Source: Microlunatus soli (GTDB lineage Bacteria; Actinomycetota; Actinomycetes; Propionibacteriales; Propionibacteriaceae). Taken from it: 64,000 bases of DNA. Positions within the stretch are counted from its first letter, which is position 1, and each line of letters begins with the position of its first letter. Below the pieces are notes generated by a model that ran no database searches, was not told the origin of the DNA, and saw only the letters and a list, made by a program, of their open reading frames with translations. Positions 1 through 64,000 of the stretch are shown here, in pieces. Location: assembly GCF_900105385.1 (NCBI RefSeq), contig NZ_LT629772.1, positions 62,001-126,000 of the forward strand, given 5' to 3'. Made by a program: the position numbers and the translations under genes.

Positions 1-922
1 CCGGCCGGTTTGCGAAGTATTCGTCGACGGCCTTGCGGCAACCGGACCAGTGGAAGTAGTCGTCGAGCACCAGCCGGCCCCCGGTGACGAGGTGGGGTGC
101 GATCCGCTCCAGGCAGACGATTGTCGACTCGTACCAGTCGCCGTCCAGGTGCGCGAACGCCACCGGCTCGTCGATCTGAATCGTGTCTTCGAACAAGCCT
201 TTCACCAGGTCGATGTGGTGCTCAGCTGTCGGCACGCCGTGTCGGGCAAACGCCTCGGTGACCTCACCGAAGAGATCGTCGCGGTATCCGTAATACGTCT
301 CTCCGGCGATGCCGGAGGCGCCGCCCTCAGCGATCTCCCGGTAACGCTTGTGCACGTCCTTCCCGTCGGACTCCGAAGGTTCCGGGATCTGACCGAACAC
401 GTCGTAGACCTTCATCGGCCGCTCTTTGTCCTTCGCCGCCGCCATCACGATCGCCGAGCCTCCGCGCGCCGCTCCGGCTTCGATGATCAAACCCTCGCGG
501 CCGGACAGATCCGCGTCGAGAGCCTGACGAGCAAGCACTGTCAGCTCCGGCACACCGAGGTAGGTGAGATGTTCCCCGCGGGTATCGTCGATGATCTTCC
601 GCACGTGATCTGGTACGTCGAGCCCCGGCAACGGATCGAAGAGGGACAATCGAGTGGCGCGCAGTTCTGCCTTCCATTTGTTGACGGTCCGTCGCTCTCG
701 ATCAGCAAGAGCCCGCAGCCGCCCGACCTCGGCCTGGGCAGCGGTCAGCTCCTCGCGCAGCTTGTTGTCGGCACGCAACCGTTCGACCTCTGCGTTGGCG
801 TGCGCCAGCTCGAACTCCAATTCGCGCGTTCGCTGGCCGATGACGCGATCGAGGGTCTGTCTTCCGCGCCTCAGGACATCGGCTCCACGGCTACGGGCGG
901 CTCGGGGCTGCTCTTCAGTCAT
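1..922 (-). CDS. TylF/MycF-type O-methyltransferase with N-terminal coiled coil (3' end cut by window)
   Basis: I translated this by hand from the minus strand; it stays open to the window edge, so the C-terminus is missing. After MTEEQPRAARSRG there is a stretch of about 65 residues rich in E, L, R and A with heptad character (ELEFELAHANAEVERLRADN), which I read as a coiled coil. The rest resembles the macrocin O-methyltransferase (TylF) family of SAM- and metal-dependent enzymes: a nucleotide-binding segment LIIEAGAARGGSAIVMA, then YDVFGQIPEP, and late acidic motifs AHLDGDWYEST and LVLDDYF. The ATG at 922 has AGGAG about 11 nt upstream. It is divergent from the glycosyltransferase at 1249, so a role in methylating a surface glycan is inferred. 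The coiled-coil extension is not part of TylF itself. Confidence 0.82.
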   Translation of the reverse strand, partial: MTEEQPRAARSRGADVLRRGRQTLDRVIGQRTRELEFELAHANAEVERLRADNKLREELTAAQAEVGRLRALADRERRTVNKWKAELRATRLSLFDPLPGLDVPDHVRKIIDDTRGEHLTYLGVPELTVLARQALDADLSGREGLIIEAGAARGGSAIVMAAAKDKERPMKVYDVFGQIPEPSESDGKDVHKRYREIAEGGASGIAGETYYGYRDDLFGEVTEAFARHGVPTAEHHIDLVKGLFEDTIQIDEPVAFAHLDGDWYESTIVCLERIAPHLVTGGRLVLDDYFHWSGCRKAVDEYFANRP

Positions 923-1121
923 GCGTTCTCGGGCTCCTCACTGGTCGGCATCACGCTGGCTCGAGAGTCGGTGCCACGAGCAGGAATGCTTGCATCTGGT
1001 CGGCAGCACACCCCGAGTTGTGCGATGTCACGCTACCGGTGCCGGTGCCCGCCGAAGCGGAACCTACCGTGGTATCCCGAATTTCACTCGCCGTGTCCCC
1101 CGTCACGGCACGTTAAGGTTT

Positions 1122-1138
1122 CCAACATCTCGTGTTGG
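1122..1138. promoter_or_regulatory. Short inverted repeat in the divergent intergenic region
   Basis: CCAACA-TCTCG-TGTTGG forms a perfect 6-bp stem within the 326-nt gap (923-1248) between the divergent methyltransferase and glycosyltransferase genes. It could be an operator or a small hairpin. I see no convincing -35/-10 pair and nothing else in this gap. Confidence 0.3.
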
Positions 1139-1248
1139 TGAATCGGCAACCTGAGAGGCTTCCCAGTCACGCCCCCGGCAGACGGCCCGAAGTACGTAGC
1201 CGTCCGACTTCAACGCAGTACGCTGATTCAGCCGACAAGGGGGAACCG

Positions 1249-2373
1249 ATGATCCAGCGTGATGGCAGCCTTGGTGCGTCACTTCAGACCGGCGTCCACC
1301 GGGTCACCAGTAACTGGCAGGACCGCCGTCGTCGGGCGAAGGCATCCTCGGGGGTTCGGGTGTCGGTGATCATTCCGGTCTACAACGCGCTGCCCTATGT
1401 GATCGACTTACTGACCTCACTGGACCGGCAGGGTCTCAATGCACGACAGTTGCAGGTGATCATTGTCGACGACGGCTCGACCGACGGTGGGGACGCGGTG
1501 CTTGAGGATTACGCCCGGAGCCACACTCACGCGACCGTCATCCATCAAGCCAATTCGGGGTGGCCCGGACAACCGCGCAATCTGGGTCTTGACATCGCGA
1601 CCGGCAGGTGGGTGTTCTTCGCCGACGCCGACGACTGGTTCGCCCCGGACGCGCTGCTGGAGCTCGCGGATTTCGGCGATCGCCACGACGCCCAGGTCGT
1701 GCTGCCTCGCGTCAAGCGCTGCGGCACCCGACACGGCGGCAAGTTCCGCGAGACTCTCGTGTCGGCCTCCAAGCGGCAGGCCTTCCGGACCTTCACCCCT
1801 CACAAGCTCATCCGACGCGATCTGATCGAGGAACCAGGGATGCGGTTTCGTGAGGGAAAGGTGCGATTGGAGGACGGGATATTTCTGAGCCGTTGCTACC
1901 TCCTGGCAGATCGGATCGGCATCCTCGCCGAACGCGATCTCTACTACTTCCGCGGCCGCGAAGATGGTAAGAACCTATCGGCCGAACGAATCGATCCCGA
2001 CGCCTACATCCCTTCCCTGGAAGCGATCGCGCAGAACGTTTACGAGCTGTCCCGGAGCCAGAAGATGGCCCGGATCTTGATCACAGAACTGGTCCGCCGC
2101 AAGTGCTTCCACATCTATACTCCGGAACGATTCGCACGGGCCCCGGTGGACCTGCAGCTCAAATGGATGACTGCTCACGCAGGATTTTTCGCCAGGCACG
2201 TCACGCCAGAGGTTCGATCGGCATTGTCCGAGGTCAACGCTCGCCGCTGCGATCTCATCCTGGCTCACGACAGGCTCGCGCTGCTCGACCACATCGCTCG
2301 GCCAGGTACCACCGACGAGGTCATCGACGCCGCGACGGCGAATGGGCGCGTTGAACCGACCTCAGCTCGCTGA
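1249..2373 (+). CDS. Family 2 glycosyltransferase
   Basis: A 374-residue GT-A fold glycosyltransferase that would move a sugar from an NDP-sugar to a surface glycan or lipid carrier at the cytoplasmic face. It opens with VSVIIPVYN and VIIVDDGSTDGG (nucleotide binding). It has FFADADDWF as the metal-binding DxD region, and RLEDGIFLSRCYL, typical of the acceptor/catalytic ED motif. The ATG at 1249 is preceded by AAGGGGGAACCG, a good ribosome site; an in-frame start at 1132 has none and would add a low-complexity tail. There is no transmembrane segment, so it is soluble or peripheral. The neighbouring LicD and methyltransferase genes place it in a glycan decoration cluster; donor and acceptor cannot be read from sequence. 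Confidence 0.9.
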   Translation: MIQRDGSLGASLQTGVHRVTSNWQDRRRRAKASSGVRVSVIIPVYNALPYVIDLLTSLDRQGLNARQLQVIIVDDGSTDGGDAVLEDYARSHTHATVIHQANSGWPGQPRNLGLDIATGRWVFFADADDWFAPDALLELADFGDRHDAQVVLPRVKRCGTRHGGKFRETLVSASKRQAFRTFTPHKLIRRDLIEEPGMRFREGKVRLEDGIFLSRCYLLADRIGILAERDLYYFRGREDGKNLSAERIDPDAYIPSLEAIAQNVYELSRSQKMARILITELVRRKCFHIYTPERFARAPVDLQLKWMTAHAGFFARHVTPEVRSALSEVNARRCDLILAHDRLALLDHIARPGTTDEVIDAATANGRVEPTSAR

Positions 2374-2379
2374 TCGGTA

Positions 2380-3759
2380 CTACTTGGCGATATCGGCGTA
2401 GGTGGACCGGTCCCAGACATGTCGAAAGGTCGGGTCCGGCACACCCCAGTCGGGTCCGTACACCTGCTCCAGATACTGCTCCGGTTCCCTGGGGACAGGG
2501 CAGTCGAAGCCGAGCAGCGGGCGCCTGGATGGCGGGAACATCATCTGGCGGGTGAGCGCGCCCCGCTTCCCGGGATACCAGGAGATCGACTCACCTTCGA
2601 ACAGCCCGACGAAGACGTCCAGCTTGGGTCCCTTCCGGCCAGGTGGGAAGACCCATCGAAATGACGTGTAGGGCCCGGTGACGACGTATCCGCTGTCCTG
2701 CAGGCACTTCTTCATCAGCCGGAGCGCTTGATTCAACGTGGCTGCCTGATCCCTTTCGAAGCCGATCAGGATGTCGAGATCATCGTCGTGCGGAATCAGC
2801 TCCTGATCGCGAACTGCAGCCAGTACCGACCCGAAGCCGAAGCAGACGTTGCCGTTCAGTTGCCGCAGACAACTCATCACATCCATCGCGAAGGCGAGGT
2901 AGTCAGACTTCTCCCGCTCGTTCCAGAATCGGAACGAGCGCTGGATGCCGTGGACGGTCCACTCCTGCTGCCGCTTCTTGACGATCCTGTCGGAGATCAA
3001 TGTCCGAAACGTTGCCGCGCTCTCCGGATCGAGGTCGACGCGGTCAAGATCCTTGACCGCTGACCCTCGATCACCCAGTTGGATGTCGGTCAGGATTCGG
3101 ACCAGATCCGCCGACGTCGGCGATGTCGGTTCAGCGGCGCGCTGTCCCACCCAGCGTCGAAGCAGTCGCACCGGCATGGCCGCCAGTGGTCCGCCGCGGA
3201 AGTGCCGTTCGACGGCGCCGGCGAAGGCCCGTTCACGCTGCGCACCGTCATAGACGGTCTCCCACCAGCCGGCAGCCGAACGGACCAGTACTCGGAGCCC
3301 GCGCACGGCATCCGCCGATTGGTCGTCGACGTTGACGATCGTCAGCCGCTTCAGGCTGATCGGCTCGTCCATGCTCAGTTCCAACCACGGACGGTCCTGC
3401 TTGCGGGTCTGGACACCGACGCCGGCACCATCGGACCGGACAAGGTCACCAGCTTCGAGGATGTTCGCCGACTCCGGATCGAGAGCAGAGCTGGCCGTTC
3501 GTGTCAGCTGCGCGACAGGATCGTCGATCCCGTCGGCCTCGACAAGCACCGATCTCAGTCGCAGCGATGTGTTACCCGGCAGTTCGACACGGATGCAGCG
3601 CACCGCTGCCGACCCGAGTTCGATCGCCAGCCTGCCCGCCGGATCGGCGAACGCGAGGTCGGGGAATCGCCGAACCACCCGCTCGAACGAGTCGACCAAT
3701 GCCCGCAGATCCGGCGCTGAGGAGACCCCCGGTGACCCCGACGATGATTCGACGGGCAC
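2380..3759 (-). CDS. LicD-family transferase with N-terminal beta-sandwich-like domain (copy 1)
   Basis: About 459 residues. The C-terminal half carries the LicD signature (GFGSVLAAVRD, then PHDDDLDI), the metal-binding acidic cluster of the nucleotidyltransferase fold used to attach phosphocholine or similar phospho-substituents to surface glycans. The N-terminal 200 residues (RCIRVELPGN, WLELSMDEPISLKRLTIVN, GLRVLVRSAAGWWETVYDG) look like an F5/8-type-C/discoidin-like beta-sandwich. That assignment is mine and is not part of classic LicD. The start is taken as GTG 3759, one base after the stop of the upstream methyltransferase, because it aligns with the start of the paralogue at 5836. It reads in one minus-strand run with 3761-4444 and 4529-5836. 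Confidence 0.8.
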   Translation of the reverse strand: MPVESSSGSPGVSSAPDLRALVDSFERVVRRFPDLAFADPAGRLAIELGSAAVRCIRVELPGNTSLRLRSVLVEADGIDDPVAQLTRTASSALDPESANILEAGDLVRSDGAGVGVQTRKQDRPWLELSMDEPISLKRLTIVNVDDQSADAVRGLRVLVRSAAGWWETVYDGAQRERAFAGAVERHFRGGPLAAMPVRLLRRWVGQRAAEPTSPTSADLVRILTDIQLGDRGSAVKDLDRVDLDPESAATFRTLISDRIVKKRQQEWTVHGIQRSFRFWNEREKSDYLAFAMDVMSCLRQLNGNVCFGFGSVLAAVRDQELIPHDDDLDILIGFERDQAATLNQALRLMKKCLQDSGYVVTGPYTSFRWVFPPGRKGPKLDVFVGLFEGESISWYPGKRGALTRQMMFPPSRRPLLGFDCPVPREPEQYLEQVYGPDWGVPDPTFRHVWDRSTYADIAK

Positions 3760-3760
3760 G

Positions 3761-4444
3761 TCAGGTCCGCGCCAGGACCCGTCGAGCGACGTAGGCGTCG
3801 TCGTGCTTGTACTTGGCGAAGCCAAATCCCTCGACGGCGTACTGGACGGTGAATCCGCGCTGGGCAGCAGCATGATCGAATTCGGCGGGACTGACGAACC
3901 GTCGGTAATGGTCGCCGGTCTCCTTGGCCCCGCTTTGATCACGCACTGTCCGGTACTCCACCGCGAGCAGATCACCTGGCTTCGTGAGTCGGGCGGCGGT
4001 GTCCAGGAAGGCCGACTGCTCGTCCTCGGTGATCGCGTGGACGAAGAAGCGGGCGTAGACCACGGTGCGCCCGCCGCCGTCGGTTATCAGGTCGACCAGG
4101 TCGGACCTATTGACGTCGGCAGCCAGGAACTCAACCTTCTCACCGAACTGGTCGGCGAGCGCAGATCCTCGCTCGATCGCCGAGGTCGACCCATCCAGTC
4201 CGATCACCTGGTGACCGTTGCTGGCGAAGAACAGCGAATCCCGGCCGTTCCCGCAGCCGAACTCGACGATGCGGTGCGGCTCAGCCAGCTCGCCGGCGAC
4301 GAAGACGGCAAACTGCGAGGGAACCGGGCGGGAGGCTGTTGCCGCACCCGCGTAATAGCGATCCCAATACGCGCTCTTGGACGAGTCCATCATGTCCCAT
4401 CGATCACGGGCCGGACGGTCGCCGACCCTTGAGGTTTCGTGCAT
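3761..4444 (-). CDS. Class I SAM-dependent methyltransferase
   Basis: About 227 residues from ATG 4444. An upstream in-frame TTG at 4465 is possible, but neither start has a convincing ribosome site. Motif I is IVEFGCGNGRDSLFFA and the acidic ribose-binding residue lies in VIGLDGSTSAI. FLAADVNR and TKPGDLLAVEYRT follow as motifs II/III. Family members methylate small molecules or sugars. It lies between two LicD-type genes and its stop is one base from the start of copy 1, implying translational coupling, so it probably modifies the same glycan or precursor. The substrate is unknown. Confidence 0.8.
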   Translation of the reverse strand: MHETSRVGDRPARDRWDMMDSSKSAYWDRYYAGAATASRPVPSQFAVFVAGELAEPHRIVEFGCGNGRDSLFFASNGHQVIGLDGSTSAIERGSALADQFGEKVEFLAADVNRSDLVDLITDGGGRTVVYARFFVHAITEDEQSAFLDTAARLTKPGDLLAVEYRTVRDQSGAKETGDHYRRFVSPAEFDHAAAQRGFTVQYAVEGFGFAKYKHDDAYVARRVLART

Positions 4445-4528
4445 CTTAATCACAGTTGTCGCCAACGTGAACGTATCCGGCTGGCCGAGTCGTCCGACAG
4501 CCCAGCACCGCCGCCGTGGTCGAGCGCG

Positions 4529-5836
4529 TCAACGGATCAGATCGGCATACCCGCGACGGTCCCACGTGTGTTTGAAGTGCCGATCCGGCACTTTCCACCC
4601 GGGGCCGTAGATCCGTTCGAGGTACGTCTCGGCCCGAGCCGGGATCGCGCACTTCGTGCCCAGGAACTCGACCTCCTGGGCCGGGAAGACGATCTGCCGG
4701 CTGAGGTCGCCGCGGCGACCGGGATACCAGGCGATCTCATCACCCTCGAAGATGCCGACGAAGACGTCGACCTTTTTATCCGGCCGTCGGCTGACCAGTC
4801 GATGCGCGGTGTTCTTACCCGCCACCGTGTATCCCCGGGCGCCCAGATGCTTCTCGATCAGGCGGAGCGCGTCACCGATCTTCGCCGCTTCGTGCGGCTC
4901 GAACCCGACGATAATGTCCAGATCGTCGTCGTGCGGAATCAGATCCTTGTCCCGCACCACCGCGAGCACGGAGCCGAATCCGAGGCAGACATGGGGTGTG
5001 AGCTCGCGGAGATCCGCGACCAACTCCATCGAATAGGCGACGTATCGCTCCTTCTCGGCCGGCTTCCAGAAGCGGAACGAGCGGCGAACTCCATGGCTGG
5101 TCCATTCCAGTTCCCGACGGCCCAGCACCTTCTGGGAGACCAGGTCGCGGAACTGTGCCCGAGCTGCCGGCGAAATCGGGATCTGCGCGAGGTCGCGAAC
5201 CAGAGCGGGGCCGTACTCGCGCAGGTGCACCTGGGTCAGTAGCTGCACCAGATCGGCTGCGGCCGGAACGACGCCTCCCCCTTCGGCGGCCTCAACGTCG
5301 TGGACGCCGCCGAATATGCCCTCCGTCGCACGAACGAAGGCCTGTGCTCGCTCGGCGCCGTCGTAAATCGTCGTCCAACGCCCGCCGGCAGTCCGGACCC
5401 GTACCCGAAGTCCTCTCGCACGGAGCGCCGTCGCATTGCCGCGATTCCGGAACCGGAGCCGGCGCAGTTCGACCGGTCGATCGAACCTGAACTCCACCCA
5501 GGGAAACTGCTCCTTCTTGGTGTGGAACCCGGTGCCACGATGATCAGGATCAAACAGTGTGCCTTGCGCCAGAAGCTGTCCGTAGCCCTTCCAGTTGCTG
5601 CTGGCGACTCGCTCGGTCGCCGTCACCAGATCATCGACACCCTCGGCATCGATCTGCACCGAACTGAGATGGAAATACTCGTTGCTCGGCAGCTCGATCC
5701 GCACGGTCGATACCGATGACACTCGAGCGTTCACCTCGAGAACGCCGGACGGGTCGAGGAATTCCAGATCGGGGAAGCTCGTCTCTGCGATCTCGTCAAC
5801 AGTGTCGACGAGTTCCTCCAAGGCGTAGGTCATCAT
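4529..5836 (-). CDS. LicD-family transferase with N-terminal beta-sandwich-like domain (copy 2)
   Basis: 435 residues, paralogous to 2380-3759 along its whole length. N-terminal strands VRIELPSNEYFHLSSVQI, WVEFRFDRPVELRRLRFRN and VRVRTAGGRWTTIYDG match the beta-sandwich-like region of copy 1. The catalytic motifs GFGSVLAVVRD and PHDDDLDIIVGFE match the LicD nucleotidyltransferase family. ATG at 5836 or 5833. Copy 1 and copy 2 have clearly diverged, so they probably have different acceptors or donors. Known relatives act in teichoic-acid or capsule phosphocholine transfer and fukutin-like phosphoribitol transfer; which applies here cannot be told. Confidence 0.82.
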   Translation of the reverse strand: MMTYALEELVDTVDEIAETSFPDLEFLDPSGVLEVNARVSSVSTVRIELPSNEYFHLSSVQIDAEGVDDLVTATERVASSNWKGYGQLLAQGTLFDPDHRGTGFHTKKEQFPWVEFRFDRPVELRRLRFRNRGNATALRARGLRVRVRTAGGRWTTIYDGAERAQAFVRATEGIFGGVHDVEAAEGGGVVPAAADLVQLLTQVHLREYGPALVRDLAQIPISPAARAQFRDLVSQKVLGRRELEWTSHGVRRSFRFWKPAEKERYVAYSMELVADLRELTPHVCLGFGSVLAVVRDKDLIPHDDDLDIIVGFEPHEAAKIGDALRLIEKHLGARGYTVAGKNTAHRLVSRRPDKKVDVFVGIFEGDEIAWYPGRRGDLSRQIVFPAQEVEFLGTKCAIPARAETYLERIYGPGWKVPDRHFKHTWDRRGYADLIR

Positions 5837-5998
5837 CAGGTCCCATCACTGACACCGCCCCGCACCCCGGAGCGACAGGTGTCGGCATTATGTCCCAGAA
5901 GTGAACAGGCAGCGAACGCCACGCTGCAGGTGTGCCAGTGGCCGAGATCTCCTGGTACAGGATCCAAGGCTGGTTGACGACAGCCGTGCTCGTCCTCA

Positions 5999-8050
5999 TC
6001 ACCTGCCGCGCGACCGCAGGTAGTCGGCGACCACGTACTCGCCGAGCCGGCCGATGTCGGGGGTGAAGACCCGGCCGCCGCAACGGCGGGCCATCGCGTC
6101 GACGAATCGGGCGAGCCCGGGGTCCTCGCCCAGCATGAACGTGTTCAGCGTTGCGCCGTAGCGGCCGAGTTCGTCGACCTGGGCGACGGTGGCACGGACG
6201 GCTTCCGGTGTGGTCGGCCAGCCGAAGATCGGCTGCCCGGTCTCGGTCAGATGGGCGGTCGGTTCTCCGTCGGTCACCACCAGCACCACCGGCTCCGCCT
6301 CGGGGTGCCGGCGCAGGTGCCGGGAGGCCAGCATCAGCGCATGCTGCAGGTTGGTGCCCTGCACCCATTCCGGCTCGACCTCGGCCAGCTCGACCGCCGA
6401 CATCCGGCGGCCGAGCAGATTGAAACCGATGATCTCCAGGGCGTCCTGGCGGAACCGGGTCTCGACCAGGTGGGACAGTGCCAGCGCGGTCTGCTTCATC
6501 GGCCCCCAGCGGCCGTCGGCGAACATCGAGAACGACAGGTCGACACACAACGCCACCGCGGCGCTGGTCCGTCGCTCGGTCTCCGTCACCTCGAAGTCGT
6601 CCACCTCCAGCAAACGTCCCGAGCCCGTCCCCAAGCGTCCTGAGCCTGTCGAAGGACCGGTACGCAACCCAAGATCACGCCCCTCCGACAAGCTCGGGGA
6701 CCTGGTGGGGTCGCTCAGGGTCCGGTCGGCCGCGCGCCGGCGGAGCGCATTGCCGACCGTACGGGGCACGTCGATCGGCAGTTCGTCACCGAAGGTCCAG
6801 GCTCGAGTCAACCCGGTCGCCTCGTCGGCGGACCCGGTCCGCCGATCGGCATGATCACCGGTGCCGCGGGCTTCCAATTCTGCGAACACCCGTCGGAGCG
6901 CGGTCTCGCCCAAGCGACGGACCGCCTTCGGAGTGAGCCGGAGGCCGTCGTCCCCACGTCGCAGGTAGCCCTGCTGCTCCAGCTCCCGTTCAAGATCACG
7001 AAGCTGGGAGAAGTCCCGGACCGCCTCATCGCGCAGATGCCGTTCCAAGGCGTCGATGTCGACATCATCCAGGGTCGCGCCCGGATGGGACTGGGACAGC
7101 TGTGCTTCCAGTGCTTCAAGATCGGCAAGGTCGGCGACCGCGGACACCGCATCGCCGTAGCCCAGACCTTCGCCCTCCCCCTCGCCACGCATCCCGGTCG
7201 GCGACCGCCGGTCGAGTCCCGGCCGCAGCGCCCTGAGATTGTCCTGCAGCTGAGCGAGCTCGGAAGCAAGATCAGCATCGGCCATCGCGTCGTCGATCAT
7301 CTCGCTGAGCTGGCGTCGCTGGTCGGGGCTGAGCGAGTTCAGCATCCGCTCGGCAGCGGCCTGCTGACGGGCCAGCGAGTCGATCAGCTCCTCGACGTCG
7401 GTCGGGTTGTCGGGGAAGAATTCGCCGTGCTGGGCCATGAACTCGTCGAACTGTTCCGGCGTGTCCGCGTTGCGCGCATGCGCATCGAGCAACCGGTTCA
7501 GGTCGGCCATCATGTCCTTCACCCGCTGCATCGCCTGCGGATCGGGATTGCTCAGCGCCTGCTTCAGACCGGCGAACTGGCTGTCCAGCACCTGTTGGCG
7601 CAGCATCTCCTTGATCGAGTCGTAGGTCTGTCGGGCCTCGTCGGACCGCCAGTCGTAGTCGTCCAGGGACCGTACGGCGCCGGCCACGTCGTCGGGAATG
7701 GTGTCCAACTCCATCTCGGCCAGCCGGGCATCCATCCCGTCGTCTCCGGCCAATGTCTCCCGTTCGGCGGCGAGCGCTTGATCGAGGGCCGCCCGTACCT
7801 GATCAAGCGTTCCGCCCAGGTTGCCGCGGCGGCGGGCCTGCTGGCGCAGCTTCTTGATCTTGTCGGCCAGCCGGTCCAGTCCGCCGCGGCCGTCGGTGCC
7901 GCGGCGCAGCAGATCCCGCAGCGCTTCGCCGATGTTCCCCGAGTTCAACACGTCATGACCAAGATCATCGACCGCCGACCGGACATCGAACGGCGGTTTC
8001 AGAGGATCCGGGCCACCGCGCCAAGCCCCGTACCGAAAGCGTTCAGCCAT
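5999..8050 (-). CDS. VWA-domain protein partnered with a MoxR/magnesium-chelatase-like ATPase
   Basis: 683 residues. The C-terminal von Willebrand A domain has a complete MIDAS: DLSFS near residue 502, the threonine in QGTNLQHAL and the aspartate in VVTDGEPTAH. The N-terminal 450 residues are mostly helical and charged (many LADKIKKLRQQ-like stretches), as in CobT/BchD-like subunits. It lies 26 nt downstream of the AAA+ ATPase gene on the same strand, the classic MoxR-VWA pair, thought to act as a metal-insertion or complex-remodelling chaperone. The start at 8050 has GAGAGGTGG 8 nt upstream. Odd: between the helical part and the VWA domain the coding sequence contains a dispersed palindromic repeat that adds the peptide PSTGSGRLGTGSGR. 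Confidence 0.88.
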   Translation of the reverse strand: MAERFRYGAWRGGPDPLKPPFDVRSAVDDLGHDVLNSGNIGEALRDLLRRGTDGRGGLDRLADKIKKLRQQARRRGNLGGTLDQVRAALDQALAAERETLAGDDGMDARLAEMELDTIPDDVAGAVRSLDDYDWRSDEARQTYDSIKEMLRQQVLDSQFAGLKQALSNPDPQAMQRVKDMMADLNRLLDAHARNADTPEQFDEFMAQHGEFFPDNPTDVEELIDSLARQQAAAERMLNSLSPDQRRQLSEMIDDAMADADLASELAQLQDNLRALRPGLDRRSPTGMRGEGEGEGLGYGDAVSAVADLADLEALEAQLSQSHPGATLDDVDIDALERHLRDEAVRDFSQLRDLERELEQQGYLRRGDDGLRLTPKAVRRLGETALRRVFAELEARGTGDHADRRTGSADEATGLTRAWTFGDELPIDVPRTVGNALRRRAADRTLSDPTRSPSLSEGRDLGLRTGPSTGSGRLGTGSGRLLEVDDFEVTETERRTSAAVALCVDLSFSMFADGRWGPMKQTALALSHLVETRFRQDALEIIGFNLLGRRMSAVELAEVEPEWVQGTNLQHALMLASRHLRRHPEAEPVVLVVTDGEPTAHLTETGQPIFGWPTTPEAVRATVAQVDELGRYGATLNTFMLGEDPGLARFVDAMARRCGGRVFTPDIGRLGEYVVADYLRSRGR
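6639..6700. repeat. Degenerate dispersed palindrome inside the VWA coding sequence
   Basis: CCTGAGCCTGTCGAAGG at 6639-6655 faces a degenerate partner CCTCCGACAAGCTCGGG at 6682-6698. It is the same family as the palindromes at 9716, 34942 and 52895. It reads in frame and encodes the STGSGR peptide of the VWA protein. A shifted partial copy (GTCCCGAGCCCGTC) lies just before it. Confidence 0.75.
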
Positions 8051-8076
8051 CTTCGTCCACCTCTCTGCGGAGTGGT

Positions 8077-9507
8077 TCAGCCGCCGTAGACGGTGCGGCC
8101 GTCGACGATGTCCTTCTCGATCCGGCGGGTCAGGTAGAGGCCCTCGAGGACGAACTCGACGGCGGCCGCCACCTCGCCGCGGTTCGCGGCATCGGAGGAG
8201 TCGAGCCGTTCCAGCACCCGGGCCAGACCCGGCACGGTGCCGAACTGGCCCAGCAGTTCCTCGGCGGTGACCAGGTCCCCGGTCTCGACCACCGTTCCGT
8301 CGGCGAACGGTGCCGTGAATCCGGACAGATCCAGACCACCGAGCCGTTCCCGGAAGGTCTCCGCGACGGCCATCTTCAGCAGATGATCAAGGACGGCGGC
8401 TTCCCTGCCCTCCTCGCCCATCTCGAACTCGATCTTGCCCAGCAAGGTCGGCAGCACCGGCGGCAGGTCACAGATCCGGGCCACCGGATCGGCGTCTCCG
8501 GTGCGCGCCGAACGCCGCAGTGCCGACGCTGCGATCCCTTCCACCGCGGCGATCGCGAACCGAGCGGAGACCCCGGACCGCTGGTCGACCGAGGACGACT
8601 CCCGCAGTCCCCTGGTCATCCGCGCGACGACCTCCAGCAGATGGGTCCCGACCTCGGCGACCACCGCCGACTCCTGCCGGAGCAGTCCGATCTCGTCGGC
8701 GACCTCGGTCAGGTAGTGGGTCCTGATCTCGCCGCCGAAACGGTCCTTCAGCGGAGTGATGATCCGGCCGCGGTTGGTGTAGTCCTCCGGGTTGGCGGTA
8801 GCGACCAACATCAGATCCAGCGGCATCCGGATCGAATAGCCACGGACCTGGATGTCGCGCTCCTCCAACACGTTGAACAGCGCGACCTGGATCCGTTCGG
8901 CCAGGTCGGGCAGTTCGTTCAGCCCGAACAGGCCGCGGTTGGTGCGTGGCACCAGCCCGTAGTGGATGGTCTCCGGGTCACCCAGCGTGCGCCCCTCGGC
9001 GACCTTGACCGGATCGACATCGCCGATCAGGTCGCCGACCGAGGTGTCCGGCGTCGCCAGCTTCTCGGTGTAGCGGTCCTCACGATGCAGCCAGCCGATC
9101 GGCAGGTCGTCGCCGACCTCGGCGGCCAGCCTGCGGCAGCGGACGCAGATCGGATCGTACGGGTCGTCGTTGATCTCGCAGCCCTCGACCACCGGGATCC
9201 ATTCGTCCAGCAGACCACCGACGGTCCGCATCAGCCGGGTCTTGCCCTGGCCGCGCTCGCCGAGCAGCACGAAATCGTGACCGGCCAGCAGTGCCGCTTC
9301 CAGTTCGGGGAGCACCGAGCCGTCGAAGCCGACGATCCCGGGGAAGGCTTGTTCGCCGGATCGGAGCCGGTCCAGCAGGTTGCCGCGGATCTCCTCCTTC
9401 ACCGTACGAGTCGAGTGACCGGCTGCCTTGAGCTGACCGAGGGTGCGTGGCCGTTCGGCCGACGGGGTGTGTGCGGGTGCCTGGTTCGATCCGGTTGACT
9501 GGCTCAT
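8077..9507 (-). CDS. MoxR/magnesium-chelatase-like AAA+ ATPase
   Basis: 476 residues from ATG 9507, chosen because GGAG lies 9 nt upstream; an in-frame ATG at 9522 has no ribosome site. Walker A is GERGQGKTR, and FGLNELPDL is the Walker B region of the BchI/ChlI-like clade. LMLVATANPEDYTNRGR is sensor 1 and LKDRFGG follows. An insert with ICVRC sits between Walker A and Walker B. It is predicted to hydrolyse ATP as a ring and to act with the VWA protein at 5999-8050. The client is unknown. No tetrapyrrole genes lie nearby, so true magnesium or cobalt chelatase activity is not supported by context. Confidence 0.87.
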   Translation of the reverse strand: MSQSTGSNQAPAHTPSAERPRTLGQLKAAGHSTRTVKEEIRGNLLDRLRSGEQAFPGIVGFDGSVLPELEAALLAGHDFVLLGERGQGKTRLMRTVGGLLDEWIPVVEGCEINDDPYDPICVRCRRLAAEVGDDLPIGWLHREDRYTEKLATPDTSVGDLIGDVDPVKVAEGRTLGDPETIHYGLVPRTNRGLFGLNELPDLAERIQVALFNVLEERDIQVRGYSIRMPLDLMLVATANPEDYTNRGRIITPLKDRFGGEIRTHYLTEVADEIGLLRQESAVVAEVGTHLLEVVARMTRGLRESSSVDQRSGVSARFAIAAVEGIAASALRRSARTGDADPVARICDLPPVLPTLLGKIEFEMGEEGREAAVLDHLLKMAVAETFRERLGGLDLSGFTAPFADGTVVETGDLVTAEELLGQFGTVPGLARVLERLDSSDAANRGEVAAAVEFVLEGLYLTRRIEKDIVDGRTVYGG

Positions 9508-9715
9508 CTGCTGCGGCTCCATACGTGATGGGTGGATCCGCCTGCGGCTCGGCCGATCCGACTCGTCACGGCTGTGGGACGAAGGTGTCGGGAGGGTCGC
9601 GGGGCGTCATGATTGCGATCGGCAGTTACCACGCTAGTCCGGTCCACAAGTCGCCCCACCCAGCAGGTGCCCACCCTGCGGCCCGCGAGCCCGGAGCTCA
9701 GCAGGCCAAAGGTCA

Positions 9716-9755
9716 CTGAGCTTGTCGAAGGACCCGTGCCCTTCGACAAGCTCAG
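9716..9755. repeat. Dispersed 16-bp palindrome
   Basis: CTGAGCTTGTCGAAGG (9716-9731) and CCTTCGACAAGCTCAG (9740-9755) are perfect inverted arms with an 8-nt loop. It is the cleanest copy in this window. It lies in the 446-nt divergent gap 9508-9953 between the ATPase gene and sepH. The rest of that gap shows no gene; it should hold both promoters, which I could not pin down. Confidence 0.85.
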
Positions 9756-9953
9756 GAACCTCGTCAGGAAGGTCAGGACGCACGCTGAAGTCCAGACCTC
9801 TACTTCAGGTCCAGCGGGTGCGGCCGCGACGCGCAGGCCCTCCCACGTCCGGCAGCCGATTCAGAGTAGGTTGTCTGCCTAAGCCGGATCGTGCCTGAGC
9901 GCGTGATCCGGACGAAGACGCCCGAGGAAGAGAGAGCGAGGATCGACCCATCG

Positions 9954-11672
9954 ATGCGGTACGCACGACCTCATGCGCTGAGCGAGGATGGCCGGCGCCT
10001 GATCGTGGAGACCGACGACGGCGAACAGATCGCTATCCTGGCGGACGCGCAACTGCGACAGCTGCTGCGCGGTGATCGGCCCCGACCACAGCTGGAGATC
10101 GAGATGGATACCGAACTGACCCCTCGCGAGATCCAGATGAGGATCCGCGCCGGCGCTTCGGTCGAGGAGCTCGCCGACGCCAGTGGGATGCCCAGCAGCC
10201 GGATCGAGGCCTTCGCCTCCCCGGTGATCGCCGAACGTGAGCACATCGCCGGGATGGCCCAGAACGGTTCGCTGCGGCGCCGGGGCGAGCCGACCGGCCA
10301 CCGTACGCTGCAGGCCGCGGTCGGCGAACGCCTGCGCGAGCGCGGCGTCGATCCCGTCACGGTCGCCTGGGACGCGTTCAAGATGGACGACGGCCGGTGG
10401 TCGGTGAGCGCCGGCTACCGGCTGGAACAGGCCGAACGGGAAGCGATCTTCCATTTCGACAACCGGGGCCGCTTCTCGGTCACCGGCAATGACGAGGCCC
10501 GCTGGATCGTCGGCGAACAGGCCGAGGACCCTGCCGCCGATTCGGCCGGAGTCGACGACGGGGCCGATGCCGACGACACCGAACCGACCCTGAAGTTGGC
10601 CGGCGCCGCCGAGGAACTGGCGCTGCTGCGTTCGGTCGAGACCGGCGCCCCGTCGGTCGACGCGACCGGCGAGGAAGGCGACGCGTTCGACACCGACGCA
10701 GAGGCCGAGAACGCACACGCCGGGAGCGCCCCGCTCGACAGCGCACTCACGGACCGGGATCGGACCGGCGAGATTCCCACCGAGACCACCGCATCGGCGA
10801 GTGACTCGGCGACCGCCGAGGATGCCGCAACCGGTGAGACGGCAGCGGCGGATTCGGTCCCCGAGACGAACGCCGCCGGGGTGCCCGAGGAAGAAGACGA
10901 CACCGCGACCGCAGACGCCGTCACGGCCGAGGAACCGTCCCAGCTCGATCTGCTCTACGACATCCTGGGCAGCGACGGGTACGCCGAGGACTCGATCCGC
11001 GTCTACGACGGTCTGACCGACGCCGCGGCTGTGCCCGATGTCGCCGATGGTGCATGGCAGTCACCGCTTGACGAGGACGTACCGGCCGAACCGGAACCGG
11101 AGCCCGCTCAGGCCGACGCCACGACCACCGAACCGAGCCCGGCCGAGCAGTCGAACGGATCCGGCGACCCAGCGGCTGAGGATCCGGCAGCCGTCGAGCG
11201 CGCAGCCGACAAGCAGGCGGACGCGACACAGGCTGTCGACCAGCAGGACGTCGCCGAGGTGGCCGAGTTCCCAACCCCGCAAGACACCGGGGCAACCACT
11301 GCCGCGTCCGAGGTCGAGAGCTCCCCTGCTCAGCCCGATGCGCCTGCTCAGCCCGATGCGCCTGCTCAGCCCGATGTTTCCGCTGAGCCCGCCGTTGCCG
11401 CCGAGCCGAGCGTCGCTGCCGCCAACGGCGATACGGCTGTACCACGTGAGACGACTGCCGCGGGCGACGGGGCAACATCGGGCGACGCGGCGGACACTCC
11501 GGATCAGAAGTCCGCGGAGCCGTCCGTCCTCGCCGACGGCGCGGCGCAGGACGCCCTGCCGGGTGCGGACCACGAACCGGTCCAGGAGCCCAAACCGAAG
11601 CCGAAGAAGCGCAAGCGGGCTTCGGTGCCGAGCTGGGACGAGATCATGTTCGGCAGCCCGAAGGGCAAGTGA
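9954..11672 (+). CDS. sepH: Septation protein SepH
   Basis: About 572 residues. The N-terminal domain (MRYARPHALSEDGRRLIVET, then TPREIQMRIRAGASVEELAD and a segment around TVAWDAFKMDDGRWSV) is the DUF3071/SepH domain with its helix-turn-helix-like core. In Streptomyces, SepH binds FtsZ and stimulates Z-ring assembly. Residues of about 200-550 are acidic, rich in A, E, D, P and T and probably disordered. The basic end KPKPKKRKRASVPSWDEIMFG is the conserved C-terminal tail. I chose ATG 9954 rather than 9891 because the SepH domain starts there. It is longer than I would expect because of the expanded linker, which holds an 18-bp tandem repeat. Confidence 0.9.
   Translation: MRYARPHALSEDGRRLIVETDDGEQIAILADAQLRQLLRGDRPRPQLEIEMDTELTPREIQMRIRAGASVEELADASGMPSSRIEAFASPVIAEREHIAGMAQNGSLRRRGEPTGHRTLQAAVGERLRERGVDPVTVAWDAFKMDDGRWSVSAGYRLEQAEREAIFHFDNRGRFSVTGNDEARWIVGEQAEDPAADSAGVDDGADADDTEPTLKLAGAAEELALLRSVETGAPSVDATGEEGDAFDTDAEAENAHAGSAPLDSALTDRDRTGEIPTETTASASDSATAEDAATGETAAADSVPETNAAGVPEEEDDTATADAVTAEEPSQLDLLYDILGSDGYAEDSIRVYDGLTDAAAVPDVADGAWQSPLDEDVPAEPEPEPAQADATTTEPSPAEQSNGSGDPAAEDPAAVERAADKQADATQAVDQQDVAEVAEFPTPQDTGATTAASEVESSPAQPDAPAQPDAPAQPDVSAEPAVAAEPSVAAANGDTAVPRETTAAGDGATSGDAADTPDQKSAEPSVLADGAAQDALPGADHEPVQEPKPKPKKRKRASVPSWDEIMFGSPKGK
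11325..11376 (+). repeat. 18-bp tandem repeat in sepH linker
   Basis: CCTGCTCAGCCCGATGCG occurs twice in full and then as a 16-nt third copy, encoding PAQPDA repeats in the disordered linker. The copies are identical at DNA level, so expansion is recent and may vary between strains. Confidence 0.9.
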
Positions 11673-11688
11673 TCCGCGGTTCAGCGGC

Positions 11689-11709
11689 GTGGGCGGTTTT
11701 TCCGCCCAC
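11689..11709. terminator. Hairpin between convergent sepH and sulfurtransferase genes
   Basis: GTGGGCGG-TTTTT-CCGCCCAC is a perfect 8-bp stem in the 63-nt gap between two convergent genes. It probably serves both as a bidirectional terminator, although a U-tract outside the stem is lacking. Confidence 0.65.
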
Positions 11710-11735
11710 CGGCACCGCCTCCCGTGGCCGCCCGG

Positions 11736-12656
11736 CTACGGCTGATCGCCGGTGCTCACCGGTCGGCTCGGATCGGTGATCCAATCGCTCCAGGAGCCGG
11801 GATACAGCCGCGGCATCGACAGTCCGGCAACGGTCCTGGCCAAGGCGGTGTGCGCGGCCGTGATGCCCGATCCGCAGTAGACGACGGGCTCGGAGTCGGA
11901 TCGGTCGGCAGTGCCGAAGTTGGCGGCGATCTCTGCCGCGGAAAGAAATCTGCCGTCGCTGCCGACGTTGATCATGGACGGGACGTTGATCGCTCCGGGG
12001 ATGTGTCCGGCGACCGGGTCGATCGGCTCGGACTCCCCCGCGTAGCGTTCCGGCCCGCGGACGTCGATGATGGTGCCCGCCTCGCCGGCGCTGATCTGTT
12101 CGGCCAGCTCCGCAGCGTCGATCCGCGGCAACTGACCCGGGCTGGCCCGGAAGTCGCCCGGCGGGATCGGCTCCCCCGCACCGGTCTCGACCGGGCCGCC
12201 CATCGCGAGCCATGCGGCGTAACCACCGTTGAGGACCCGGATCTGCCGGTGTCCGGCATCGGCCAGCATCCACCACAGCCGGGACGCGGCGAGTGCGTTG
12301 TCGGCGTCGTAGATGATCACCGTCGAGTCGGTGTCGACACCGGCGCGCCGCATCGCCGCTTCGAAGGCGGCCGGCGCGGGCAGCGGGTGCCTGCCCCGGC
12401 CGCGCACGTCCCCGTCCGTGGCCGGCGGATCGCTGTCCCGCCGTTCGGTGGCCTGGTGATCGGACAGTTCGGTCTCCAGATCGACCCAGTGCGCGCCGGG
12501 AATGTGCCCGGACAGGAAGTCCGGCAGCCGGGACGGTCCGCCGAGACTCCATCTGACATCGATCAGCACCGGAGCGCCGTCCGGACGAGCAGCACGGCCG
12601 GCACCGGTCTCGGTCAGCAGGGTGGCGAGTTCCGCGGCTTCGATCAGGACGTCCAT
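11736..12656 (-). CDS. sseA: Thiosulfate/3-mercaptopyruvate-type sulfurtransferase (double rhodanese)
   Basis: 306 residues from ATG 12656, which has GAGAGGAAG upstream; a GTG lies one codon earlier. Two rhodanese domains are visible: an inactive N-terminal one (LIDVRWSL, GHIPGAHWVDLE, VIIYDADNALAASRLWWML) and a C-terminal one with IIDVRGPERYAGE, GHIPGAINVPS and the active-site loop VVYCGSGITA, whose cysteine carries the persulfide. The CGSGxT loop fits either a thiosulfate or a 3-mercaptopyruvate donor. It acts in the cytoplasm in sulfur transfer or cyanide detoxification. Its position beside sepH is conserved in actinobacteria as far as I recall. Confidence 0.88.
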   Translation of the reverse strand: MDVLIEAAELATLLTETGAGRAARPDGAPVLIDVRWSLGGPSRLPDFLSGHIPGAHWVDLETELSDHQATERRDSDPPATDGDVRGRGRHPLPAPAAFEAAMRRAGVDTDSTVIIYDADNALAASRLWWMLADAGHRQIRVLNGGYAAWLAMGGPVETGAGEPIPPGDFRASPGQLPRIDAAELAEQISAGEAGTIIDVRGPERYAGESEPIDPVAGHIPGAINVPSMINVGSDGRFLSAAEIAANFGTADRSDSEPVVYCGSGITAAHTALARTVAGLSMPRLYPGSWSDWITDPSRPVSTGDQP

Positions 12657-12750
12657 CACCGGTGGCTTCCTCTCGTGTTCGGGCCCCTCATCTTGTCATC
12701 CGGTCCGATGCTCGGCGCGGCCGGGCGCACTGCGCCGCAGACCTGATGGC

Positions 12751-12756
12751 TAGAGT
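12751..12756 (+). promoter_or_regulatory. -10 box for leaderless transcription of serine hydrolase
   Basis: TAGAGT (TANNNT) ends 6 nt before the GTG at 12763, the geometry for a leaderless mRNA in actinobacteria. The start has no Shine-Dalgarno sequence. Confidence 0.6.
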
Positions 12757-12762
12757 GGCCGG

Positions 12763-14244
12763 GTGCCGAATCAGACATCGGTCCCCGCGCTGCAGCGGGC
12801 GACCCCCGAGTCCCAAGGCCTGCGCAGTACGGCGATCACCGCGTTCCTCGACGCCGTCGCCGGCCGCCCGGAGCTCGAGTTGCACAGCGTGATGATCATG
12901 CGCCACGGGCGGCTGCTGGCCGAGGGGTGGTGGCAGCCGTACGGTCGTGATCAACTTCAGCTGCTCTACTCCTTGAGCAAGAGCTTCACCTCGACCGCGG
13001 CGGGGATGGCCGCGGCCGAGGGACTGCTCTCGTTGGACGACAAGATCATCGACGTCTTCAGCGAACACGCCGACGTCGCTATCGATGATCGGGTCCGTCG
13101 ACTGACCCTGCGACACCTGGTCCGGATGGCCAGTGGTCACCGCGAGGACGCACTGCCGGCGGCATACAAGGCCGATCCCGACGATCTTGTCCGCGGTTTC
13201 CTGCAGGTCCCGCCGGACGAAGAGCCAGGTTCGATCTTCGCCTACAACAACGTTGCGACGTTCGTCGTCGGCGCCGCGGTCCAGAAGGTGTCCGGGCAGA
13301 CGCTCGGCGCGTTCCTGTCCGACCGGCTGTTCGCCAAGATCGGTATCGACCGCTACTTCTGGCAGAGCGACACCCAGGGCCGGCATCTCGGCTTCAGCGG
13401 GCTGCATCTGAGCACCGAATCCATTGCCCGCTTCGGACAGCTGATCATCCAGGGTGGTCGCTGGAACGATGAACAACTGCTCGATCCGGAGTGGCTGGCA
13501 CTGGCGACCAGCAAGCAGACCGACAATTCGGGCGAGGCCAATCCGGATTGGCGTCAGGGCTACGGCTACCAGTTCTGGATGGCCCGGCACGGCTTCCGCG
13601 GCGACGGCGCGTACGGGCAGTTCTGCCTGGTCCTGCCCGAGCAGGATGCGGTGGTCGCGATCACCTCGGCGACCGGCGATCTGCAAGGCATCCTGGACGA
13701 GGTCTGGGGCAACCTGCTGCCGGGCTTCGATGATCATGAACTCCCCGATGATCATGCCGCCGCGACGGCGCTGTCGGACCGGCTGGCGGCGCTGAGCCTG
13801 CCGGCGCCCGGATCGGCTGCCTGGTCGGCCGGCCCGGTCCCGGAGCCGGACCGGCAGCCGCCGGCGATCCGGATCGACACCATTGATGAGATCGGCTCCG
13901 ACCGGGTCGTGTTGCAGCTTGATCATGATCATCCCGAGCAACCCGGTCGGCCGGTGCCGGTCCGGCCGACGGCACCGCTGCGCTTGACCTGTGGACTCGG
14001 ACAGTGGATCGGCGGAAGCGTCGAGGTCACGGACGCTGCCGCGTCGGCGGCCATGCTCGACTACGCGGCGTCCGGCGTACGCAACGCCGATGGCAGTTTC
14101 GACGCGGAGATCTGCTTCCTCCAGACGCCGCACCGACTCCGGCTGCGGCAGGCCGCCGACGGCAGCACCGAAGCCGGCTGGCTCACCACACCACTGATGC
14201 CGGCCTCGCCGGAACAACTCGCCATCAGGGCCGTCGCGGTCTGA
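12763..14244 (+). CDS. Serine hydrolase of the beta-lactamase/class C (DUF/esterase) superfamily
   Basis: 493 residues from GTG 12763. The catalytic SxxK motif is YSLSKSFTS, and FAYNNVATF supplies the YxN motif of the serine beta-lactamase/esterase fold. GHREDALPA and GYQFWMARHGFRGDGAYGQF match the region of the third motif (HxG-like). No signal peptide is seen, so it is cytosolic. The C-terminal 150 residues form an extra beta-rich domain of unknown role. Family members are esterases or D-amino-acid amidases; a true beta-lactamase is unlikely without export. Confidence 0.83.
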   Translation: MPNQTSVPALQRATPESQGLRSTAITAFLDAVAGRPELELHSVMIMRHGRLLAEGWWQPYGRDQLQLLYSLSKSFTSTAAGMAAAEGLLSLDDKIIDVFSEHADVAIDDRVRRLTLRHLVRMASGHREDALPAAYKADPDDLVRGFLQVPPDEEPGSIFAYNNVATFVVGAAVQKVSGQTLGAFLSDRLFAKIGIDRYFWQSDTQGRHLGFSGLHLSTESIARFGQLIIQGGRWNDEQLLDPEWLALATSKQTDNSGEANPDWRQGYGYQFWMARHGFRGDGAYGQFCLVLPEQDAVVAITSATGDLQGILDEVWGNLLPGFDDHELPDDHAAATALSDRLAALSLPAPGSAAWSAGPVPEPDRQPPAIRIDTIDEIGSDRVVLQLDHDHPEQPGRPVPVRPTAPLRLTCGLGQWIGGSVEVTDAAASAAMLDYAASGVRNADGSFDAEICFLQTPHRLRLRQAADGSTEAGWLTTPLMPASPEQLAIRAVAV

Positions 14245-14274
14245 ACACCCTGCTGATTGCCGGTGCATTGCCGC

Positions 14275-14685
14275 TCAGCGACGAGTCAGCCGCAGCACCG
14301 GGATCACCCGCGAGGTCTTCTTCTCATACCCCGCGAAGCCGTCGGACATCTCGGTGAACCGCGACCACGCGACGTCCCGTTCGGGCCGCGGCAGATCCCG
14401 GGCGCGGACGGACACCACACCGTCGTCCGGAGTCTCGATCGTCACGTCGGGGTGTGCAAGCAGATTGTGGTACCAGGCCGGGTTGGCGTCCGCGCCGCCG
14501 GCCGATGCAGCGATCAGCCAGCTGTCGTCGGACTCGCGGATCGCCGCCAACGGGTTGATCCGCTCAGTGCCGGACTTGGCACCCCGGTGGTGCACCAGCA
14601 CCAGTCCACGCCCGAAGCCCATGGTGCTGACTGTTCCGCCGTTGTTGCGGAACTCGTCGATGATGTTCTGATTCCAATCAGCCAT
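14275..14685 (-). CDS. Nitroreductase/deazaflavin (F420)-dependent oxidoreductase-like protein
   Basis: 136 residues of the DDN-like split beta-barrel family (PF04075). Its conserved parts are LVLVHHRGAKSGTERINPLAAI, WLIAASAGGADANPAWYHNLLAHPDVTIE and REVIPVLRLTR-like end. Relatives bind F420 and reduce quinones or nitro compounds. It starts at ATG 14685. It is convergent with the serine hydrolase and reads away from tdk across 149 nt in which I see nothing. Confidence 0.85.
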   Translation of the reverse strand: MADWNQNIIDEFRNNGGTVSTMGFGRGLVLVHHRGAKSGTERINPLAAIRESDDSWLIAASAGGADANPAWYHNLLAHPDVTIETPDDGVVSVRARDLPRPERDVAWSRFTEMSDGFAGYEKKTSRVIPVLRLTRR

Positions 14686-14834
14686 GACGTCGAGTATCCG
14701 CCCGTACGAAAGTCCCTCTGCAATCGGGGCGCGAGCTCAAGGCCAGCATCGCGGAGCCGCGTGTCGGCGATGTGATCGAGTGCCTCCGGCGCGATGTCGA
14801 TCCCGGCCGATGATCAGCTCGATCCGCTGGCCGG

Positions 14835-15515
14835 TCAGTCCCAGAGCTGGCTGTCGTCGTCCGAGCCGTCACCGAACGGCAACGGGTCGGACAGCGTCGC
14901 CTTGGCCACGGCCCGGGTCACCCGACGCCGGTGATGACGACGGCACAACACCTCATAGGCCGCCACCGGATCGGCGGGATCGGTCGAGGCAGTGTCGCCG
15001 ACCACGACCTGGTCGCCCTCGGTGACCATCTCGCCGTCCAACGTCCGCGCATTGTGGGTCGCTTGCTGACCGCACCAGCACAGCGCCCGGACCTGCAGCG
15101 TGTCGATCCGATCCGCCAGCTCGACCAGCCGTTGCGAGCCGGGGAAGATCCGGGTCTGGAAATCGGTCAGGATCCCGAAGGCGAAGACGTCGATCTGGAG
15201 CTCGTCGACGATCCGGGCCAGCTGATCGACCTGCCCGGGGCGGTAGAACTGGGCCTCGTCGCAGATCAGGTAGTCGATGCGTTTGCCGCCGGTCAGTTCG
15301 CCGACCACATAGGCCCAGAAGTCGAGCTGGTCACCGACCTCGATCGCCGGTCGGCGCAGCCCCAGCCGGGACGAGATGATCGCCTCGCCGGCCCGGTCCC
15401 GACTGGTGAACAGCCGGCCTTCACGCCCGGTGCTGTTGTGCGTGTAGTCCAGCTGCAGCGCCAACGTCGATTTGCCACAGTCCATCGGACCGGTGAAGAA
15501 CACGAACTCAGCCAC
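14835..15515 (-). CDS. tdk: Thymidine kinase
   Basis: 226 residues from GTG 15515 with AGGA about 9 nt upstream. It phosphorylates thymidine with ATP in pyrimidine salvage. Walker A is TGPMDCGKST and the Walker B/DEAQFY motif is LICDEAQFYRPGQ. GILTDFQTRIFPGSQRL and the zinc-region cysteines in LCWCGQQATHNAR and CRRHH follow. The final 20 residues are an acidic tail (DGSDDDSQLWD). This is the type II TK1-like family. It is single-copy and housekeeping in type. Confidence 0.93.
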   Translation of the reverse strand: MAEFVFFTGPMDCGKSTLALQLDYTHNSTGREGRLFTSRDRAGEAIISSRLGLRRPAIEVGDQLDFWAYVVGELTGGKRIDYLICDEAQFYRPGQVDQLARIVDELQIDVFAFGILTDFQTRIFPGSQRLVELADRIDTLQVRALCWCGQQATHNARTLDGEMVTEGDQVVVGDTASTDPADPVAAYEVLCRRHHRRRVTRAVAKATLSDPLPFGDGSDDDSQLWD

Positions 15516-15544
15516 GAGGGAACATCCTGCCCTATCGTCGGCTG

Positions 15545-16600
15545 CTACCGGGGATCCGACCCGGCCGCATCCCGACCGCGGACGGTCGAATCGGTCGCGG
15601 CGGAGCTGGCTCGCTCGATCAGCCGATACGGCACCAGCTCATGCCGTCCGGGACCGTGGTAACCGTTCAGGCGTTCCATCAACAGCCGGGTTGCCTGCCC
15701 GGCCAACGCGTCCTTGTCCGGCGCGATGCTGCTCAGCGGTGGGGTCAGGTGAGCCGCGATCGACAGATCGTCCCAGCCGATCACCGCGACCTCCTCGGGC
15801 ACGGCCCGGCCCAGATCGGCCAGCGCATGCAGAGCGCCCAGTGCAAGAAGATCGTCGCGGCACATGATCGCGTCGAATCCGATCCCCCGTTCGATCGCAT
15901 CCTTGACCGCCCGCCGGCCGGACTCTGGGGAATAGTCATCGACCCGCAGATACAGTCGCCGGTCCAGGGACATCCCGGCCGCCTTGATCGCCTGCTTGTA
16001 GCCGGTCAACCGCTGGCCCGTGGTGTGACTCAACCCACGCCGTTCGTGTCCCAGGAAGGCGACCCGACGTCGACCGGCGGCCAACAGGCTGGCGGTCGCC
16101 TCCGCTGCCGCCGCAACGTTGTCCATCTTCACATGATCGACACCGGCCGGTGCCGGTGCCTCACCGAGCAGGACCACGGGCAGCCCGAGCCGATGAGCCG
16201 CCAATTCCTCCGCTGACAACGTGACCGAGTGGAAGATCACACCGTCGACCAGCCCTCGCTCGCGCTGATCCAGCACCGCCGACTCGGACTCGCGGGTCGC
16301 ATAGGTCTGCTCGATGACGATCTGCATCCCGACGTTGCGGACGGCCCGATCCAAGCGCTGGCAGAGGTCGCCGAAGTAGGGCACGTCGATCGATGTGACG
16401 GCAACCAGGATGGTGCCGGTCCGGCCGGTCACCAATCTGCGGGCCGACAGATTGGGTCGGTAACCCAACTCATCGATGGCAGCCTGGACCCGTGCCCGCA
16501 GCTCGGCACGGACGTAGGGGTGGTCGTGCACGACGTTGGAGACGGTCTTGATCGACACCCCGGCGCGCTCGGCGACGTCGACCAGTCGCACGGTGCGCAT
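15545..16600 (-). CDS. LacI-family transcriptional regulator
   Basis: 351 residues. The N-terminal helix-turn-helix is VRLVDVAERAGVSIKTVSNVVHDHPYV followed by the hinge helix NLSARRLVTGRTG. The remainder is the periplasmic-binding-protein-like effector domain (DQRERGLVDGVIF, MCRDDLLALGALHALADLG, VIGWDDLSIAAHLTPPLSSI). It is divergent from the sugar ABC operon at 16961, so that operon is its probable target. A candidate operator with the LacI-type central CG overlaps the putative -35 at 16727. The effector is presumably an oligosaccharide or derivative and cannot be named. Confidence 0.92.
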   Translation of the reverse strand: MRTVRLVDVAERAGVSIKTVSNVVHDHPYVRAELRARVQAAIDELGYRPNLSARRLVTGRTGTILVAVTSIDVPYFGDLCQRLDRAVRNVGMQIVIEQTYATRESESAVLDQRERGLVDGVIFHSVTLSAEELAAHRLGLPVVLLGEAPAPAGVDHVKMDNVAAAAEATASLLAAGRRRVAFLGHERRGLSHTTGQRLTGYKQAIKAAGMSLDRRLYLRVDDYSPESGRRAVKDAIERGIGFDAIMCRDDLLALGALHALADLGRAVPEEVAVIGWDDLSIAAHLTPPLSSIAPDKDALAGQATRLLMERLNGYHGPGRHELVPYRLIERASSAATDSTVRGRDAAGSDPR

Positions 16601-16726
16601 CGGCAGCTCTCATCCGGATCGGTCAACTGAACGAACTCGGATGCTATCCCAGCAGTCGCCGCCCCGCTGACAGTACGCGACACCACGGCCTCGTCACCGA
16701 TGGACGGCACGGTGGAAACCGGATGG

Positions 16727-16736
16727 CAAACGGTTG
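16727..16736. promoter_or_regulatory. Candidate LacI-type operator
   Basis: CAAACGGTTG has the form CAAnCGnTTG, an even palindrome with the central CG preferred by LacI-family proteins. It overlaps the TTGACA -35 candidate at 16734-16739, so binding would block polymerase. Confidence 0.5.
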
Positions 16737-16740
16737 ACAG

Positions 16741-16881
16741 TCTTCTAACGCTGTATGAACATGAGGGCCTTCGTGCAAGTTGTCAGGGATATGCCGCAAT
16801 GCCAATACAGGCAGGCATTACAACGATGGAGATGTAATGAGGCAAGGGTCGTCTGCGGACCGTTCTTCCAACGCTGTACGA
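16741..16881 (+). repeat. Imperfect 18-nt direct repeat pair
   Basis: TCTTCTAACGCTGTATGA (16741-16758) recurs as TCTTCCAACGCTGTACGA (16864-16881), differing at two positions. It sits directly after the -35 candidate and again 80 nt before the permease start. It could be a second regulator site or a duplicated promoter segment. Confidence 0.6.
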
Positions 16882-16960
16882 GAGGATGGCCAGCCCTCGG
16901 CGAGCCGTGGTCGGTCCGGTCGCCACAACGGCGTCCGACGTCAGGTCGGAGCGGGTCGGC

Positions 16961-17977
16961 ATGGCTACTGAGCCGGCTTCGCGTGTCGCCCTGACCGACC
17001 GGGGCGCCGACACCGCCGAGAAGTCAGCAGGCCGGACCGGCGAGCCGAGCGTGTCGGGGCGGCGTCGGGTGCCGTTCGGTGCGCGGTTGTGGCGGGATTA
17101 TCCGGTGTTGGTGTTGGCGGTGCCGGGGATGTTGATCATTTTGGCGTTTCAGTATTACCCGTTGTATGGCAATGTGATCGCGTTCCAGGATTTCCAGCCG
17201 TATCTGGGGATCGGTAAGAGCCTGTGGAACGGTGTGGAGAATTTCGGTGTCATCGTGAACGGTGATCCGGAGTTTTTGAACGCGGTGAAGAACACTCTGG
17301 TGTTGACGTTGATCCAGACGGTGATCGTGTTCCCGGCGCCGATCGTGGTCGCGATCGTGTTGCACACGTTGTTGTCGAACAAGGTGCGGCAGTTGGTGCA
17401 GTCGATCCTGTATCTGCCGCATTTCATGTCCTGGGTGATCGTGGTCGCGATCTTCCAGCAGGTGTTGGGCGGGACCGGGATGATCAACAACTGGCTACGT
17501 GGGCACGGGTTGGACGCGGTCCATGTGATCGGTAATGCCGAGGCGTTCCGGGCGTTGTTGACCTCGCAGGTGATGTGGAAGGACACCGGGTGGGCCACGA
17601 TCTTGTTCCTGGCGGTGTTGTCCCAGATCGATCGGTCGTTGTATGAGGCGTCGGCGGTGGACGGGTCGTCGCGGTGGCAGCAGATCGTGCATGTCACGTT
17701 GCCGGGGTTGAAACCGATCATCATCTTGTTGCTGATCTTGAAGTTGGGTGACTCGTTGTCGGTCGGGTTCGAACAGATCATCCTGCAACAGCCCGCGGTC
17801 GGGACCGATGCCAGTGAGGTGTTGGACACCTACGTCTACAACAACGGCATCCTGGGCGGGGCCTGGGGTGTGTCGGCAGCGGTCGGGCTGGTCAAGGGCG
17901 TGATCGGTCTGGCCCTGGTGCTGGCGGCCAACAAACTGGCCCACCGGCTCGGCGAGGAAGGGATCTACCGCGGATGA
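16961..17977 (+). CDS. Sugar ABC transporter permease (LplB type)
   Basis: 338 residues from ATG 16961, chosen because GGAG lies 10 nt upstream; an in-frame ATG at 16886 has a purine run touching it and adds a low-complexity leader. There are six predicted membrane segments, starting with VLVLAVPGMLIILAFQYYPL. The EAA loop that docks on the ATPase is EASAVDGSSRWQQIVHVTLPG. Its family imports oligosaccharides such as those of the LplABC/YtcQ systems. The stop overlaps the next start (ATGA). No ATPase gene is in the locus, so a shared MsmK-like ATPase is likely. Leucine is written almost only as TTG here, unlike the next gene. Confidence 0.9.
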   Translation: MATEPASRVALTDRGADTAEKSAGRTGEPSVSGRRRVPFGARLWRDYPVLVLAVPGMLIILAFQYYPLYGNVIAFQDFQPYLGIGKSLWNGVENFGVIVNGDPEFLNAVKNTLVLTLIQTVIVFPAPIVVAIVLHTLLSNKVRQLVQSILYLPHFMSWVIVVAIFQQVLGGTGMINNWLRGHGLDAVHVIGNAEAFRALLTSQVMWKDTGWATILFLAVLSQIDRSLYEASAVDGSSRWQQIVHVTLPGLKPIIILLLILKLGDSLSVGFEQIILQQPAVGTDASEVLDTYVYNNGILGGAWGVSAAVGLVKGVIGLALVLAANKLAHRLGEEGIYRG

Positions 17978-18966
17978 CCACCACACCCACCATCGGACCG
18001 GACCAATCGACCCGGCCGGGACGATCATCGCGGCCGGACCGATCGTCGCGGCCCGACCAGCGTAGGCGGAGACGGCCGGCGGTGATCGATGGGATGCCGA
18101 CCCCGGGCTGGCCCGAACGCGTGGTCAAGGGCGTCTTCCTGACCATCATCTGTGCCCTGGTCGTGTTGCCGTTCATCGGGGTGATCTCGACCAGCCTGGC
18201 CACTCCCGAAGAGGTCAACCGGGCCGGCGGGTTCGTGATGTTTCCCACCGGCGGCATCGACCTCACCGCCTACGAATCGATCTTCGCCGGTGGCACCGTC
18301 ACCCAAGCCCTGCTGGTCTCCGGCTTCATCACCGCGGTCGGCACCGCCATCTCCCTGGTGTTGACCTGCACCCTGGGCTGGGCGTTGAGCCGACGCGGCA
18401 CCATCGGCAACAAAGCGTTGTTGATGCTGGTCCTGATCAGCCTGTTGTTCAACCCCGGCCTGATCCCGACCTACCTGGTGGTCCAACAATTCGGCCTGCT
18501 GGACAGTCTGTGGTCAGTGATCGTGCCGACCTGTGTCAGCGCGTTCAACGTGATCGTGGTCCGGTCCTTCTTCACCGGCCTGCCCGCCGAGATCCTCGAC
18601 TCGGCCCGGATCGACGGCGCCTCGGAATGGAAAATGTTCCGCCACATCGGCATCCCGTTGTCCAAAGCCGTGATCGCCGTCATCGGCCTGTTCTACGGCG
18701 TCGGCTACTGGAACAGCTTCTTCAACGCCCTGCTCTACATCAACGACGCCAGCAAATGGCCCCTCCAACTCGTCCTCCGCACCTACGTCGTCAACGGAGT
18801 CGAACTCGGCGGCCAAGACCTCGGCCTGGGCAACGAAGCCCTCCCACCCCAAACCACCATCCAAATGGCCATCCTGATGATCTCCATCATCCCCATCCTC
18901 TGCGTCTACCCCTTCATCCAACGCCACTTCGCCAAAGGCGTCCTCACCGGCGCCGTCAAAGGCTGA
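17974..18966 (+). CDS. Sugar ABC transporter permease (LplC type)
   Basis: 330 residues. After an R/P/S-rich N-terminus come six membrane segments, beginning VVKGVFLTIICALVVLPFIG. The EAA loop is DSARIDGASEWKMFRHIGIP. It overlaps the upstream permease by ATGA and ends 55 nt before the first binding-protein gene. It forms the heterodimeric channel with the LplB-type partner. The last 250 nt are strongly C/A-rich on the coding strand (CTC, CAA, ACC codons), in contrast with the G/T-rich first permease. Confidence 0.9.
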   Translation: MTTTPTIGPDQSTRPGRSSRPDRSSRPDQRRRRRPAVIDGMPTPGWPERVVKGVFLTIICALVVLPFIGVISTSLATPEEVNRAGGFVMFPTGGIDLTAYESIFAGGTVTQALLVSGFITAVGTAISLVLTCTLGWALSRRGTIGNKALLMLVLISLLFNPGLIPTYLVVQQFGLLDSLWSVIVPTCVSAFNVIVVRSFFTGLPAEILDSARIDGASEWKMFRHIGIPLSKAVIAVIGLFYGVGYWNSFFNALLYINDASKWPLQLVLRTYVVNGVELGGQDLGLGNEALPPQTTIQMAILMISIIPILCVYPFIQRHFAKGVLTGAVKG

Positions 18967-19021
18967 CAAAACCCCGGATCCGCTGACCGGGCCACTCATT
19001 CCCGCGAGAGGTTTCACAACA

Positions 19022-20650
19022 ATGACGATGTTCGAATCTCGTTCCCTGACCCGTCGCGCGCTGCTCGGCGCCGGCGCGGCGGTCGGTCTGTCCGGCGCCC
19101 TGGTCGGATGCTCCAACGAAGGACGCGGCGGGACCACCGGGGCCAACGATGTCGCTTCGAAGTCGAAGGTCCGCCCGGCCTACATCCCCTACCAGGGTGT
19201 CAAACCCGACATGTCCGGGGCCGAATACAACATCCCCGACGCCTTCAACACCTACCCCGCCGACCCGGTCCAAGCGACCACCGAGCCACCGGGCGACGGC
19301 AAGCCGATCAAGGTGATGACCTACACCAACACCCCGATCCCGCCCAAGCTGTCCCAGAACAAGTTCTGGCAAGAACTCAACAAACGGGCCGGCTCACCGA
19401 TCGAAGTCAATCTGACGCCGTCGGTCGATTACAACCAGAAGTTCGCCACCGCCGTCGCCGGCGACAAGCTCGGTGAACTGTTCATGATCGGTGGCGTCCC
19501 GCAGAAACCGCAGATGCTCGCAGCCAAGGCCGTCGACCTCACACCCCACCTCGCCGGCGACAAGATCAAGAAATACCCCTTCCTGGCCAACCTGGACGAC
19601 ACCAGCTGGAACTCCGCGATCTTCGACGGCAAGATCTACGGCATCCCGATCCCGCGCGGCGCCATCAGCTCGCAGGCGCTCTACGCGCGCAAGGACATCC
19701 TCGACGCGCAAGGACTTTCGGCTGAGCTGAAGAACGCCGAGGAGTTCCTCGAGCTCTGCAAGGCGGTCAGCGACAAGCGCAAGAACCGCTTCGCGCTGGC
19801 CAACGTGCCGACCCAGTTCGTCCGCAACATGTTCTCCATCGCCAACGGCTGGACCGAGGAAGGCGGCAAGCTCGTCACCAACCTGGAGGACCCGGCACAG
19901 GAGGACGCCCTGGCGTTGCTGGCAAAGCTGTGGAAAGCCGGCTACATCCACCCCGACGCCTTCGCCAGCCAGAACCAGGACATGAAGACCCGCTTCGGCA
20001 ACGGCACCTGTCCGCTGGTGTTCGACACCTTCAGCGGCTGGCCGGACTACTTGCCGATCATGGACAAGGAAGCGGAGATCACGATCATCGCGACGCCGGC
20101 ACACGACGGTTCCGGCGTCGGCAAGACCTGGATCGGCGGCCCGACGATCTCGGTCACCGGCATCAGCAAGAAGGCCGAGGACCGGGTCGAGACCCTGCTC
20201 AGCTATCTGAACTGGCTCGCGACCCCCTTCGGCACCAGCGAGTACCTCTTCCGCAAGTTCGGGATCGAGGACGTCGATTACACGATCACCGACGGCAACC
20301 CGGTACTCACCGACAAGGGGTTCAGCGAGACCCAACTCGGTTTGAAGTATCAGGCGGACGGTCCGTGGACGATCTTCCTGCCCGACCGCACGGGCAGTGC
20401 TCAGGCCTGCTTCGACGCCATGAAGAAGATCTGCCCCGACGCCCTCACCAACCCGGTCGCCGGCATGTACTCCGAGACCGACAACCGTAAGGGCGGTCAA
20501 CTCAACGAAGACATCGGCAACATCACCGACGACATCATCCAAGGCCGCAAACCCGTCTCCGCCTGGGCACCCGCAGTCAAGAAATGGAAGGCCGGCGGCG
20601 GCGACAAGATCGCCGACGAACTCTACGCAGCACTCAAATCCTCCCGCTGA
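19022..20650 (+). CDS. Extracellular solute-binding lipoprotein, LplA/LipO type (copy 1)
   Basis: 542 residues. The N-terminus SLTRRALLGAGAAVGLSG carries a twin-arginine-like signal, and ALVGCSN is the lipobox, so the mature protein is anchored by Cys outside the membrane. The body has the family 1/LipO binding-protein pattern (IKVMTYTNTPIPPKLS, KSGY-type segment LAKLWKAGYIHPDAFA, FDTFSGWPDYLPIMD). It delivers an oligosaccharide to the permeases upstream. The start ATG has GAGAGG 10 nt upstream. It is closely paralogous to the next gene. Confidence 0.92.
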   Translation: MTMFESRSLTRRALLGAGAAVGLSGALVGCSNEGRGGTTGANDVASKSKVRPAYIPYQGVKPDMSGAEYNIPDAFNTYPADPVQATTEPPGDGKPIKVMTYTNTPIPPKLSQNKFWQELNKRAGSPIEVNLTPSVDYNQKFATAVAGDKLGELFMIGGVPQKPQMLAAKAVDLTPHLAGDKIKKYPFLANLDDTSWNSAIFDGKIYGIPIPRGAISSQALYARKDILDAQGLSAELKNAEEFLELCKAVSDKRKNRFALANVPTQFVRNMFSIANGWTEEGGKLVTNLEDPAQEDALALLAKLWKAGYIHPDAFASQNQDMKTRFGNGTCPLVFDTFSGWPDYLPIMDKEAEITIIATPAHDGSGVGKTWIGGPTISVTGISKKAEDRVETLLSYLNWLATPFGTSEYLFRKFGIEDVDYTITDGNPVLTDKGFSETQLGLKYQADGPWTIFLPDRTGSAQACFDAMKKICPDALTNPVAGMYSETDNRKGGQLNEDIGNITDDIIQGRKPVSAWAPAVKKWKAGGGDKIADELYAALKSSR

Positions 20651-20705
20651 GGTCCGTTCCTCGGTCTGATCAGCCACCACATCCTGCGAGAGAGGTCACA
20701 CCATC

Positions 20706-22349
20706 TTGACGATGATCCCATCCCGGGCCGCGACCGGTCGGACGCTGACCCGTCGGGCGCTGCTCGGTGCCGGCACGGCTGTCGGCCTGTCCGGCGCCCT
20801 AGCCGGTTGCTCCAACGAGGGACGCGGCGGGACCACCGGAGCCAACGACGCCGCCTCCAAGTCGAAGGTCCGGCCGGCCTACATCCCGTACCAGGGTGTC
20901 GAACCTGACATGGCCGGCGCCACAATCGGCATCCCGGACGCCTTCAACAAGTATCCGGCCGAACCGGTGCAGGCGATCGACGCTCCGCCCGGCGACGGCG
21001 AGCCGATCAAGGTGATGACGTTCACCAACACCCCGATCCCGCCGAAGCTCTCCCGCAACGACTTCTGGCAGGAGTTCAACAAGCGAGCCGGCTCACCGTT
21101 GGAGCTCGATCTCACCCCGTCGGTGGACTACGACAAGAAGTTCGCCACCGCGGTCGCCGGCGACAAGCTCGGTGAGTTGTTCATGATCGGCGGCATCCCG
21201 CAGAAGCCGCAGATGCTGGCCGCCAAGGCCGTCGACCTCACACCACACCTGGCCGGCGACAAGATCAAGAAATACCCGTTCCTGGCCAACCTGGCCGATG
21301 CCAGTTGGAATGCGGCGATCTTCGACGGCAAGATCTACGGCATCCCGATCCCCCGCGGAGCCATCAGCTCCCAGGCGCTCTATGCGCGCAAGGACATCCT
21401 CGATGATCTTGGACTGTCCACCGAGCTGAAGTCCGCCGACGACTTCGTCCAACTCTGCAAGGAACTCAGCAACAAGCGCAAGAACCAATTCGCGCTGGCC
21501 AACGTGCCGACCCAGTTCGTTCAGAACATGTTCGGCATCGCCAACAGTTGGACCGAGGAGGGCGGCAAGCTGGTCAGCAATCGGGAGGATCCGGCGCAGC
21601 AAGATGCGCTCGCCCTGCTGGCCAAACTCTGGAAGGCCGGCTACATCCACCCCGACGCCTTCGCCAGCCAGAACCAGGACATGAAGACCCGCTTCGGCAA
21701 CGGCACCAGTGCGCTGGTGTTCGACACCTTCAGCGGCTGGCCCGGCTATCTGCAGACGATGCCGCAGAACGCCGAGCTCGCGGTCATCCCGACGCCGGCG
21801 CACGACGGCTCCGGCGTCGGCAAGACCTGGCTCGGCGCACCGACGATCGCGGTCACTGCGATCAGTAAGAAGGCCGAGGACCGGGTCGAGACCCTGCTCA
21901 GCTATCTGAACTACCTCGCCACGCCGTTCGGCACCAGCGAGTACCTGTTCCGACGGTTCGGCATCGAGGGTGTCGATCACGAGATCTCCGACGGCAATCC
22001 GGTGCTGACCGACAAGGGGCTGAGCGAAACCCAGCTCTCCCTCGGTTATCAGGCCGACGCGCCGTGGGCGATCTTCCTTCCCGACCGCACGGGCAGCGCT
22101 CAGGCCTGCTTCGACGCCATGAAGAAGATCTGCCCCGACGCCCTCACCAACCCGGTCGCCGGCATGTACTCCGAGACCGAGAACCGTAAGGGCGGTCAAC
22201 TCAACGAAGACATCGGCAACATCACCGACGACATCATCCAAGGCCGCAAACCCGTCTCCGCCTGGGCACCCGCAGTCAAGAAATGGAAGGCCGGCGGCGG
22301 CGACAAGATCGCCGACGAACTCTACGCAGCACTCAAATCCTCCCGCTGA
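20706..22349 (+). CDS. Extracellular solute-binding lipoprotein, LplA/LipO type (copy 2)
   Basis: 547 residues from TTG 20706. That start is supported by GAGAGG 10 nt upstream, exactly as in copy 1, and by alignment of its MTM start; ATG 20712 is the alternative. Twin-arginine-like TRRALLGAG and lipobox ALAGCSN match copy 1. The protein is very similar throughout. The last 260 nt or so are almost identical in DNA to copy 1 (only two differences seen), while upstream parts differ at many synonymous sites. A recent conversion or a local selection for identity is likely. The two may bind related sugars. Confidence 0.92.
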   Translation: MTMIPSRAATGRTLTRRALLGAGTAVGLSGALAGCSNEGRGGTTGANDAASKSKVRPAYIPYQGVEPDMAGATIGIPDAFNKYPAEPVQAIDAPPGDGEPIKVMTFTNTPIPPKLSRNDFWQEFNKRAGSPLELDLTPSVDYDKKFATAVAGDKLGELFMIGGIPQKPQMLAAKAVDLTPHLAGDKIKKYPFLANLADASWNAAIFDGKIYGIPIPRGAISSQALYARKDILDDLGLSTELKSADDFVQLCKELSNKRKNQFALANVPTQFVQNMFGIANSWTEEGGKLVSNREDPAQQDALALLAKLWKAGYIHPDAFASQNQDMKTRFGNGTSALVFDTFSGWPGYLQTMPQNAELAVIPTPAHDGSGVGKTWLGAPTIAVTAISKKAEDRVETLLSYLNYLATPFGTSEYLFRRFGIEGVDHEISDGNPVLTDKGLSETQLSLGYQADAPWAIFLPDRTGSAQACFDAMKKICPDALTNPVAGMYSETENRKGGQLNEDIGNITDDIIQGRKPVSAWAPAVKKWKAGGGDKIADELYAALKSSR

Positions 22350-22405
22350 CCCACTCCGCTGCAGTCCCGCCGGCCCGGCCCGTCGCCCCTCCTGCTCCTC
22401 GGCCT

Positions 22406-22440
22406 CGGGACTTTTCGCGACACGTACTGCGAAAGTCCCG
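22406..22440. repeat. Solitary palindrome with an extra half copy at 22479
   Basis: CGGGACTTTTCGCG (22406-22419) pairs with CTGCGAAAGTCCCG (22427-22440) around a 7-nt loop, with one bulge. TGCGAAAAGTCCGG at 22479-22492 repeats the right arm. It lies in the 227-nt gap after the second binding-protein gene. It could terminate that operon, or be a lone member of the palindrome class that brackets the DUF559-type genes. Confidence 0.7.
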
Positions 22441-22563
22441 ATCCGGAGCAATTCCTGGGCGATTCGGTATCAGATGATGCGAAAAGTCCGGTTGCGATCG
22501 GTGGCGGAGGTCAGCGATGGTCAGCGACGCCCAGCGACAAGGCGGGGTGTCGGAGCCGCGTTC

Positions 22564-22569
22564 TAGGGT
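22564..22569 (+). promoter_or_regulatory. -10 box for leaderless transcription of VOC gene
   Basis: TAGGGT ends 7 nt before ATG 22577, which lacks a ribosome site. Confidence 0.55.
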
Positions 22570-22576
22570 TCTGACC

Positions 22577-22930
22577 ATGGCCAACACGCATCACGCGATC
22601 AACTACGTCGAGCTCGCAGCAACCGACCTGCAGGCGTCCAAGGACTTCTTCGGCGGAGTCTTCGGCTGGACGTTCAACGACTACGGGCCGGACTATGCCG
22701 GGATCCGGGCGGCCGACGGTGACGGTGAGGTCGGCGGTCTCAATCCGGCGGCTTCTGCCGGGTCCGGAGCGCCACTGGTGATCATCTACTCCGATGATCT
22801 GGACGCCACGCTGACGGCCGTCCGTGACGCCGGCGCGCCGATCACCGAGGGCCCCTACGACTTCCCCGGCGGGCGCCGGTTCCACTTCACCGATCCGGGT
22901 GGCAATCAACTCGCCGTCTGGGGAAGTTGA
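22577..22930 (+). CDS. VOC (glyoxalase/bleomycin-resistance fold) family protein
   Basis: 117 residues. The single VOC module has HAINYVELAATDLQASKDFFGGVFGW at the start and FHFTDPGGNQLAVW at the end, the typical paired beta-alpha-beta-beta-beta units. The PYDFPGGRRFHFTDPGGN segment holds family metal/ligand positions. It probably dimerises. The function could be an isomerase, a lyase or a binding protein; nothing decides. The start at ATG 22577 fits the domain start and the upstream TAGGGT. An earlier in-frame start at 22517 would add an unlikely leader. Confidence 0.85.
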   Translation: MANTHHAINYVELAATDLQASKDFFGGVFGWTFNDYGPDYAGIRAADGDGEVGGLNPAASAGSGAPLVIIYSDDLDATLTAVRDAGAPITEGPYDFPGGRRFHFTDPGGNQLAVWGS

Positions 22931-22966
22931 TCACCGACCTCTACTCCGGATGGCCGCGCCGCCTGG

Positions 22967-24172
22967 TCAGCCGACCAGCAGCGGGACGGTCATCTCGGCG
23001 GGGGTCAGCGAACCGTGCATGCCGACCAGACCGGACTCCCGCGGCTGAGTATCGGTCATGATCGCCCAGTCGTCGCGCATCGCCACCAGGACGTGGCCGT
23101 AGCGCTCCAGAACTCGATCGTCGACCGCGCCGAACCAGCCGTCGTCGATCGCGTCTTCCCTGGTCCGGACCCAGGCCCGGTCGCCGAGCAGGTCGGCCCA
23201 CCGGGCCGCCACCAACCGCGGATTGTCGTGGTCGACATACAGCTGCCGGAAGCGGCCCTCGCCGGCGATCGCGTCGACACCGATCATCAGCTCCGGCTCG
23301 TCCTCGGCGGTGATCCGATGATCCTGCCGGATGTCGATCATGCCGTGATCCCCGGTGATGATCATGGCGACGTCCTCCGGCAGACGCTCCCGAAGGAGTC
23401 CCAGTCGGCGGTCGATCAGGGTCAGGACGTCCAGCCAGTCAGGCGATTCGCAGCCGTGGGCATGGCCGGCATGATCAAGATCGCGCTCGTAGGCGTACAC
23501 CAGGCTGCGGCTGCCGCGTCGGGCCGCCCGCCCGATCAGGTCGGCGCGGTCCCGATCGCTCGCCCGCGCGGTGAAGCCGACGAAATCGGCACCGCGCTGC
23601 GCAGCGGCGGTCAACCCGCTGGTCGCGAAATGGGACGGTGACACCGAACTGACCGCCACGCCGGCCGCGGCGGCCCGCTCGAACATCGTCTGTCTGGGCT
23701 GGTATTCCTCGGGAACCACCGGCGCATCCCAGTAGAGCGAGTTCAGCACCTCACGGGTCTCCGGCACTCGTGAGGTGTAGCCGACCAGACCGTGCTCCCC
23801 CGGCGCCAATCCGGTCCCCAGACAGGTCAGACTGGTCGCGGTCGTGCTCGGCACACCGGACGTGATCGGTCGGGCCTCGCCCATCAGGCTGGTCAGATAG
23901 CCGGCGTTGCGGACCGCTCGACGCAGCAGATGCCAACCCAGTCCGTCGACCAACACCACCACGAAGCGGTCCGCATCGGGTAGTTCGATGATGGTGGAGC
24001 AGCCCGGCACCCCGAGCCGCGCACCGATACTCGGCATCAGGTCGGCCAGCGTCGAGCGCTGGTAGGCCGGTCGGATCATCTCCGGCAGCCGACGCGTGCC
24101 GGTGGCGTCACCCGGTCGGCCGGGGATCCGCGCAGATCCGTCGGTCATCGTCATCGAACCGGTCACGGTCAT
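22967..24172 (-). CDS. Alkaline-phosphatase-superfamily phosphodiesterase/pyrophosphatase
   Basis: 401 residues, overlapping the upstream DUF5998 gene by ATGA. Metal and nucleophile motifs of the nucleotide pyrophosphatase/phosphodiesterase clan are clear: VVLVDGLGWHLL (first Asp), PSTTATSL (nucleophile Thr), YERDLDHAGHAHG (Asp/His pair), ITGDHGMIDI (Asp-His) and VGMHGSLTP (last His). It has no signal peptide and is presumably cytosolic. It probably hydrolyses phosphodiester or pyrophosphate bonds; the substrate is unknown. Its pairing with DUF5998 is a conserved actinobacterial arrangement as far as I recall. Confidence 0.87.
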   Translation of the reverse strand: MTVTGSMTMTDGSARIPGRPGDATGTRRLPEMIRPAYQRSTLADLMPSIGARLGVPGCSTIIELPDADRFVVVLVDGLGWHLLRRAVRNAGYLTSLMGEARPITSGVPSTTATSLTCLGTGLAPGEHGLVGYTSRVPETREVLNSLYWDAPVVPEEYQPRQTMFERAAAAGVAVSSVSPSHFATSGLTAAAQRGADFVGFTARASDRDRADLIGRAARRGSRSLVYAYERDLDHAGHAHGCESPDWLDVLTLIDRRLGLLRERLPEDVAMIITGDHGMIDIRQDHRITAEDEPELMIGVDAIAGEGRFRQLYVDHDNPRLVAARWADLLGDRAWVRTREDAIDDGWFGAVDDRVLERYGHVLVAMRDDWAIMTDTQPRESGLVGMHGSLTPAEMTVPLLVG

Positions 24173-24771
24173 CGACCGGTAGCCCGTTGCAGTTCGGTGC
24201 CGAACCGGATCAGCCGGGCGACTCGCTCCGGTCCGTCGGCGGCCGCACTCATCCGGATGGTCAGATCATCGGCGACCAGGTTGCCGGTGTAGCCGTGGTC
24301 GGCCTCGCAGTTGGGGTCGGTGCAGGCCGCGGGCTCGAGATCCAGCCGGCGCATCGCTCCCCAGCCGATCGACAACCACGTCTCGTAGACGTCGTCGGCG
24401 CCGCCGTTGGCCCGTCGTCCGGCGGCTCCGAAGCCCTCGGGATCGGGCACCACCCGGGACAGCACCACCGTATTGACCTTGCCCAGCGCAACCGACTCCG
24501 TCGACGAGGACGCGAAGGTCCGCTGCACCCCGGCCTCGGCCGGATGGTCATCGGTGTGGCCGACGATCAACCGGGTCGGCGTCAGCAGCAGCACCGTCAG
24601 ATGGCGATGGATCTCGTCCCGGTCGAAGGTCGGCTCGTGGTGCACGACGAAGCCCTGGATCTGCTCGTCACCGGCCGCCAGCACGACGCCGTCCTCGACC
24701 AGATCGGGGAAGTAGCCGCACGACTCGATGTCGGAGCGCAGCTCCTGCCGAATGGTCGTCGATGCCTGCAT
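24169..24771 (-). CDS. DUF5998 family protein
   Basis: About 200 residues from ATG 24771, chosen for AAGGA 8-9 nt upstream; another ATG lies at 24780, and an upstream start at 24930 would overlap the GNAT gene with low-complexity sequence. Recognisable parts are RQELRSDIESCGYFPDLVEDG, FVVHHEPTFDRDEIHRHLTVLLLTPTRLIVGHTDD and the cysteine-bearing ACTDPNCEADHGYTG. The family has no established function. Translational coupling to the phosphodiesterase suggests that the two work together. Confidence 0.85.
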   Translation of the reverse strand: MQASTTIRQELRSDIESCGYFPDLVEDGVVLAAGDEQIQGFVVHHEPTFDRDEIHRHLTVLLLTPTRLIVGHTDDHPAEAGVQRTFASSSTESVALGKVNTVVLSRVVPDPEGFGAAGRRANGGADDVYETWLSIGWGAMRRLDLEPAACTDPNCEADHGYTGNLVADDLTIRMSAAADGPERVARLIRFGTELQRATGR

Positions 24772-24833
24772 GGGCCCCATCCTTGCACGCCACCGAACCC
24801 GCCCGGCCCCCACATCCACAGCCGACCTCCCGA

Positions 24834-27536
24834 TCAGAGTTCGCGGGCCAGCGGGTCGCGTTGGTCGTTGCTGGGGGCGACCTCGATCCGGGCGCCCAGC
24901 ACCGACAATCCGGTCCGGGTCGCGATGCACGGCGTGAGCAGCAGGCTGGACAGCTGTGGCAGATCGTCGGACAACTGGCCGACCCGATGCAGCAGGTCCT
25001 CCACCAGTGACACGTCGACGCCCGGGCTGCCATGCAGGCCGAACAGGGTCGGCGCCGCCCGGAGGTCGCGGACCATCGCCGCGGCGTCGACAGTAGTCAG
25101 CGGCGGCACCCGGTAGGCGGTGTCACCGAGCAGGTCACTGGCGATCCCGGCCAGCCCGATCTCCACGATCGGGCCGAAGGCCGCGTCCTCCCGGCTGGTG
25201 ATCCGCAGCGGCACTCCGGGCGCGACCATCGGCTGCACAACGGGCGCGGCGGCGGCCAGACCGCCGTCGGTGTCCAGACCGAGATCGTCGACCAGGCCGG
25301 TCAGATCCAGCCAGGCCCGTTTCATGGCGTCCGGCCCGTCCAGGTTGCGGAACACGCTGGCCAGATCGGGACGGCCGCGGACCTTCTCGGCGGTCGCCTT
25401 CAGCACCACACCCCAGCCGTAGCCGGCGGCGGCATCGATGGCCTGGTCCAGGGTGTCGACCCGGCGCTGCCGGACCAGCTCGATCCCGTACGCCGACAGC
25501 AGACCGGCGGCCTCGTCGTCGGTCAGTCGGCGCCCCTCCGGAGCCGTCGTCAGTGCCCCGTTGATCACTCGTTTGGCGGCCGGTGTGTCGACCCCGTCCA
25601 ACAGCGGTACGGCTCCCGGGTCGCGTTGCCGCCAGTGCGCGTAGGCACTGATCGCGGCCAACGCGCGGATCGCATCGGCCGGTGCCTCGAAGATCGGCAA
25701 GGACTGTCCGACGTCGGGCCCCTGCGGCGGGTCGTCGAAGTCGGTGAAGTCCAGGAACGCCGCCAGCAGCGGCTTGGTCGACTCGGCTGCGAGGTCCTCC
25801 AGCCCCCAGCGCGCCCGGTGCGGATCGGAACCGAAGACCCCGACCACCGCGCACAGCACCGCGTCGCAGGAATCGTCGGCCAGCGCGCCACCGGCCAACT
25901 CGACGATCTGCTCCACCGGCGCGCCCGGCGGCAGCAGCAGTGGATCACCGGCCGACAGCAGACCGCTGCCGGAGACGGTCTGGGTGAGCTGGTGGGCCAG
26001 CGTCTCGGAGTTGGTGACCAGCTGGGTCCGCGGCCCCGCCGGCAATGGCTGCCGGGCCGCGACCTGGGCGATCCCGATCATCTCCTCACGCCGGCCGACC
26101 ACGATCACGCCGGACTGCCGGAACAGCGCGTCGACGGCGGCCTCGGAGGCGTGCGCCAGCCGGGTGTGGTCCGGCGCGGAAGCGATCCGGCGGGCCCGTC
26201 CGGGGGCGTACACGACGACGGGCTTGCGGCGCGCCAACCGGCGGATGATCCGGGTGAACTTGCGTGGGTTGCCCAACGTGTCCAACGACATCAGGCAGAC
26301 CGCGGTGTCCTCGTCGTCCTCCCAGTACTGCATCACGTCGTTGCCACTGACGTCGGCGTATTCGCCGGTGGAGATGAACGACGACACCCCGAGATGCTGA
26401 CGGATCGCCGGCGCCAGCATCGCCACCCCGATCGCGGCCGACTGGCAGAACAGTCCGACACTTCCGGCCCGCGGCATCGGCCCGGGGATCGCGGTCAGCG
26501 CGACGTCGGAGCTGGTGTTGATCAAGCCCAGCGCGTCCGGACCCAACGCGCGGATCCCGTACGCCCTGGCCAGGCTGACCACCCGGCCGCTGTCGCTGAT
26601 CCCGATGTCGGCACCGGTCAGCACCACGATCGCGTGCGCGCCCTTGTGCGCCGCGTCGATCACCGCAGCACCAAGATCATCACGCGGGATCGAGGCGATC
26701 ACCAGATCGATGCTGCCGTCGACGGTGGCCAGCGACGGACTGGTCGGGACGCCGGCGATCGGTGTCCGGTCGGTGCTGACCGCGACCAGCTCACCGCGGT
26801 AGCCGCCGGACAGCATCGAGGTGACGATGGTCTGCGCACGGTCCCCGTCGCCGAGCACGACCACCCGTTCGGGGTTGAGCATCCGCCGCACCGACGCTCC
26901 CTCCGCGCGATGCTCGCGGCGTTCCATCACACCGACCGAGGTGTCGGACGGCAGGATCGGGAACTCGACGTTCAGGACACCGTCCTCGTAGGCCCGATTG
27001 ACCTTGTAGCCGGCGTCGGCGAACACCTGGGCCATCCGCTCGTTCTCCGGCAGCACGTCGGCGACGAAGCCGGTGATGCCCCGCTCCCGGGCTGCCTCGG
27101 CCAGATGCTCCAACAGCAGCTGGCCGATCCCCCGGCCCTGCTGGGCATCCTCGACCAGGAAGGCGACCTCGGCCCGGTCGTCCTCGAGTCGCTCGTAGCG
27201 GCCGACGCCGATCATCCGTTCACCGACGGTCAGGATGAAGGCGACCCGGTCGACGTAGTCCACGGTGGTGAACCGGTCCACGTCGCGGTCGCTGAGCCGC
27301 GGGTAGGGCGCGAAGAAGCGGAGGTATTTGGACTCATCGGAGACCCGGGCGTAGAAGTCGACCAGCATCGCGGCATCGCTGGGTTTGATCGGCCGCAGCC
27401 GAGCCAGCCCGCCATCGCTGAGCACCACGTCGGCTTCCCAGCCGACGGGGTATCCCGGCGGGTTGGCGTTGGGGTCGGCGGGCACGGGCTCAATCGTACG
27501 CAGCCGGTCCGACCGTCGTCGTCGGAACCTCACCAC
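24834..27536 (-). CDS. Bifunctional GNAT N-acetyltransferase / ADP-forming acyl-CoA ligase-like protein
   Basis: 900 residues from GTG 27536 with GAGGAGG upstream. Residues about 40-200 are a GNAT domain (LRPIKPSDAAMLVDFYARV, acetyl-CoA loop QQGRGIGQLLLEHL). Next come a CoA-binding Rossmann domain and the succinyl-CoA-synthetase-like and ATP-grasp regions of the NDP-forming acetate-CoA ligase family (SAAIGVAMLAPAI, STGEYADVSGNDVMQYW, ISREDAAFGPIVEIGL-like). Relatives are protein lysine acetyltransferases (Pat/PatA) that control acetyl-CoA synthetases; the ligase part often lacks activity. The catalytic histidine expected in active ligases was not identified. It lies upstream of DUF5998 on the same strand. 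Confidence 0.9.
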   Translation of the reverse strand: MVRFRRRRSDRLRTIEPVPADPNANPPGYPVGWEADVVLSDGGLARLRPIKPSDAAMLVDFYARVSDESKYLRFFAPYPRLSDRDVDRFTTVDYVDRVAFILTVGERMIGVGRYERLEDDRAEVAFLVEDAQQGRGIGQLLLEHLAEAARERGITGFVADVLPENERMAQVFADAGYKVNRAYEDGVLNVEFPILPSDTSVGVMERREHRAEGASVRRMLNPERVVVLGDGDRAQTIVTSMLSGGYRGELVAVSTDRTPIAGVPTSPSLATVDGSIDLVIASIPRDDLGAAVIDAAHKGAHAIVVLTGADIGISDSGRVVSLARAYGIRALGPDALGLINTSSDVALTAIPGPMPRAGSVGLFCQSAAIGVAMLAPAIRQHLGVSSFISTGEYADVSGNDVMQYWEDDEDTAVCLMSLDTLGNPRKFTRIIRRLARRKPVVVYAPGRARRIASAPDHTRLAHASEAAVDALFRQSGVIVVGRREEMIGIAQVAARQPLPAGPRTQLVTNSETLAHQLTQTVSGSGLLSAGDPLLLPPGAPVEQIVELAGGALADDSCDAVLCAVVGVFGSDPHRARWGLEDLAAESTKPLLAAFLDFTDFDDPPQGPDVGQSLPIFEAPADAIRALAAISAYAHWRQRDPGAVPLLDGVDTPAAKRVINGALTTAPEGRRLTDDEAAGLLSAYGIELVRQRRVDTLDQAIDAAAGYGWGVVLKATAEKVRGRPDLASVFRNLDGPDAMKRAWLDLTGLVDDLGLDTDGGLAAAAPVVQPMVAPGVPLRITSREDAAFGPIVEIGLAGIASDLLGDTAYRVPPLTTVDAAAMVRDLRAAPTLFGLHGSPGVDVSLVEDLLHRVGQLSDDLPQLSSLLLTPCIATRTGLSVLGARIEVAPSNDQRDPLAREL

Positions 27537-27630
27537 CGCACCACCTCCTCGACCAACCCTCCGCCCGACCGACGACGTCCCGCAACCCCGTTCCCACAGC
27601 GGCTGGGTGGCCGATACCGCGGGCGTGGGG

Positions 27631-29925
27631 TCAGCCCGGCCAGCTGGCGCTGTAGAAGCGGACGTAGTCGAAGGCGGCGGTGGTCGCCGGCTCCGAGCCG
27701 CCCTGGGTGACCAGCCCGATCCGCGGCACCGTGCCGTCGCTGAAGGTCCAGACCGCTCCCCAGGTCCACTGCTCGCCGTCGGTGCTCACCGCGGACCGGA
27801 ACTGGTGCTCGCCGGCGGCGTTGCGGTGGTGGGCCAACCGCAGCCACGTGCTGCCACGGCTCGGGGTGGCTTCGATGGCCGCACCCCAGGCGGTCCGGCC
27901 GTCGCCGGAACCGACCAGCAATCGGCCGAACTCGGTCGCCCGGGTGCCGGCGATCGCCACCTTGTCCAGCCGGGCGAAGTCGGTGTCGCTGCGATAGGCC
28001 ACCAGCCCGGCCTGCTGGAAGTTGCGCACCTCGTCCTCACCGAGATCGAGATCGAGCCTGGTTTCCACCATCCAGTCGGCGTCCGGCTCGGCCAACGGCT
28101 TGTGCAGCAACACCGCACCCCGGTTGTCGGGGTCGGACAGATCACCGTCCTGGACCGGCCAGCTGAGTCGCCCGTCGGTGACCTCGGCCGACGACGCCTC
28201 GGGGCGCACCCAGCTCCAGTCGGCAAGATCATCACCGGTGAACTCGTCGCTGCTGATCAGCGCTCCCCGCTCGGGGGTCGGGACCAGCTCTGTCGCCTGC
28301 GCGGCCACCGGACGGATGGTCAGGTTGTCGATCAGCGCCGCCCCGGTGAACTGGACCGGAGCGATCGGCAAATCAAGATCATCGGCGGTCAGCCTGACCT
28401 CGGCTCCCGGATCGGCCAAACCTGATTCGCTCAACCAGGCTTGGACATTCCTGCCCTCGACCCGGACGGTCAGCCGTTGCCAGCCGGTGCGATCGGACAG
28501 AGCACCGACGAGCCGGTCGCGGCCGATCCTGGTCTGGTCACCGGTGTCCACCCGGACGACCAGTTCCGACCGGTCGGGGTCGACGCTGACGGTGACCCGG
28601 TTGCCGGTCGAACCGAAGCGGACCGAGGTCCGATCGGTCACGCTGTCCAGATCAGCGGTGAACAGCACGCTGTCGGCGGCTGCCTGCTGCACGGTCCGCG
28701 CCGAGCCGGTCAACCGGGCGGTTGCGCCGGCCTGCGGATCCTGCGGTCCGCCGCGCAAGCCTCGGAGCCCGCCCGCTGCCGGATCGTCGGCGGTGATCCC
28801 CAGCCCGGAGCCGGTCACCGGCGCCGGTTGCGCGGTGACGGACGGGCCGGCACCGGCACGAGCGCGGGGCCAGCCGTCGATCCAGTCGATCCGATCGATC
28901 AGCATCGGTCGCCGGTTCACCCCGAACGGCTGATTCAGCCACGGGTTCTTGCGATCGATGGCGTGGTAGACGATGAAATCCCGTCCGGCCGCATCGGTCA
29001 TGATCGCGTGGTGACCGGTGCCGATCCATCGGTTCCCGTTCTGTCTGATCAGGTTGGTGCCACCGACGTACGGATCGGTCAGCGACCGATCCTCGGCGTC
29101 GGTGAAAGGGCCGAGCGGCGATCGCGATCGTCCGGTGTAGACGGTATAGCCGGTCGCCGGACCGGCGCAGCAGTTGGCCGAGGAGCCCATGAAGTAGTAC
29201 CACCCGTCGTGCCGCACGACGTAGCCGCCTTCGTAGCGGTCGGTGGCCGTCACCTGGGTGTAGTCGCCGGACTCGGTGGTCAGTCCGTCGGAACTGATCT
29301 TGGTCCCCCAGAAGCCTCCGTTGTAGCCGCCGAAGTAGAGATAGTTCTGGCCGTCGACGTCGGTGAAACCCGCCGGGTCGATGGTGCCCAGGAAACTGCC
29401 GTCGTCGCGTTCCCGCGGGGCGATGATCGGCTCGTCGGTCGGTTGCCACGGCCCCTCCGGGGAGTCGGCCGTGGCGACGCCGACGCCGGGGTCGCCGCCG
29501 TCGTTCAGGGTGGTGTCGGTGACGGTGAAGTAGAGCACGTAGCGACCGTCGATGTAGCGGATGTCCGGTGCCCAGAGCCCGGCGTCGGGTTCGGCGTAGG
29601 ACGGCCGGTTGTCGTCGTCGAAGACCGTGCCGCGGTAGTCCCAGTGCGACCAGTCCTTGGTCCGCGCGATGTGCATGGCACCGGACGGCTGCCCCTCGTA
29701 CAGCGGGTCGGCGGTGGCGAACGCATACCACCAGCCGTCCTTGCCCTGGATCACCGACGGATCGGCGAATGTGTCGGAGAAGGCATCGCTGACGGCGTTG
29801 CGATAGGTCGACGCTGCCGCTGACGCGGGACCGCTGGGAGGTGCTGCCGCGACCGGCAGCAGCGCAAAGCTGATCATGGACGCGGCGGCTACCGCGATGA
29901 TCAGCAGTTGGCGGAGATTGATCAT
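27631..29925 (-). CDS. Secreted GH43 arabinanase/arabinofuranosidase-type glycoside hydrolase
   Basis: 764 residues with a signal peptide (LLIIAVAAASMISFALLPVA, then AAPP). Its GH43 five-bladed propeller has the three acids in place: FADPSVI (base), TIDPAGF (pKa modulator) and YEGGYVVRH (acid). Blade pieces ARTKDWSHWDYRG and YHAIDRKNPWLNQPFGVNRRPM fit endo-arabinanases/arabinofuranosidases. Residues about 380-764 form one or two beta-sandwich domains of the LamG/DUF1349 type (AQPAPV linker, AWLSESGLADPG). It hydrolyses arabinose-containing polymers outside the cell. It lies 55 nt downstream of the GH51 gene on the same strand, so an operon is likely. Confidence 0.88.
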   Translation of the reverse strand: MINLRQLLIIAVAAASMISFALLPVAAAPPSGPASAAASTYRNAVSDAFSDTFADPSVIQGKDGWWYAFATADPLYEGQPSGAMHIARTKDWSHWDYRGTVFDDDNRPSYAEPDAGLWAPDIRYIDGRYVLYFTVTDTTLNDGGDPGVGVATADSPEGPWQPTDEPIIAPRERDDGSFLGTIDPAGFTDVDGQNYLYFGGYNGGFWGTKISSDGLTTESGDYTQVTATDRYEGGYVVRHDGWYYFMGSSANCCAGPATGYTVYTGRSRSPLGPFTDAEDRSLTDPYVGGTNLIRQNGNRWIGTGHHAIMTDAAGRDFIVYHAIDRKNPWLNQPFGVNRRPMLIDRIDWIDGWPRARAGAGPSVTAQPAPVTGSGLGITADDPAAGGLRGLRGGPQDPQAGATARLTGSARTVQQAAADSVLFTADLDSVTDRTSVRFGSTGNRVTVSVDPDRSELVVRVDTGDQTRIGRDRLVGALSDRTGWQRLTVRVEGRNVQAWLSESGLADPGAEVRLTADDLDLPIAPVQFTGAALIDNLTIRPVAAQATELVPTPERGALISSDEFTGDDLADWSWVRPEASSAEVTDGRLSWPVQDGDLSDPDNRGAVLLHKPLAEPDADWMVETRLDLDLGEDEVRNFQQAGLVAYRSDTDFARLDKVAIAGTRATEFGRLLVGSGDGRTAWGAAIEATPSRGSTWLRLAHHRNAAGEHQFRSAVSTDGEQWTWGAVWTFSDGTVPRIGLVTQGGSEPATTAAFDYVRFYSASWPG

Positions 29926-29980
29926 GGACGACCTCGGGGGTTGATCGATGACGGACGCAGGACGGGAGCCGGCGCTCGGC

Positions 29981-31486
29981 TCAGGCCGGAGCCAGTCTGA
30001 TGCAGTGCCAGGAAATGGCGGGTAGATCGGCGATCAGCCGGCCGTCCGCGAGACGGGCATTGCCGGCAACCGGACGGACCCTGTCCGGTTCGGTCTCGGT
30101 GTTGCGGGCATGCGGGTCCTGGTCGGTGATCACCAGGTGCTCGACGAGCTGCCACTGCTCGACCGCGAAGCCGCCGAGGTCGACCTCGAATCCGAGCGGC
30201 GTGTCGATGCTTCGGTTGACCGCGAAGATCACCACCGCGCCGGTGTCCGGGTCGTGGGTGGTGACACTGTGCAGTTGATCGACCGCGCCGTAGCGGGCGG
30301 TGTTGATCACCGGCCCGTCGCCCGCCTCGGCCAGCACCACCGGGGCGGCATGCCGACTGGTCAACGCAAAGGGATGGAAGATCGTCTGCCGCCAGGCCGG
30401 CCCACCCGGCCGGGTCAGGATCGGTGCCAGCAGGTTGACCAACTGGGCCTGACAGGCCACGGCGACCCGGTCGGTGTGCCGGATCAGTTCGATCAGCAGG
30501 CTGCCGACCACCACGGCCTCGGAGACGTCGTAGATCTCCTCGGCCTCGGTGCCCGGCTCATGATCGGCATTGCGCTCGGCAAACCAGACATTCCACTCGT
30601 CGAAGCTGATGGTGATCTTCTTGTCCGACTTGCGGGTCGCCGCGACATGATCGGCGGTCGCCACCACAGACGAGATGAAGCGGTCCATGTCTTCGGCACT
30701 GGCCAGGAAGGACTGCTCGTCACCGTCGGTCGGCTCGTAGTAGGCGTGCGCGGAGATGTGTTCGACGTGGTCGAAGCAGCGTTCCAGAACGATCCGTTCC
30801 CAGCTACCGAAGGTCGGCATCCCGCGGCCGCTGGAGCCGCACGCGACCAGTTCGAGATCGCGGTCGAAGCGTTTCATCGCGCGGCCGGTCTCCTCGGCCA
30901 ACCGGCCGTACTCCTCCGGGGTCTTGAAGCCGATCTGCCAGGGGCCGTCCATCTCGTTGCCCAGACACCAGACCCGGACGTCGTACGGCTCGACCTGCCC
31001 GTTGCGGCCGCGTTCGTCGGACAGCGCCAGGCCAGGCTCGGCGTTGACGTACTGCAACAGCTCGACGGCCTCCCGGACACCCGCGGTGCCGAGGTTGACC
31101 GCCATCATCGGCTCCAGTCCGAGCCGGGCGCTCCACTGCAGGAACTCGTCGGTGCCGACCTGATTGGTCTCCTTGACGTTCCAGGCCAGGTCGTAGCGGA
31201 CCGGTCGATCCTGCTTCGGCCCGATCCCGTCCCGCCAGTCGTAGGCGGAGACGAAGTTGCCACCCGGGTAACGGACGATCGTGGGTCCGAGTTCGGTGAT
31301 CAACTCCGCGACGTCGGACCGGAAGCCGTGACTGTCGGCGGTCGGATGATCGGGCTCATAGATGCCGGTGTAAACGCATCGGCCCAGATGCTCGACGAAG
31401 GACCCGAACAACCTGCGGTTGAGTCCCCCGACAACGAACATCGGATCGATCTTGATCTTGCTGCTGGCCGCGGGACCCGCGTCCAT
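29981..31486 (-). CDS. abfA: GH51 alpha-L-arabinofuranosidase
   Basis: 501 residues, the usual length for intracellular GH51 enzymes. The acid/base glutamate is in VWCLGNEMDGPWQ and the nucleophile in ITISFDEWNVWFAE. The N-terminal GGLNRRLFGSFVEHLGRCVYTGIY and PGGNFVSAYDWRDGIGP are family signatures. There is no signal peptide, so it removes terminal arabinofuranose from imported oligosaccharides. The ATG at 31486 has AGGAGG 6 nt upstream. It is divergent from the sugar ABC operon at 31697, with a candidate operator between. Confidence 0.95.
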   Translation of the reverse strand: MDAGPAASSKIKIDPMFVVGGLNRRLFGSFVEHLGRCVYTGIYEPDHPTADSHGFRSDVAELITELGPTIVRYPGGNFVSAYDWRDGIGPKQDRPVRYDLAWNVKETNQVGTDEFLQWSARLGLEPMMAVNLGTAGVREAVELLQYVNAEPGLALSDERGRNGQVEPYDVRVWCLGNEMDGPWQIGFKTPEEYGRLAEETGRAMKRFDRDLELVACGSSGRGMPTFGSWERIVLERCFDHVEHISAHAYYEPTDGDEQSFLASAEDMDRFISSVVATADHVAATRKSDKKITISFDEWNVWFAERNADHEPGTEAEEIYDVSEAVVVGSLLIELIRHTDRVAVACQAQLVNLLAPILTRPGGPAWRQTIFHPFALTSRHAAPVVLAEAGDGPVINTARYGAVDQLHSVTTHDPDTGAVVIFAVNRSIDTPLGFEVDLGGFAVEQWQLVEHLVITDQDPHARNTETEPDRVRPVAGNARLADGRLIADLPAISWHCIRLAPA

Positions 31487-31577
31487 CGGTGCCTCCTGCT
31501 CACGACGGTGGAAACAGACAGCTGCTCACGTCCGGCGACCCAGAGGCCGCACCGGACACCTGACCCTGGCATATTGA

Positions 31578-31591
31578 TTACAAGGTTGTAA
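31578..31591. promoter_or_regulatory. Palindromic operator candidate of the arabinan locus
   Basis: TTACAAGGTTGTAA has perfect 6-bp arms around GG and lies in the 210-nt divergent gap 31487-31696. This A/T-rich island stands out in very GC-rich DNA. No regulator gene is adjacent; the binding protein would be encoded elsewhere. Confidence 0.55.
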
Positions 31592-31696
31592 AGGCCTGAA
31601 CCAAAATTGCGCTTCCTGCTGGACAGGGGCACTACGGTCTGCCGTAATCGTTGCACGGGCCGCGCAGCCCGATGTGCAGACTTCAAGGAGGAAGTC

Positions 31697-33082
31697 ATGA
31701 TCAGACCCCATACCCCTGCCGGCAGGAGCCCGATCGACACCGAGCGCGATACTGCGCCGGCCATCGGGCGTCGGACACTTCTCGGCGGGACACTCGCCGC
31801 CGGACTCGGCCTCACAGCCGCTGCTTGTAGCCCGGGCTCGGCCGGGCGACCCGGCCAACAGACCGCACCCAAGGAAGGCGACGGCGGCGCCCAGGGCTAC
31901 GACGGTCCGGCTGTCGAGCTCGCCTTCTGGCACGGCCTCACCGGTGGTGACGGCCCGATCATGAAGCAGCTCACCGACCGCTTCACCGAGGAGTTCCCCA
32001 AGATCACGATCAAACAGCAGGCGATCGCCTGGGACCAGTACTACGAGAAGCTGCCGGCCGCGGTCAGCCAGGGCAAGGGCCCGGACATCGCGATCATGCA
32101 CATCGACCGGGTGGCCACCAACGCCGCCCGGCAGGTGATCCAGCCGCTGGACGACGTCAACAAGGCACTCGGACTCGGTGAGGGCGACTACGTCCCGATC
32201 GCCTGGCGCGGCGGTCAGTACGACAACAAGCACTGGAGCGTTCCGCTCGATGTGCACTGTGCCGGGCTGTACTACAACACGAAGACGATGGAGAAGGTCG
32301 GTCTCGACCCGGAGCAGCCACCGACCACTGCCGACGAATACCTGAACGCCCTGGACAAGGCGAAGTCCAAGGGGATCCAGGGCATGTGGGTGTCGGCCCT
32401 CAGCGCCTCCGGACTGCTGGCCCAGACGCTGGTCTACCAGTTCGGCGGCAGGATGGTCGCCGACGACGGCTCGGCGGTCGAATTCGCCTCCGACGCCGGG
32501 GTGCAGGCCGTCGACTGGCTGAAGATGTTGATCAAGGAGGGCTACAGCCCGGCCAAGGCGGCCGCCGACGGCGATGTGGTCTCCTTCCAGAACGACAAGT
32601 CGCTGTTCATGTTCAACGGCTCCTGGATGGTGACACCGCTGAACGACGTCAAGAAGCTGGAATGGGATGCCACCGTGGTGCCCAACATCGGCGGCACCCA
32701 GGCGGTCTGGTCCGGATCGCACCAGATGGTGTTACCGGCCAACAAGGGCGGCGACGAGAACAAGTCCGAGGCCGGCCGAGTGTTCCTGAACTGGCTGTCC
32801 AAACACTCTCTGGACTGGGCCGATGCCGGCCAGGTCCCGGCCCGCAACGATGTCCGGGAGAACGCGAAGTTCGCCGACAAGGGACCGGTGGTCGACTTCG
32901 CCAAGCAGCTGGACTACATCCACTTCACCCCGCCGGTGCCGGGCATCACCGACTGCCTGGTCGACTGGGCGCCGGCGGTGAATGCGGCGATGCTCGGCAA
33001 GAAGGAGACCAAGGCCGCGCTGGAAGCTGCCCAGGCCAAGGGCAACAAGATCCTCGAGCAGAACAAGAAGAAGTACGGATGA
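31697..33082 (+). CDS. Extracellular sugar-binding lipoprotein (family 1, MalE/UgpB-like)
   Basis: 461 residues from ATG 31697, with AAGGAGG 5 nt upstream. The signal IGRRTLLGGTLAAGLGLTAAACS is a twin-arginine-type lipoprotein leader with lipobox AAAC. The body reads LAFWHGLTGGDGPIMKQLTDRF, then FTEEFPKITI and KGPDIAIMHIDRV, the solute-binding family 1 pattern. It feeds the two coupled permeases downstream. With GH43 and GH51 divergent, arabino-oligosaccharides are the likely ligand (inference). Its stop overlaps the next start. Confidence 0.92.
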   Translation: MIRPHTPAGRSPIDTERDTAPAIGRRTLLGGTLAAGLGLTAAACSPGSAGRPGQQTAPKEGDGGAQGYDGPAVELAFWHGLTGGDGPIMKQLTDRFTEEFPKITIKQQAIAWDQYYEKLPAAVSQGKGPDIAIMHIDRVATNAARQVIQPLDDVNKALGLGEGDYVPIAWRGGQYDNKHWSVPLDVHCAGLYYNTKTMEKVGLDPEQPPTTADEYLNALDKAKSKGIQGMWVSALSASGLLAQTLVYQFGGRMVADDGSAVEFASDAGVQAVDWLKMLIKEGYSPAKAAADGDVVSFQNDKSLFMFNGSWMVTPLNDVKKLEWDATVVPNIGGTQAVWSGSHQMVLPANKGGDENKSEAGRVFLNWLSKHSLDWADAGQVPARNDVRENAKFADKGPVVDFAKQLDYIHFTPPVPGITDCLVDWAPAVNAAMLGKKETKAALEAAQAKGNKILEQNKKKYG

Positions 33083-34035
33083 CCACCGCGACCGCGCCGG
33101 GGTCGGTGACGGGGGTCGCGACCACGACGCCTGGTAAGCCGACCCGCGGCAAGATCCGCTACCACCATCCGATCACGCCGTACCTGTTCGTGCTCCCGTT
33201 CGTGCTGCTGCTGTTGACGTTCGTGATCGGCCCCGCGGTGTTCGGGATCTGGATCAGCCTGCACGCCTGGGACTACATGCTGCCGGAGAGGCCGTTCATC
33301 GGATTGAAGAACTACAGCGACCTGTTCAATCCGGAGTCGGTGATCTACGAGTCGTTCTGGCACGGGATGCGGGCAACGGCGATCTTCACCGTCGTGTCGG
33401 TGCCGTTCTTGGTGCTCTGCCCGCTGGTGGTCGCGCTGGTGCTGAACCGGAAGTTCCCCGGTCGTAACGTCTTCCGGGCGATCATCTTCGCGCCGTTCGT
33501 CCTCGGGATTGCGATCGTCGGCCTGCTGTGGAACTACCTGTTGGACACCCAGTTCGGGTTGATCAACGCCGTCCTCGGCCTGGTCGGGATCCATCCGGTC
33601 GGCTGGACCCAGGAGCAACCGGCGGCCTGGGCGGCGATGGTCGGCATGACGGTCTGGTGGACGCTCGGCTTCAACTGCGTGATCTACCTGGCCGGGCTGC
33701 AGTCGCTGCCGGAGGAACACTACGAGGCGGCCGAACTGGACGGGGCCGGCGCCTGGGGGAAGTTCCGCTACATCACCATTCCCGGGTTGCGGAACATCTT
33801 CGTCTTTGTGATCACGATGACCGTGCTGGCCAGTGCCAACATGTTCGGCCAGTCCTATCTGGTCACCAACGGCGGCCCCGGTGACAGCACCCGGACCGCA
33901 CTGATGGTGATGACCGAGGAAGGTCTACGCCGGTTCCAGATGGGGACGGCGTCGGCGATGTCGTACCTGCTGGCGATCTTCCTGGCGATCATCTCGATCT
34001 TGAACTTCGGACTGTTGCGGGAGCGGAAATCATGA
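33079..34035 (+). CDS. Sugar ABC transporter permease (MalF/UgpA-like)
   Basis: 318 residues, started at ATG 33079 by ATGA coupling to the binding-protein gene. The frame stays open far upstream within the binding-protein gene, but that part is out of its reading frame and not real. There are six membrane segments starting YLFVLPFVLLLLTFVIGPAV. The EAA loop is EAAELDGAGAWGKFRYITIPG. It pairs with the MalG-like protein that follows. No ATPase gene is nearby. Confidence 0.93.
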   Translation: MTTATAPGSVTGVATTTPGKPTRGKIRYHHPITPYLFVLPFVLLLLTFVIGPAVFGIWISLHAWDYMLPERPFIGLKNYSDLFNPESVIYESFWHGMRATAIFTVVSVPFLVLCPLVVALVLNRKFPGRNVFRAIIFAPFVLGIAIVGLLWNYLLDTQFGLINAVLGLVGIHPVGWTQEQPAAWAAMVGMTVWWTLGFNCVIYLAGLQSLPEEHYEAAELDGAGAWGKFRYITIPGLRNIFVFVITMTVLASANMFGQSYLVTNGGPGDSTRTALMVMTEEGLRRFQMGTASAMSYLLAIFLAIISILNFGLLRERKS

Positions 34036-34934
34036 CCGCCGTACGAGAGGTTGCCACCGATTCGACCACGACCGATCGCCGGTCGCCCGGACCACATCGT
34101 CGGGCCTATCGCCGCGATCGGAACGGACCGCTGTTCTGGATCGCGATCGTGCTGCTGTCGTTGATCTTCGTGGTGCCGATCCTGTGGATGTATCTGACCT
34201 CGTTCCGGACCGAGGCCGACGCCCGGACCATCCCGGTGAAGTTCATCCCCGACGAGTTGACCCTGCGGGCCTACCGGTTCGTCTTTGTCGACAGCGAGAA
34301 TCCGGTGCTCCGCTGGGCCCTGAACTCGCTGGTAGCGGCGTCGTTGCACTGTGTGCTGGTGTTGGCGGTGTCGTCGCTGGCGGCCTATGCACTGGCCAGG
34401 ATGCAGTTCCGGGGTCGCAAGGTGCTGTTCGTGGTGTTGATCGCCACCATGTTCATCCCGGGTTTCGTCTTCTTGATGCCGAACTACCTGCTGATGGACA
34501 CGCTGTCCTGGACCGACACCATCTGGGCGCTGGTCGTCCCGGGGGCCGCCGGTGCCTTCAATGTGTTCTTCCTGCGGCAGTTCTTCCTGTCCATCCCGCG
34601 GGAGTTGGAGGAGACCGCGTTGATCGACGGCGCGAACTCCTGGGTGATCTTCACCCGGATCGTGTTGCCGTTGGCCAAGCCGGCCCTGGTCACCCTGACG
34701 GTGCTGGCGTTCCTGGCCAACTGGAACGACTTCATCTGGCCGATCTTCGTGCTCTTCTCACCGGAACGGTTGACCCTGGCGCCCGGCCTGGCGACCCTGC
34801 AGGGAGCGGAGTCGACCGATTATCCGGTGGTGATGGCCGGCGCCACCATCGCCTCCATCCCGGTGTTGATCTTGTACGTCGTCCTGCAGCGCTACATCAT
34901 CGAGGGCGTCGCCACCAGCGGCATCAAGGGCTGA
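34032..34934 (+). CDS. Sugar ABC transporter permease (MalG/UgpE-like)
   Basis: 300 residues, coupled by ATGA to the preceding permease. Membrane segments begin FWIAIVLLSLIFVVPILWMY, and the EAA loop is ETALIDGANSWVIFTRIVLP. The ending IEGVATSGIKG is typical of MalG-like permeases. It is the last gene of the arabinan transporter operon. A dispersed palindrome follows 7 nt after the stop and may terminate it. Confidence 0.93.
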   Translation: MTAVREVATDSTTTDRRSPGPHRRAYRRDRNGPLFWIAIVLLSLIFVVPILWMYLTSFRTEADARTIPVKFIPDELTLRAYRFVFVDSENPVLRWALNSLVAASLHCVLVLAVSSLAAYALARMQFRGRKVLFVVLIATMFIPGFVFLMPNYLLMDTLSWTDTIWALVVPGAAGAFNVFFLRQFFLSIPRELEETALIDGANSWVIFTRIVLPLAKPALVTLTVLAFLANWNDFIWPIFVLFSPERLTLAPGLATLQGAESTDYPVVMAGATIASIPVLILYVVLQRYIIEGVATSGIKG

Positions 34935-34941
34935 CCGCGAC

Positions 34942-35003
34942 CCTGAGCCTGTCGAAGGGGCAAGAAAGCTGATCATCGCCACCGGTCCTTCGACAAGCTC
35001 AGG
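34942..35003. repeat. Dispersed palindrome between convergent genes
   Basis: CCTGAGCCTGTCGAAGG (34942-34958) and CCTTCGACAAGCTCAGG (34987-35003) are arms with one mismatch and a 28-nt spacer. It fills the gap between the convergent permease and formylglycine-enzyme genes, and its right arm contains the stop codon of the latter. It is likely to act as a bidirectional terminator. Confidence 0.85.
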
Positions 35004-35958
35004 AACCGGCGGGCCAGACGCAGCGGAAGCCGTTGTTGCCGCCGCCGCTGTTGGGTTCGTTGCGGCTGCGGGCGGCGACCCGATAGCGATTGCAGTAGGA
35101 CTTGTGGCACAGATAGGAGCCGCCGCGCATCACCCGCTGCGGTCCGCTCGGCGGGCCGGACGGGTTCATGATCGGCTGTCCGGGCGCGGCGGTCTGGTGA
35201 TCGGTGCCCCAGTGATCGGCGGTCCATTCCCAGACGTTGCCGACGATCTCGTAGAGCCCGAAGCCGTTGGCCGGGTAGCTGCGGACCGGGGCGGTCCCCC
35301 GGAACCCGTCGTCGGCAACGTTTCGGACCGGGAACTTGCCCTGCCAGATGTTGCAGAGATGATCACCGCCCGGGGTCAGTTCGTCGCCCCACGGGTAGCG
35401 GGCTTGTTCGAGTCCGCCCCGCGCGGCGTACTCCCACTCCGCCTCGGTCGGTAACCGGCCGCCGGCCCAGTCGCAGTAGGCGACGGCGTCGTTCCAGGAG
35501 ACGTGCACCACCGGATGGTCGGCCCGCCCGTCGAGGTCCGATCCCGGCCCTTCAGGATGGTCCCAGGTGGCGCCCTCGACCGCACACCACCAGGGGGTGA
35601 CCTCGGGACGCGCGCTGATCTTGCGGATCGCTGCCGGCAGGAACCCGGCGAAGACGAAGCTCCAGCCGAATGATTCCGCCTCGGTGTGATGGCCGGTCGC
35701 GGCGACGAAACGGGCGAACTGATCATTGGTCACCGTCGTCGCACCGATCGCGAACGGGTCGACGTGCACCAGCCGGATCGGTCCCTCGGCATCGTCGGGG
35801 AACCCCTCGGCATCGTCGGTCCCCATCAGGAACTCGCCACCCGGCAAGGCGATCCGGTCGCCCAGGTCGTCCGTGCTGGCGGTCGCAGCCGGCTCGGCGG
35901 TGGGCAGCGTCGACGGGCCGACCGGTCGGCCGGGCGCACAGCAGTGATCATGCTCCAC
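34999..35958 (-). CDS. Formylglycine-generating enzyme (SUMF1/FGE type)
   Basis: 319 residues from GTG 35958 (leaderless -10 at 35965). It oxidises the cysteine of a CxPxR motif in sulfatases to formylglycine, using copper and oxygen. Family blocks are FLMGTDDAEGFPDD, VHVSWNDAVAYCDWAGGRLPTEAEWEYAARGG, NVWEWTADHWG and the active-site segment GGSYLCHKSYCNRYR with both catalytic cysteines, so it is a true FGE and not just an FGE-sulfatase-domain relative. No sulfatase gene is in this window. The terminal TGA lies inside a dispersed palindrome. Confidence 0.93.
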   Translation of the reverse strand: MEHDHCCAPGRPVGPSTLPTAEPAATASTDDLGDRIALPGGEFLMGTDDAEGFPDDAEGPIRLVHVDPFAIGATTVTNDQFARFVAATGHHTEAESFGWSFVFAGFLPAAIRKISARPEVTPWWCAVEGATWDHPEGPGSDLDGRADHPVVHVSWNDAVAYCDWAGGRLPTEAEWEYAARGGLEQARYPWGDELTPGGDHLCNIWQGKFPVRNVADDGFRGTAPVRSYPANGFGLYEIVGNVWEWTADHWGTDHQTAAPGQPIMNPSGPPSGPQRVMRGGSYLCHKSYCNRYRVAARSRNEPNSGGGNNGFRCVWPAGS

Positions 35959-35964
35959 GGAGTC

Positions 35965-35970
35965 ACCGTA
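35965..35970 (-). promoter_or_regulatory. -10 box for leaderless transcription of FGE gene
   Basis: On the minus strand TACGGT ends 6 nt before GTG 35958. No ribosome site fits this start. Confidence 0.5.
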
Positions 35971-36067
35971 TACGTCGGGCTCGCGACTGCCCGGTGATGG
36001 GTGCCGCTGGTGACACGTGCAGGCAGGCTCGAATCGGAAACCCTTTGCCCGAATTGACCGATCGACC

Positions 36068-36073
36068 TATTAT
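36068..36073 (+). promoter_or_regulatory. -10 box for leaderless transcription of PH-domain operon
   Basis: TATTAT lies 6 nt before ATG 36080 in an A/T-rich patch. TTGACC at 36054 is too close to be its -35. Confidence 0.6.
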
Positions 36074-36079
36074 TTGACC

Positions 36080-36610
36080 ATGCGGTCAGATTCTGGTCCC
36101 GTTCTCCCCGCTCCTCGTCCACCACAGTCCCCTGTCGATCCGCGCTGCCGCGGTTGGTGGGCGGTCCAATGGGCTGTGCTGTTCGGCTCCGCCGTGATCG
36201 TGCTGGCGGGGCTCGGGCTGCTCATCCCGCCGGCTCGGATCTGGTTCCTGGTGCCCGCCGCCGTCCTCCTCGCGGCCGGTCTGGTGCTCGCGCTGACTGC
36301 GCCGCGGGTGCAGTATCAGGTGCACCGCTGGGAGACCACCGACGACGCGGTCTACGTCCGATCGGGCTGGCTGTGGCGGGAATGGCGCGCCGCCCCGCTG
36401 TCCCGGGTGCAGACCGTCGATCTGGTCCGCGGCCCGATCCAACGCGGCTTCGGGCTGGCCACCGTCACGGTGACGACGGCATCGGCCAAGGGAGCGGTCA
36501 AGATCGAGGCGCTGGACGCCGCCGAGGCCGAGGATCTGGTGCAGCAGTTGACCGTCCGCACCCAGGGCACCGCCGAGCAGCAGGGCGCCGATGACCGGGA
36601 CGCGACGTGA
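36080..36610 (+). CDS. PH domain-containing membrane protein (YdbS-like)
   Basis: 176 residues. Two adjacent membrane segments (WAVLFGSAVIVLAGLGLLI and IWFLVPAAVLLAAGLVLAL) are followed by a bacterial PH (bPH2, PF03703) domain: YQVHRWETTDDAVYVRSGWLWREW, PLSRVQTVDLVRGPIQRGFGLATV. It is the small partner of the YdbT-like protein that follows, with overlap GTGA. The pair is widespread in Gram-positives; in Bacillus it affects resistance to some bacteriocins and stress. Biochemical role unknown. Confidence 0.87.
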   Translation: MRSDSGPVLPAPRPPQSPVDPRCRGWWAVQWAVLFGSAVIVLAGLGLLIPPARIWFLVPAAVLLAAGLVLALTAPRVQYQVHRWETTDDAVYVRSGWLWREWRAAPLSRVQTVDLVRGPIQRGFGLATVTVTTASAKGAVKIEALDAAEAEDLVQQLTVRTQGTAEQQGADDRDAT

Positions 36611-38238
36611 GCGAGCGAGAGCCCGAGGTGAACGAGGAAGAGCCGACCGTGAGCGAGCGAGAGCCGGGCGAGGTCGAGCAGCCGTGGCAACGACTGCACC
36701 CTCGTACGGTGCTGGCCAGCACGGCGATGACCTTCGGTGGGGTCGTCGGCGCGGGAGTCCCGGTCGCGATCGGCTTGCTGCTCGGCGGTGTCGGGATCGG
36801 CTGGATCGCGCTCTGGGTGGTCGGCGGCATCATCGTCGTGACCGGCGCGATCGCGGTCTTCGAGGCGCTCCGGGTCCGAGCCAGCCGGTTTCGGCTGCGG
36901 GAGGATCGGATCGACCTGCGGGTCAGCCTGTTCGCCTCCAGCACCCGCTCGCTGCCGCTGCGCAGGATTCGCGCCGTGGACATCAACGCCGATCTGGCAC
37001 AGCGTCGACTCGGGTTGGCATCGGTCCGGCTCGGGACCGGTGATCAGAGCGGCAGCCGCTTCGAACTGACCGCCATCGACCGGACACAGGCCGAGGCGTT
37101 GCGGACCGCCATCCTCGGCGAACGCTCCGCCGCAACCGGTGACCGGGTCGGGCGACTGGCGACCTTCGACCCGTCCTGGCTCCGGTACGCACCGGTCAGC
37201 CTCGGCACCCCGCTGATCGGCATCGCCGCCCTCGGTGCGATCGTCCAGGTGGCCGACTGGTTCAACGCCGTCCCCCGGCTGCTGGGAGTCTTCAACGACG
37301 CCCTGGGCGCCCTGCCGATCCCGGTCCGGATCCTGATTCTGCTCGTCGTCGCCGTCCTGGTCGGCATCGTCGGCTCACTGCTGTTCTTCGTCGAGTCCTG
37401 GTGGGGCTACCAACTCGACCGCGACCCCGACGGCACCCTGCATCTGCAGCGTGGCCTGATCGTCCGCCGGTCCAGCTCCTATCAGGGCGCCCGGATCCGC
37501 GGAGTCGGGCTGGACGAACCGATCGGCTATCGCCGGGTCGGCGCGGCCAAGCTGCATGTGGTCGCGGTCGGGCTGGACACCACGAAGGAGGACGGCTCCA
37601 AGAAGGAGGACAGCACGACGATCGTGCCGGCCGCACCGCGCGAGGTCGCCGTCGGTGTCGCCGCGGCGATCCTCGATGCCGATCCACCGACGAGTCTGCA
37701 GTCCCATCCACACGCTGCGGCCGGTCGGCGCTATCGCTGGTCGCTGCTGGCGTTGATCGCCGTCCTGATCATGGCGGCGGTGCCGGCGATCCTGTGGTCC
37801 GCGCTGCGCGGCTCGGCCGACCTGTGGTGGCTGGTCGCGGTGCTGGCGTTGCTGGGCATCCCGATCAGCTGGTGGCTGTGCCGGGACAACATCGCCGGCC
37901 TGGGTCACCTGATCACACCCGAGCACGTCGTGCTGCGCAGCGGGTCGGTGTTCCGGCGGACGAACATCCTGCGGCGCCGCGGTCTGCTCGGCTGGAACCT
38001 GCGTCAGTCCCCCGCCCAACGCCGGCTCGGGCTGGTCACTCTGGTCGCCACCTCGGCGGCGAGTCCGGGCAGCTTCCGGCTGCCCGACGTCGATCCCTCC
38101 GACGCGCACCGGCTGCTGGCCACCGCCGGCCCCGCCTGGGAACTGCTCTGGCACGCTGCCCGGGAACGGTCGTCGGATACGACCGCGACAGCCTCCGAAA
38201 CCGCTGTCGTACGGGACATCACCAACCGCTCGCGATAG
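36607..38238 (+). CDS. PH domain-containing membrane protein (YdbT-like)
   Basis: 543 residues from GTG 36607, overlapping the preceding stop. After an E/P-rich N-terminus come three PH-like repeats (FRLREDRIDLRVSLFASSTRSLPLRRIRAVDIN; LHLQRGLIVRRSSSYQGARIRGVGLDEPIGYR; VVLRSGSVFRRTNILRRRGLLGW), each preceded by paired membrane helices. It is the large member of the YdbS/YdbT pair. A K/E/D-rich insert (TTKEDGSKKEDST) lies in the second PH repeat. Confidence 0.88.
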   Translation: MSEREPEVNEEEPTVSEREPGEVEQPWQRLHPRTVLASTAMTFGGVVGAGVPVAIGLLLGGVGIGWIALWVVGGIIVVTGAIAVFEALRVRASRFRLREDRIDLRVSLFASSTRSLPLRRIRAVDINADLAQRRLGLASVRLGTGDQSGSRFELTAIDRTQAEALRTAILGERSAATGDRVGRLATFDPSWLRYAPVSLGTPLIGIAALGAIVQVADWFNAVPRLLGVFNDALGALPIPVRILILLVVAVLVGIVGSLLFFVESWWGYQLDRDPDGTLHLQRGLIVRRSSSYQGARIRGVGLDEPIGYRRVGAAKLHVVAVGLDTTKEDGSKKEDSTTIVPAAPREVAVGVAAAILDADPPTSLQSHPHAAAGRRYRWSLLALIAVLIMAAVPAILWSALRGSADLWWLVAVLALLGIPISWWLCRDNIAGLGHLITPEHVVLRSGSVFRRTNILRRRGLLGWNLRQSPAQRRLGLVTLVATSAASPGSFRLPDVDPSDAHRLLATAGPAWELLWHAARERSSDTTATASETAVVRDITNRSR

Positions 38239-38241
38239 CGT
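38236..38241 (+). promoter_or_regulatory. -10 box for leaderless transcription of acyl-CoA ligase
   Basis: TAGCGT ends 6 nt before ATG 38248 and overlaps the stop codon of the PH-domain gene. It would separate the ligase from the upstream operon. Confidence 0.5.
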
Positions 38242-38247
38242 CGGCTC

Positions 38248-39978
<1,731 letters not shown>

Positions 39979-40005
39979 CTTCGGGGTTGTGAACGGGACG
40001 GTGGC

Positions 40006-40899
40006 GTGAGCAAGAAGACCAACGGGCCCACGGTTGCCGATGTGCTCGGGCCGTATCTGATCGAGCAGTGCGCTGCCGTGCAGGCGGTCGGCGCCGACCT
40101 GCAGGCGGCACTCCAGGATGATCTTGAACCGGCGCTGTCGGCCGAGCGGATCCACGACGGCCGGTCCGGGTGCCGCCGGATCCGCAGCATCGTCAAGGTG
40201 TACGAGGAATTCTTCTCCGTCCCCGAGAGCGGACGGCTGTCCGACGACGCCGGCTGGTTCGCGTCCCGGATGGGTGCGGTCCGCGATCTCGACGTGCTCG
40301 GCGAACGACTCACCCGGTCCATGGACCGGCTCGATGCCGATCTGATCCTGCACGACGCCCGGCAGGAGTTGATCATCCAGATCGGTTACCGACGGCAGAT
40401 CGCGCTGGCCGAACTGCGCGACGCCGTACACAGCGAACCGTACGCCGATCTTCTTGATCAACTCGCCGCCTGGCAACGCAAGCCGGCCTTCGTCCCGGAC
40501 GCGTCGAAGCCGGCCACCAAGATCAAGAAGTTCCTGAAACGGTCGGAGAGCAAGCTCGGCCGCCGGCTCCGGACCGCCGCGCTGGCGATCGCTGCCGACG
40601 ACCCCGAGAGCGACGAGCTGATCCACACCGCACGCCGGGTCGGCAAACGGCATCGATACGCCGTCGAGGCCGCGGCCCCGGTCCTCGGCCCGTCCGCCGA
40701 CCGGCTGGTGGAACTGCATCAGCAGTTCACCGACGAGCTCGGCGAATACCAGGACAGCCGGGTCGCCTCGGTGCTGCTCCGCGACCTCGGTGGCATCCCC
40801 GGACGCAACGGCTTCACCTTCGGCGTGCTGCACGCCCAGGAGACCGCGCTGCGTCGCCGGTTGGCCAAACGGATCGCCAAACGCGCCCACGGGCTCTGA
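40006..40899 (+). CDS. CHAD domain protein
   Basis: 297 residues from GTG 40006. It is nearly all helical and shows the conserved-histidine alpha-helical domain: RIHDGRSGCRRIRSIVKVYEEFF near the start and ELIHTARRVGKRHRYAVEAAAPVLG near the end, with positively charged faces. CHAD proteins bind polyphosphate and often sit beside CYTH domains or polyP granules. No CYTH domain or polyP kinase is adjacent here. Microlunatus relatives accumulate polyphosphate, which would fit (inference). Confidence 0.87.
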   Translation: MSKKTNGPTVADVLGPYLIEQCAAVQAVGADLQAALQDDLEPALSAERIHDGRSGCRRIRSIVKVYEEFFSVPESGRLSDDAGWFASRMGAVRDLDVLGERLTRSMDRLDADLILHDARQELIIQIGYRRQIALAELRDAVHSEPYADLLDQLAAWQRKPAFVPDASKPATKIKKFLKRSESKLGRRLRTAALAIAADDPESDELIHTARRVGKRHRYAVEAAAPVLGPSADRLVELHQQFTDELGEYQDSRVASVLLRDLGGIPGRNGFTFGVLHAQETALRRRLAKRIAKRAHGL

Positions 40900-41007
40900 C
40901 ACTCATCTCTCAGCCTGGCTGACCCCTGAACGGCGAGGCTTCGCCGGATCACGCGCCCGAGGAGGGACAATGGCCCGGCACCGACCTTGGAGAGTGATAG
41001 GCACACG

Positions 41008-43458
41008 ATGGCAGCACGGAAGACCACGACGCCACCACCGGACGACATCGTCGAACGGATCGTCGACATCGACGTCTCGTCGGAGATGGAGACCAGCTAT
41101 CTGGAGTACGCCTACTCGGTGATCTACACCCGGGCGTTGCCGGATGCGCGGGACGGTCTGAAACCGGTGCAGCGACGGATCCTGTACTCGATGCGGGACA
41201 TGGGCGTGTTGCCGAATCGTCCGCACGTCAAGTGTGCCCGCGTCGTCGGCCAGGTGATGGGTGTGCTGCACCCGCACGGCGACACCGCGATCTACGACGC
41301 CCTGGTCCGGATGGCCCAGCCGTGGGCGATGCGGCTGCCGGTCGTCGACGGCCACGGCAACTTCGGTTCGCTGGACGCCGGCCCGGCCGCGATGCGGTAC
41401 ACCGAGTGCCGGATGGCGCCGCCGGCGCTGGCGATGACCGACGGCCTGGACAAGGACACCGTCGACTTCAAGGCCAACTACGACGGCAAGGAGACCGAGC
41501 CGGTCGTGCTGCCGGCGGCGTTCCCCAACCTGCTGGTCAACGGAGCCGGCGGGATCGCGGTCGGGATGGCGACCAACTGTGCGCCGCACAATCTGGTCGA
41601 GGTCGTCCAAGCGCTGCGCCATCTGCTCAAGCACCCGAACGCCACTCTGGACACGTTGATGCGCTTCGTACCCGGTCCCGATCTGCCGACCGGCGGCAAG
41701 ATCATCGGCCTGGAAGGCATCCGGGATGCCTACGAGACCGGCAAGGGATCGTTCAAGATCAGGGCGACCGCACGGGTGGAGCAGGTCAGCCCGCGACGTA
41801 AGGGCATCGTGATCACCGAGCTGCCCTACAGCGTCGGACCGGAAAAGATCATCGAGCAGGTCAAGTCGCTGGTCGGGTCGAAGAAGCTGCAGGGCATCGC
41901 CGATCTGAAGGATCTGACCGACCTGACCAACGGCACCCGGCTGGTGATCGAGGTCAAGAACGGGTTCAATCCCGACGCACTGCTGGAGCAGCTCTACCGG
42001 CAGACCAAGCTGGAGGATTCATTCTCCATCAACGCACTCGCACTGGTCGACGAGCAGCCCAGAACGCTGTCGTTGAAGGAAATGCTGGAGGTCTACCTCA
42101 AGCACCGCCTCGAGGTGGTGTTGCGCCGCACCACCTACGACCGGGACAAGGCCGCCGAACGGTTGCACCTGGTCGAGGGCCTGTTGATCGCGATCCTGGA
42201 CATCGACGACGTGATCGCGATCATCCGCGGTGCCGACGATGCGGCCGCCGCGCGGTCCAAGCTGATGGACGTGTTCGAGCTCACCGAGGTGCAGGCCAAC
42301 TACATCCTGGACATGCAGCTGCGCCGGCTGACCAAGTATTCCAAGATCGAGTTGGACGCCGAGCGGGACGAGCTGCAGACCAAGATCGCCGAACTCACCG
42401 AGATCATCGAGAACGAGGACCTGTTGCGGACGCTGGTCGGCAACGAGCTGGCCGATGTCGCCAAGCAGTTCGGCACGCCGCGACGCACCATCCTGCTGTC
42501 CTCCAGCGGCGTCAGCACGACCACCAGTGCCGCACCGCTGGAGGTGCCCGACGATCCGTGCTGGGTGCTGCTGTCCTCCGCCGGCCTGCTGGCCCGCACC
42601 GAGAACGCCGATCCGCTGCCCGCCGAGGGCGGCCGGGCCAATCACGATGTGATCGTCTCGGCGATCCGGACGACGGCGCGCGGCGACTACGGCCTGATCA
42701 CCACCGACGGCCGGTTGATCCGGGGCAACGCGCTGGACCTGCCGACCGTCCCGGTGACGGCCAACGCACCCAACCTGCAGGGCGGTGCGCACGTCACCGA
42801 GCTGATCGCGGCCGCCGAGCCGGGTGAGAAGATCATCGCCCTGACGCGACTCGGCGAGGACGCGGCGACGATCGCCCTCGGCACCAGGAACGGTGTGGTC
42901 AAGCGGGTCAACCCCGAGCTGTTGAACAAGGACAGCTGGGACATCATCCGCCTCGACGACGGCGACCGGGTGGTCGGCGCCGTCGAGCTGACCGACGACA
43001 GCGCCGAACTGGTGTTCATCTCCGACGACGCCCAGCTGCTGCATTTCGCCGCCACCGGTGTCCGACCCCAGGGCCGCTCCGGCGGCGGCATCGCCGGCAT
43101 CAAGCTCGGCGCCGGACGATCGGTCGCCTTCTTCGGTGCGGTGCCCGCCGGCGAGGCGATCGTGGTCACTGTCTCCGGCAGTGCCGATGCGCTGCCGGGA
43201 ACCGACGCCGGCGCGATCAAGGTGACGCCGTTCGAGGAGTATCCGGGCAAGGGCCGGGCGACCGGTGGTGTCCGTTGTCATCGCTTCCTGAAGGGCGAGG
43301 ACACCCTGCTGTTCGCCTGGGCCGGTCCGACGCCGGCGATCGCCACCGCCGACAGCGGCGCCCCCGTCGAGCTCCCCGAAGCCGACGGCCGCCGCGACGG
43401 CTCCGGTGTCCCCGCCTCCCAGCCGATCACCGCCGCCGCCACCCGAACCATCCCCTAA
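41008..43458 (+). CDS. parC: Type IIA topoisomerase subunit A (topoisomerase IV/gyrase A-like)
   Basis: 816 residues from ATG 41008; an in-frame TTG at 40987 would add seven residues. The catalytic tyrosine is Tyr131 in AMRYTECRM. The quinolone-resistance region reads [18 protein letters not shown], with Thr where Escherichia GyrA has Ser83. The C-terminal beta-pinwheel is present ([31 protein letters not shown]). The partner subunit is at 52981-55065. With sigA and DUF7455 next to that partner, this is the second, sigA-linked set seen in actinobacteria and usually called ParC/ParE. Whether it decatenates or supercoils cannot be told from sequence alone. Confidence 0.88.
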
Positions 43459-43461
43459 CCA

Positions 43462-43520
43462 CCGACCCGTCGATTCCTCCCCGTTTTCGTCGGCGTGTCG
43501 GGGAGGAACTGACGGCTCGG
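43462..43520. repeat. Left hairpin repeat of DUF559 unit 1
   Basis: CCGACCCGTCGATTCCTCCCCG (43462-43483) pairs with 43499-43520 over 22 bp with three mismatches and a 15-nt loop. It begins 3 nt after the stop of the topoisomerase gene. The whole element is close to the reverse complement of the element at 44677-44735, including the loop (TTTTCG...GTGTC). Confidence 0.9.
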
Positions 43521-43611
43521 CGGGTTGTGGACAACGCACCCGGGTCGGGAGCTGTTCGAAGCACTGTCCACAGGCAGGACCGGCCGGTCGGATTCGGCCG
43601 AGTGTGTGGGT

Positions 43612-44619
43612 ATGAGGACCACTCACACGGCAGCGGAATCCGCGCAGGGCCGGCCGGAGACGCTGGTGTCTCCGCTCCCCGAGATCGACCAACTGGACCT
43701 GCCCGCCGGAATACCCTTCACCCGGGCGATGGCGATCGGCTACGGGATCGGACCGAATGTGCTCACCCGTCTGGTCCGGCAAGGTGTGCTGCGACGCGTC
43801 CTGCGGGGCGTCTACGTCGACAACGCCGTGCCGGACGGCATCGGTCTCCGGTCCCAGGCGATCTCGCTGGCGATCCCGAGCGATGCGATCGTCACCGACA
43901 GCACGGCGGCCTGGCTGTACGGCGCCGACGTACGGCCCCGTGGTGCGCACCTGCGTGAGCCGGAGGTGCACTGCTTTCGCCCACCGGGTCGCAGCCGCGT
44001 CCGTCGTCCCTCCGTGAACGGCGGCGAACGCACCCTGTCCGAACGCGACATTCAGATCGTCCACGGGATCACGGTGACGTCGCCACTCCGTACGGCATGC
44101 GATCTCGGCCGGCTGATGGCCCGTGACGACGCGATCGGCGCCCTGGATGCGATGTTGCGCCATGGGAATTTCGATCAACAGGAGCTCATCGGCGAGGTGC
44201 GGCGGTTTCGCGGTTACCGCGGCGTCGTTCAGCTTCGCGAGTTGGTTCGCTGGGCCGATGGAACGTCCGAGTCGATGGGCGAATCGACACTGCGACTGCG
44301 TTGGATCGACGAAGGGCTGCCGTCGCCCGAACTGCAGATCGTCGTGTCTCCGACCGGCCGGTGGCAACGCTATCGGCTGGACCTCGGTATCCGTCGGGTG
44401 CGTTACGCAGCCGAGTACGACGGGGACGATTGGCACTCGACCGAGGAACAGGTCGCCGCCGACCGAGCACGCGACGAAGATCTCGCTGCCGACGGGTGGA
44501 TCGTCGACCACTTCCGACGGGGTGAGGTCTACCACAGTCGGGCCAACGTGGTCGGCAACCAACTCCGTGCCGGCCTGCGCCGAGCCGCCCGGAGGTCCGG
44601 TTCCGCCGCCGGCCGGTAG
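43612..44619 (+). CDS. AbiEi-like/DUF559 predicted nuclease, unit 1
   Basis: 335 residues from ATG 43612 (an earlier in-frame start at 43525 lies near the repeat). The N-terminal third has a winged-helix AbiEi-like region (FTRAMAIGYGIGPNVLTRLV, GVLRRVLRGVYVDN) and a middle region with AWLYGADVRPRG and TVTSPLRTACDLGRLM. The C-terminal 120 residues fit a DUF559/Vsr-like PD-(D/E)XK fold: GESTLRLRWIDEGLP (Glu), RLDLGIRRVRYAAEYDGDDWH (Asp and E-x-D) and RDEDLAADGWIVDHF. Nuclease activity is predicted from these residues, not known. No antitoxin/toxin partner lies beside it; instead the gene is bracketed by inverted hairpin repeats. Confidence 0.82.
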   Translation: MRTTHTAAESAQGRPETLVSPLPEIDQLDLPAGIPFTRAMAIGYGIGPNVLTRLVRQGVLRRVLRGVYVDNAVPDGIGLRSQAISLAIPSDAIVTDSTAAWLYGADVRPRGAHLREPEVHCFRPPGRSRVRRPSVNGGERTLSERDIQIVHGITVTSPLRTACDLGRLMARDDAIGALDAMLRHGNFDQQELIGEVRRFRGYRGVVQLRELVRWADGTSESMGESTLRLRWIDEGLPSPELQIVVSPTGRWQRYRLDLGIRRVRYAAEYDGDDWHSTEEQVAADRARDEDLAADGWIVDHFRRGEVYHSRANVVGNQLRAGLRRAARRSGSAAGR

Positions 44620-44676
44620 CTCCTGATTCAAAGCCGACAACCGGACGCTGATGCCTGATCACCCCACCAACCGCCG

Positions 44677-44735
44677 CCGACCCGTCAGTTCCTCCGCGAC
44701 ACACCGCGAAAAGCGGGGAGGAACTGACGGGTCGG
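44677..44735. repeat. Right hairpin repeat of DUF559 unit 1
   Basis: CCGACCCGTCAGTTCCTCC (44677-44695) pairs perfectly over 19 bp with GGAGGAACTGACGGGTCGG (44717-44735); between them are GC, GACACACCGCGAAAA and GCGG. It is inverted relative to the element at 43462-43520 and lies 9 nt before the end of the oligopeptide-type binding-protein gene. Confidence 0.9.
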
Positions 44736-44743
44736 CGGGTGGG

Positions 44744-46579
44744 TTAGGCGGGCTGGAGTTTGCCGGTGAGCATCCAGAGGGCGACCTCGTTGTCGGCGTA
44801 CAGCGAGTTCTGGGTGATCGGGTCGTCGTTGGTCGGGAACTGCTTGACCCGGTCGCCGTTCAGCGTCGGGGTGTTCCCGTGCCGTTCGAACAGCGGGATG
44901 ATCGGCAGCGTCTTGTTGAAGATCTGGGCCAGCTTGGTGATGTTCTTCTTCAGGGCCGCCTCGTCGATGCCGCTACCGCTGGCATCGATCAGCTTCTGCA
45001 GATCGACCTTGCCGAAGCCCTCGACCGTCTGGGCCAACGGGAAGTTCATTCCCTTGCCGCCGCTGTTCTTGGCGATCGGATAATTGTGCGTCAAGAGGGC
45101 CGACACGAACGAGAAGTACGGATACGGCTGGGTCGAGTTGCCCCAACCCTGCAGCGCGAGCTGGAAGTTGCCCTTGTCGACGTCGATCGGCTGTTGGGTG
45201 CTGACCACGCCGTGCAGAGTGATCTTGATGCCGAACTTCGTCAACTGCTCGCTGAGATCCTTCGACGCGGCACTCCAGTCGGCGTAGTCGGACGGATACA
45301 GCAACTGGTAAGCAGCAGGCTTGCCGTTGGGCAGCTTCCAGCTACTACCGCTCTTCTTCCAGCCCGCGCCCTCCAACAGCTTCGCCGCCTTGTCCTGGTC
45401 GAACGCGTACGGCTCGAACTTGGACTGATCGGCCTTCTCGATCCAGATGTCGATCAGGTTGTCGGAGAAGCCGGTGTAGAACTTGGTCGGCACGCCGGAC
45501 TCGCCGAGCGCGACGGTTCCGTTCTGCTTGTGGTCGATGGCGAAGTTGAGTGCCTGCCGGACCTTGGGATCGGCGAACTCCTCGGCCTTGTCGAAGTTCA
45601 TGAACAACGCCGGGCCGGAGTACGTCGGCGGCCGGAGGATCTTGTAGCCGATGCTCTCGAACTGCTTCTCCGACGCCACCGGGAAGCCGTGGGTGGCGTA
45701 GTCGATGTCCTTGCTCAGCACCAGCGGCGTGACCGTCGGGGTCTCCCCGTTGTAGATCACCAACTTGTCGAACTTGACCGTGTCGGCGCCGAATCCGGTC
45801 TTGTTCTTGACCATCGTCAACTGGGTGTTGTTGATCGTCTTGTAGTCGATGTTGTAGGGCCCACTGACGACGTACTCCTTGGGCGCGAACTCGATCAACT
45901 TCTTGTTCAGCGCGGTCACCTCTTTGGAATCGGAGTCCTTGCCCGCTTCCTTCAGTGACTTGGCCTGGTCGGCGTACTCGCCGTAGACCGAGCTGGCGAC
46001 GATGTTGCTGCGCAGCAGGTAGCGCTCGACCACCATCGCCGGCTGATTCATCCGCAGCGTGAACGTGGTGTCGTCCGGCGCGTCGATCTTGTCGACGTAG
46101 CTCCACAGCGGCGAGTTCAGGATCCAGTGGCACCAGAAGGTCGTCACGTAGTCCTTGGCGGTCAGCGCTGATCCGTCGCTCCACTTCAGCCCGGACTTGA
46201 CCTTCACGGTGTAGGTGTTGGTCTTCTTGTCCAGCTCGTAGGAGTCGGCCAGGAACAACTCCCAGGTCTGTTCCTTCCAGTGGTACATGCCGCTCGGCAG
46301 CAGGAACAGATCGGTGTACGGCGTCCCGGCCAGGATCGCGTTCGGCGACCCGACCAACGGCTTGCCGACGGCGTTGTAGTTGCCTTGTGGAGAAGGAAGA
46401 TAGGGGTACGCACCGCGATACTCGCCGCCACCGGCAGCACCACCCGACGCGCCCTTGCCGCCGCTCTTCGGCTCAGCCGGCGCGCAACCGGTCGCGGCAC
46501 CGACGCCGGCGATGCCGACGGTCGAGAGCCCGACCAACTGCAGCAGACTCCGACGTGAAACTCCGTTTGGTTCACTCAT
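44744..46579 (-). CDS. ABC transporter substrate-binding lipoprotein, family 5 (OppA/DppA type)
   Basis: 611 residues. The signal SRRSLLQLVGLSTVGIAGVG with lipobox GAATGCAP marks a Tat-type lipoprotein. A G/S/K-rich spacer follows. Family 5 signatures include VKSGLKWSDGSALTAKDYV, ALNFAIDHKQNG and AAKLLEGAGWKKSGSSWKLP. It binds peptides, nickel or oligosaccharides; actinobacterial members with this arrangement often take sugars, so peptide specificity is not assured. Its start overlaps the small membrane protein stop (ATGA). It is the last gene of the minus-strand operon 50912-44744. Confidence 0.92.
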   Translation of the reverse strand: MSEPNGVSRRSLLQLVGLSTVGIAGVGAATGCAPAEPKSGGKGASGGAAGGGEYRGAYPYLPSPQGNYNAVGKPLVGSPNAILAGTPYTDLFLLPSGMYHWKEQTWELFLADSYELDKKTNTYTVKVKSGLKWSDGSALTAKDYVTTFWCHWILNSPLWSYVDKIDAPDDTTFTLRMNQPAMVVERYLLRSNIVASSVYGEYADQAKSLKEAGKDSDSKEVTALNKKLIEFAPKEYVVSGPYNIDYKTINNTQLTMVKNKTGFGADTVKFDKLVIYNGETPTVTPLVLSKDIDYATHGFPVASEKQFESIGYKILRPPTYSGPALFMNFDKAEEFADPKVRQALNFAIDHKQNGTVALGESGVPTKFYTGFSDNLIDIWIEKADQSKFEPYAFDQDKAAKLLEGAGWKKSGSSWKLPNGKPAAYQLLYPSDYADWSAASKDLSEQLTKFGIKITLHGVVSTQQPIDVDKGNFQLALQGWGNSTQPYPYFSFVSALLTHNYPIAKNSGGKGMNFPLAQTVEGFGKVDLQKLIDASGSGIDEAALKKNITKLAQIFNKTLPIIPLFERHGNTPTLNGDRVKQFPTNDDPITQNSLYADNEVALWMLTGKLQPA

Positions 46580-46782
46580 TGGTTCTCCTTGGGTGACATC
46601 CGGCGGGACTGTCGACGGGCGAGTGGGATGGCTACACCGATCATGACTCCCCCCATGATCAAATTGATGATAGTGACAACGAACTGACTACTGCCGGGTT
46701 TGACGATCAGGAACAGCAACACCGACGTCAGCACCAACAAGATCCCCATGCTGAGTGCTGCCCTGATCACCAGACTGATCAT
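46576..46782 (-). CDS. Small two-helix membrane protein within the Opp-type operon
   Basis: 68 residues. Two hydrophobic helices, ALSMGILLVLTSVLLFLIV and FVVTIINLIMGGVMIGVAIP, are joined by KPGSSQ and followed by a basic tail ARRQSRRMSPKEN. It overlaps the ATPase gene upstream and the binding-protein gene downstream by ATGA each, so it is translated and coupled. I know no named family for it. It may be an accessory subunit of the transporter. Confidence 0.8.
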   Translation of the reverse strand: MISLVIRAALSMGILLVLTSVLLFLIVKPGSSQFVVTIINLIMGGVMIGVAIPLARRQSRRMSPKENQ

Positions 46783-47858
46783 TGTCCCGACCCCGATGCC
46801 GAAGCCGGCTCGGTCCTGACACCTCGAAGATCGTCGAGCTCATGCTCCCCGGCTTCCCGGGCGACCACGTGACAGGACACCTCCCGACGCTCTCCGATCC
46901 TGACCAGCTGCGGCTCCTCCACCTCACACAACCCCTCTTCGTTGATCGGGCACCGCGGATGGAAGGTGCAGCCGCTGGGCAGCGCGGCCAGGCTCGGAAT
47001 CTCCGCGCTGCGCAATCCGCCACCCGGCAGCTTCTTGGCGGCCAGATCGGGATCCGGCTCGGGCACCGCGTCCAACAACGCCCGGGTATACGGGTGCTGC
47101 GGGTTCTTGATCACTTCCTGGGTCGGGCCGTACTCGACCACCCGGCCCAGATACATCACCGCGGTCCGGCCCTGCCAGCCGAAGTACTTGGCGATCGCCA
47201 GGTCATGGGTGATGAACAGAAATCCGACACCGAGGTCGTCCCGCAGCCGGCCGAGCATGTTCAGCATCGCAACCCGGATGGACACGTCCAACATCGAGGT
47301 GGATTCGTCGGCGATGATCAACTTCGGATTCAGCGACAGCGCCCGGGCAACCGACGCGCGTTGTCGCTGGCCACCGGACAATTGATGCGGGAACTTCGGC
47401 AGATAACTCTCCGGCGGTGTCAGATCGACCCGCCGCAGCAGCTCGGCGCTCTGTTCCCAAGCAGCGTCGTTGGACTTGGCCAGACCGTGCTTGCGGAGCG
47501 GAGCGGCGAGCGACTTGTAGACGCTCCGGATCGGGTTCAGCGAGGCGTACGGATCCTGATGGACGTACTGCACCGCGGTCCGGAAGTCGGCGAAGGTCTC
47601 CTTGTTCATCGACCAGATGTCCCGGCCGCCGAACTCGACCGTGCCGGCCGTCGGCTTGCTCAGGCCGGCGGCCATCCGGGCGGTGGTGGTCTTGCCGCAG
47701 CCGGACTCGCCGACCACGCACAACACCTCGCCGGCGTTCACGGTCAGCGAGACGTCACGGACCGCCGGCCGTTCGCCGCGCTTGGTCTGAAAGATCTGCG
47801 AAACGCCCTTCAGCTCCATCAGCGGAGCATCCGTCCGTGCACCGAGCTGCTCAGACAT
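46779..47858 (-). CDS. Oligopeptide/dipeptide-type ABC transporter ATPase (OppF/DppF type)
   Basis: 359 residues. Walker A is GESGCGKTTTA, the signature is LSGGQRQRA and Walker B is LIIADESTSMLD. The C-terminal oligopeptide/dipeptide (OPD) domain is present, with CTFHPRCPINEEGLC bearing the cysteine cluster that can hold an iron-sulfur cluster in this class. It overlaps the next ATPase gene upstream by 8 nt. It heterodimerises with the OppD-type protein. Confidence 0.95.
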   Translation of the reverse strand: MSEQLGARTDAPLMELKGVSQIFQTKRGERPAVRDVSLTVNAGEVLCVVGESGCGKTTTARMAAGLSKPTAGTVEFGGRDIWSMNKETFADFRTAVQYVHQDPYASLNPIRSVYKSLAAPLRKHGLAKSNDAAWEQSAELLRRVDLTPPESYLPKFPHQLSGGQRQRASVARALSLNPKLIIADESTSMLDVSIRVAMLNMLGRLRDDLGVGFLFITHDLAIAKYFGWQGRTAVMYLGRVVEYGPTQEVIKNPQHPYTRALLDAVPEPDPDLAAKKLPGGGLRSAEIPSLAALPSGCTFHPRCPINEEGLCEVEEPQLVRIGERREVSCHVVAREAGEHELDDLRGVRTEPASASGSGQ

Positions 47859-48903
47859 CGGCCGTCACCACCTCTCGCTTGCTGTCCACGTCCTGCCAGC
47901 GCAGGCACGCGGCCGTGTGGCTGAGCCCTTCGGCCCGCCCCTCGATCATGTCCAGCTGTGGATCGGTCGTCGCGCAGTCGTCGATCGCGTACTCGCAGCG
48001 ATCCCGGAACGCGCAGCCGGCCGGCAGTGTTGCCAGCGACGGTGGCGATCCCGGAATCGACGCCAAGGTCGGGAGATCCCCGGTCACCGGCGGCACCGCG
48101 TTGATCAGACCGGCGGTGTAGGGGTGCCGGGCGGAGGAGAAGATGTCTCGTACGCTGCCGGTCTCGATGATCCGGCCGGCATACATCGTGGCCACCCGGT
48201 CGGCCAACTCCGCGGCCAGCGCCAGGTCGTGGGTGATGAAGATCATCGTGAAGCCGAGCTTCTCCCGCAGTTCCGACAGCACGTCGACGATCGCCCGCTG
48301 GGTCAGGATGTCCAACGCCGTGGTGGGCTCGTCCAAGATCAACAACCGCGGGTCCAGCAGCAGACTCATCGCGATCAGCACCCGCTGTCGCATGCCGCCG
48401 GACAGTTCGTGCGGGTAGCTGGGCAGCACCTGTTTGGGCTCCAGCCGGACCAGCCGCAGGGTCTCCGCGCTCTTCTCCGCGATCTGTTCCTTGGTCGGCT
48501 TCACGCCGCCGACCTGGTGGGCGCGCATGGTGTCGGCCATCTGATCGCCGATCCGCATCACCGGATTGAACGAGTTCATCGCACCCTGGAAGACGATCGC
48601 CGCTTCTTCCCATCGCCAACGCCGCAGCGCCTGCCGGCTCAGCTTGAGCACGTCGATGGTCTTGCCGTCCTTGCCGACATAGGACAGCTTCCCGTGCGGG
48701 ACGCTGCCCAGTCGGGGCAGCAGCCGGAGCAGGCCGAGGCCCAGGGTGGTCTTGCCGCAGCCGGACTCGCCGACCAGAGCCAGTGACTGTCCCGGATACA
48801 GATCGAAGCTGACGCCGCGGACCGCATCGACATGCTGGCGTGACCCGGTCTGATAGCGCACCACCAGGTCCTCGGCCGAGAGGATCGGAGTATTGCTGTT
48901 CAT
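47851..48903 (-). CDS. Oligopeptide/dipeptide-type ABC transporter ATPase (OppD/DppD type)
   Basis: 350 residues. Walker A is GESGCGKTTLG, the signature is LSGGMRQRV and Walker B is LLILDEPTTALD, followed by the H-loop IFITHDLAL. The OPD C-terminal motif CAFRDRCEYAIDDC is present. It lies 22 nt after the OppC-type permease gene and overlaps the OppF-type gene, consistent with one transcript. Confidence 0.95.
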   Translation of the reverse strand: MNSNTPILSAEDLVVRYQTGSRQHVDAVRGVSFDLYPGQSLALVGESGCGKTTLGLGLLRLLPRLGSVPHGKLSYVGKDGKTIDVLKLSRQALRRWRWEEAAIVFQGAMNSFNPVMRIGDQMADTMRAHQVGGVKPTKEQIAEKSAETLRLVRLEPKQVLPSYPHELSGGMRQRVLIAMSLLLDPRLLILDEPTTALDILTQRAIVDVLSELREKLGFTMIFITHDLALAAELADRVATMYAGRIIETGSVRDIFSSARHPYTAGLINAVPPVTGDLPTLASIPGSPPSLATLPAGCAFRDRCEYAIDDCATTDPQLDMIEGRAEGLSHTAACLRWQDVDSKREVVTADV

Positions 48904-48925
48904 CTGCTCAGTCCTTCCAGCCTGG

Positions 48926-49828
48926 TCAGCGATCGCGGAGCCGCGGGTTGAGGATCTCTTCCAGCGAACGGCTGAGCATGATCAACCCGAGCTGCAGCAG
49001 CACGATCATCGCTACCGGAGAGAAGATGTAACTCATCGCCGAGGGATTGAACATCGCTCCGGATGTCCAGCCGTCGTTGATCATGATGCCCCAGTTGTTC
49101 CCGGCCATCGGCGCCAGACCGAGGACGTACAGACCGACCAGGGCGTAGATCGCATTGGTGATCGCGATGATGAAGTTGATCAAGATATAGCTCGCCATGT
49201 TCGGCACGATCTCGACGAACACGATCCGCATGGTTCCAAGATTCAGCAGCCGTGCCGCCTCGACGAATTCGCGCTCCTTCAGCGACAGCACCTGGGCGCG
49301 GATCGAACGCATCAGCACCGGCCAGGACAGACCGCCGATCAGCGCCGCCAGCGCCAACGGCGAGTTCAACTGGAAGAACGCGCCGAGCACCGCCAGCAGA
49401 ACGATCTGCGGGATCGTCATCACGATGTCGGTGATCTGCAGCATGACCGCATCGAACCGGCCCCGGAAGTAGGCGGCGAGAGCGCCGATGGCGACCGCGA
49501 TCACCGTGGTCAGCGCGGCGGCGCCGAACCCGACCAGGATCACCGGCGCACCCCCGCGCATGATCATCGCCAGCACGTCCTGACCGCTGCCGTTGGTGCC
49601 CAACGGGTGCCCGGCACCGGGCCCGACCCAGATCGCTTGGGTGTCCGAGGCGGGGGCCGAGACCACCAGCGGCCCGATCAGCGCCACCGCGACGATGATC
49701 ACGACCAGGATCAGCCCGGCGAATCCGGACGGACTCCGGGTGAGTTGGGCGAAGAGCCCCGAGCCGCGCATGCTGCTCCGGCCCGCGGCCGCCGGCAGCC
49801 CTGCTTGCTCGACGGTTGCCTGTGCCAT
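48926..49828 (-). CDS. Oligopeptide/dipeptide-type ABC permease (OppC/DppC type)
   Basis: 300 residues with an N-terminal helix (GFAGLILVVIIVAVALIGPLV) and five further membrane segments. HPLGTNGSGQDVLAMIMRG is the characteristic motif just after the first helix of DppC proteins. The EAA region is EAARLLNLGTMRIVFVEIVPN. It pairs with the OppB-type permease 4 nt upstream. Confidence 0.94.
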   Translation of the reverse strand: MAQATVEQAGLPAAAGRSSMRGSGLFAQLTRSPSGFAGLILVVIIVAVALIGPLVVSAPASDTQAIWVGPGAGHPLGTNGSGQDVLAMIMRGGAPVILVGFGAAALTTVIAVAIGALAAYFRGRFDAVMLQITDIVMTIPQIVLLAVLGAFFQLNSPLALAALIGGLSWPVLMRSIRAQVLSLKEREFVEAARLLNLGTMRIVFVEIVPNMASYILINFIIAITNAIYALVGLYVLGLAPMAGNNWGIMINDGWTSGAMFNPSAMSYIFSPVAMIVLLQLGLIMLSRSLEEILNPRLRDR

Positions 49829-49832
49829 CGGG

Positions 49833-50912
49833 TCAGTCCTTCGTCTCGTCGGTACGGATCCGCGGATCCAGCAGGCTGTAGATCAGGTCGGCGATCAGGT
49901 TGGCGAACACGACCGTCACCGTGATCACCAACAGGATTCCCTGCAGCACGGTGTAGTCGCGGGTCTGCAGTGCGCTGTACAGCGTGATGCCGATGCCGTC
50001 GTATTTGAACGTCTGCTCGACGAAGATCGCTCCGCCCACCACGAAGCCCGCCTGGGTCGCGATCTGGGCGACCAACGGAAGGATCGCGTTCCGCCCGACG
50101 TAGGCGGTCCGGATCCGGGCGTCGGTCAGACCGCGGGCGCGGGCGACGGTGACGTAGTCCTCACCGAGGATCTGCGTGGTGGAGGACTTCATGATCAACG
50201 CCCAGGTGCCGGCCGTGGTCAAGACGTAGGTCAGGATCGGCAGCGAGGCGTGGTAGAAGATGTCGGACACCCAGGCCAACCCGTACGAGGGGTCGACGCC
50301 GGGCGTCACGGTGCCACGCATCGAGGCGACGTCGAACAGGTGCAGCAGCGCACCGCCGATCACGACGATGATGATTGCCAGCAGGTAGTTCGGGATGGCG
50401 TGCAGCATGCTGCCGATCGCGGTCACGGCGTGGTCGATGACACCGCTGCGCCGGTAGGCCATCACCATCCCCAGCAGCAGCCCGATGGCGATCGCGATCA
50501 GCATCCCGATGCCGACACTGAACAATGTCCACGGCAGATAGGTGGCGATCATGTCGATCACCGACACGCCGCGGCTGGAGATCGACATCCCCATGTCGCC
50601 CCGGACCAGGCCGCCGAGGTAGTCGAAGTAGGCCAGCAGCGCGGGCTTCTCGGGGTCGAAACTGAAGTACGACCTGGCCGAGGCGGCCGCGTCGGCGTAG
50701 CTCACGCCGTACTGCGCGATCTGTTGGTTGATGTAGACCTGGACCGGGTTACCGGGGAGCAGTCGGACCATGAAGAAGACAGCGGTAGCGACCACCCAGA
50801 CGACGAAGATCGCCCGGAGCACTCGCCTCAGTACGTAGTTCCGCCATATCTTCCGCAGGACCGGCACCGCTCCCGCTGCACGCGGGGCGACCCCGACTTC
50901 GACCGCTGCCAT
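49833..50912 (-). CDS. Oligopeptide/dipeptide-type ABC permease (OppB/DppB type)
   Basis: 359 residues from ATG 50912, chosen for GGGAGG just upstream; an in-frame start at 50978 lacks a site. RRVLRAIFVVWVVATAVFFMVRLLPGNP is the N-terminal helix and the GxP-type motif of DppB proteins. The EAA-type loop is TVARARGLTDARIRTAYVGRN. It is the first gene of the operon permease-permease-ATPase-ATPase-small protein-binding protein. Confidence 0.94.
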   Translation of the reverse strand: MAAVEVGVAPRAAGAVPVLRKIWRNYVLRRVLRAIFVVWVVATAVFFMVRLLPGNPVQVYINQQIAQYGVSYADAAASARSYFSFDPEKPALLAYFDYLGGLVRGDMGMSISSRGVSVIDMIATYLPWTLFSVGIGMLIAIAIGLLLGMVMAYRRSGVIDHAVTAIGSMLHAIPNYLLAIIIVVIGGALLHLFDVASMRGTVTPGVDPSYGLAWVSDIFYHASLPILTYVLTTAGTWALIMKSSTTQILGEDYVTVARARGLTDARIRTAYVGRNAILPLVAQIATQAGFVVGGAIFVEQTFKYDGIGITLYSALQTRDYTVLQGILLVITVTVVFANLIADLIYSLLDPRIRTDETKD

Positions 50913-51005
50913 CGTCCTCCCAATCTCATGAGTCGTCCGTCCCGGCTGCGCCCGGTCCTTCGACCCGAACGCTCCCAAACCCTGGGAGCGTAACTGGGAT
51001 CATGG

Positions 51006-51053
51006 TTGCACGCTACTGTTTCGTTTGATCTACTTTCCGTCACTTTCGTGCAA
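51006..51053. promoter_or_regulatory. Possible operator/promoter region of the Opp-type operon
   Basis: TTGCACG (51006-51012) and CGTGCAA (51047-51053) are 7-bp inverted repeats around an A/T-richer stretch in the 232-nt gap 50913-51144. It is upstream of the transporter operon. No clear promoter pair was found. Confidence 0.3.
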
Positions 51054-51144
51054 CAATCCTGCGCTACTCCGGCTCAGGACTCAGTGACGACGGGGGCAAT
51101 CGCACCGACTCCGTCGATGGACCGTTTCAGGATGATGGGCCGTC

Positions 51145-51924
51145 TCAGGATTCTTGGATCGCGGCGGTGATCTCGTCGACGGCCTGGGCGTTGCCGGCCA
51201 CGTACCAGCTGTGTCCGCCCTGTTCGACCACCCGACCGACGCCGCCCGCGGCCTCGACCAGCGCGGCGCCGGGGATCCAGTCCCAGGGCAGCGTCCCGAC
51301 ATGCAGCGAGGCTCCGATCCGGCCGCCGGCCACCGAGGCCAGTTCGATCGAACCCGAGCCGATCACCCGTACGGTGGCCGCGCCGGAGATCGCGTTCAAC
51401 AGCGGCGCCAGACCGCCGATGGTGTCGGCTTTCAGCCGAGCCGGCGGCAGGTAGCTGCCGATCGACAGCTCCGCCAGCGGCGCATCGGCCAGTTCGTCGA
51501 CCTCGACCCCGTTGCAGGTGGTGCGGTGGCCGCGGCCGCCGACCCACAGCTCATCGGCAACCGGATGGTAGACCGCGCCCAGCACCAGCCCGTCGGGGTC
51601 GGTCAGCCCGACCGCGGAACACCAGATGCCGATCTTGGACAGGAAGTTGTAGGTACCGTCGACCGGATCGATGTACCAGGTCCGTTCCCCCGGCCGTCGG
51701 GCCCCTTCCTCACCGACCAGCCCGTCGTCGGGACGCTGCTCGATCAACCGTTCGCTGATCAACTTCTCCGCGGCATGATCGGCGTCAGAGACCACATCGG
51801 AGATCGACGTCTTGTGATGGGTCTCCAGCCCTTCGGCCAGCATCGAGGCGGCCAGCCGGCCGGCGTCGCGGACGAGCTGGGCGGCCAGGTCGAGATCTTC
51901 GGACGTTGCATCGGCGGCAGTCAC
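51145..51924 (-). CDS. Inositol-monophosphatase family phosphatase
   Basis: 259 residues from GTG 51924 (leaderless). Metal-binding motifs of the IMPase fold are present: SDADHAAEKLI, LVGEEGARRPG, YIDPVDGTYNFL and LPWDWIPGAALV. Substrates in the family include inositol phosphate, fructose-1,6-bisphosphate, histidinol phosphate and PAP; the motifs do not separate them. In actinobacteria such a gene often lies in this sigA-linked region. Confidence 0.9.
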   Translation of the reverse strand: MTAADATSEDLDLAAQLVRDAGRLAASMLAEGLETHHKTSISDVVSDADHAAEKLISERLIEQRPDDGLVGEEGARRPGERTWYIDPVDGTYNFLSKIGIWCSAVGLTDPDGLVLGAVYHPVADELWVGGRGHRTTCNGVEVDELADAPLAELSIGSYLPPARLKADTIGGLAPLLNAISGAATVRVIGSGSIELASVAGGRIGASLHVGTLPWDWIPGAALVEAAGGVGRVVEQGGHSWYVAGNAQAVDEITAAIQES

Positions 51925-51930
51925 GGCGCC

Positions 51931-51936
51931 AGCCTA
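51931..51936 (-). promoter_or_regulatory. -10 box for leaderless transcription of the IMPase gene
   Basis: On the minus strand TAGGCT ends 6 nt before GTG 51924. Confidence 0.5.
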
Positions 51937-52007
51937 ACGGCCGAAGCCGGAGCTGATCTGCGAGCACTGCCGGCGGGTCGGCCGCACGATCAGCAGATCC
52001 ACCGTGA

Positions 52008-52823
52008 TCAGTGCGGACCCGGTTCCCAGCCCTCGCCACAGGCACCGCCGTCGGACGCCTCGTTGATGTTGATCTCGTCGCCGGCTCGCGTCATCAGCGG
52101 ATTGTAGAAGGCTGCGACCTCCTGCGAGGCCTGCGGAATGTAGTGGAAGATCAGCGAACGCCGGAACCGATCGCTGGTGTTCGGCCGCGAACCGTGCACC
52201 AGACTGCCGTGGAAGAACAGCACATCGCCCGGCTCCATCTCGGTCTGGACGATCTCGACACCGTCGGGCAGCGGCACCTGGGCATCGGTGAAGGACTCGG
52301 ACTCATCGGCCGGCTCCAGGCAGAGCAGCTGGATCCGGTGTGATCCGGGCACCACCTTCAGACCACCGTTGTCGCCGGCGATCCGGTCCATTGCGATCCA
52401 GGCGGCGATGCAGGTCTCCGGATGAGCCTGCAGGAACATGTTGTCCTGGTGCATCGCCTGACCGCGGGCGGTCGGTGGCTTGAAGTAGAACATCGACTGG
52501 GCGGCGAGGGCCGGGCCGATCAGCGACTCCACGACATCGAAGATCCGCCGATCGATCATCAGCTCGCGAGCGATCCGGCCGGCCTCCATCTCCGGATGCC
52601 GATGGGGGTGGACGAATCGCGGGTATCGCCGCAGGATGTCGTCCTCGGCAACGTGATCATCGTGGCCGAAGGAGTTGTCCCGCTCGACCTGCTCGGTGAA
52701 AACGTCGCGGATGCGGGAGATCTCGTCCGGACCGATCAATCCACGGACCTGGACGACACCTTGGCTCTGATAGGAGGTGGTGGCGTTGTCGACCTCGGCG
52801 ATGAATGTCGTCATGATCGACAT
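52008..52823 (-). CDS. Phytanoyl-CoA dioxygenase (PhyH) family Fe(II)/2-oxoglutarate oxygenase
   Basis: 271 residues (a second ATG three codons in is equally possible). The iron ligands are the HxD in AMHQDNMF and the distal His in GSLVHGSRPN, with Arg in DRFRRSLIFHYIP for 2-oxoglutarate. The double-stranded beta-helix core is complete. It hydroxylates a small molecule. The DNA context (topoisomerase B and IMPase) gives no hint of the substrate. Confidence 0.87.
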   Translation of the reverse strand: MSIMTTFIAEVDNATTSYQSQGVVQVRGLIGPDEISRIRDVFTEQVERDNSFGHDDHVAEDDILRRYPRFVHPHRHPEMEAGRIARELMIDRRIFDVVESLIGPALAAQSMFYFKPPTARGQAMHQDNMFLQAHPETCIAAWIAMDRIAGDNGGLKVVPGSHRIQLLCLEPADESESFTDAQVPLPDGVEIVQTEMEPGDVLFFHGSLVHGSRPNTSDRFRRSLIFHYIPQASQEVAAFYNPLMTRAGDEININEASDGGACGEGWEPGPH

Positions 52824-52894
52824 GGTGTCACGCAGCGCCCCGCGGTGACGAGGGGTGGATCCGCTGAAAACATGCGAGATCCTGCTACCAGAGC

Positions 52895-52954
52895 CCTGAC
52901 CTTGTCGAAGGGCTGGTACTCGGTAGGGGCTACCGGTCCTTCGACAAGCTCAGG
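52895..52954. repeat. Dispersed palindrome downstream of topoisomerase B
   Basis: CCTGACCTTGTCGAAGG (52895-52911) and CCTTCGACAAGCTCAGG (52938-52954) form arms with one mismatch. An extra GCAAGCTCAGGACGCTTGCG follows at 52961-52980, itself a short hairpin ending at the topoisomerase stop codon. It probably terminates transcription of that gene. Confidence 0.85.
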
Positions 52955-52980
52955 ACTCTTGCAAGCTCAGGACGCTTGCG

Positions 52981-55065
52981 TCAGGCGTCGATGGTGGCGG
53001 CGTCCAACTGGTAGGCGCCGTCGATCAGGAACTCCCGGCGCGGCGCGACATCGTTGCCCATCAACAATTCGAAGGTCGTCTCCGCGGCGGCGACGTCGTC
53101 CACCGTCAGCCGACGCAGCAGCCGATGCTTCGGGTCCATCGTGGTCTCGGCCAGCTGATGGGCGTCCATCTCCCCCAACCCCTTGTAGCGTTGGGGTTCC
53201 TTGAAGTTGACGCCCTTCTTGGTGAGCTCGGCGGCCTTCCGCTGATACTCCTGGTCGTTGTAGGTGTAGAGGTACTTGTCCATCCCCTTCTTCGGATTGG
53301 ACAGCTCGAAGCGGTGCAGCGGCGGGACAGCGGAGTAGACCCGTCCGGCCTCCACCAGCGGCCGCATGTAGCGGAAGAACAGAGTGGCCAACAGGGTCCG
53401 GATGTGGGCCCCGTCGGAGTCCGCGTCGGCCATGAAGATGATCTTGCCGTAGCGGGCGCCGTCCAGGTCGAAACTGCGACCGGAGCCGGCACCGACGACC
53501 TGGATGATGGAGGCGCATTCGGCGTTCTTCAACATGTCGCCGACCGAGGCCTTCTGCACGTTCAAGATCTTTCCGCGGATCGGCAGCAGCGCCTGGAACT
53601 CGGAGTTCCGGGCGGCCTGCGCGGTACCGAGCGCGGAGTCGCCCTCGACGATGAAGAGTTCGCAGCGGTCGACATCGTTGCTGCGGCAGTCCTTCAGCTT
53701 CGGCGGCAGACTGGAGGATTCCAGCGCGTTCTTGCGGCGTTGGGCTTCCTTGTGCTGCCGTGCCGCGACCCGGGCCCGGGACGCGGAGACGACCTTCTCC
53801 AGCACCGTACGGGCCTGGGCCTTGGCGTCCCGCTTGGTCGAGGTCAGGAACGCGCTCAACTCCCGATCCACCACCTTGCCGGTCAGCCGGGCCACTGCGG
53901 GGGTGCCGAGCACCTCCTTGGTCTGTCCCTCGAACTGCGGCTCGGCCAGTCGGGTGGTGACCACGGCGGTCATCCCCTCCAGGATGTCGTCCTTGATCAC
54001 CTCCTCGCCGTTCTTCAACAGTCGGGTGCCTTCCAGCACCTTGCCGAAGGTCCGGGTCAGTGACCGGTCGAAGCCCTGCACGTGGGTGCCGCCCTTGGGG
54101 GTCGCGATCACGTTGACGAAGGACCGCAGCGTGGTCTCATAGCCCTTGCCCCAGCGGACCGCGATGTCGACGTCCAGATCCCGGTCGACATCGGTCGGCG
54201 TCATGTGGCCGTCGTCGTCCAACATCGGCACCGTCTCGGTGAATTGCTCGCTGCCCTGCAGCCGGATCACGTCGGTGACCGCCTCGTCCGGCGCGAGGTA
54301 CTCGCAGAACTCGCTGATCCCGCCGTCGTGCAGGAAGGTCTCGACCTCCGGCTCGCCGTTCCTGGCATCGGTGACGGTCAAGGACAACCCGGGCACCAGG
54401 AAGCTGGTCTGCCGCAGTCGTCCCTTCAACTCCTCCAACGACAACTCGGCGCCGGGATGGAAGATCTGCTTGTCCGGCCAGTAGGTGATCCGGGTGCCGG
54501 TGACGCCCTTCTTGGCCCGGCGCAGCTTCTTCAGGCCACCGCCGGGCGTGAACTTGGCCTTCTCCCCCGGTCCGGCGAACTCGCCCGGTACGCCGCGTTG
54601 GAAGGACATTCCCCAGGTCGCCGACCCACGGTCGACTTCGACATCGAGCCGCGAGCTGAGCGCGTTCACCACCGAGGACCCGACGCCGTGCAGACCGCCG
54701 GCAGCGTTGTACGAGCCGCCGCCGAACTTTCCGCCGGCGTGCAGCCGGGTGAAGACCACCTCGACACCACTCAGTCCGGTCCGCGGTTCCTTGTCCACCG
54801 GGATGCCGCGGGCATGGTCGTGCACGGCGATGCTGCCGTCGGCGTTCAGGAACACCTCGACTTTGTCGCCGAAGCCGCCGAGCGCCTCGTCCACGGTGTT
54901 GTCGATCAGCTCCCAGACGCAGTGCATCAGACCGCGGGTGTCGGTGGAGCCGACATACATGCCGGGACGCTTGCGGACGGCTTCCAGGCCTTCCAGGACG
55001 AGCAGGTGACGCGCTTCGTAGTCCCGACTCTCCCCGGCCGGACTCGTCTTCTTCGCAGTGGGCAC
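52981..55065 (-). CDS. parE: Type IIA topoisomerase subunit B (topoisomerase IV/gyrase B-like)
   Basis: 694 residues from GTG 55065. The GHKL ATPase has ELIDNTVDEALGG, DHARGIPV and GGLHGVGSSVVNALSS. The TOPRIM part has FIVEGDSALGTAQ and IIFMADADSDGAHIRTLL. The C-terminal QRYKGLGEMDAHQLAETTMDP motif is present. It joins the A subunit at 41008-43458 as an A2B2 enzyme. It is about the length of ParE or actinobacterial GyrB. The A subunit gene lies 9.5 kb away across an inserted transporter operon and a DUF559 unit. Confidence 0.9.
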   Translation of the reverse strand: MPTAKKTSPAGESRDYEARHLLVLEGLEAVRKRPGMYVGSTDTRGLMHCVWELIDNTVDEALGGFGDKVEVFLNADGSIAVHDHARGIPVDKEPRTGLSGVEVVFTRLHAGGKFGGGSYNAAGGLHGVGSSVVNALSSRLDVEVDRGSATWGMSFQRGVPGEFAGPGEKAKFTPGGGLKKLRRAKKGVTGTRITYWPDKQIFHPGAELSLEELKGRLRQTSFLVPGLSLTVTDARNGEPEVETFLHDGGISEFCEYLAPDEAVTDVIRLQGSEQFTETVPMLDDDGHMTPTDVDRDLDVDIAVRWGKGYETTLRSFVNVIATPKGGTHVQGFDRSLTRTFGKVLEGTRLLKNGEEVIKDDILEGMTAVVTTRLAEPQFEGQTKEVLGTPAVARLTGKVVDRELSAFLTSTKRDAKAQARTVLEKVVSASRARVAARQHKEAQRRKNALESSSLPPKLKDCRSNDVDRCELFIVEGDSALGTAQAARNSEFQALLPIRGKILNVQKASVGDMLKNAECASIIQVVGAGSGRSFDLDGARYGKIIFMADADSDGAHIRTLLATLFFRYMRPLVEAGRVYSAVPPLHRFELSNPKKGMDKYLYTYNDQEYQRKAAELTKKGVNFKEPQRYKGLGEMDAHQLAETTMDPKHRLLRRLTVDDVAAAETTFELLMGNDVAPRREFLIDGAYQLDAATIDA

Positions 55066-55071
55066 CTGGCG

Positions 55072-55077
55072 AGGTTA
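55072..55077 (-). promoter_or_regulatory. -10 box for leaderless transcription of topoisomerase B
   Basis: On the minus strand TAACCT ends 6 nt before GTG 55065, the actinobacterial TANNNT geometry. Confidence 0.55.
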
Positions 55078-55182
55078 CTCGCATCGGCCGGGTGCTCTGC
55101 GGAGGCGCGACGGGACCGCACCAGACCGTCAGGATCGGCTCACCTGTCGGGCGTGGCGACGTGTGCTGTACCCCTGGCCGGG

Positions 55183-55188
55183 TACCGT
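55183..55188 (+). promoter_or_regulatory. -10 box upstream of a 24-residue ORF
   Basis: TACCGT ends 6 nt before ATG 55195. The 334-nt gap 55066-55399 also holds the topoisomerase B promoter. No good promoter was located closer to the DUF7455 start. Confidence 0.4.
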
Positions 55189-55194
55189 TGAGGC

Positions 55195-55269
55195 ATGAAG
55201 CTTCTGATCGGCGTCATCGCAGGTCGCGGACCGGGTGACCGTGTGATCGTCGTAACAGAACTTTCATGA
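55195..55269 (+). CDS. Possible leaderless 24-residue ORF upstream of the DUF7455 gene
   Basis: The ORF begins MKLLIGVIAG and ends VIVVTELS at TGA 55267-55269. It has a TANNNT box at the leaderless spacing. It could be a regulatory upstream ORF in the leader of the zinc-protein gene, the start of a decayed gene, or chance. I recognise no family. Confidence 0.3.
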   Translation: MKLLIGVIAGRGPGDRVIVVTELS

Positions 55270-55399
55270 TGTTGAGTTGGCAAAACGGAACAAACCAGCG
55301 GTCGTTCGCGGTTGACTGGTGTGTAGGTTCGAAGACAGATGAACCGTTGGTGGATCCGCGAAGTTCCTAGTACTGGATCTGGGGAAAGAGAGGCCTATC

Positions 55400-55597
55400 G
55401 TGAGCACTTCAGTTATCGAGGACGCAGCCCTGACTGCGGCCGATCGCTGCGACCGTTGCGGCGCGCAGGCCTATGTACGAGTCACGCTCCCGGGTGGTTC
55501 GCAGCTCCTGTTCTGCGCACACCACGGCAAGGAGCACGCCGACAAGCTGAAGCAGGTCGCGCTCAAGATCCAGGACGAGACGTCGAAGATCAGCTGA
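55400..55597 (+). CDS. DUF7455 zinc-motif protein
   Basis: 65 residues from GTG 55400, with GAGAGG 6 nt upstream. The four presumed metal ligands are CDRCG and FCAHHGKEH, a compact zinc-ribbon-like arrangement, followed by a helix rich in K and D. This small protein is a regular neighbour of the principal sigma factor gene in actinobacteria. Its function is not established; binding to RNA polymerase or sigma factor is only a guess. Confidence 0.9.
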   Translation: MSTSVIEDAALTAADRCDRCGAQAYVRVTLPGGSQLLFCAHHGKEHADKLKQVALKIQDETSKIS

Positions 55598-55651
55598 GCT
55601 GACCGGGCCGGACCGGAGAAACCTCCCAGTACGGCCCATCGCACTTCACCT

Positions 55652-55693
55652 CGACCGCCGCGCTCCCGGGGATTCCCGGGACCGCGGCGGTCG
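55652..55693. terminator. Long GC-rich hairpin after DUF7455 gene
   Basis: CGACCGCCGCG (55652-55662) pairs with CGCGGCGGTCG (55683-55693). Inside, CCCGGG-GATT-CCCGGG continues the stem after a mismatch. It lies 54 nt after the stop, which suits a terminator without a U-tract. Confidence 0.7.
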
Positions 55694-55754
55694 TGCATCC
55701 GACTACGAGGCCTGGCTCCCCGCGACCGCCTGCTCGCGCGCTACCGCTCATCCA

Positions 55755-55816
55755 ACCGAATGTGAGCTGGTGGCTGCCGGATCGCTCGGTGCTGCAGCCA
55801 TACGCTCACATTCGGT
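55755..55816. repeat. Left hairpin repeat of DUF559 unit 2
   Basis: ACCGAATGTGAGC (55755-55767) pairs with GCTCACATTCGGT (55804-55816). Inside, TGGCTGC (55771-55777) pairs with GCAGCCA (55794-55800). It ends 8 nt before the stop of the DUF559-type gene and carries the same arm sequence as the hairpin at 56859-56913. Confidence 0.9.
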
Positions 55817-55823
55817 CGGGTTG

Positions 55824-56789
55824 TCAGCGGTAGCCCCACCAGTCGGGTTGTGCCCGGGTCCACCGGTCACGGCTGCGGTCCCGGGCCTGTCCGCGACGGT
55901 AGCCGTCCTGCAGCCGGGCGACGAACTGAGGGCGATGGCGGGTCAGATCGAGGCTGTCACAGCGACTGACGGTCACGCCGGCCGATTCCAGTTTCTCCTC
56001 GCGGACGTTGTCCTTGCGATGCTGTTCACGGTCGCGGTGTTGCTTGCCGTCGAACTCGGTTGCGAACGCTGCCTCAGGATCGAAGAGGTCGGGCTGGCCG
56101 AGAAACGATTCGCCGTCGAACAGCGGCACGTTCAGGAGTGGCTCCGGAAGCCCGGCGTCGTGGAGGTAGCAGACTCGCAGGATCGACTCCCAAGGGCTGC
56201 GGACGCCGGTCCGGCCGAGCGCGATCGCCGCCCTGGCCTGCCGGACCCCGCCCATCCTCGGATGGCGGCGGCAGTAGTCGAGCAGCGCACGCGGGTCGAC
56301 TGCAGCCTGCGTGAGCATGGCGTCGACGAAGACCACCGCCTCGGACAGCGTCGGCGCCCAGCGGGCACCGTCGAAGGTCGTCCGGACCGGTGTGGTGACT
56401 CGCATTCCGTACCGCAGGCAGGTGTCGTCGTCGGAGACCCGGGTCGCGCGGTAGCGCACGGTCGGTCTGTCAAGCCTCCTCGGGCCGATGCCGTCGACAG
56501 CGAGAGTGCCGTCGGAGTCCCGGCTCCTGCCGTCCAGCCAGCCCGCGCCGTGCAGGTAGCCAGCGGCCCAGCCTCCGATCACGCCGCCGCCACTGGCGAC
56601 GGCGGCCCACGCTTCGGCGATCCGCTGGCCAGGCGAATCCGACATCGTGTCGGCCGGCAGGTAGAAGCCGCGTTCGGTCCGGCGCCACCGACGACCCCGG
56701 AGGACGGCTCGTGTGACTCCCGCCGACGTCAGCTCCCGGAACGATCGGGGCACCTCGACCTGCCGGAGCTCGCGCGCAGTCCCTGCCAT
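55824..56789 (-). CDS. AbiEi-like/DUF559 predicted nuclease, unit 2
   Basis: 321 residues. Like unit 1 it has an N-terminal winged-helix-like region (FRELTSAGVTRAVLRGRRW, RTERGFYLPAD), a middle part with GWAAGYLHGAGW and RVTTPVRTTFDGAR, and a C-terminal DUF559/Vsr-like nuclease fold: SPWESILRVCYLHDAGLPEP (Glu), LGQPDLFDPEAAFATEFDGKQH (Asp and E-x-D/K), KDNVREEKLESAGVTVSRC. The pattern of core motifs equals that of unit 1 although the proteins are quite divergent. No toxin/antitoxin partner gene is adjacent. It is oriented toward DUF7455 and bracketed by its own palindromes. Confidence 0.82.
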   Translation of the reverse strand: MAGTARELRQVEVPRSFRELTSAGVTRAVLRGRRWRRTERGFYLPADTMSDSPGQRIAEAWAAVASGGGVIGGWAAGYLHGAGWLDGRSRDSDGTLAVDGIGPRRLDRPTVRYRATRVSDDDTCLRYGMRVTTPVRTTFDGARWAPTLSEAVVFVDAMLTQAAVDPRALLDYCRRHPRMGGVRQARAAIALGRTGVRSPWESILRVCYLHDAGLPEPLLNVPLFDGESFLGQPDLFDPEAAFATEFDGKQHRDREQHRKDNVREEKLESAGVTVSRCDSLDLTRHRPQFVARLQDGYRRGQARDRSRDRWTRAQPDWWGYR

Positions 56790-56858
56790 CCCCTCAGCAT
56801 CGCGGCCGCACCAGCCCTGCCCACCGAGTTATCCACACGGGCGGCGGATGCCGGCACA

Positions 56859-56913
56859 GAATGTGAGCTGATGGCTGTCAGGCCAACGGAGTGACAGCCA
56901 TCAGCTCACATTC
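56859..56913. repeat. Right hairpin repeat of DUF559 unit 2
   Basis: The 22-nt arm at 56859-56880 starts GAATGTGAGCTGATGGCTG and pairs perfectly with 56892-56913 around an 11-nt loop. It is the longest perfect palindrome noticed in the window. It shares GAATGTGAGCTG and TGGCTG with the left copy, and lies 69 nt upstream of the gene start. Confidence 0.93.
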
Positions 56914-56939
56914 GGGGCCGATACAGGCCGAGACGCAAA

Positions 56940-56970
56940 CGGCCCCGCTCCCAAGGAGGGAGCGGGGCCG
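56940..56970. terminator. Intrinsic terminator of sigA
   Basis: CGGCCCCGCTCCC (56940-56952) pairs perfectly with GGGAGCGGGGCCG (56958-56970) around a 5-nt loop, 14 nt after the sigA stop on the minus strand, and is followed there by TTTGCGTC. The stem of 13 bp is strong. Confidence 0.85.
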
Positions 56971-56984
56971 ATTCACGTACGAGG

Positions 56985-58352
56985 TCAGTCCAGGTAGTCG
57001 CGGAGGACCTGGGACCGGGACGGGTGCCGCAGCTTGGACATCGTCTTGGACTCGATCTGCCGGATCCGTTCGCGGGTGACGCCGTAGACCTTGCCGATCT
57101 CGTCCAGCGTCTTGGGCTGGCCGTCGGTCAGGCCGAAGCGCATCGAGACCACGCCGGCCTCGCGCTCGCTCAGGGTGTCCAGCACGTCGTGCAACTGCTC
57201 CTGCAGCAGGGTGAAGCCGACGGCATCGGCCGGCACGACCGCTTCGGAGTCCTCGATCAGGTCACCGAACTCGGAGTCGCCGTCCTCGCCCAGCGGGGTG
57301 TGCAGGGAGATCGGCTCGCGGCCGTACTTCTGCACCTCGACGACCTTCTCCGGGGTCATGTCGAGCTCCTTGGCGAGCTCCTCCGGAGTGGGTTCGCGGC
57401 CGAGATCCTGCAGCATCTGGCGCTGCACCCGGGCCAGCTTGTTGATCACTTCGACCATGTGCACCGGGATCCGGATGGTACGAGCCTGATCGGCCATCGC
57501 GCGGGTGATCGCCTGCCGGATCCACCAGGTGGCGTAGGTGGAGAACTTGTAGCCCTTGGTGTAGTCGAACTTCTCGACCGCACGGATCAGGCCCATGTTC
57601 CCTTCCTGGATCAGATCCAGGAACATCATGCCGCGGCCGGTGAACCGCTTGGCCAGGCTGACCACCAGTCGCAGGTTGGCCTCGAGAAGGTGGTTCTTGG
57701 CGCGCCGGCCGTCCTCGGCGATCCACTCGTAGTCGGTCCGCTTGGACTCGCGGAGCTTGACGTCGTCGGAGCCGATCTGCTCGTCGGCGAACAGACCGGC
57801 CTCGATCCGCTTGGCGAGCTCGACCTCCTGCTCGGCGTTCAGCAGGGCGACCTTGCCGATCTGCTTCAGGTAGTCCTTGACCGGGTCGGCGGTGGCGCCG
57901 GCGGCGAGCACCTGCTGCTCGGGCTCGTCGGCGTCATCGGCATCGGAGAGGCTGAAACCCTGGTCCTCGGTCAGCTCCTTCTCGAGCTTGCCCTCTTCCT
58001 TCTGGTCGAACTTGGACTCGTCGACATCGTCCAGGCTGCGCTTCTTGCCGCCGACGGTCAGCACCACGTCCGAGCCGTCGACCTCGACCGACACATCGGT
58101 CTCGGCCTTGGTCTTGCGACCACCCTTCTTGGCGGCGGTCTTCTTCGCCGCGGCCTTCTTCGCCGGCCCGGTCGTCTCCTCCGCCTCCTCGACGGTCGGA
58201 TCCGCTACAGCCTTCAAGGGCGCCTTCCTCGTCGAAGACTTCGACGTCTTTTTCGCAGGGGCCTTCTTGACGGGCGCGTCGATCTTGCTTGCGCTGCTGG
58301 TCGCAGCGGACACGCGTCCGTCGGCCGGACGGGCATTGGAGGTGGGTGTCAC
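56985..58352 (-). CDS. sigA: Principal RNA polymerase sigma factor (RpoD/HrdB/SigA)
   Basis: 455 residues from GTG 58352, chosen because GAGAGG lies 6 nt upstream; an in-frame ATG at 58385 has no site. The N-terminal 130 residues are lysine/alanine-rich ([14 protein letters not shown]), as in other actinobacterial SigA proteins. Region 1.2 is [28 protein letters not shown]. Region 2 includes [19 protein letters not shown] and [16 protein letters not shown], and region 4 has [20 protein letters not shown]. It directs housekeeping transcription. A clean terminator follows. Confidence 0.96.
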
Positions 58353-58422
58353 AAAGAACCTCTCGCTTACCGGTACGGAATGCATCGGGTCGGGCTGGGC
58401 AGTAGCTTCTCGGAAGCTTCTG

Positions 58423-58428
58423 ATTTTA
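58423..58428 (-). promoter_or_regulatory. Possible sigA -10 element
   Basis: On the minus strand TAAAAT lies about 70 nt before the sigA start in the 227-nt gap 58353-58579. TTGACT occurs upstream at 58455-58450, but the 21-nt spacing is too long for an ordinary pair. Nothing else is seen in the gap. Confidence 0.35.
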
Positions 58429-58579
58429 GGGCAGGATCAGGCCGTCGGAAGTCAACCCCTGGTCCGAAAAGTATTCTGGCACGACTCTCCAAATCCTGAT
58501 GCATCGAGGGGGTCGAAACGCCGATCGCGATCACCGCCGACACGACCCATCACCCGGGTACGCCCCGGGTCGTCGGCGG

Positions 58580-58987
58580 TCACGACGGTGCAGTTGCCTC
58601 CGCCTTCACCGCCAGCACGGGACAGGACGCGTCCAGCAGCACCCGCTGGGCATTGCTGCCCAGCAAGAGTTTTCCGACCGGGGACCGGCGCCGGAGCCCG
58701 ATCACGATCAAGGCATCGGGAGAGCTTTCCGAAACCTTGATCAACTCTTCGGCCGGGTCGAGCACGTCGGGCGCCTGGTGGATGTCGAACTGCAGACCGG
58801 TCGACTCCATCAGGTCCTGCACATCGGTCACCTCGTCGTCGGCGGACGTGTGCACCACGACCACCTTGGCGTCATTGGTCCTGGCGATCCGGATCGCTCG
58901 GGCCAGCGCGGCGCGGCCCTCGGGCTTGGCGGAATATCCGACCACCAACGTCGATGCGGCGCCTGAGGTTGTCCCGCTGTCCGTCAT
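58580..58987 (-). CDS. Universal stress protein (UspA family)
   Basis: 135 residues from ATG 58987, with GGAGG 6 nt upstream; ATG 58999 is the alternative. A single Usp domain: STLVVGYSAKPEGRAALARAI, VVVVHTSADD and IVIGLRRRSPVGKLLLGSNAQRVLLDASCPVLAV. The G-2x-G-9x-G(S/T)-type ATP-binding pattern near the end is recognisable (GLRRRSPVGKLLLGSNAQ), suggesting an ATP-binding member. It is a single-gene unit upstream of sigA on the same strand. Confidence 0.88.
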   Translation of the reverse strand: MTDSGTTSGAASTLVVGYSAKPEGRAALARAIRIARTNDAKVVVVHTSADDEVTDVQDLMESTGLQFDIHQAPDVLDPAEELIKVSESSPDALIVIGLRRRSPVGKLLLGSNAQRVLLDASCPVLAVKAEATAPS

Positions 58988-59093
58988 GCCGTCCTCCATC
59001 CGCCGTCGACCGTTGCGGCCACCTTAACCGGTTGGGACATCCGACTCCTGAACGAATCTCTGAGGCAGACCCTAGCCCCGAACGGCCGGCGGC

Positions 59094-60611
59094 TCACGAC
59101 ACCGGCCAGGTGTGTACCGGCTGCCCTTCGGCCATCAGCCGGCGATAGTCGCCGAGCATGCCGTGCAGCGCGCTGTCCCGGCTCTCCCCCGCCCGTTCCC
59201 TGGCTGCCACCGCGGAGGTCTGCCAGGTGGCGCCGTTGATCCCTGTCAGGCAACGACGTTCGATGATCTCCAGCAGTTGATCGGCCTCGGTGCTGTCGAT
59301 CTGCCAGCGCCGCAGCCCGTCGGCGGCCAGTGGCAGCAGTTTGCGCAGCACCAGATCGGTGACCGCGGTCTCGCCGACCTGCTGTCCCCGGGCCGGGGCG
59401 GATGGGGTTGCGGCGGCCGAGTTCACGCCGGGCCAGTTCACCGTCGCCGCGAGCCCGTTCCGGGTGCCGGCAGCGAAGTTGGCGGCCGCGACCTCGAACG
59501 GCAATTCGGTCCAGATCGGCCGGTCCTGTTCGGCCAGGGCCCGGACCAGTCCGGCGAAGAAGGCGACGTTGGCCATCGTGTCGATCACCGACGGACCGGC
59601 CGGCAGCACCCGGTTCTCCACCCGCAGGTGCGGCCGGTCGCCGGCGATGTCGTACACCGGCCGGTTCCACCGATAGACGGTGCCGTTGTGCAGCTGCAGC
59701 TCGTCCAACTGCGGGTTGCGGCCGGCGTCCAGTTCGGCGACCGGGTCGGCGTCGCCGACCACCGGCAGCAGCGCGGCGAAGTAGGTGGTGTTCTCCTCGT
59801 ACAGGTCGAGCACCGAGTCGATCCACCGCTCGCCGAACCAGACCCGCGGCCGGACGCCCTGGGCCTTCAGATCGTCGGTGCGGGTGTCGGTCGCCTGCGA
59901 GAACAACGGGATCCGTGACTCGTCGACCAGTCTCTTGCCGTACAGGAAGGGTGAGTTGGCGCCGACCGCGACCTGCACGCCGGCGATCGCCTGGGCAGCG
60001 TTCCAGTACGGCGCGAAGTCGTCGGGCCCGACCTGGAGATGGATCTGGGTCGAGGTGCACGCCGCCTCCGGCATCACCGAATCGGTGCTGAGTCGCAGTT
60101 GCTCGACCCCGTCGATGCTGATCGCGATGTCCTCGCCGCGGGCCTGCAGCACCTGCTCGTTGAGCATCGCGTAGCGCGGATTGGCCGACAGGTGTTCGCT
60201 GTCGGTGTGCTCGGGACGCAACGTCGGCAGGATCCCGATCATCACCAGCCGGGCACCGCTGATCTTCTGTTCGGCCGAGTCCAGTGCGGCCCGTACGGCG
60301 TCGGCGAAGTCGCCCAGACCGTTGCCCTCCAGCCGCCGCGGCGGGACGTTGATCTCCAGATTGAAGCGACCGAGCTCGGTCTGGAACTGCGGGTCGGCGA
60401 TCGCCGCCAACGCTTCGGCGTTCCGCATCGCCGGCTCGAACCGGTCGTCGATCAGGTTCAGCTCGATCTCCAGGCCGCTCATCGGACTCATCGCCTCGAA
60501 GCGGCCCTCGGTGAGCATCCGGGCCAGCACGTCCAGGTCGGTCCGCATCTTCTCCCGATACCGGGTCCGGTCGGCGCGAGTGAACTGTTGCGCCTCAACC
60601 TCATCTCCCAT
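59094..60611 (-). CDS. Glutamate-cysteine ligase family protein (GCS2-like)
   Basis: 505 residues from ATG 60611, preferred because AAGGA lies 8 nt upstream. The GCS2 fold (PF04107) is shown by MSGLEIELNLID, LGRFNLEINVPPRRLEG, CTSTQIHLQVGPDDFAPYWNAAQ, ANSPFLYGKRLVDESR and RVENRVLPAGPSVIDTMANV. Family members ligate glutamate to cysteine or amines. In actinobacteria relatives include EgtA of ergothioneine synthesis, but no egtB/C/D genes are adjacent, so the precise activity is open. Confidence 0.85.
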   Translation of the reverse strand: MGDEVEAQQFTRADRTRYREKMRTDLDVLARMLTEGRFEAMSPMSGLEIELNLIDDRFEPAMRNAEALAAIADPQFQTELGRFNLEINVPPRRLEGNGLGDFADAVRAALDSAEQKISGARLVMIGILPTLRPEHTDSEHLSANPRYAMLNEQVLQARGEDIAISIDGVEQLRLSTDSVMPEAACTSTQIHLQVGPDDFAPYWNAAQAIAGVQVAVGANSPFLYGKRLVDESRIPLFSQATDTRTDDLKAQGVRPRVWFGERWIDSVLDLYEENTTYFAALLPVVGDADPVAELDAGRNPQLDELQLHNGTVYRWNRPVYDIAGDRPHLRVENRVLPAGPSVIDTMANVAFFAGLVRALAEQDRPIWTELPFEVAAANFAAGTRNGLAATVNWPGVNSAAATPSAPARGQQVGETAVTDLVLRKLLPLAADGLRRWQIDSTEADQLLEIIERRCLTGINGATWQTSAVAARERAGESRDSALHGMLGDYRRLMAEGQPVHTWPVS

Positions 60612-60644
60612 ACCCGCCATCCTTCCCTACCACGCCGGCTTCCG

Positions 60645-60650
60645 TATGCT
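60645..60650 (+). promoter_or_regulatory. -10 box for leaderless transcription of the thioesterase-like gene
   Basis: TATGCT ends 7 nt before GTG 60658. It lies in the short divergent gap with the ligase gene. Confidence 0.5.
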
Positions 60651-60657
60651 CGCCGAG

Positions 60658-61452
60658 GTGACGACTGCAGCAACCAGCTACTACCGACGGACCTCGCCGA
60701 CCACGTTCGCACCGACCGAACATGTCCAGGGCGCCTGGCGGGAGACCGAGCAACACATGGGTCCGGTCTCCGGATTGCTCACCCACGCGCTGGAGACGAC
60801 CAGTCCGCGTCCGGATCTGCAACTGTGCCGGATCAGCTACGAGATCCTCGGCGTGATCGCAGCCGACGAGTCCACCGTCGAGGTCGAGGTGGTCCGACCC
60901 GGGCGAACCATCGAGATGCTGGAGGCTCGGATGATCATCGGCGGCCGGACCGCGGTCCGGGCGACCGGTTGGCGGCTGGCGATCGGTGACACCGCAGCCG
61001 TCGCCGGCGGGCAGCCCGAACCGCTTCCGGCGCCGAACACCTGGCCGAGCAGCGACATCTCGACCTTCTGGTCCGGCGGTTACATCGACAGCCTGGATTT
61101 CCACATCGACCCGGCCTCGGAGCCCGGTAGCTGCCGGGCCTGGCTGAGCACCGAGATCGACCTGGTCGAGGGAGAGCCGTCCTCCGATCTGGCCCGCTTC
61201 ACCGCGCTGGTGGATGCGGCCAACGGCATCGCCGCCCGGCAGCCGCCGAAGGAGTGGCTCTACCCGAACACCGACCTGACCCTGCACTTCTTCCGGACCC
61301 CGCGGTTCGCCGAAGATGATCATCGGGTCGGGCTGGATGCACGGGCGATCTGGGGACCGTCCGGTGTCGGGCTGACCTCGACCACCCTGTACGACGCCGC
61401 CGGCCCGGTCGGCCGCGCCGAACAGATCCTGACCGTCCGCCCGATGCCATGA
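60658..61452 (+). CDS. Thioesterase-family (double hot-dog, TesB-like) protein
   Basis: 264 residues from GTG 60658, chosen for the leaderless -10 upstream; ATG 60646 is four codons earlier and overlaps that box. The sequence has two hot-dog-like halves: FAPTEHVQGAWRETEQHMGPVSGLLTHAL, LCRISYEILGVI and EVEVVRPGRTIEMLEARMIIGGR, then a C-terminal half ending VGLTSTTLYDAAGPVGRAEQILTVR. The pattern fits actinobacterial acyl-CoA thioesterase-like proteins. No assigned substrate. Confidence 0.78.
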   Translation: MTTAATSYYRRTSPTTFAPTEHVQGAWRETEQHMGPVSGLLTHALETTSPRPDLQLCRISYEILGVIAADESTVEVEVVRPGRTIEMLEARMIIGGRTAVRATGWRLAIGDTAAVAGGQPEPLPAPNTWPSSDISTFWSGGYIDSLDFHIDPASEPGSCRAWLSTEIDLVEGEPSSDLARFTALVDAANGIAARQPPKEWLYPNTDLTLHFFRTPRFAEDDHRVGLDARAIWGPSGVGLTSTTLYDAAGPVGRAEQILTVRPMP

Positions 61453-61484
61453 CCTGGGGGCGGATACTCGGTTGGCGCGTTGGT

Positions 61485-61490
61485 TAGGGT
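61485..61490 (+). promoter_or_regulatory. -10 box for leaderless transcription of the S9 peptidase
   Basis: TAGGGT ends 6 nt before GTG 61497, and no ribosome site is visible. Confidence 0.55.
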
Positions 61491-61496
61491 CGGACT

Positions 61497-63665
61497 GTGA
61501 CCAGCGATTCCGCTCAGCATCCCAGCACCGATCAGCATCCCAGCACCGACCTTGTCGCCCCGATCGCCGAACGCCGCCCGTTCACCCGGTCCCATCACGG
61601 CGACCAGGTCAACGATCCCTACGAGTGGTTGCGGGACTCCGACGATCCGGCGGTGATCGGTTATCTCGAGGCCGAGAACGCCTACACCGAGGCGATGACC
61701 ACCCAGCTGGCCGGCCTACGGGAAGAGATCTTCGACGACATCCGGTCGCGCACCCAGGAGACCGACCTCAGCGTCCCCGGCTTCAGCAAGCACACCGACG
61801 GATCGGCCTACTGGTACTACACCCGCACGGTGCATGGCTCGGAGTATCCGATCTTCTGCCGAGCCGCGGCAGCTGATCCGCTGCAGCCGCCGGACGTGGA
61901 CGGCGAGATCGCCGGCGAGCAGGTGCTGTTGGACGCCAACGCCGAGGCCGGCGACAGCGAGTTCTTCTCGCTCGGTGCGTTCAGTGTCTCCCCCACCGGC
62001 AAGCTGTTGGCCTACTCCGTCGACGAGACCGGCAACGAACGCTTCCAGTTGCGGTTCCTCGATCTGGAGAGCGGCAAACGTTCCGACGAGGTGATCGACA
62101 ACGTCGCCTACGGCGCGGCCTGGGCCGGTGATGATCATCTGTTCTACACCCGGGCCGACGACGCCTGGCGACCGTTCCAGGTGCTGCGGCATCGGCTCGG
62201 CACCGACGCCGGCGACGATGCCGAGGTGTTCGCCGAACCGGACGAACGGTTCTGGGTGGGTGTCGGCAGCAGTCGGGACCGGGACTGGATCGTGATCGAT
62301 GCCGGCAGCAAGCTGACCAGCGAGGTCCGGCTGTTGCCGAGCAACGATCCGGAATCGGAGCCGCGGATCGTCGCACCCCGTCGACAGGGCGTGGAGTATC
62401 AGGTGGAGCCGGCCGGTGACCGATTGCTGATCTTGCACAACGACGGTGCCGAGGACTTCGCCCTGGCCCAGGCTCCGCTCGATTCCACCGACCATGATCA
62501 GTGGCGACCGGTCCTCGGTCATCAGCCCGGTGTCCGTCTGCAGGAGGTGGACGCCTACGCCGGTCATGTCGTCGTCGGTCTGCGGCGCAACGGACTGACC
62601 GGGATCCACGTGATCGGCCGGGACGCCGGCGGTGAGCTCGGCGAGGGTTGGGACATCGACTTCGACGAGCCGCTGTTCACCGTCTACCCGTCGGCCTCCA
62701 GCTACTACGCCAGCCCGTCGATCCGGCTCTCCTACACCTCGATGGTGACGCCGAACTCGATCTACGACTACCGCGTCGCTGACCGCGAATTGATCTTGCG
62801 CAAGGTGACACCGGTCCTTGATCATCCGACCCGTGGCGGCTACCGCTCCGACGACTACGTCCAAACTCGGGACTGGGCGACCGCCGCGGACGGCACCAAG
62901 GTGCCGATCTCGATCGTGCGGGCCAAGGACACCCCACTGGACGGCACGGCGCCGGCCGTGATCTACGGCTACGGTTCCTACGAGATCCCGATCGATCCGG
63001 AATTCTCCATCCCGGTGCTGTCCTTCCTGGACCGTGGTTTCGTCTACGCGATCGCACACATCCGCGGCGGTGGTGAGCTCGGCCGGCACTGGTACGACCA
63101 GGGCAAGACCGGGACCAAGATCAACACCTTCACCGATTTCGTGGCCTGTGCCCGGCATCTGGTCGACGCCGGCTACACCAGTGTCGATCGACTGGCCGCT
63201 CGTGGCGGCAGCGCCGGCGGGCTGCTGATGGGCGCGGTGGCCAACCTCGCCCCGGACGCGTTCCGGGCGATCCACGCCGCGGTGCCGTTCGTCGATCCGC
63301 TGACCTCGATCCTGATGCCCGAGTTGCCACTCACGGTGACCGAGTGGGAAGAATGGGGTGACCCGCTGCACGATGCCTCGGTCTATGCCTACATGAAGTC
63401 CTACAGCCCGTACGAGAACGTTGCCCACAAGGACTATCCGGCGATCCTGGCCACCACCAGCCTGCATGACACCCGGGTGCTCTTCACCGAACCGGCGAAG
63501 TGGATCGCGGCACTGCGCCAGACCGCGACCAACGGCCCGGATCGTCCGATCCTGCTGAAGACCGAGATGTCAGCCGGACACGGCGGCGCCAGCGGCCGTT
63601 ACCAACGGTGGAAGGAAACCGCCTTCGACTACGCCTGGATCATCTCCCAGGTTCGTCCGGGCTGA
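61497..63665 (+). CDS. ptrB: S9A prolyl oligopeptidase (oligopeptidase B type)
   Basis: 722 residues from GTG 61497. The N-terminus has an imperfect 15-nt tandem repeat (QHPSTDQHPSTD). The beta-propeller follows, starting DPYEWLRDSDDPAVIGYLEAEN. The hydrolase domain has the nucleophile serine in AARGGSAGGLLMGAVAN, the aspartate region in ATTSLHDTRVLF and the histidine in SAGHGGASGRYQ. YGSYEIPIDPEFSIPVLSFLDRGFVYAIAHIRGGGELGRHWYD is the family block. It cleaves small peptides after basic residues or prolines in the cytosol; the sequence fits oligopeptidase B best. Confidence 0.93.
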   Translation: MTSDSAQHPSTDQHPSTDLVAPIAERRPFTRSHHGDQVNDPYEWLRDSDDPAVIGYLEAENAYTEAMTTQLAGLREEIFDDIRSRTQETDLSVPGFSKHTDGSAYWYYTRTVHGSEYPIFCRAAAADPLQPPDVDGEIAGEQVLLDANAEAGDSEFFSLGAFSVSPTGKLLAYSVDETGNERFQLRFLDLESGKRSDEVIDNVAYGAAWAGDDHLFYTRADDAWRPFQVLRHRLGTDAGDDAEVFAEPDERFWVGVGSSRDRDWIVIDAGSKLTSEVRLLPSNDPESEPRIVAPRRQGVEYQVEPAGDRLLILHNDGAEDFALAQAPLDSTDHDQWRPVLGHQPGVRLQEVDAYAGHVVVGLRRNGLTGIHVIGRDAGGELGEGWDIDFDEPLFTVYPSASSYYASPSIRLSYTSMVTPNSIYDYRVADRELILRKVTPVLDHPTRGGYRSDDYVQTRDWATAADGTKVPISIVRAKDTPLDGTAPAVIYGYGSYEIPIDPEFSIPVLSFLDRGFVYAIAHIRGGGELGRHWYDQGKTGTKINTFTDFVACARHLVDAGYTSVDRLAARGGSAGGLLMGAVANLAPDAFRAIHAAVPFVDPLTSILMPELPLTVTEWEEWGDPLHDASVYAYMKSYSPYENVAHKDYPAILATTSLHDTRVLFTEPAKWIAALRQTATNGPDRPILLKTEMSAGHGGASGRYQRWKETAFDYAWIISQVRPG

Positions 63666-63793
63666 CTGCGTCCACGGTGACGTGAACGTGGGCTGCGGCC
63701 GATCACCGTACGGCGACAATTGGGTGACGACATCGCCGGGACGTAGCGTCGATACGATACGGCGCGGCCGACTCGCCACCGCTCGCAGGTGAG

Positions 63794-64000
63794 TCAGGTC
63801 AGGTGCCGCTCCGCCTGATCAAGATCTTGATCAACTCGGCGGGCCGGGAACCGATTGGCGATCGAACGGTGGGTGCCGAGCGTGCCGTCCCAGCCGTTGG
63901 CCCGGGTCGACGCGAAGGCCGACGGTCCCGGTATGTCGGCCCGATCCGCCAGCAGGCCGGCGAATCGGTCGTTGGCAGCCACCATGGCATCGATGGTGGC
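63794..64000 (-). CDS. C-terminal end of an unidentified protein (5' part beyond window)
   Basis: The minus strand stays open from the window edge to TGA at 63796-63794: ATIDAMVAANDRFAGLLADR, then DIPGPSAFASTRANGW and a tail AERHLT. Codon use looks coding, but I recognise no family. It converges with the S9 peptidase gene. An internal ATG at 63985 is unlikely to be the real start. Confidence 0.5.
   Translation of the reverse strand, partial: ATIDAMVAANDRFAGLLADRADIPGPSAFASTRANGWDGTLGTHRSIANRFPARRVDQDLDQAERHLT
63816..63833. repeat. Perfect 18-bp palindrome
   Basis: TGATCAAGATCTTGATCA is self-complementary and lies inside the 3' end of the partial gene at the window edge. It may be chance, since GATC-containing words recur in this genome (for example 13725-13755 and 13921-13932). 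Confidence 0.5.

Follow-up and report, generated by a model that had tools for sequence, protein, structure and literature searches.

A nuclease-like gene between gene-specific palindromes in Microlunatus soli, a probable REP/RAYT-like two-part system with an unrelated enzyme

Introduction

A gene enclosed by two copies of its own palindrome raises the question of whether gene and palindrome form one system, and of what kind. REP-like palindromes with a cognate gene have so far been tied to HUH transposases (RAYTs); the gene considered here, termed unit 2, is a nuclease-like gene of Microlunatus soli. The window, the whole stretch of DNA that was analysed, has 64,000 nucleotides and is part of a 6.73-Mb single-contig genome; it holds a second gene of the same family, unit 1, with another palindrome. 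The closest known layout is that of the REPtron, in which REP elements occur together with a RAYT gene flanked by two copies of the repeat, the repeat being gene-specific (as described in PMC3733652).

The unit 2 locus

The features of the window on which the argument rests are the following.

43462..43520, no strand: unit 1 left hairpin (hairpin scan; dispersed family)
43612..44619, plus strand: nuclease-like gene of unit 1, 335 aa, of the unit 2 family but with a different palindrome (homology, profiles)
44674..44738, no strand: unit 1 right hairpin (hairpin scan; dispersed family)
55652..55693, no strand: terminator-like hairpin behind the DUF7455 gene, with a hairpin at the same place in the close relatives G003, G012 and G004
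55755..55816, no strand: unit 2 left hairpin, downstream of the gene and 7 bases past its stop codon, with 23-nt arms and 3 mismatches
55824..56789, minus strand: unit 2 nuclease-like gene, 321 aa, an ORF with its ATG at 56789 and its stop ending at 55824
56829..56837, plus strand: TTATCCACA, a DnaA-box-like motif, upstream of the unit 2 gene and in reverse orientation to it
56852..56920, no strand: unit 2 right hairpin, upstream of the start codon
56937..56973, no strand: terminator-like hairpin behind the sigma-70 factor gene, with a hairpin at the same place in G003, G012 and G004

A preliminary description of this DNA had placed the unit 2 gene between two hairpins that share arms with each other and not with unit 1, the right one having a perfect 22-bp stem; the ORF and the hairpin scan bear this out. 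The left hairpin consists of arms at 55755-55777 and 55794-55816, paired at 20 of 23 positions; on the right, a perfect 22-bp core (56859-56880/56892-56913) is embedded in a 29-nt repeat that is 93% complementary. The two hairpins have 22-nt and 21-nt arms in common at 90-91% identity, and on reading neither contains a unit 1 arm. At the threshold used nine hairpins are found in the 64-kb window, against none in eight and one in two of ten first-order Markov copies; four of the nine are the flanks of the two nuclease genes. No Rfam family matches the window at gathering scores.

Unit 2 is placed between the terminator-like hairpins of the sigma-70 factor gene and the DUF7455 gene. A DnaA-box-like motif, CTGTCCACA, also lies upstream of unit 1 (window 43564-43572). 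In the upstream flanks of homologous genes the DnaA-box-like motif is found forward in 34 of 91 and in reverse in 23 of 91, and downstream in 0 of 91 both ways; the controls, taken from the same loci as the tested genes, gave 17 and 11 of 485 pieces.

Three further places of the window (9716-9755, 34942-35003 and 52890-52959) carry another REP-like palindrome with CTTCGACAAGCTCAGG arms, which forms arrays in loci L145 and L217 and has copies in or near L043 (one to either side, at 1072 and 2539), L048 and L060; an exact-motif scan of the fetched loci gave no clear pair around any nuclease gene. Separately, two adjoining ORFs of 542 and 547 aa without a Pfam match (window 19022-20650 and 20706-22349) have up- and downstream flanks that match each other, with scores of 26 and 60.

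The encoded protein

Two regions of the unit 2 protein are considered below.

56610..56789, minus strand: N-terminal region, residues 1-60, a presumed winged helix (from the secondary structure of the model, with no fold match)
55890..56207, minus strand: C-terminal Vsr/DUF559-like nuclease region, residues about 195-300 with approximate limits (sub-cut-off Pfam matches, alignments, Foldseek)

The proteins of the two units align with 29% identity across residues 26-305 of unit 2, and the N-terminal half of unit 2 matches AbiEi through PADLOC profiles only (E 7e-7, residues 35-176); Pfam AbiEi_4 is present in unit 1 and has no match in unit 2. The C-terminal part of unit 2 gives PF18741 at E 2.9e-4 and PF04480 at E 0.0048, both under the curated cut-off; the DUF559 and MTES_1575 matches score 17.2 of 20.6 and 21.3 of 38.2 bits. 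The homologs L014 and L087 pass the PF04480 cut-off. NCBIfam has no match for unit 2 and a weak AbiEi match for unit 1 (E 0.015, far under its cut-off), and PHROGs has none for either.

Residues E201, D234, E245 and D247 are invariant in three paralogs, and acidic residues characteristic of nucleases of this kind do not vary among 20 homologs. The AlphaFold2 model of unit 2 is confident, with a mean pLDDT of 92.6, and Foldseek returns nothing for it at E <= 0.001. Ranked first is PvuRTs1I (E 0.21, probability 0.94) and second the domain of the homing endonuclease I-Bth0305I (E 0.34, probability 0.97); AbaSI and NGO0050 come lower, amid unrelated low-probability matches. Judged from profiles and the predicted model, the protein bears a weak resemblance to AbiEi plus a Vsr/EDxHD-like nuclease.

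These matches bear on two other explanations. The unit could be a defence or toxin-antitoxin module, in which foreign DNA is the target of the nuclease and chromosomal palindromes serve to mark, tether or titrate the enzyme; the AbiEi profiles stem from a defence library, and the Vsr-like matches include the modification-dependent restriction enzymes PvuRTs1I and AbaSI. However, the three unit 2 neighbours scanned are the sigma-70 factor gene, the DUF7455 gene and a gyrase B-type gene, with no AbiEii toxin gene among them, and up to about 50 palindromes per genome are a better fit to a selfish element; this explanation is considered very unlikely. The palindromes might instead be ordinary REPs moved by a RAYT or other HUH transposase, as their layout is that of the REPtron described in PMC3733652; this is most improbable, since a search for the Y1/RAYT transposase (PF01797), positive in 5 of 14 control genomes, finds none in this genome, and nine family proteins scanned have no Y1 match.

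Matched repeats around homologous genes

The protein search of 20 Microlunatus genomes gave 96 places, 90 of them outside the own genome; 88 of these 90 (2 were not fetched) were used together with the nine own genes, and 5 of the 97 loci were left out because their flanks were too short, giving 92. Flanks are called matched when the up- and downstream stretches match each other at a score of at least 14; the upstream flanks of this set and of the named-genome set below were positioned by an assumed gene length of 330 codons. Matched flanks are found at 68 of 92 homologous genes, versus 12 of 736 mismatched pairings. Control genes, most of them from the loci of the tested genes and the rest from the window and the loci of solo hairpins, have matched flanks in 6 of 69, and in two of the four strongest of these matches the control gene lies between two unit 1 hairpins. 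In named genomes, mostly of other actinobacteria, 36 of 45 loci have matched flanks and cross pairs reach 3.3%; this set (45 of 46 loci, one being too short) includes Nocardioides, Marmoricola, Aeromicrobium, Blastococcus, Modestobacter, an Acidimicrobiaceae and a Chloroflexi assembly, and at least 3 of the 45 (L153, L155, L156) duplicate genes already in the genus set. These counts give good support to the argument, first made from two loci, that the gene-specific repeats do not flank their genes by coincidence. A plasmid survey with the unit 1 protein gave 2 weak records.

The further expectation, that each gene has a matched palindrome pair, is borne out at fewer genes. A small change in the gap cost leaves 67 passing pairs, of which the threshold scan finds hairpins on both sides in 29, on one side in 20 and on neither in 18, so that matched repeats are commoner in the family than clean palindromes. 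Seven of the nine genes of the own genome reach the matched-repeat score, two of them marginally (15 and 16), and four of nine have hairpins on both sides. The repeats of the 67 pairs are direct in 31 and inverted in 36, as expected of repeats without polarity; strict terminal inverted repeats were rejected on this division. A candidate universal loop motif, CGACACGC, occurs in 6 of 65 repeats against a background of 0.8 per set and is suggestive only.

Similarity of repeats and of proteins is weakly correlated (Mantel r 0.17 for 63 elements, with 0 of 2000 permutations as high; r 0.15 for 61 elements, again 0 of 2000, without two syntenic duplicates). The three closest protein pairs (77-86% identical) have kept the repeat, but two of the three are whole conserved syntenic loci, where plain inheritance explains its retention.

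Dispersal and placement of the palindromes

Arms of six palindromes were searched, and five recur away from their own gene. A search of its own genome finds the unit 2 arm at 22 places with at most 3 mismatches and at 14 with at most 2, versus 4 for the reversed pattern; apart from the pair at the gene there are five complete hairpins and a half-degenerate one. The unit 1 arm occurs at 103 places at home (reversed 0) and, in the 19 relatives, at 0-9 places per genome (reversed 0-4); the L015 family has 18 places at home and none in 19 relatives; the L071 family has 37 in G010, a lone arm within a predicted ORF of G019, and none in 18 genomes; and the family of Nocardioides daejeonensis (L179) comprises 42 arms and 21 hairpins, with none in 7 other genomes. 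For L012 no dispersed family is found: there are 13 home places, only the four gene-flanking arms pair, and relatives have 0-7. The four dispersed families searched in other genomes are nearly confined to the genome that carries them. Homologs of the genes on both sides of one unit 1 copy lie at seven loci of G003, G004, G009, G012 and G019, and no unit 1 palindrome is present there; these loci are not in full synteny, and one (L216) carries another hairpin.

In the 20 regions fetched, 18 of the 22 unit 1 hairpins lie outside predicted ORFs; 8 of 22 are between convergent genes, at positions that range from 6 bases within to 34 bases past the stop codons, and 2 of 22 between divergent genes. 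The six solo unit 2 hairpins divide into two in a convergent setting, one in a divergent and three in a co-directional one, one of the last three being inside a predicted ORF. The unit 1 hairpins are clustered: 6 of 52 neighbour distances, the pair of the gene itself included, are below 2.5 kb, versus a random mean of 1.06 with 0 of 2000 draws giving as many (based on 53 hairpin positions, some derived from one arm).

AbiEi antitoxins bind inverted repeats, and the protein may alternatively be a transcription regulator, the hairpins its operators and the dispersed copies its regulon; the AbiEi-like N-terminal half and the unit 2 hairpin upstream of the gene would agree with this. A full hairpin downstream of the gene, the placement of unit 1 and solo unit 2 copies just given, the near absence from relatives of the three families searched in the genus, and the conserved nuclease residues speak against it, and the explanation is unlikely. 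Another alternative treats the hairpins as bidirectional terminators or as structural DNA, spread by host processes, with the gene as a passenger; the hairpin shape, the many unit 1 copies close behind stop codons and the fact that some unit 1 changes fall in both arms together favor it, whereas the gene-specific matched pairs of three quarters of the homologs, against 6 of 69 other genes, and the terminator-like hairpins that both unit 2 neighbours already own make it quite unlikely.

The copies themselves differ between families. The 21 hairpins of N. daejeonensis have arm identities of 0.98 and 0.92, versus 0.47 for the loops and 0.36-0.37 for the flanks; as the arms are conserved and the loops variable, the arms are the part that is kept. 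No two of these hairpins are identical and the solo loops all differ, while the loops of the gene-flanking hairpins are alike save one base of 16. In unit 1 several copies are identical throughout, and arm changes number 19 in both arms together versus 51 in one arm or unequal; this comparison used 39 unit 1 rows, with duplicates of earlier copies dropped, and 8 unit 2 rows, with the gene-flanking pair excluded, each set including two chance matches. The idea that each unit 1 copy sits within an outer, site-specific palindrome, for instance a terminator, found little favor: own flanks exceed cross pairs only slightly in complementarity, with a score of at least 8 in 5 of 22 versus 8.9% and of at least 12 in 2 of 22 versus 0.2%.

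Two pairs of unit 1 hairpins enclose other sequences: in L115 (1174-1228 and 2622-2676) a DUF5005/DUF4185-like gene, and in L128 (1174-1228 and 1636-1690) a short ORF without a Pfam match; both hint at other cargo between palindromes.

The empty site and gene inversions

The DUF7455 gene is present in all 20 genus genomes, and the sigma gene is within reach in 11 of the 20 DUF7455 loci (9 of 20 fell short of it). Unit 2 is absent from the sigma-DUF7455 interval in 10 of 10 relatives measured, the empty site not being base-exact; the interval has 74-461 bases in nine relatives and 1161 in G004. The close relatives G003 and G012 keep both terminator-like hairpins at the site that has no unit 2. 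The G004 site (L136) contains a 229-aa ORF (493-1182) without a Pfam match, between two related imperfect repeats that carry CCCGACACGCC; the ORF is possibly a passenger. In G017 part of another family member lies beside DUF7455 at the contig edge, where the sigma gene is not reached.

Among locus pairs with both flanks conserved the gene is inverted in 6 of 11; three pairs represent one site, so that inversion is seen at 5 of 9 sites. Four of the five inverted sites (L015/L095, L045/L070, L069/L088 and L082/L091) have recognisably similar gene DNA, and in L069/L088 the conserved flanks end 38-64 bases short of the repeats. At L045, L055 and L091 no repeat pair reaches score 14. Independent insertions in opposite directions would give the same picture as inversions. 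Within each of the pairs L016/L048 and L024/L097 the members belong to different subfamilies and have a conserved flank stretch in common, hinting that insertion places are reused.

Comparison with known systems

The layout is already known from REP/RAYT systems; the enzyme is new as far as the literature was searched, and that search gave no report of DUF559 or AbiEi genes with such repeats. Like REPs as portrayed in PMC3733652, the palindromes are short, dispersed, mainly extragenic and often close behind stop codons. The cognate gene lies between two copies of the same palindrome in units 1 and 2. The family differs in that its gene encodes an AbiEi-like part and a Vsr/DUF559-like nuclease rather than a Y1/HUH transposase, in that no GTAG-type tag is seen by eye at the palindrome base of units 1 and 2, and in that the matched repeats of many members are not clear hairpins; some Nocardioides repeats have TAGTC in both arms. 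CGTC-tagged REPs without a dedicated transposase are also dispersed palindromes without a RAYT, but here a cognate non-RAYT gene is present; this contrast is drawn from their description in PMC3733652.

EDxHD/Vsr-like homing endonucleases such as I-Bth0305I are similar in the predicted nuclease fold (a weak match) and in having the gene beside the presumed recognition sequence; however, the repeats described here occur at many unrelated places rather than at one allelic site, and the unit 2 family has an extra AbiEi-like half. With AbiE type IV toxin-antitoxin systems the family has the AbiEi-like N-terminal half in common, whereas here a nuclease domain follows that half and AbiEii is not among the neighbours scanned.

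Interpretation and significance

Unit 2 is probably a member of a large family of two-part, REP/RAYT-like selfish systems with an unrelated enzyme. One part would be the gene, whose product joins an AbiEi-like portion to a Vsr/EDxHD-like nuclease, and the other a short gene-specific repeat, often palindromic; the gene is bounded by two repeat copies, with more copies elsewhere, mostly between genes, in most families tested. The association of gene and repeat and the dispersal of the repeat are observed directly in the genomes compared; recognition, cutting and spreading are what we infer from them. The protein would recognise the arms of its own palindrome and cut at or near them or at new sites; host repair would then fill the break with a copy of the palindrome, either alone or together with the gene, and recombination between two palindromes could invert or remove the gene.

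Counted against this reading are the 24 of 92 genus genes without a matched pair, the 18 of 67 matched pairs without a hairpin on either side, and L012 with its lack of a dispersed family. Nucleases of this type are not known to join DNA unaided. The solo loops of N. daejeonensis, which all differ, are at odds with copying of whole hairpins unless the copies are old; the identical copies of unit 1 contrast with this. A more specific proposal, put forward tentatively and with somewhat more doubt than confidence, is that a nuclease and not a transposase spreads its own recognition palindrome through the genome: the arms would be the site, the loop would be free, breaks in or close to the arms would be repaired from existing copies, and the gene would ride between two of them. 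The preliminary interpretation as a whole is partly supported; the dispersal, the inversions and the empty site go beyond it.

If this reading is true, the family would form a class of prokaryotic selfish element in its own right, widely distributed among Actinomycetota and comprising very many independent specificities. Matching palindrome families maintained by a non-homologous nuclease would imply that the REP-like lifestyle arose at least twice, and such systems might account for palindromic repeats without a transposase; the family would also offer many natural protein-palindrome pairs from which rules of DNA recognition could be learned.
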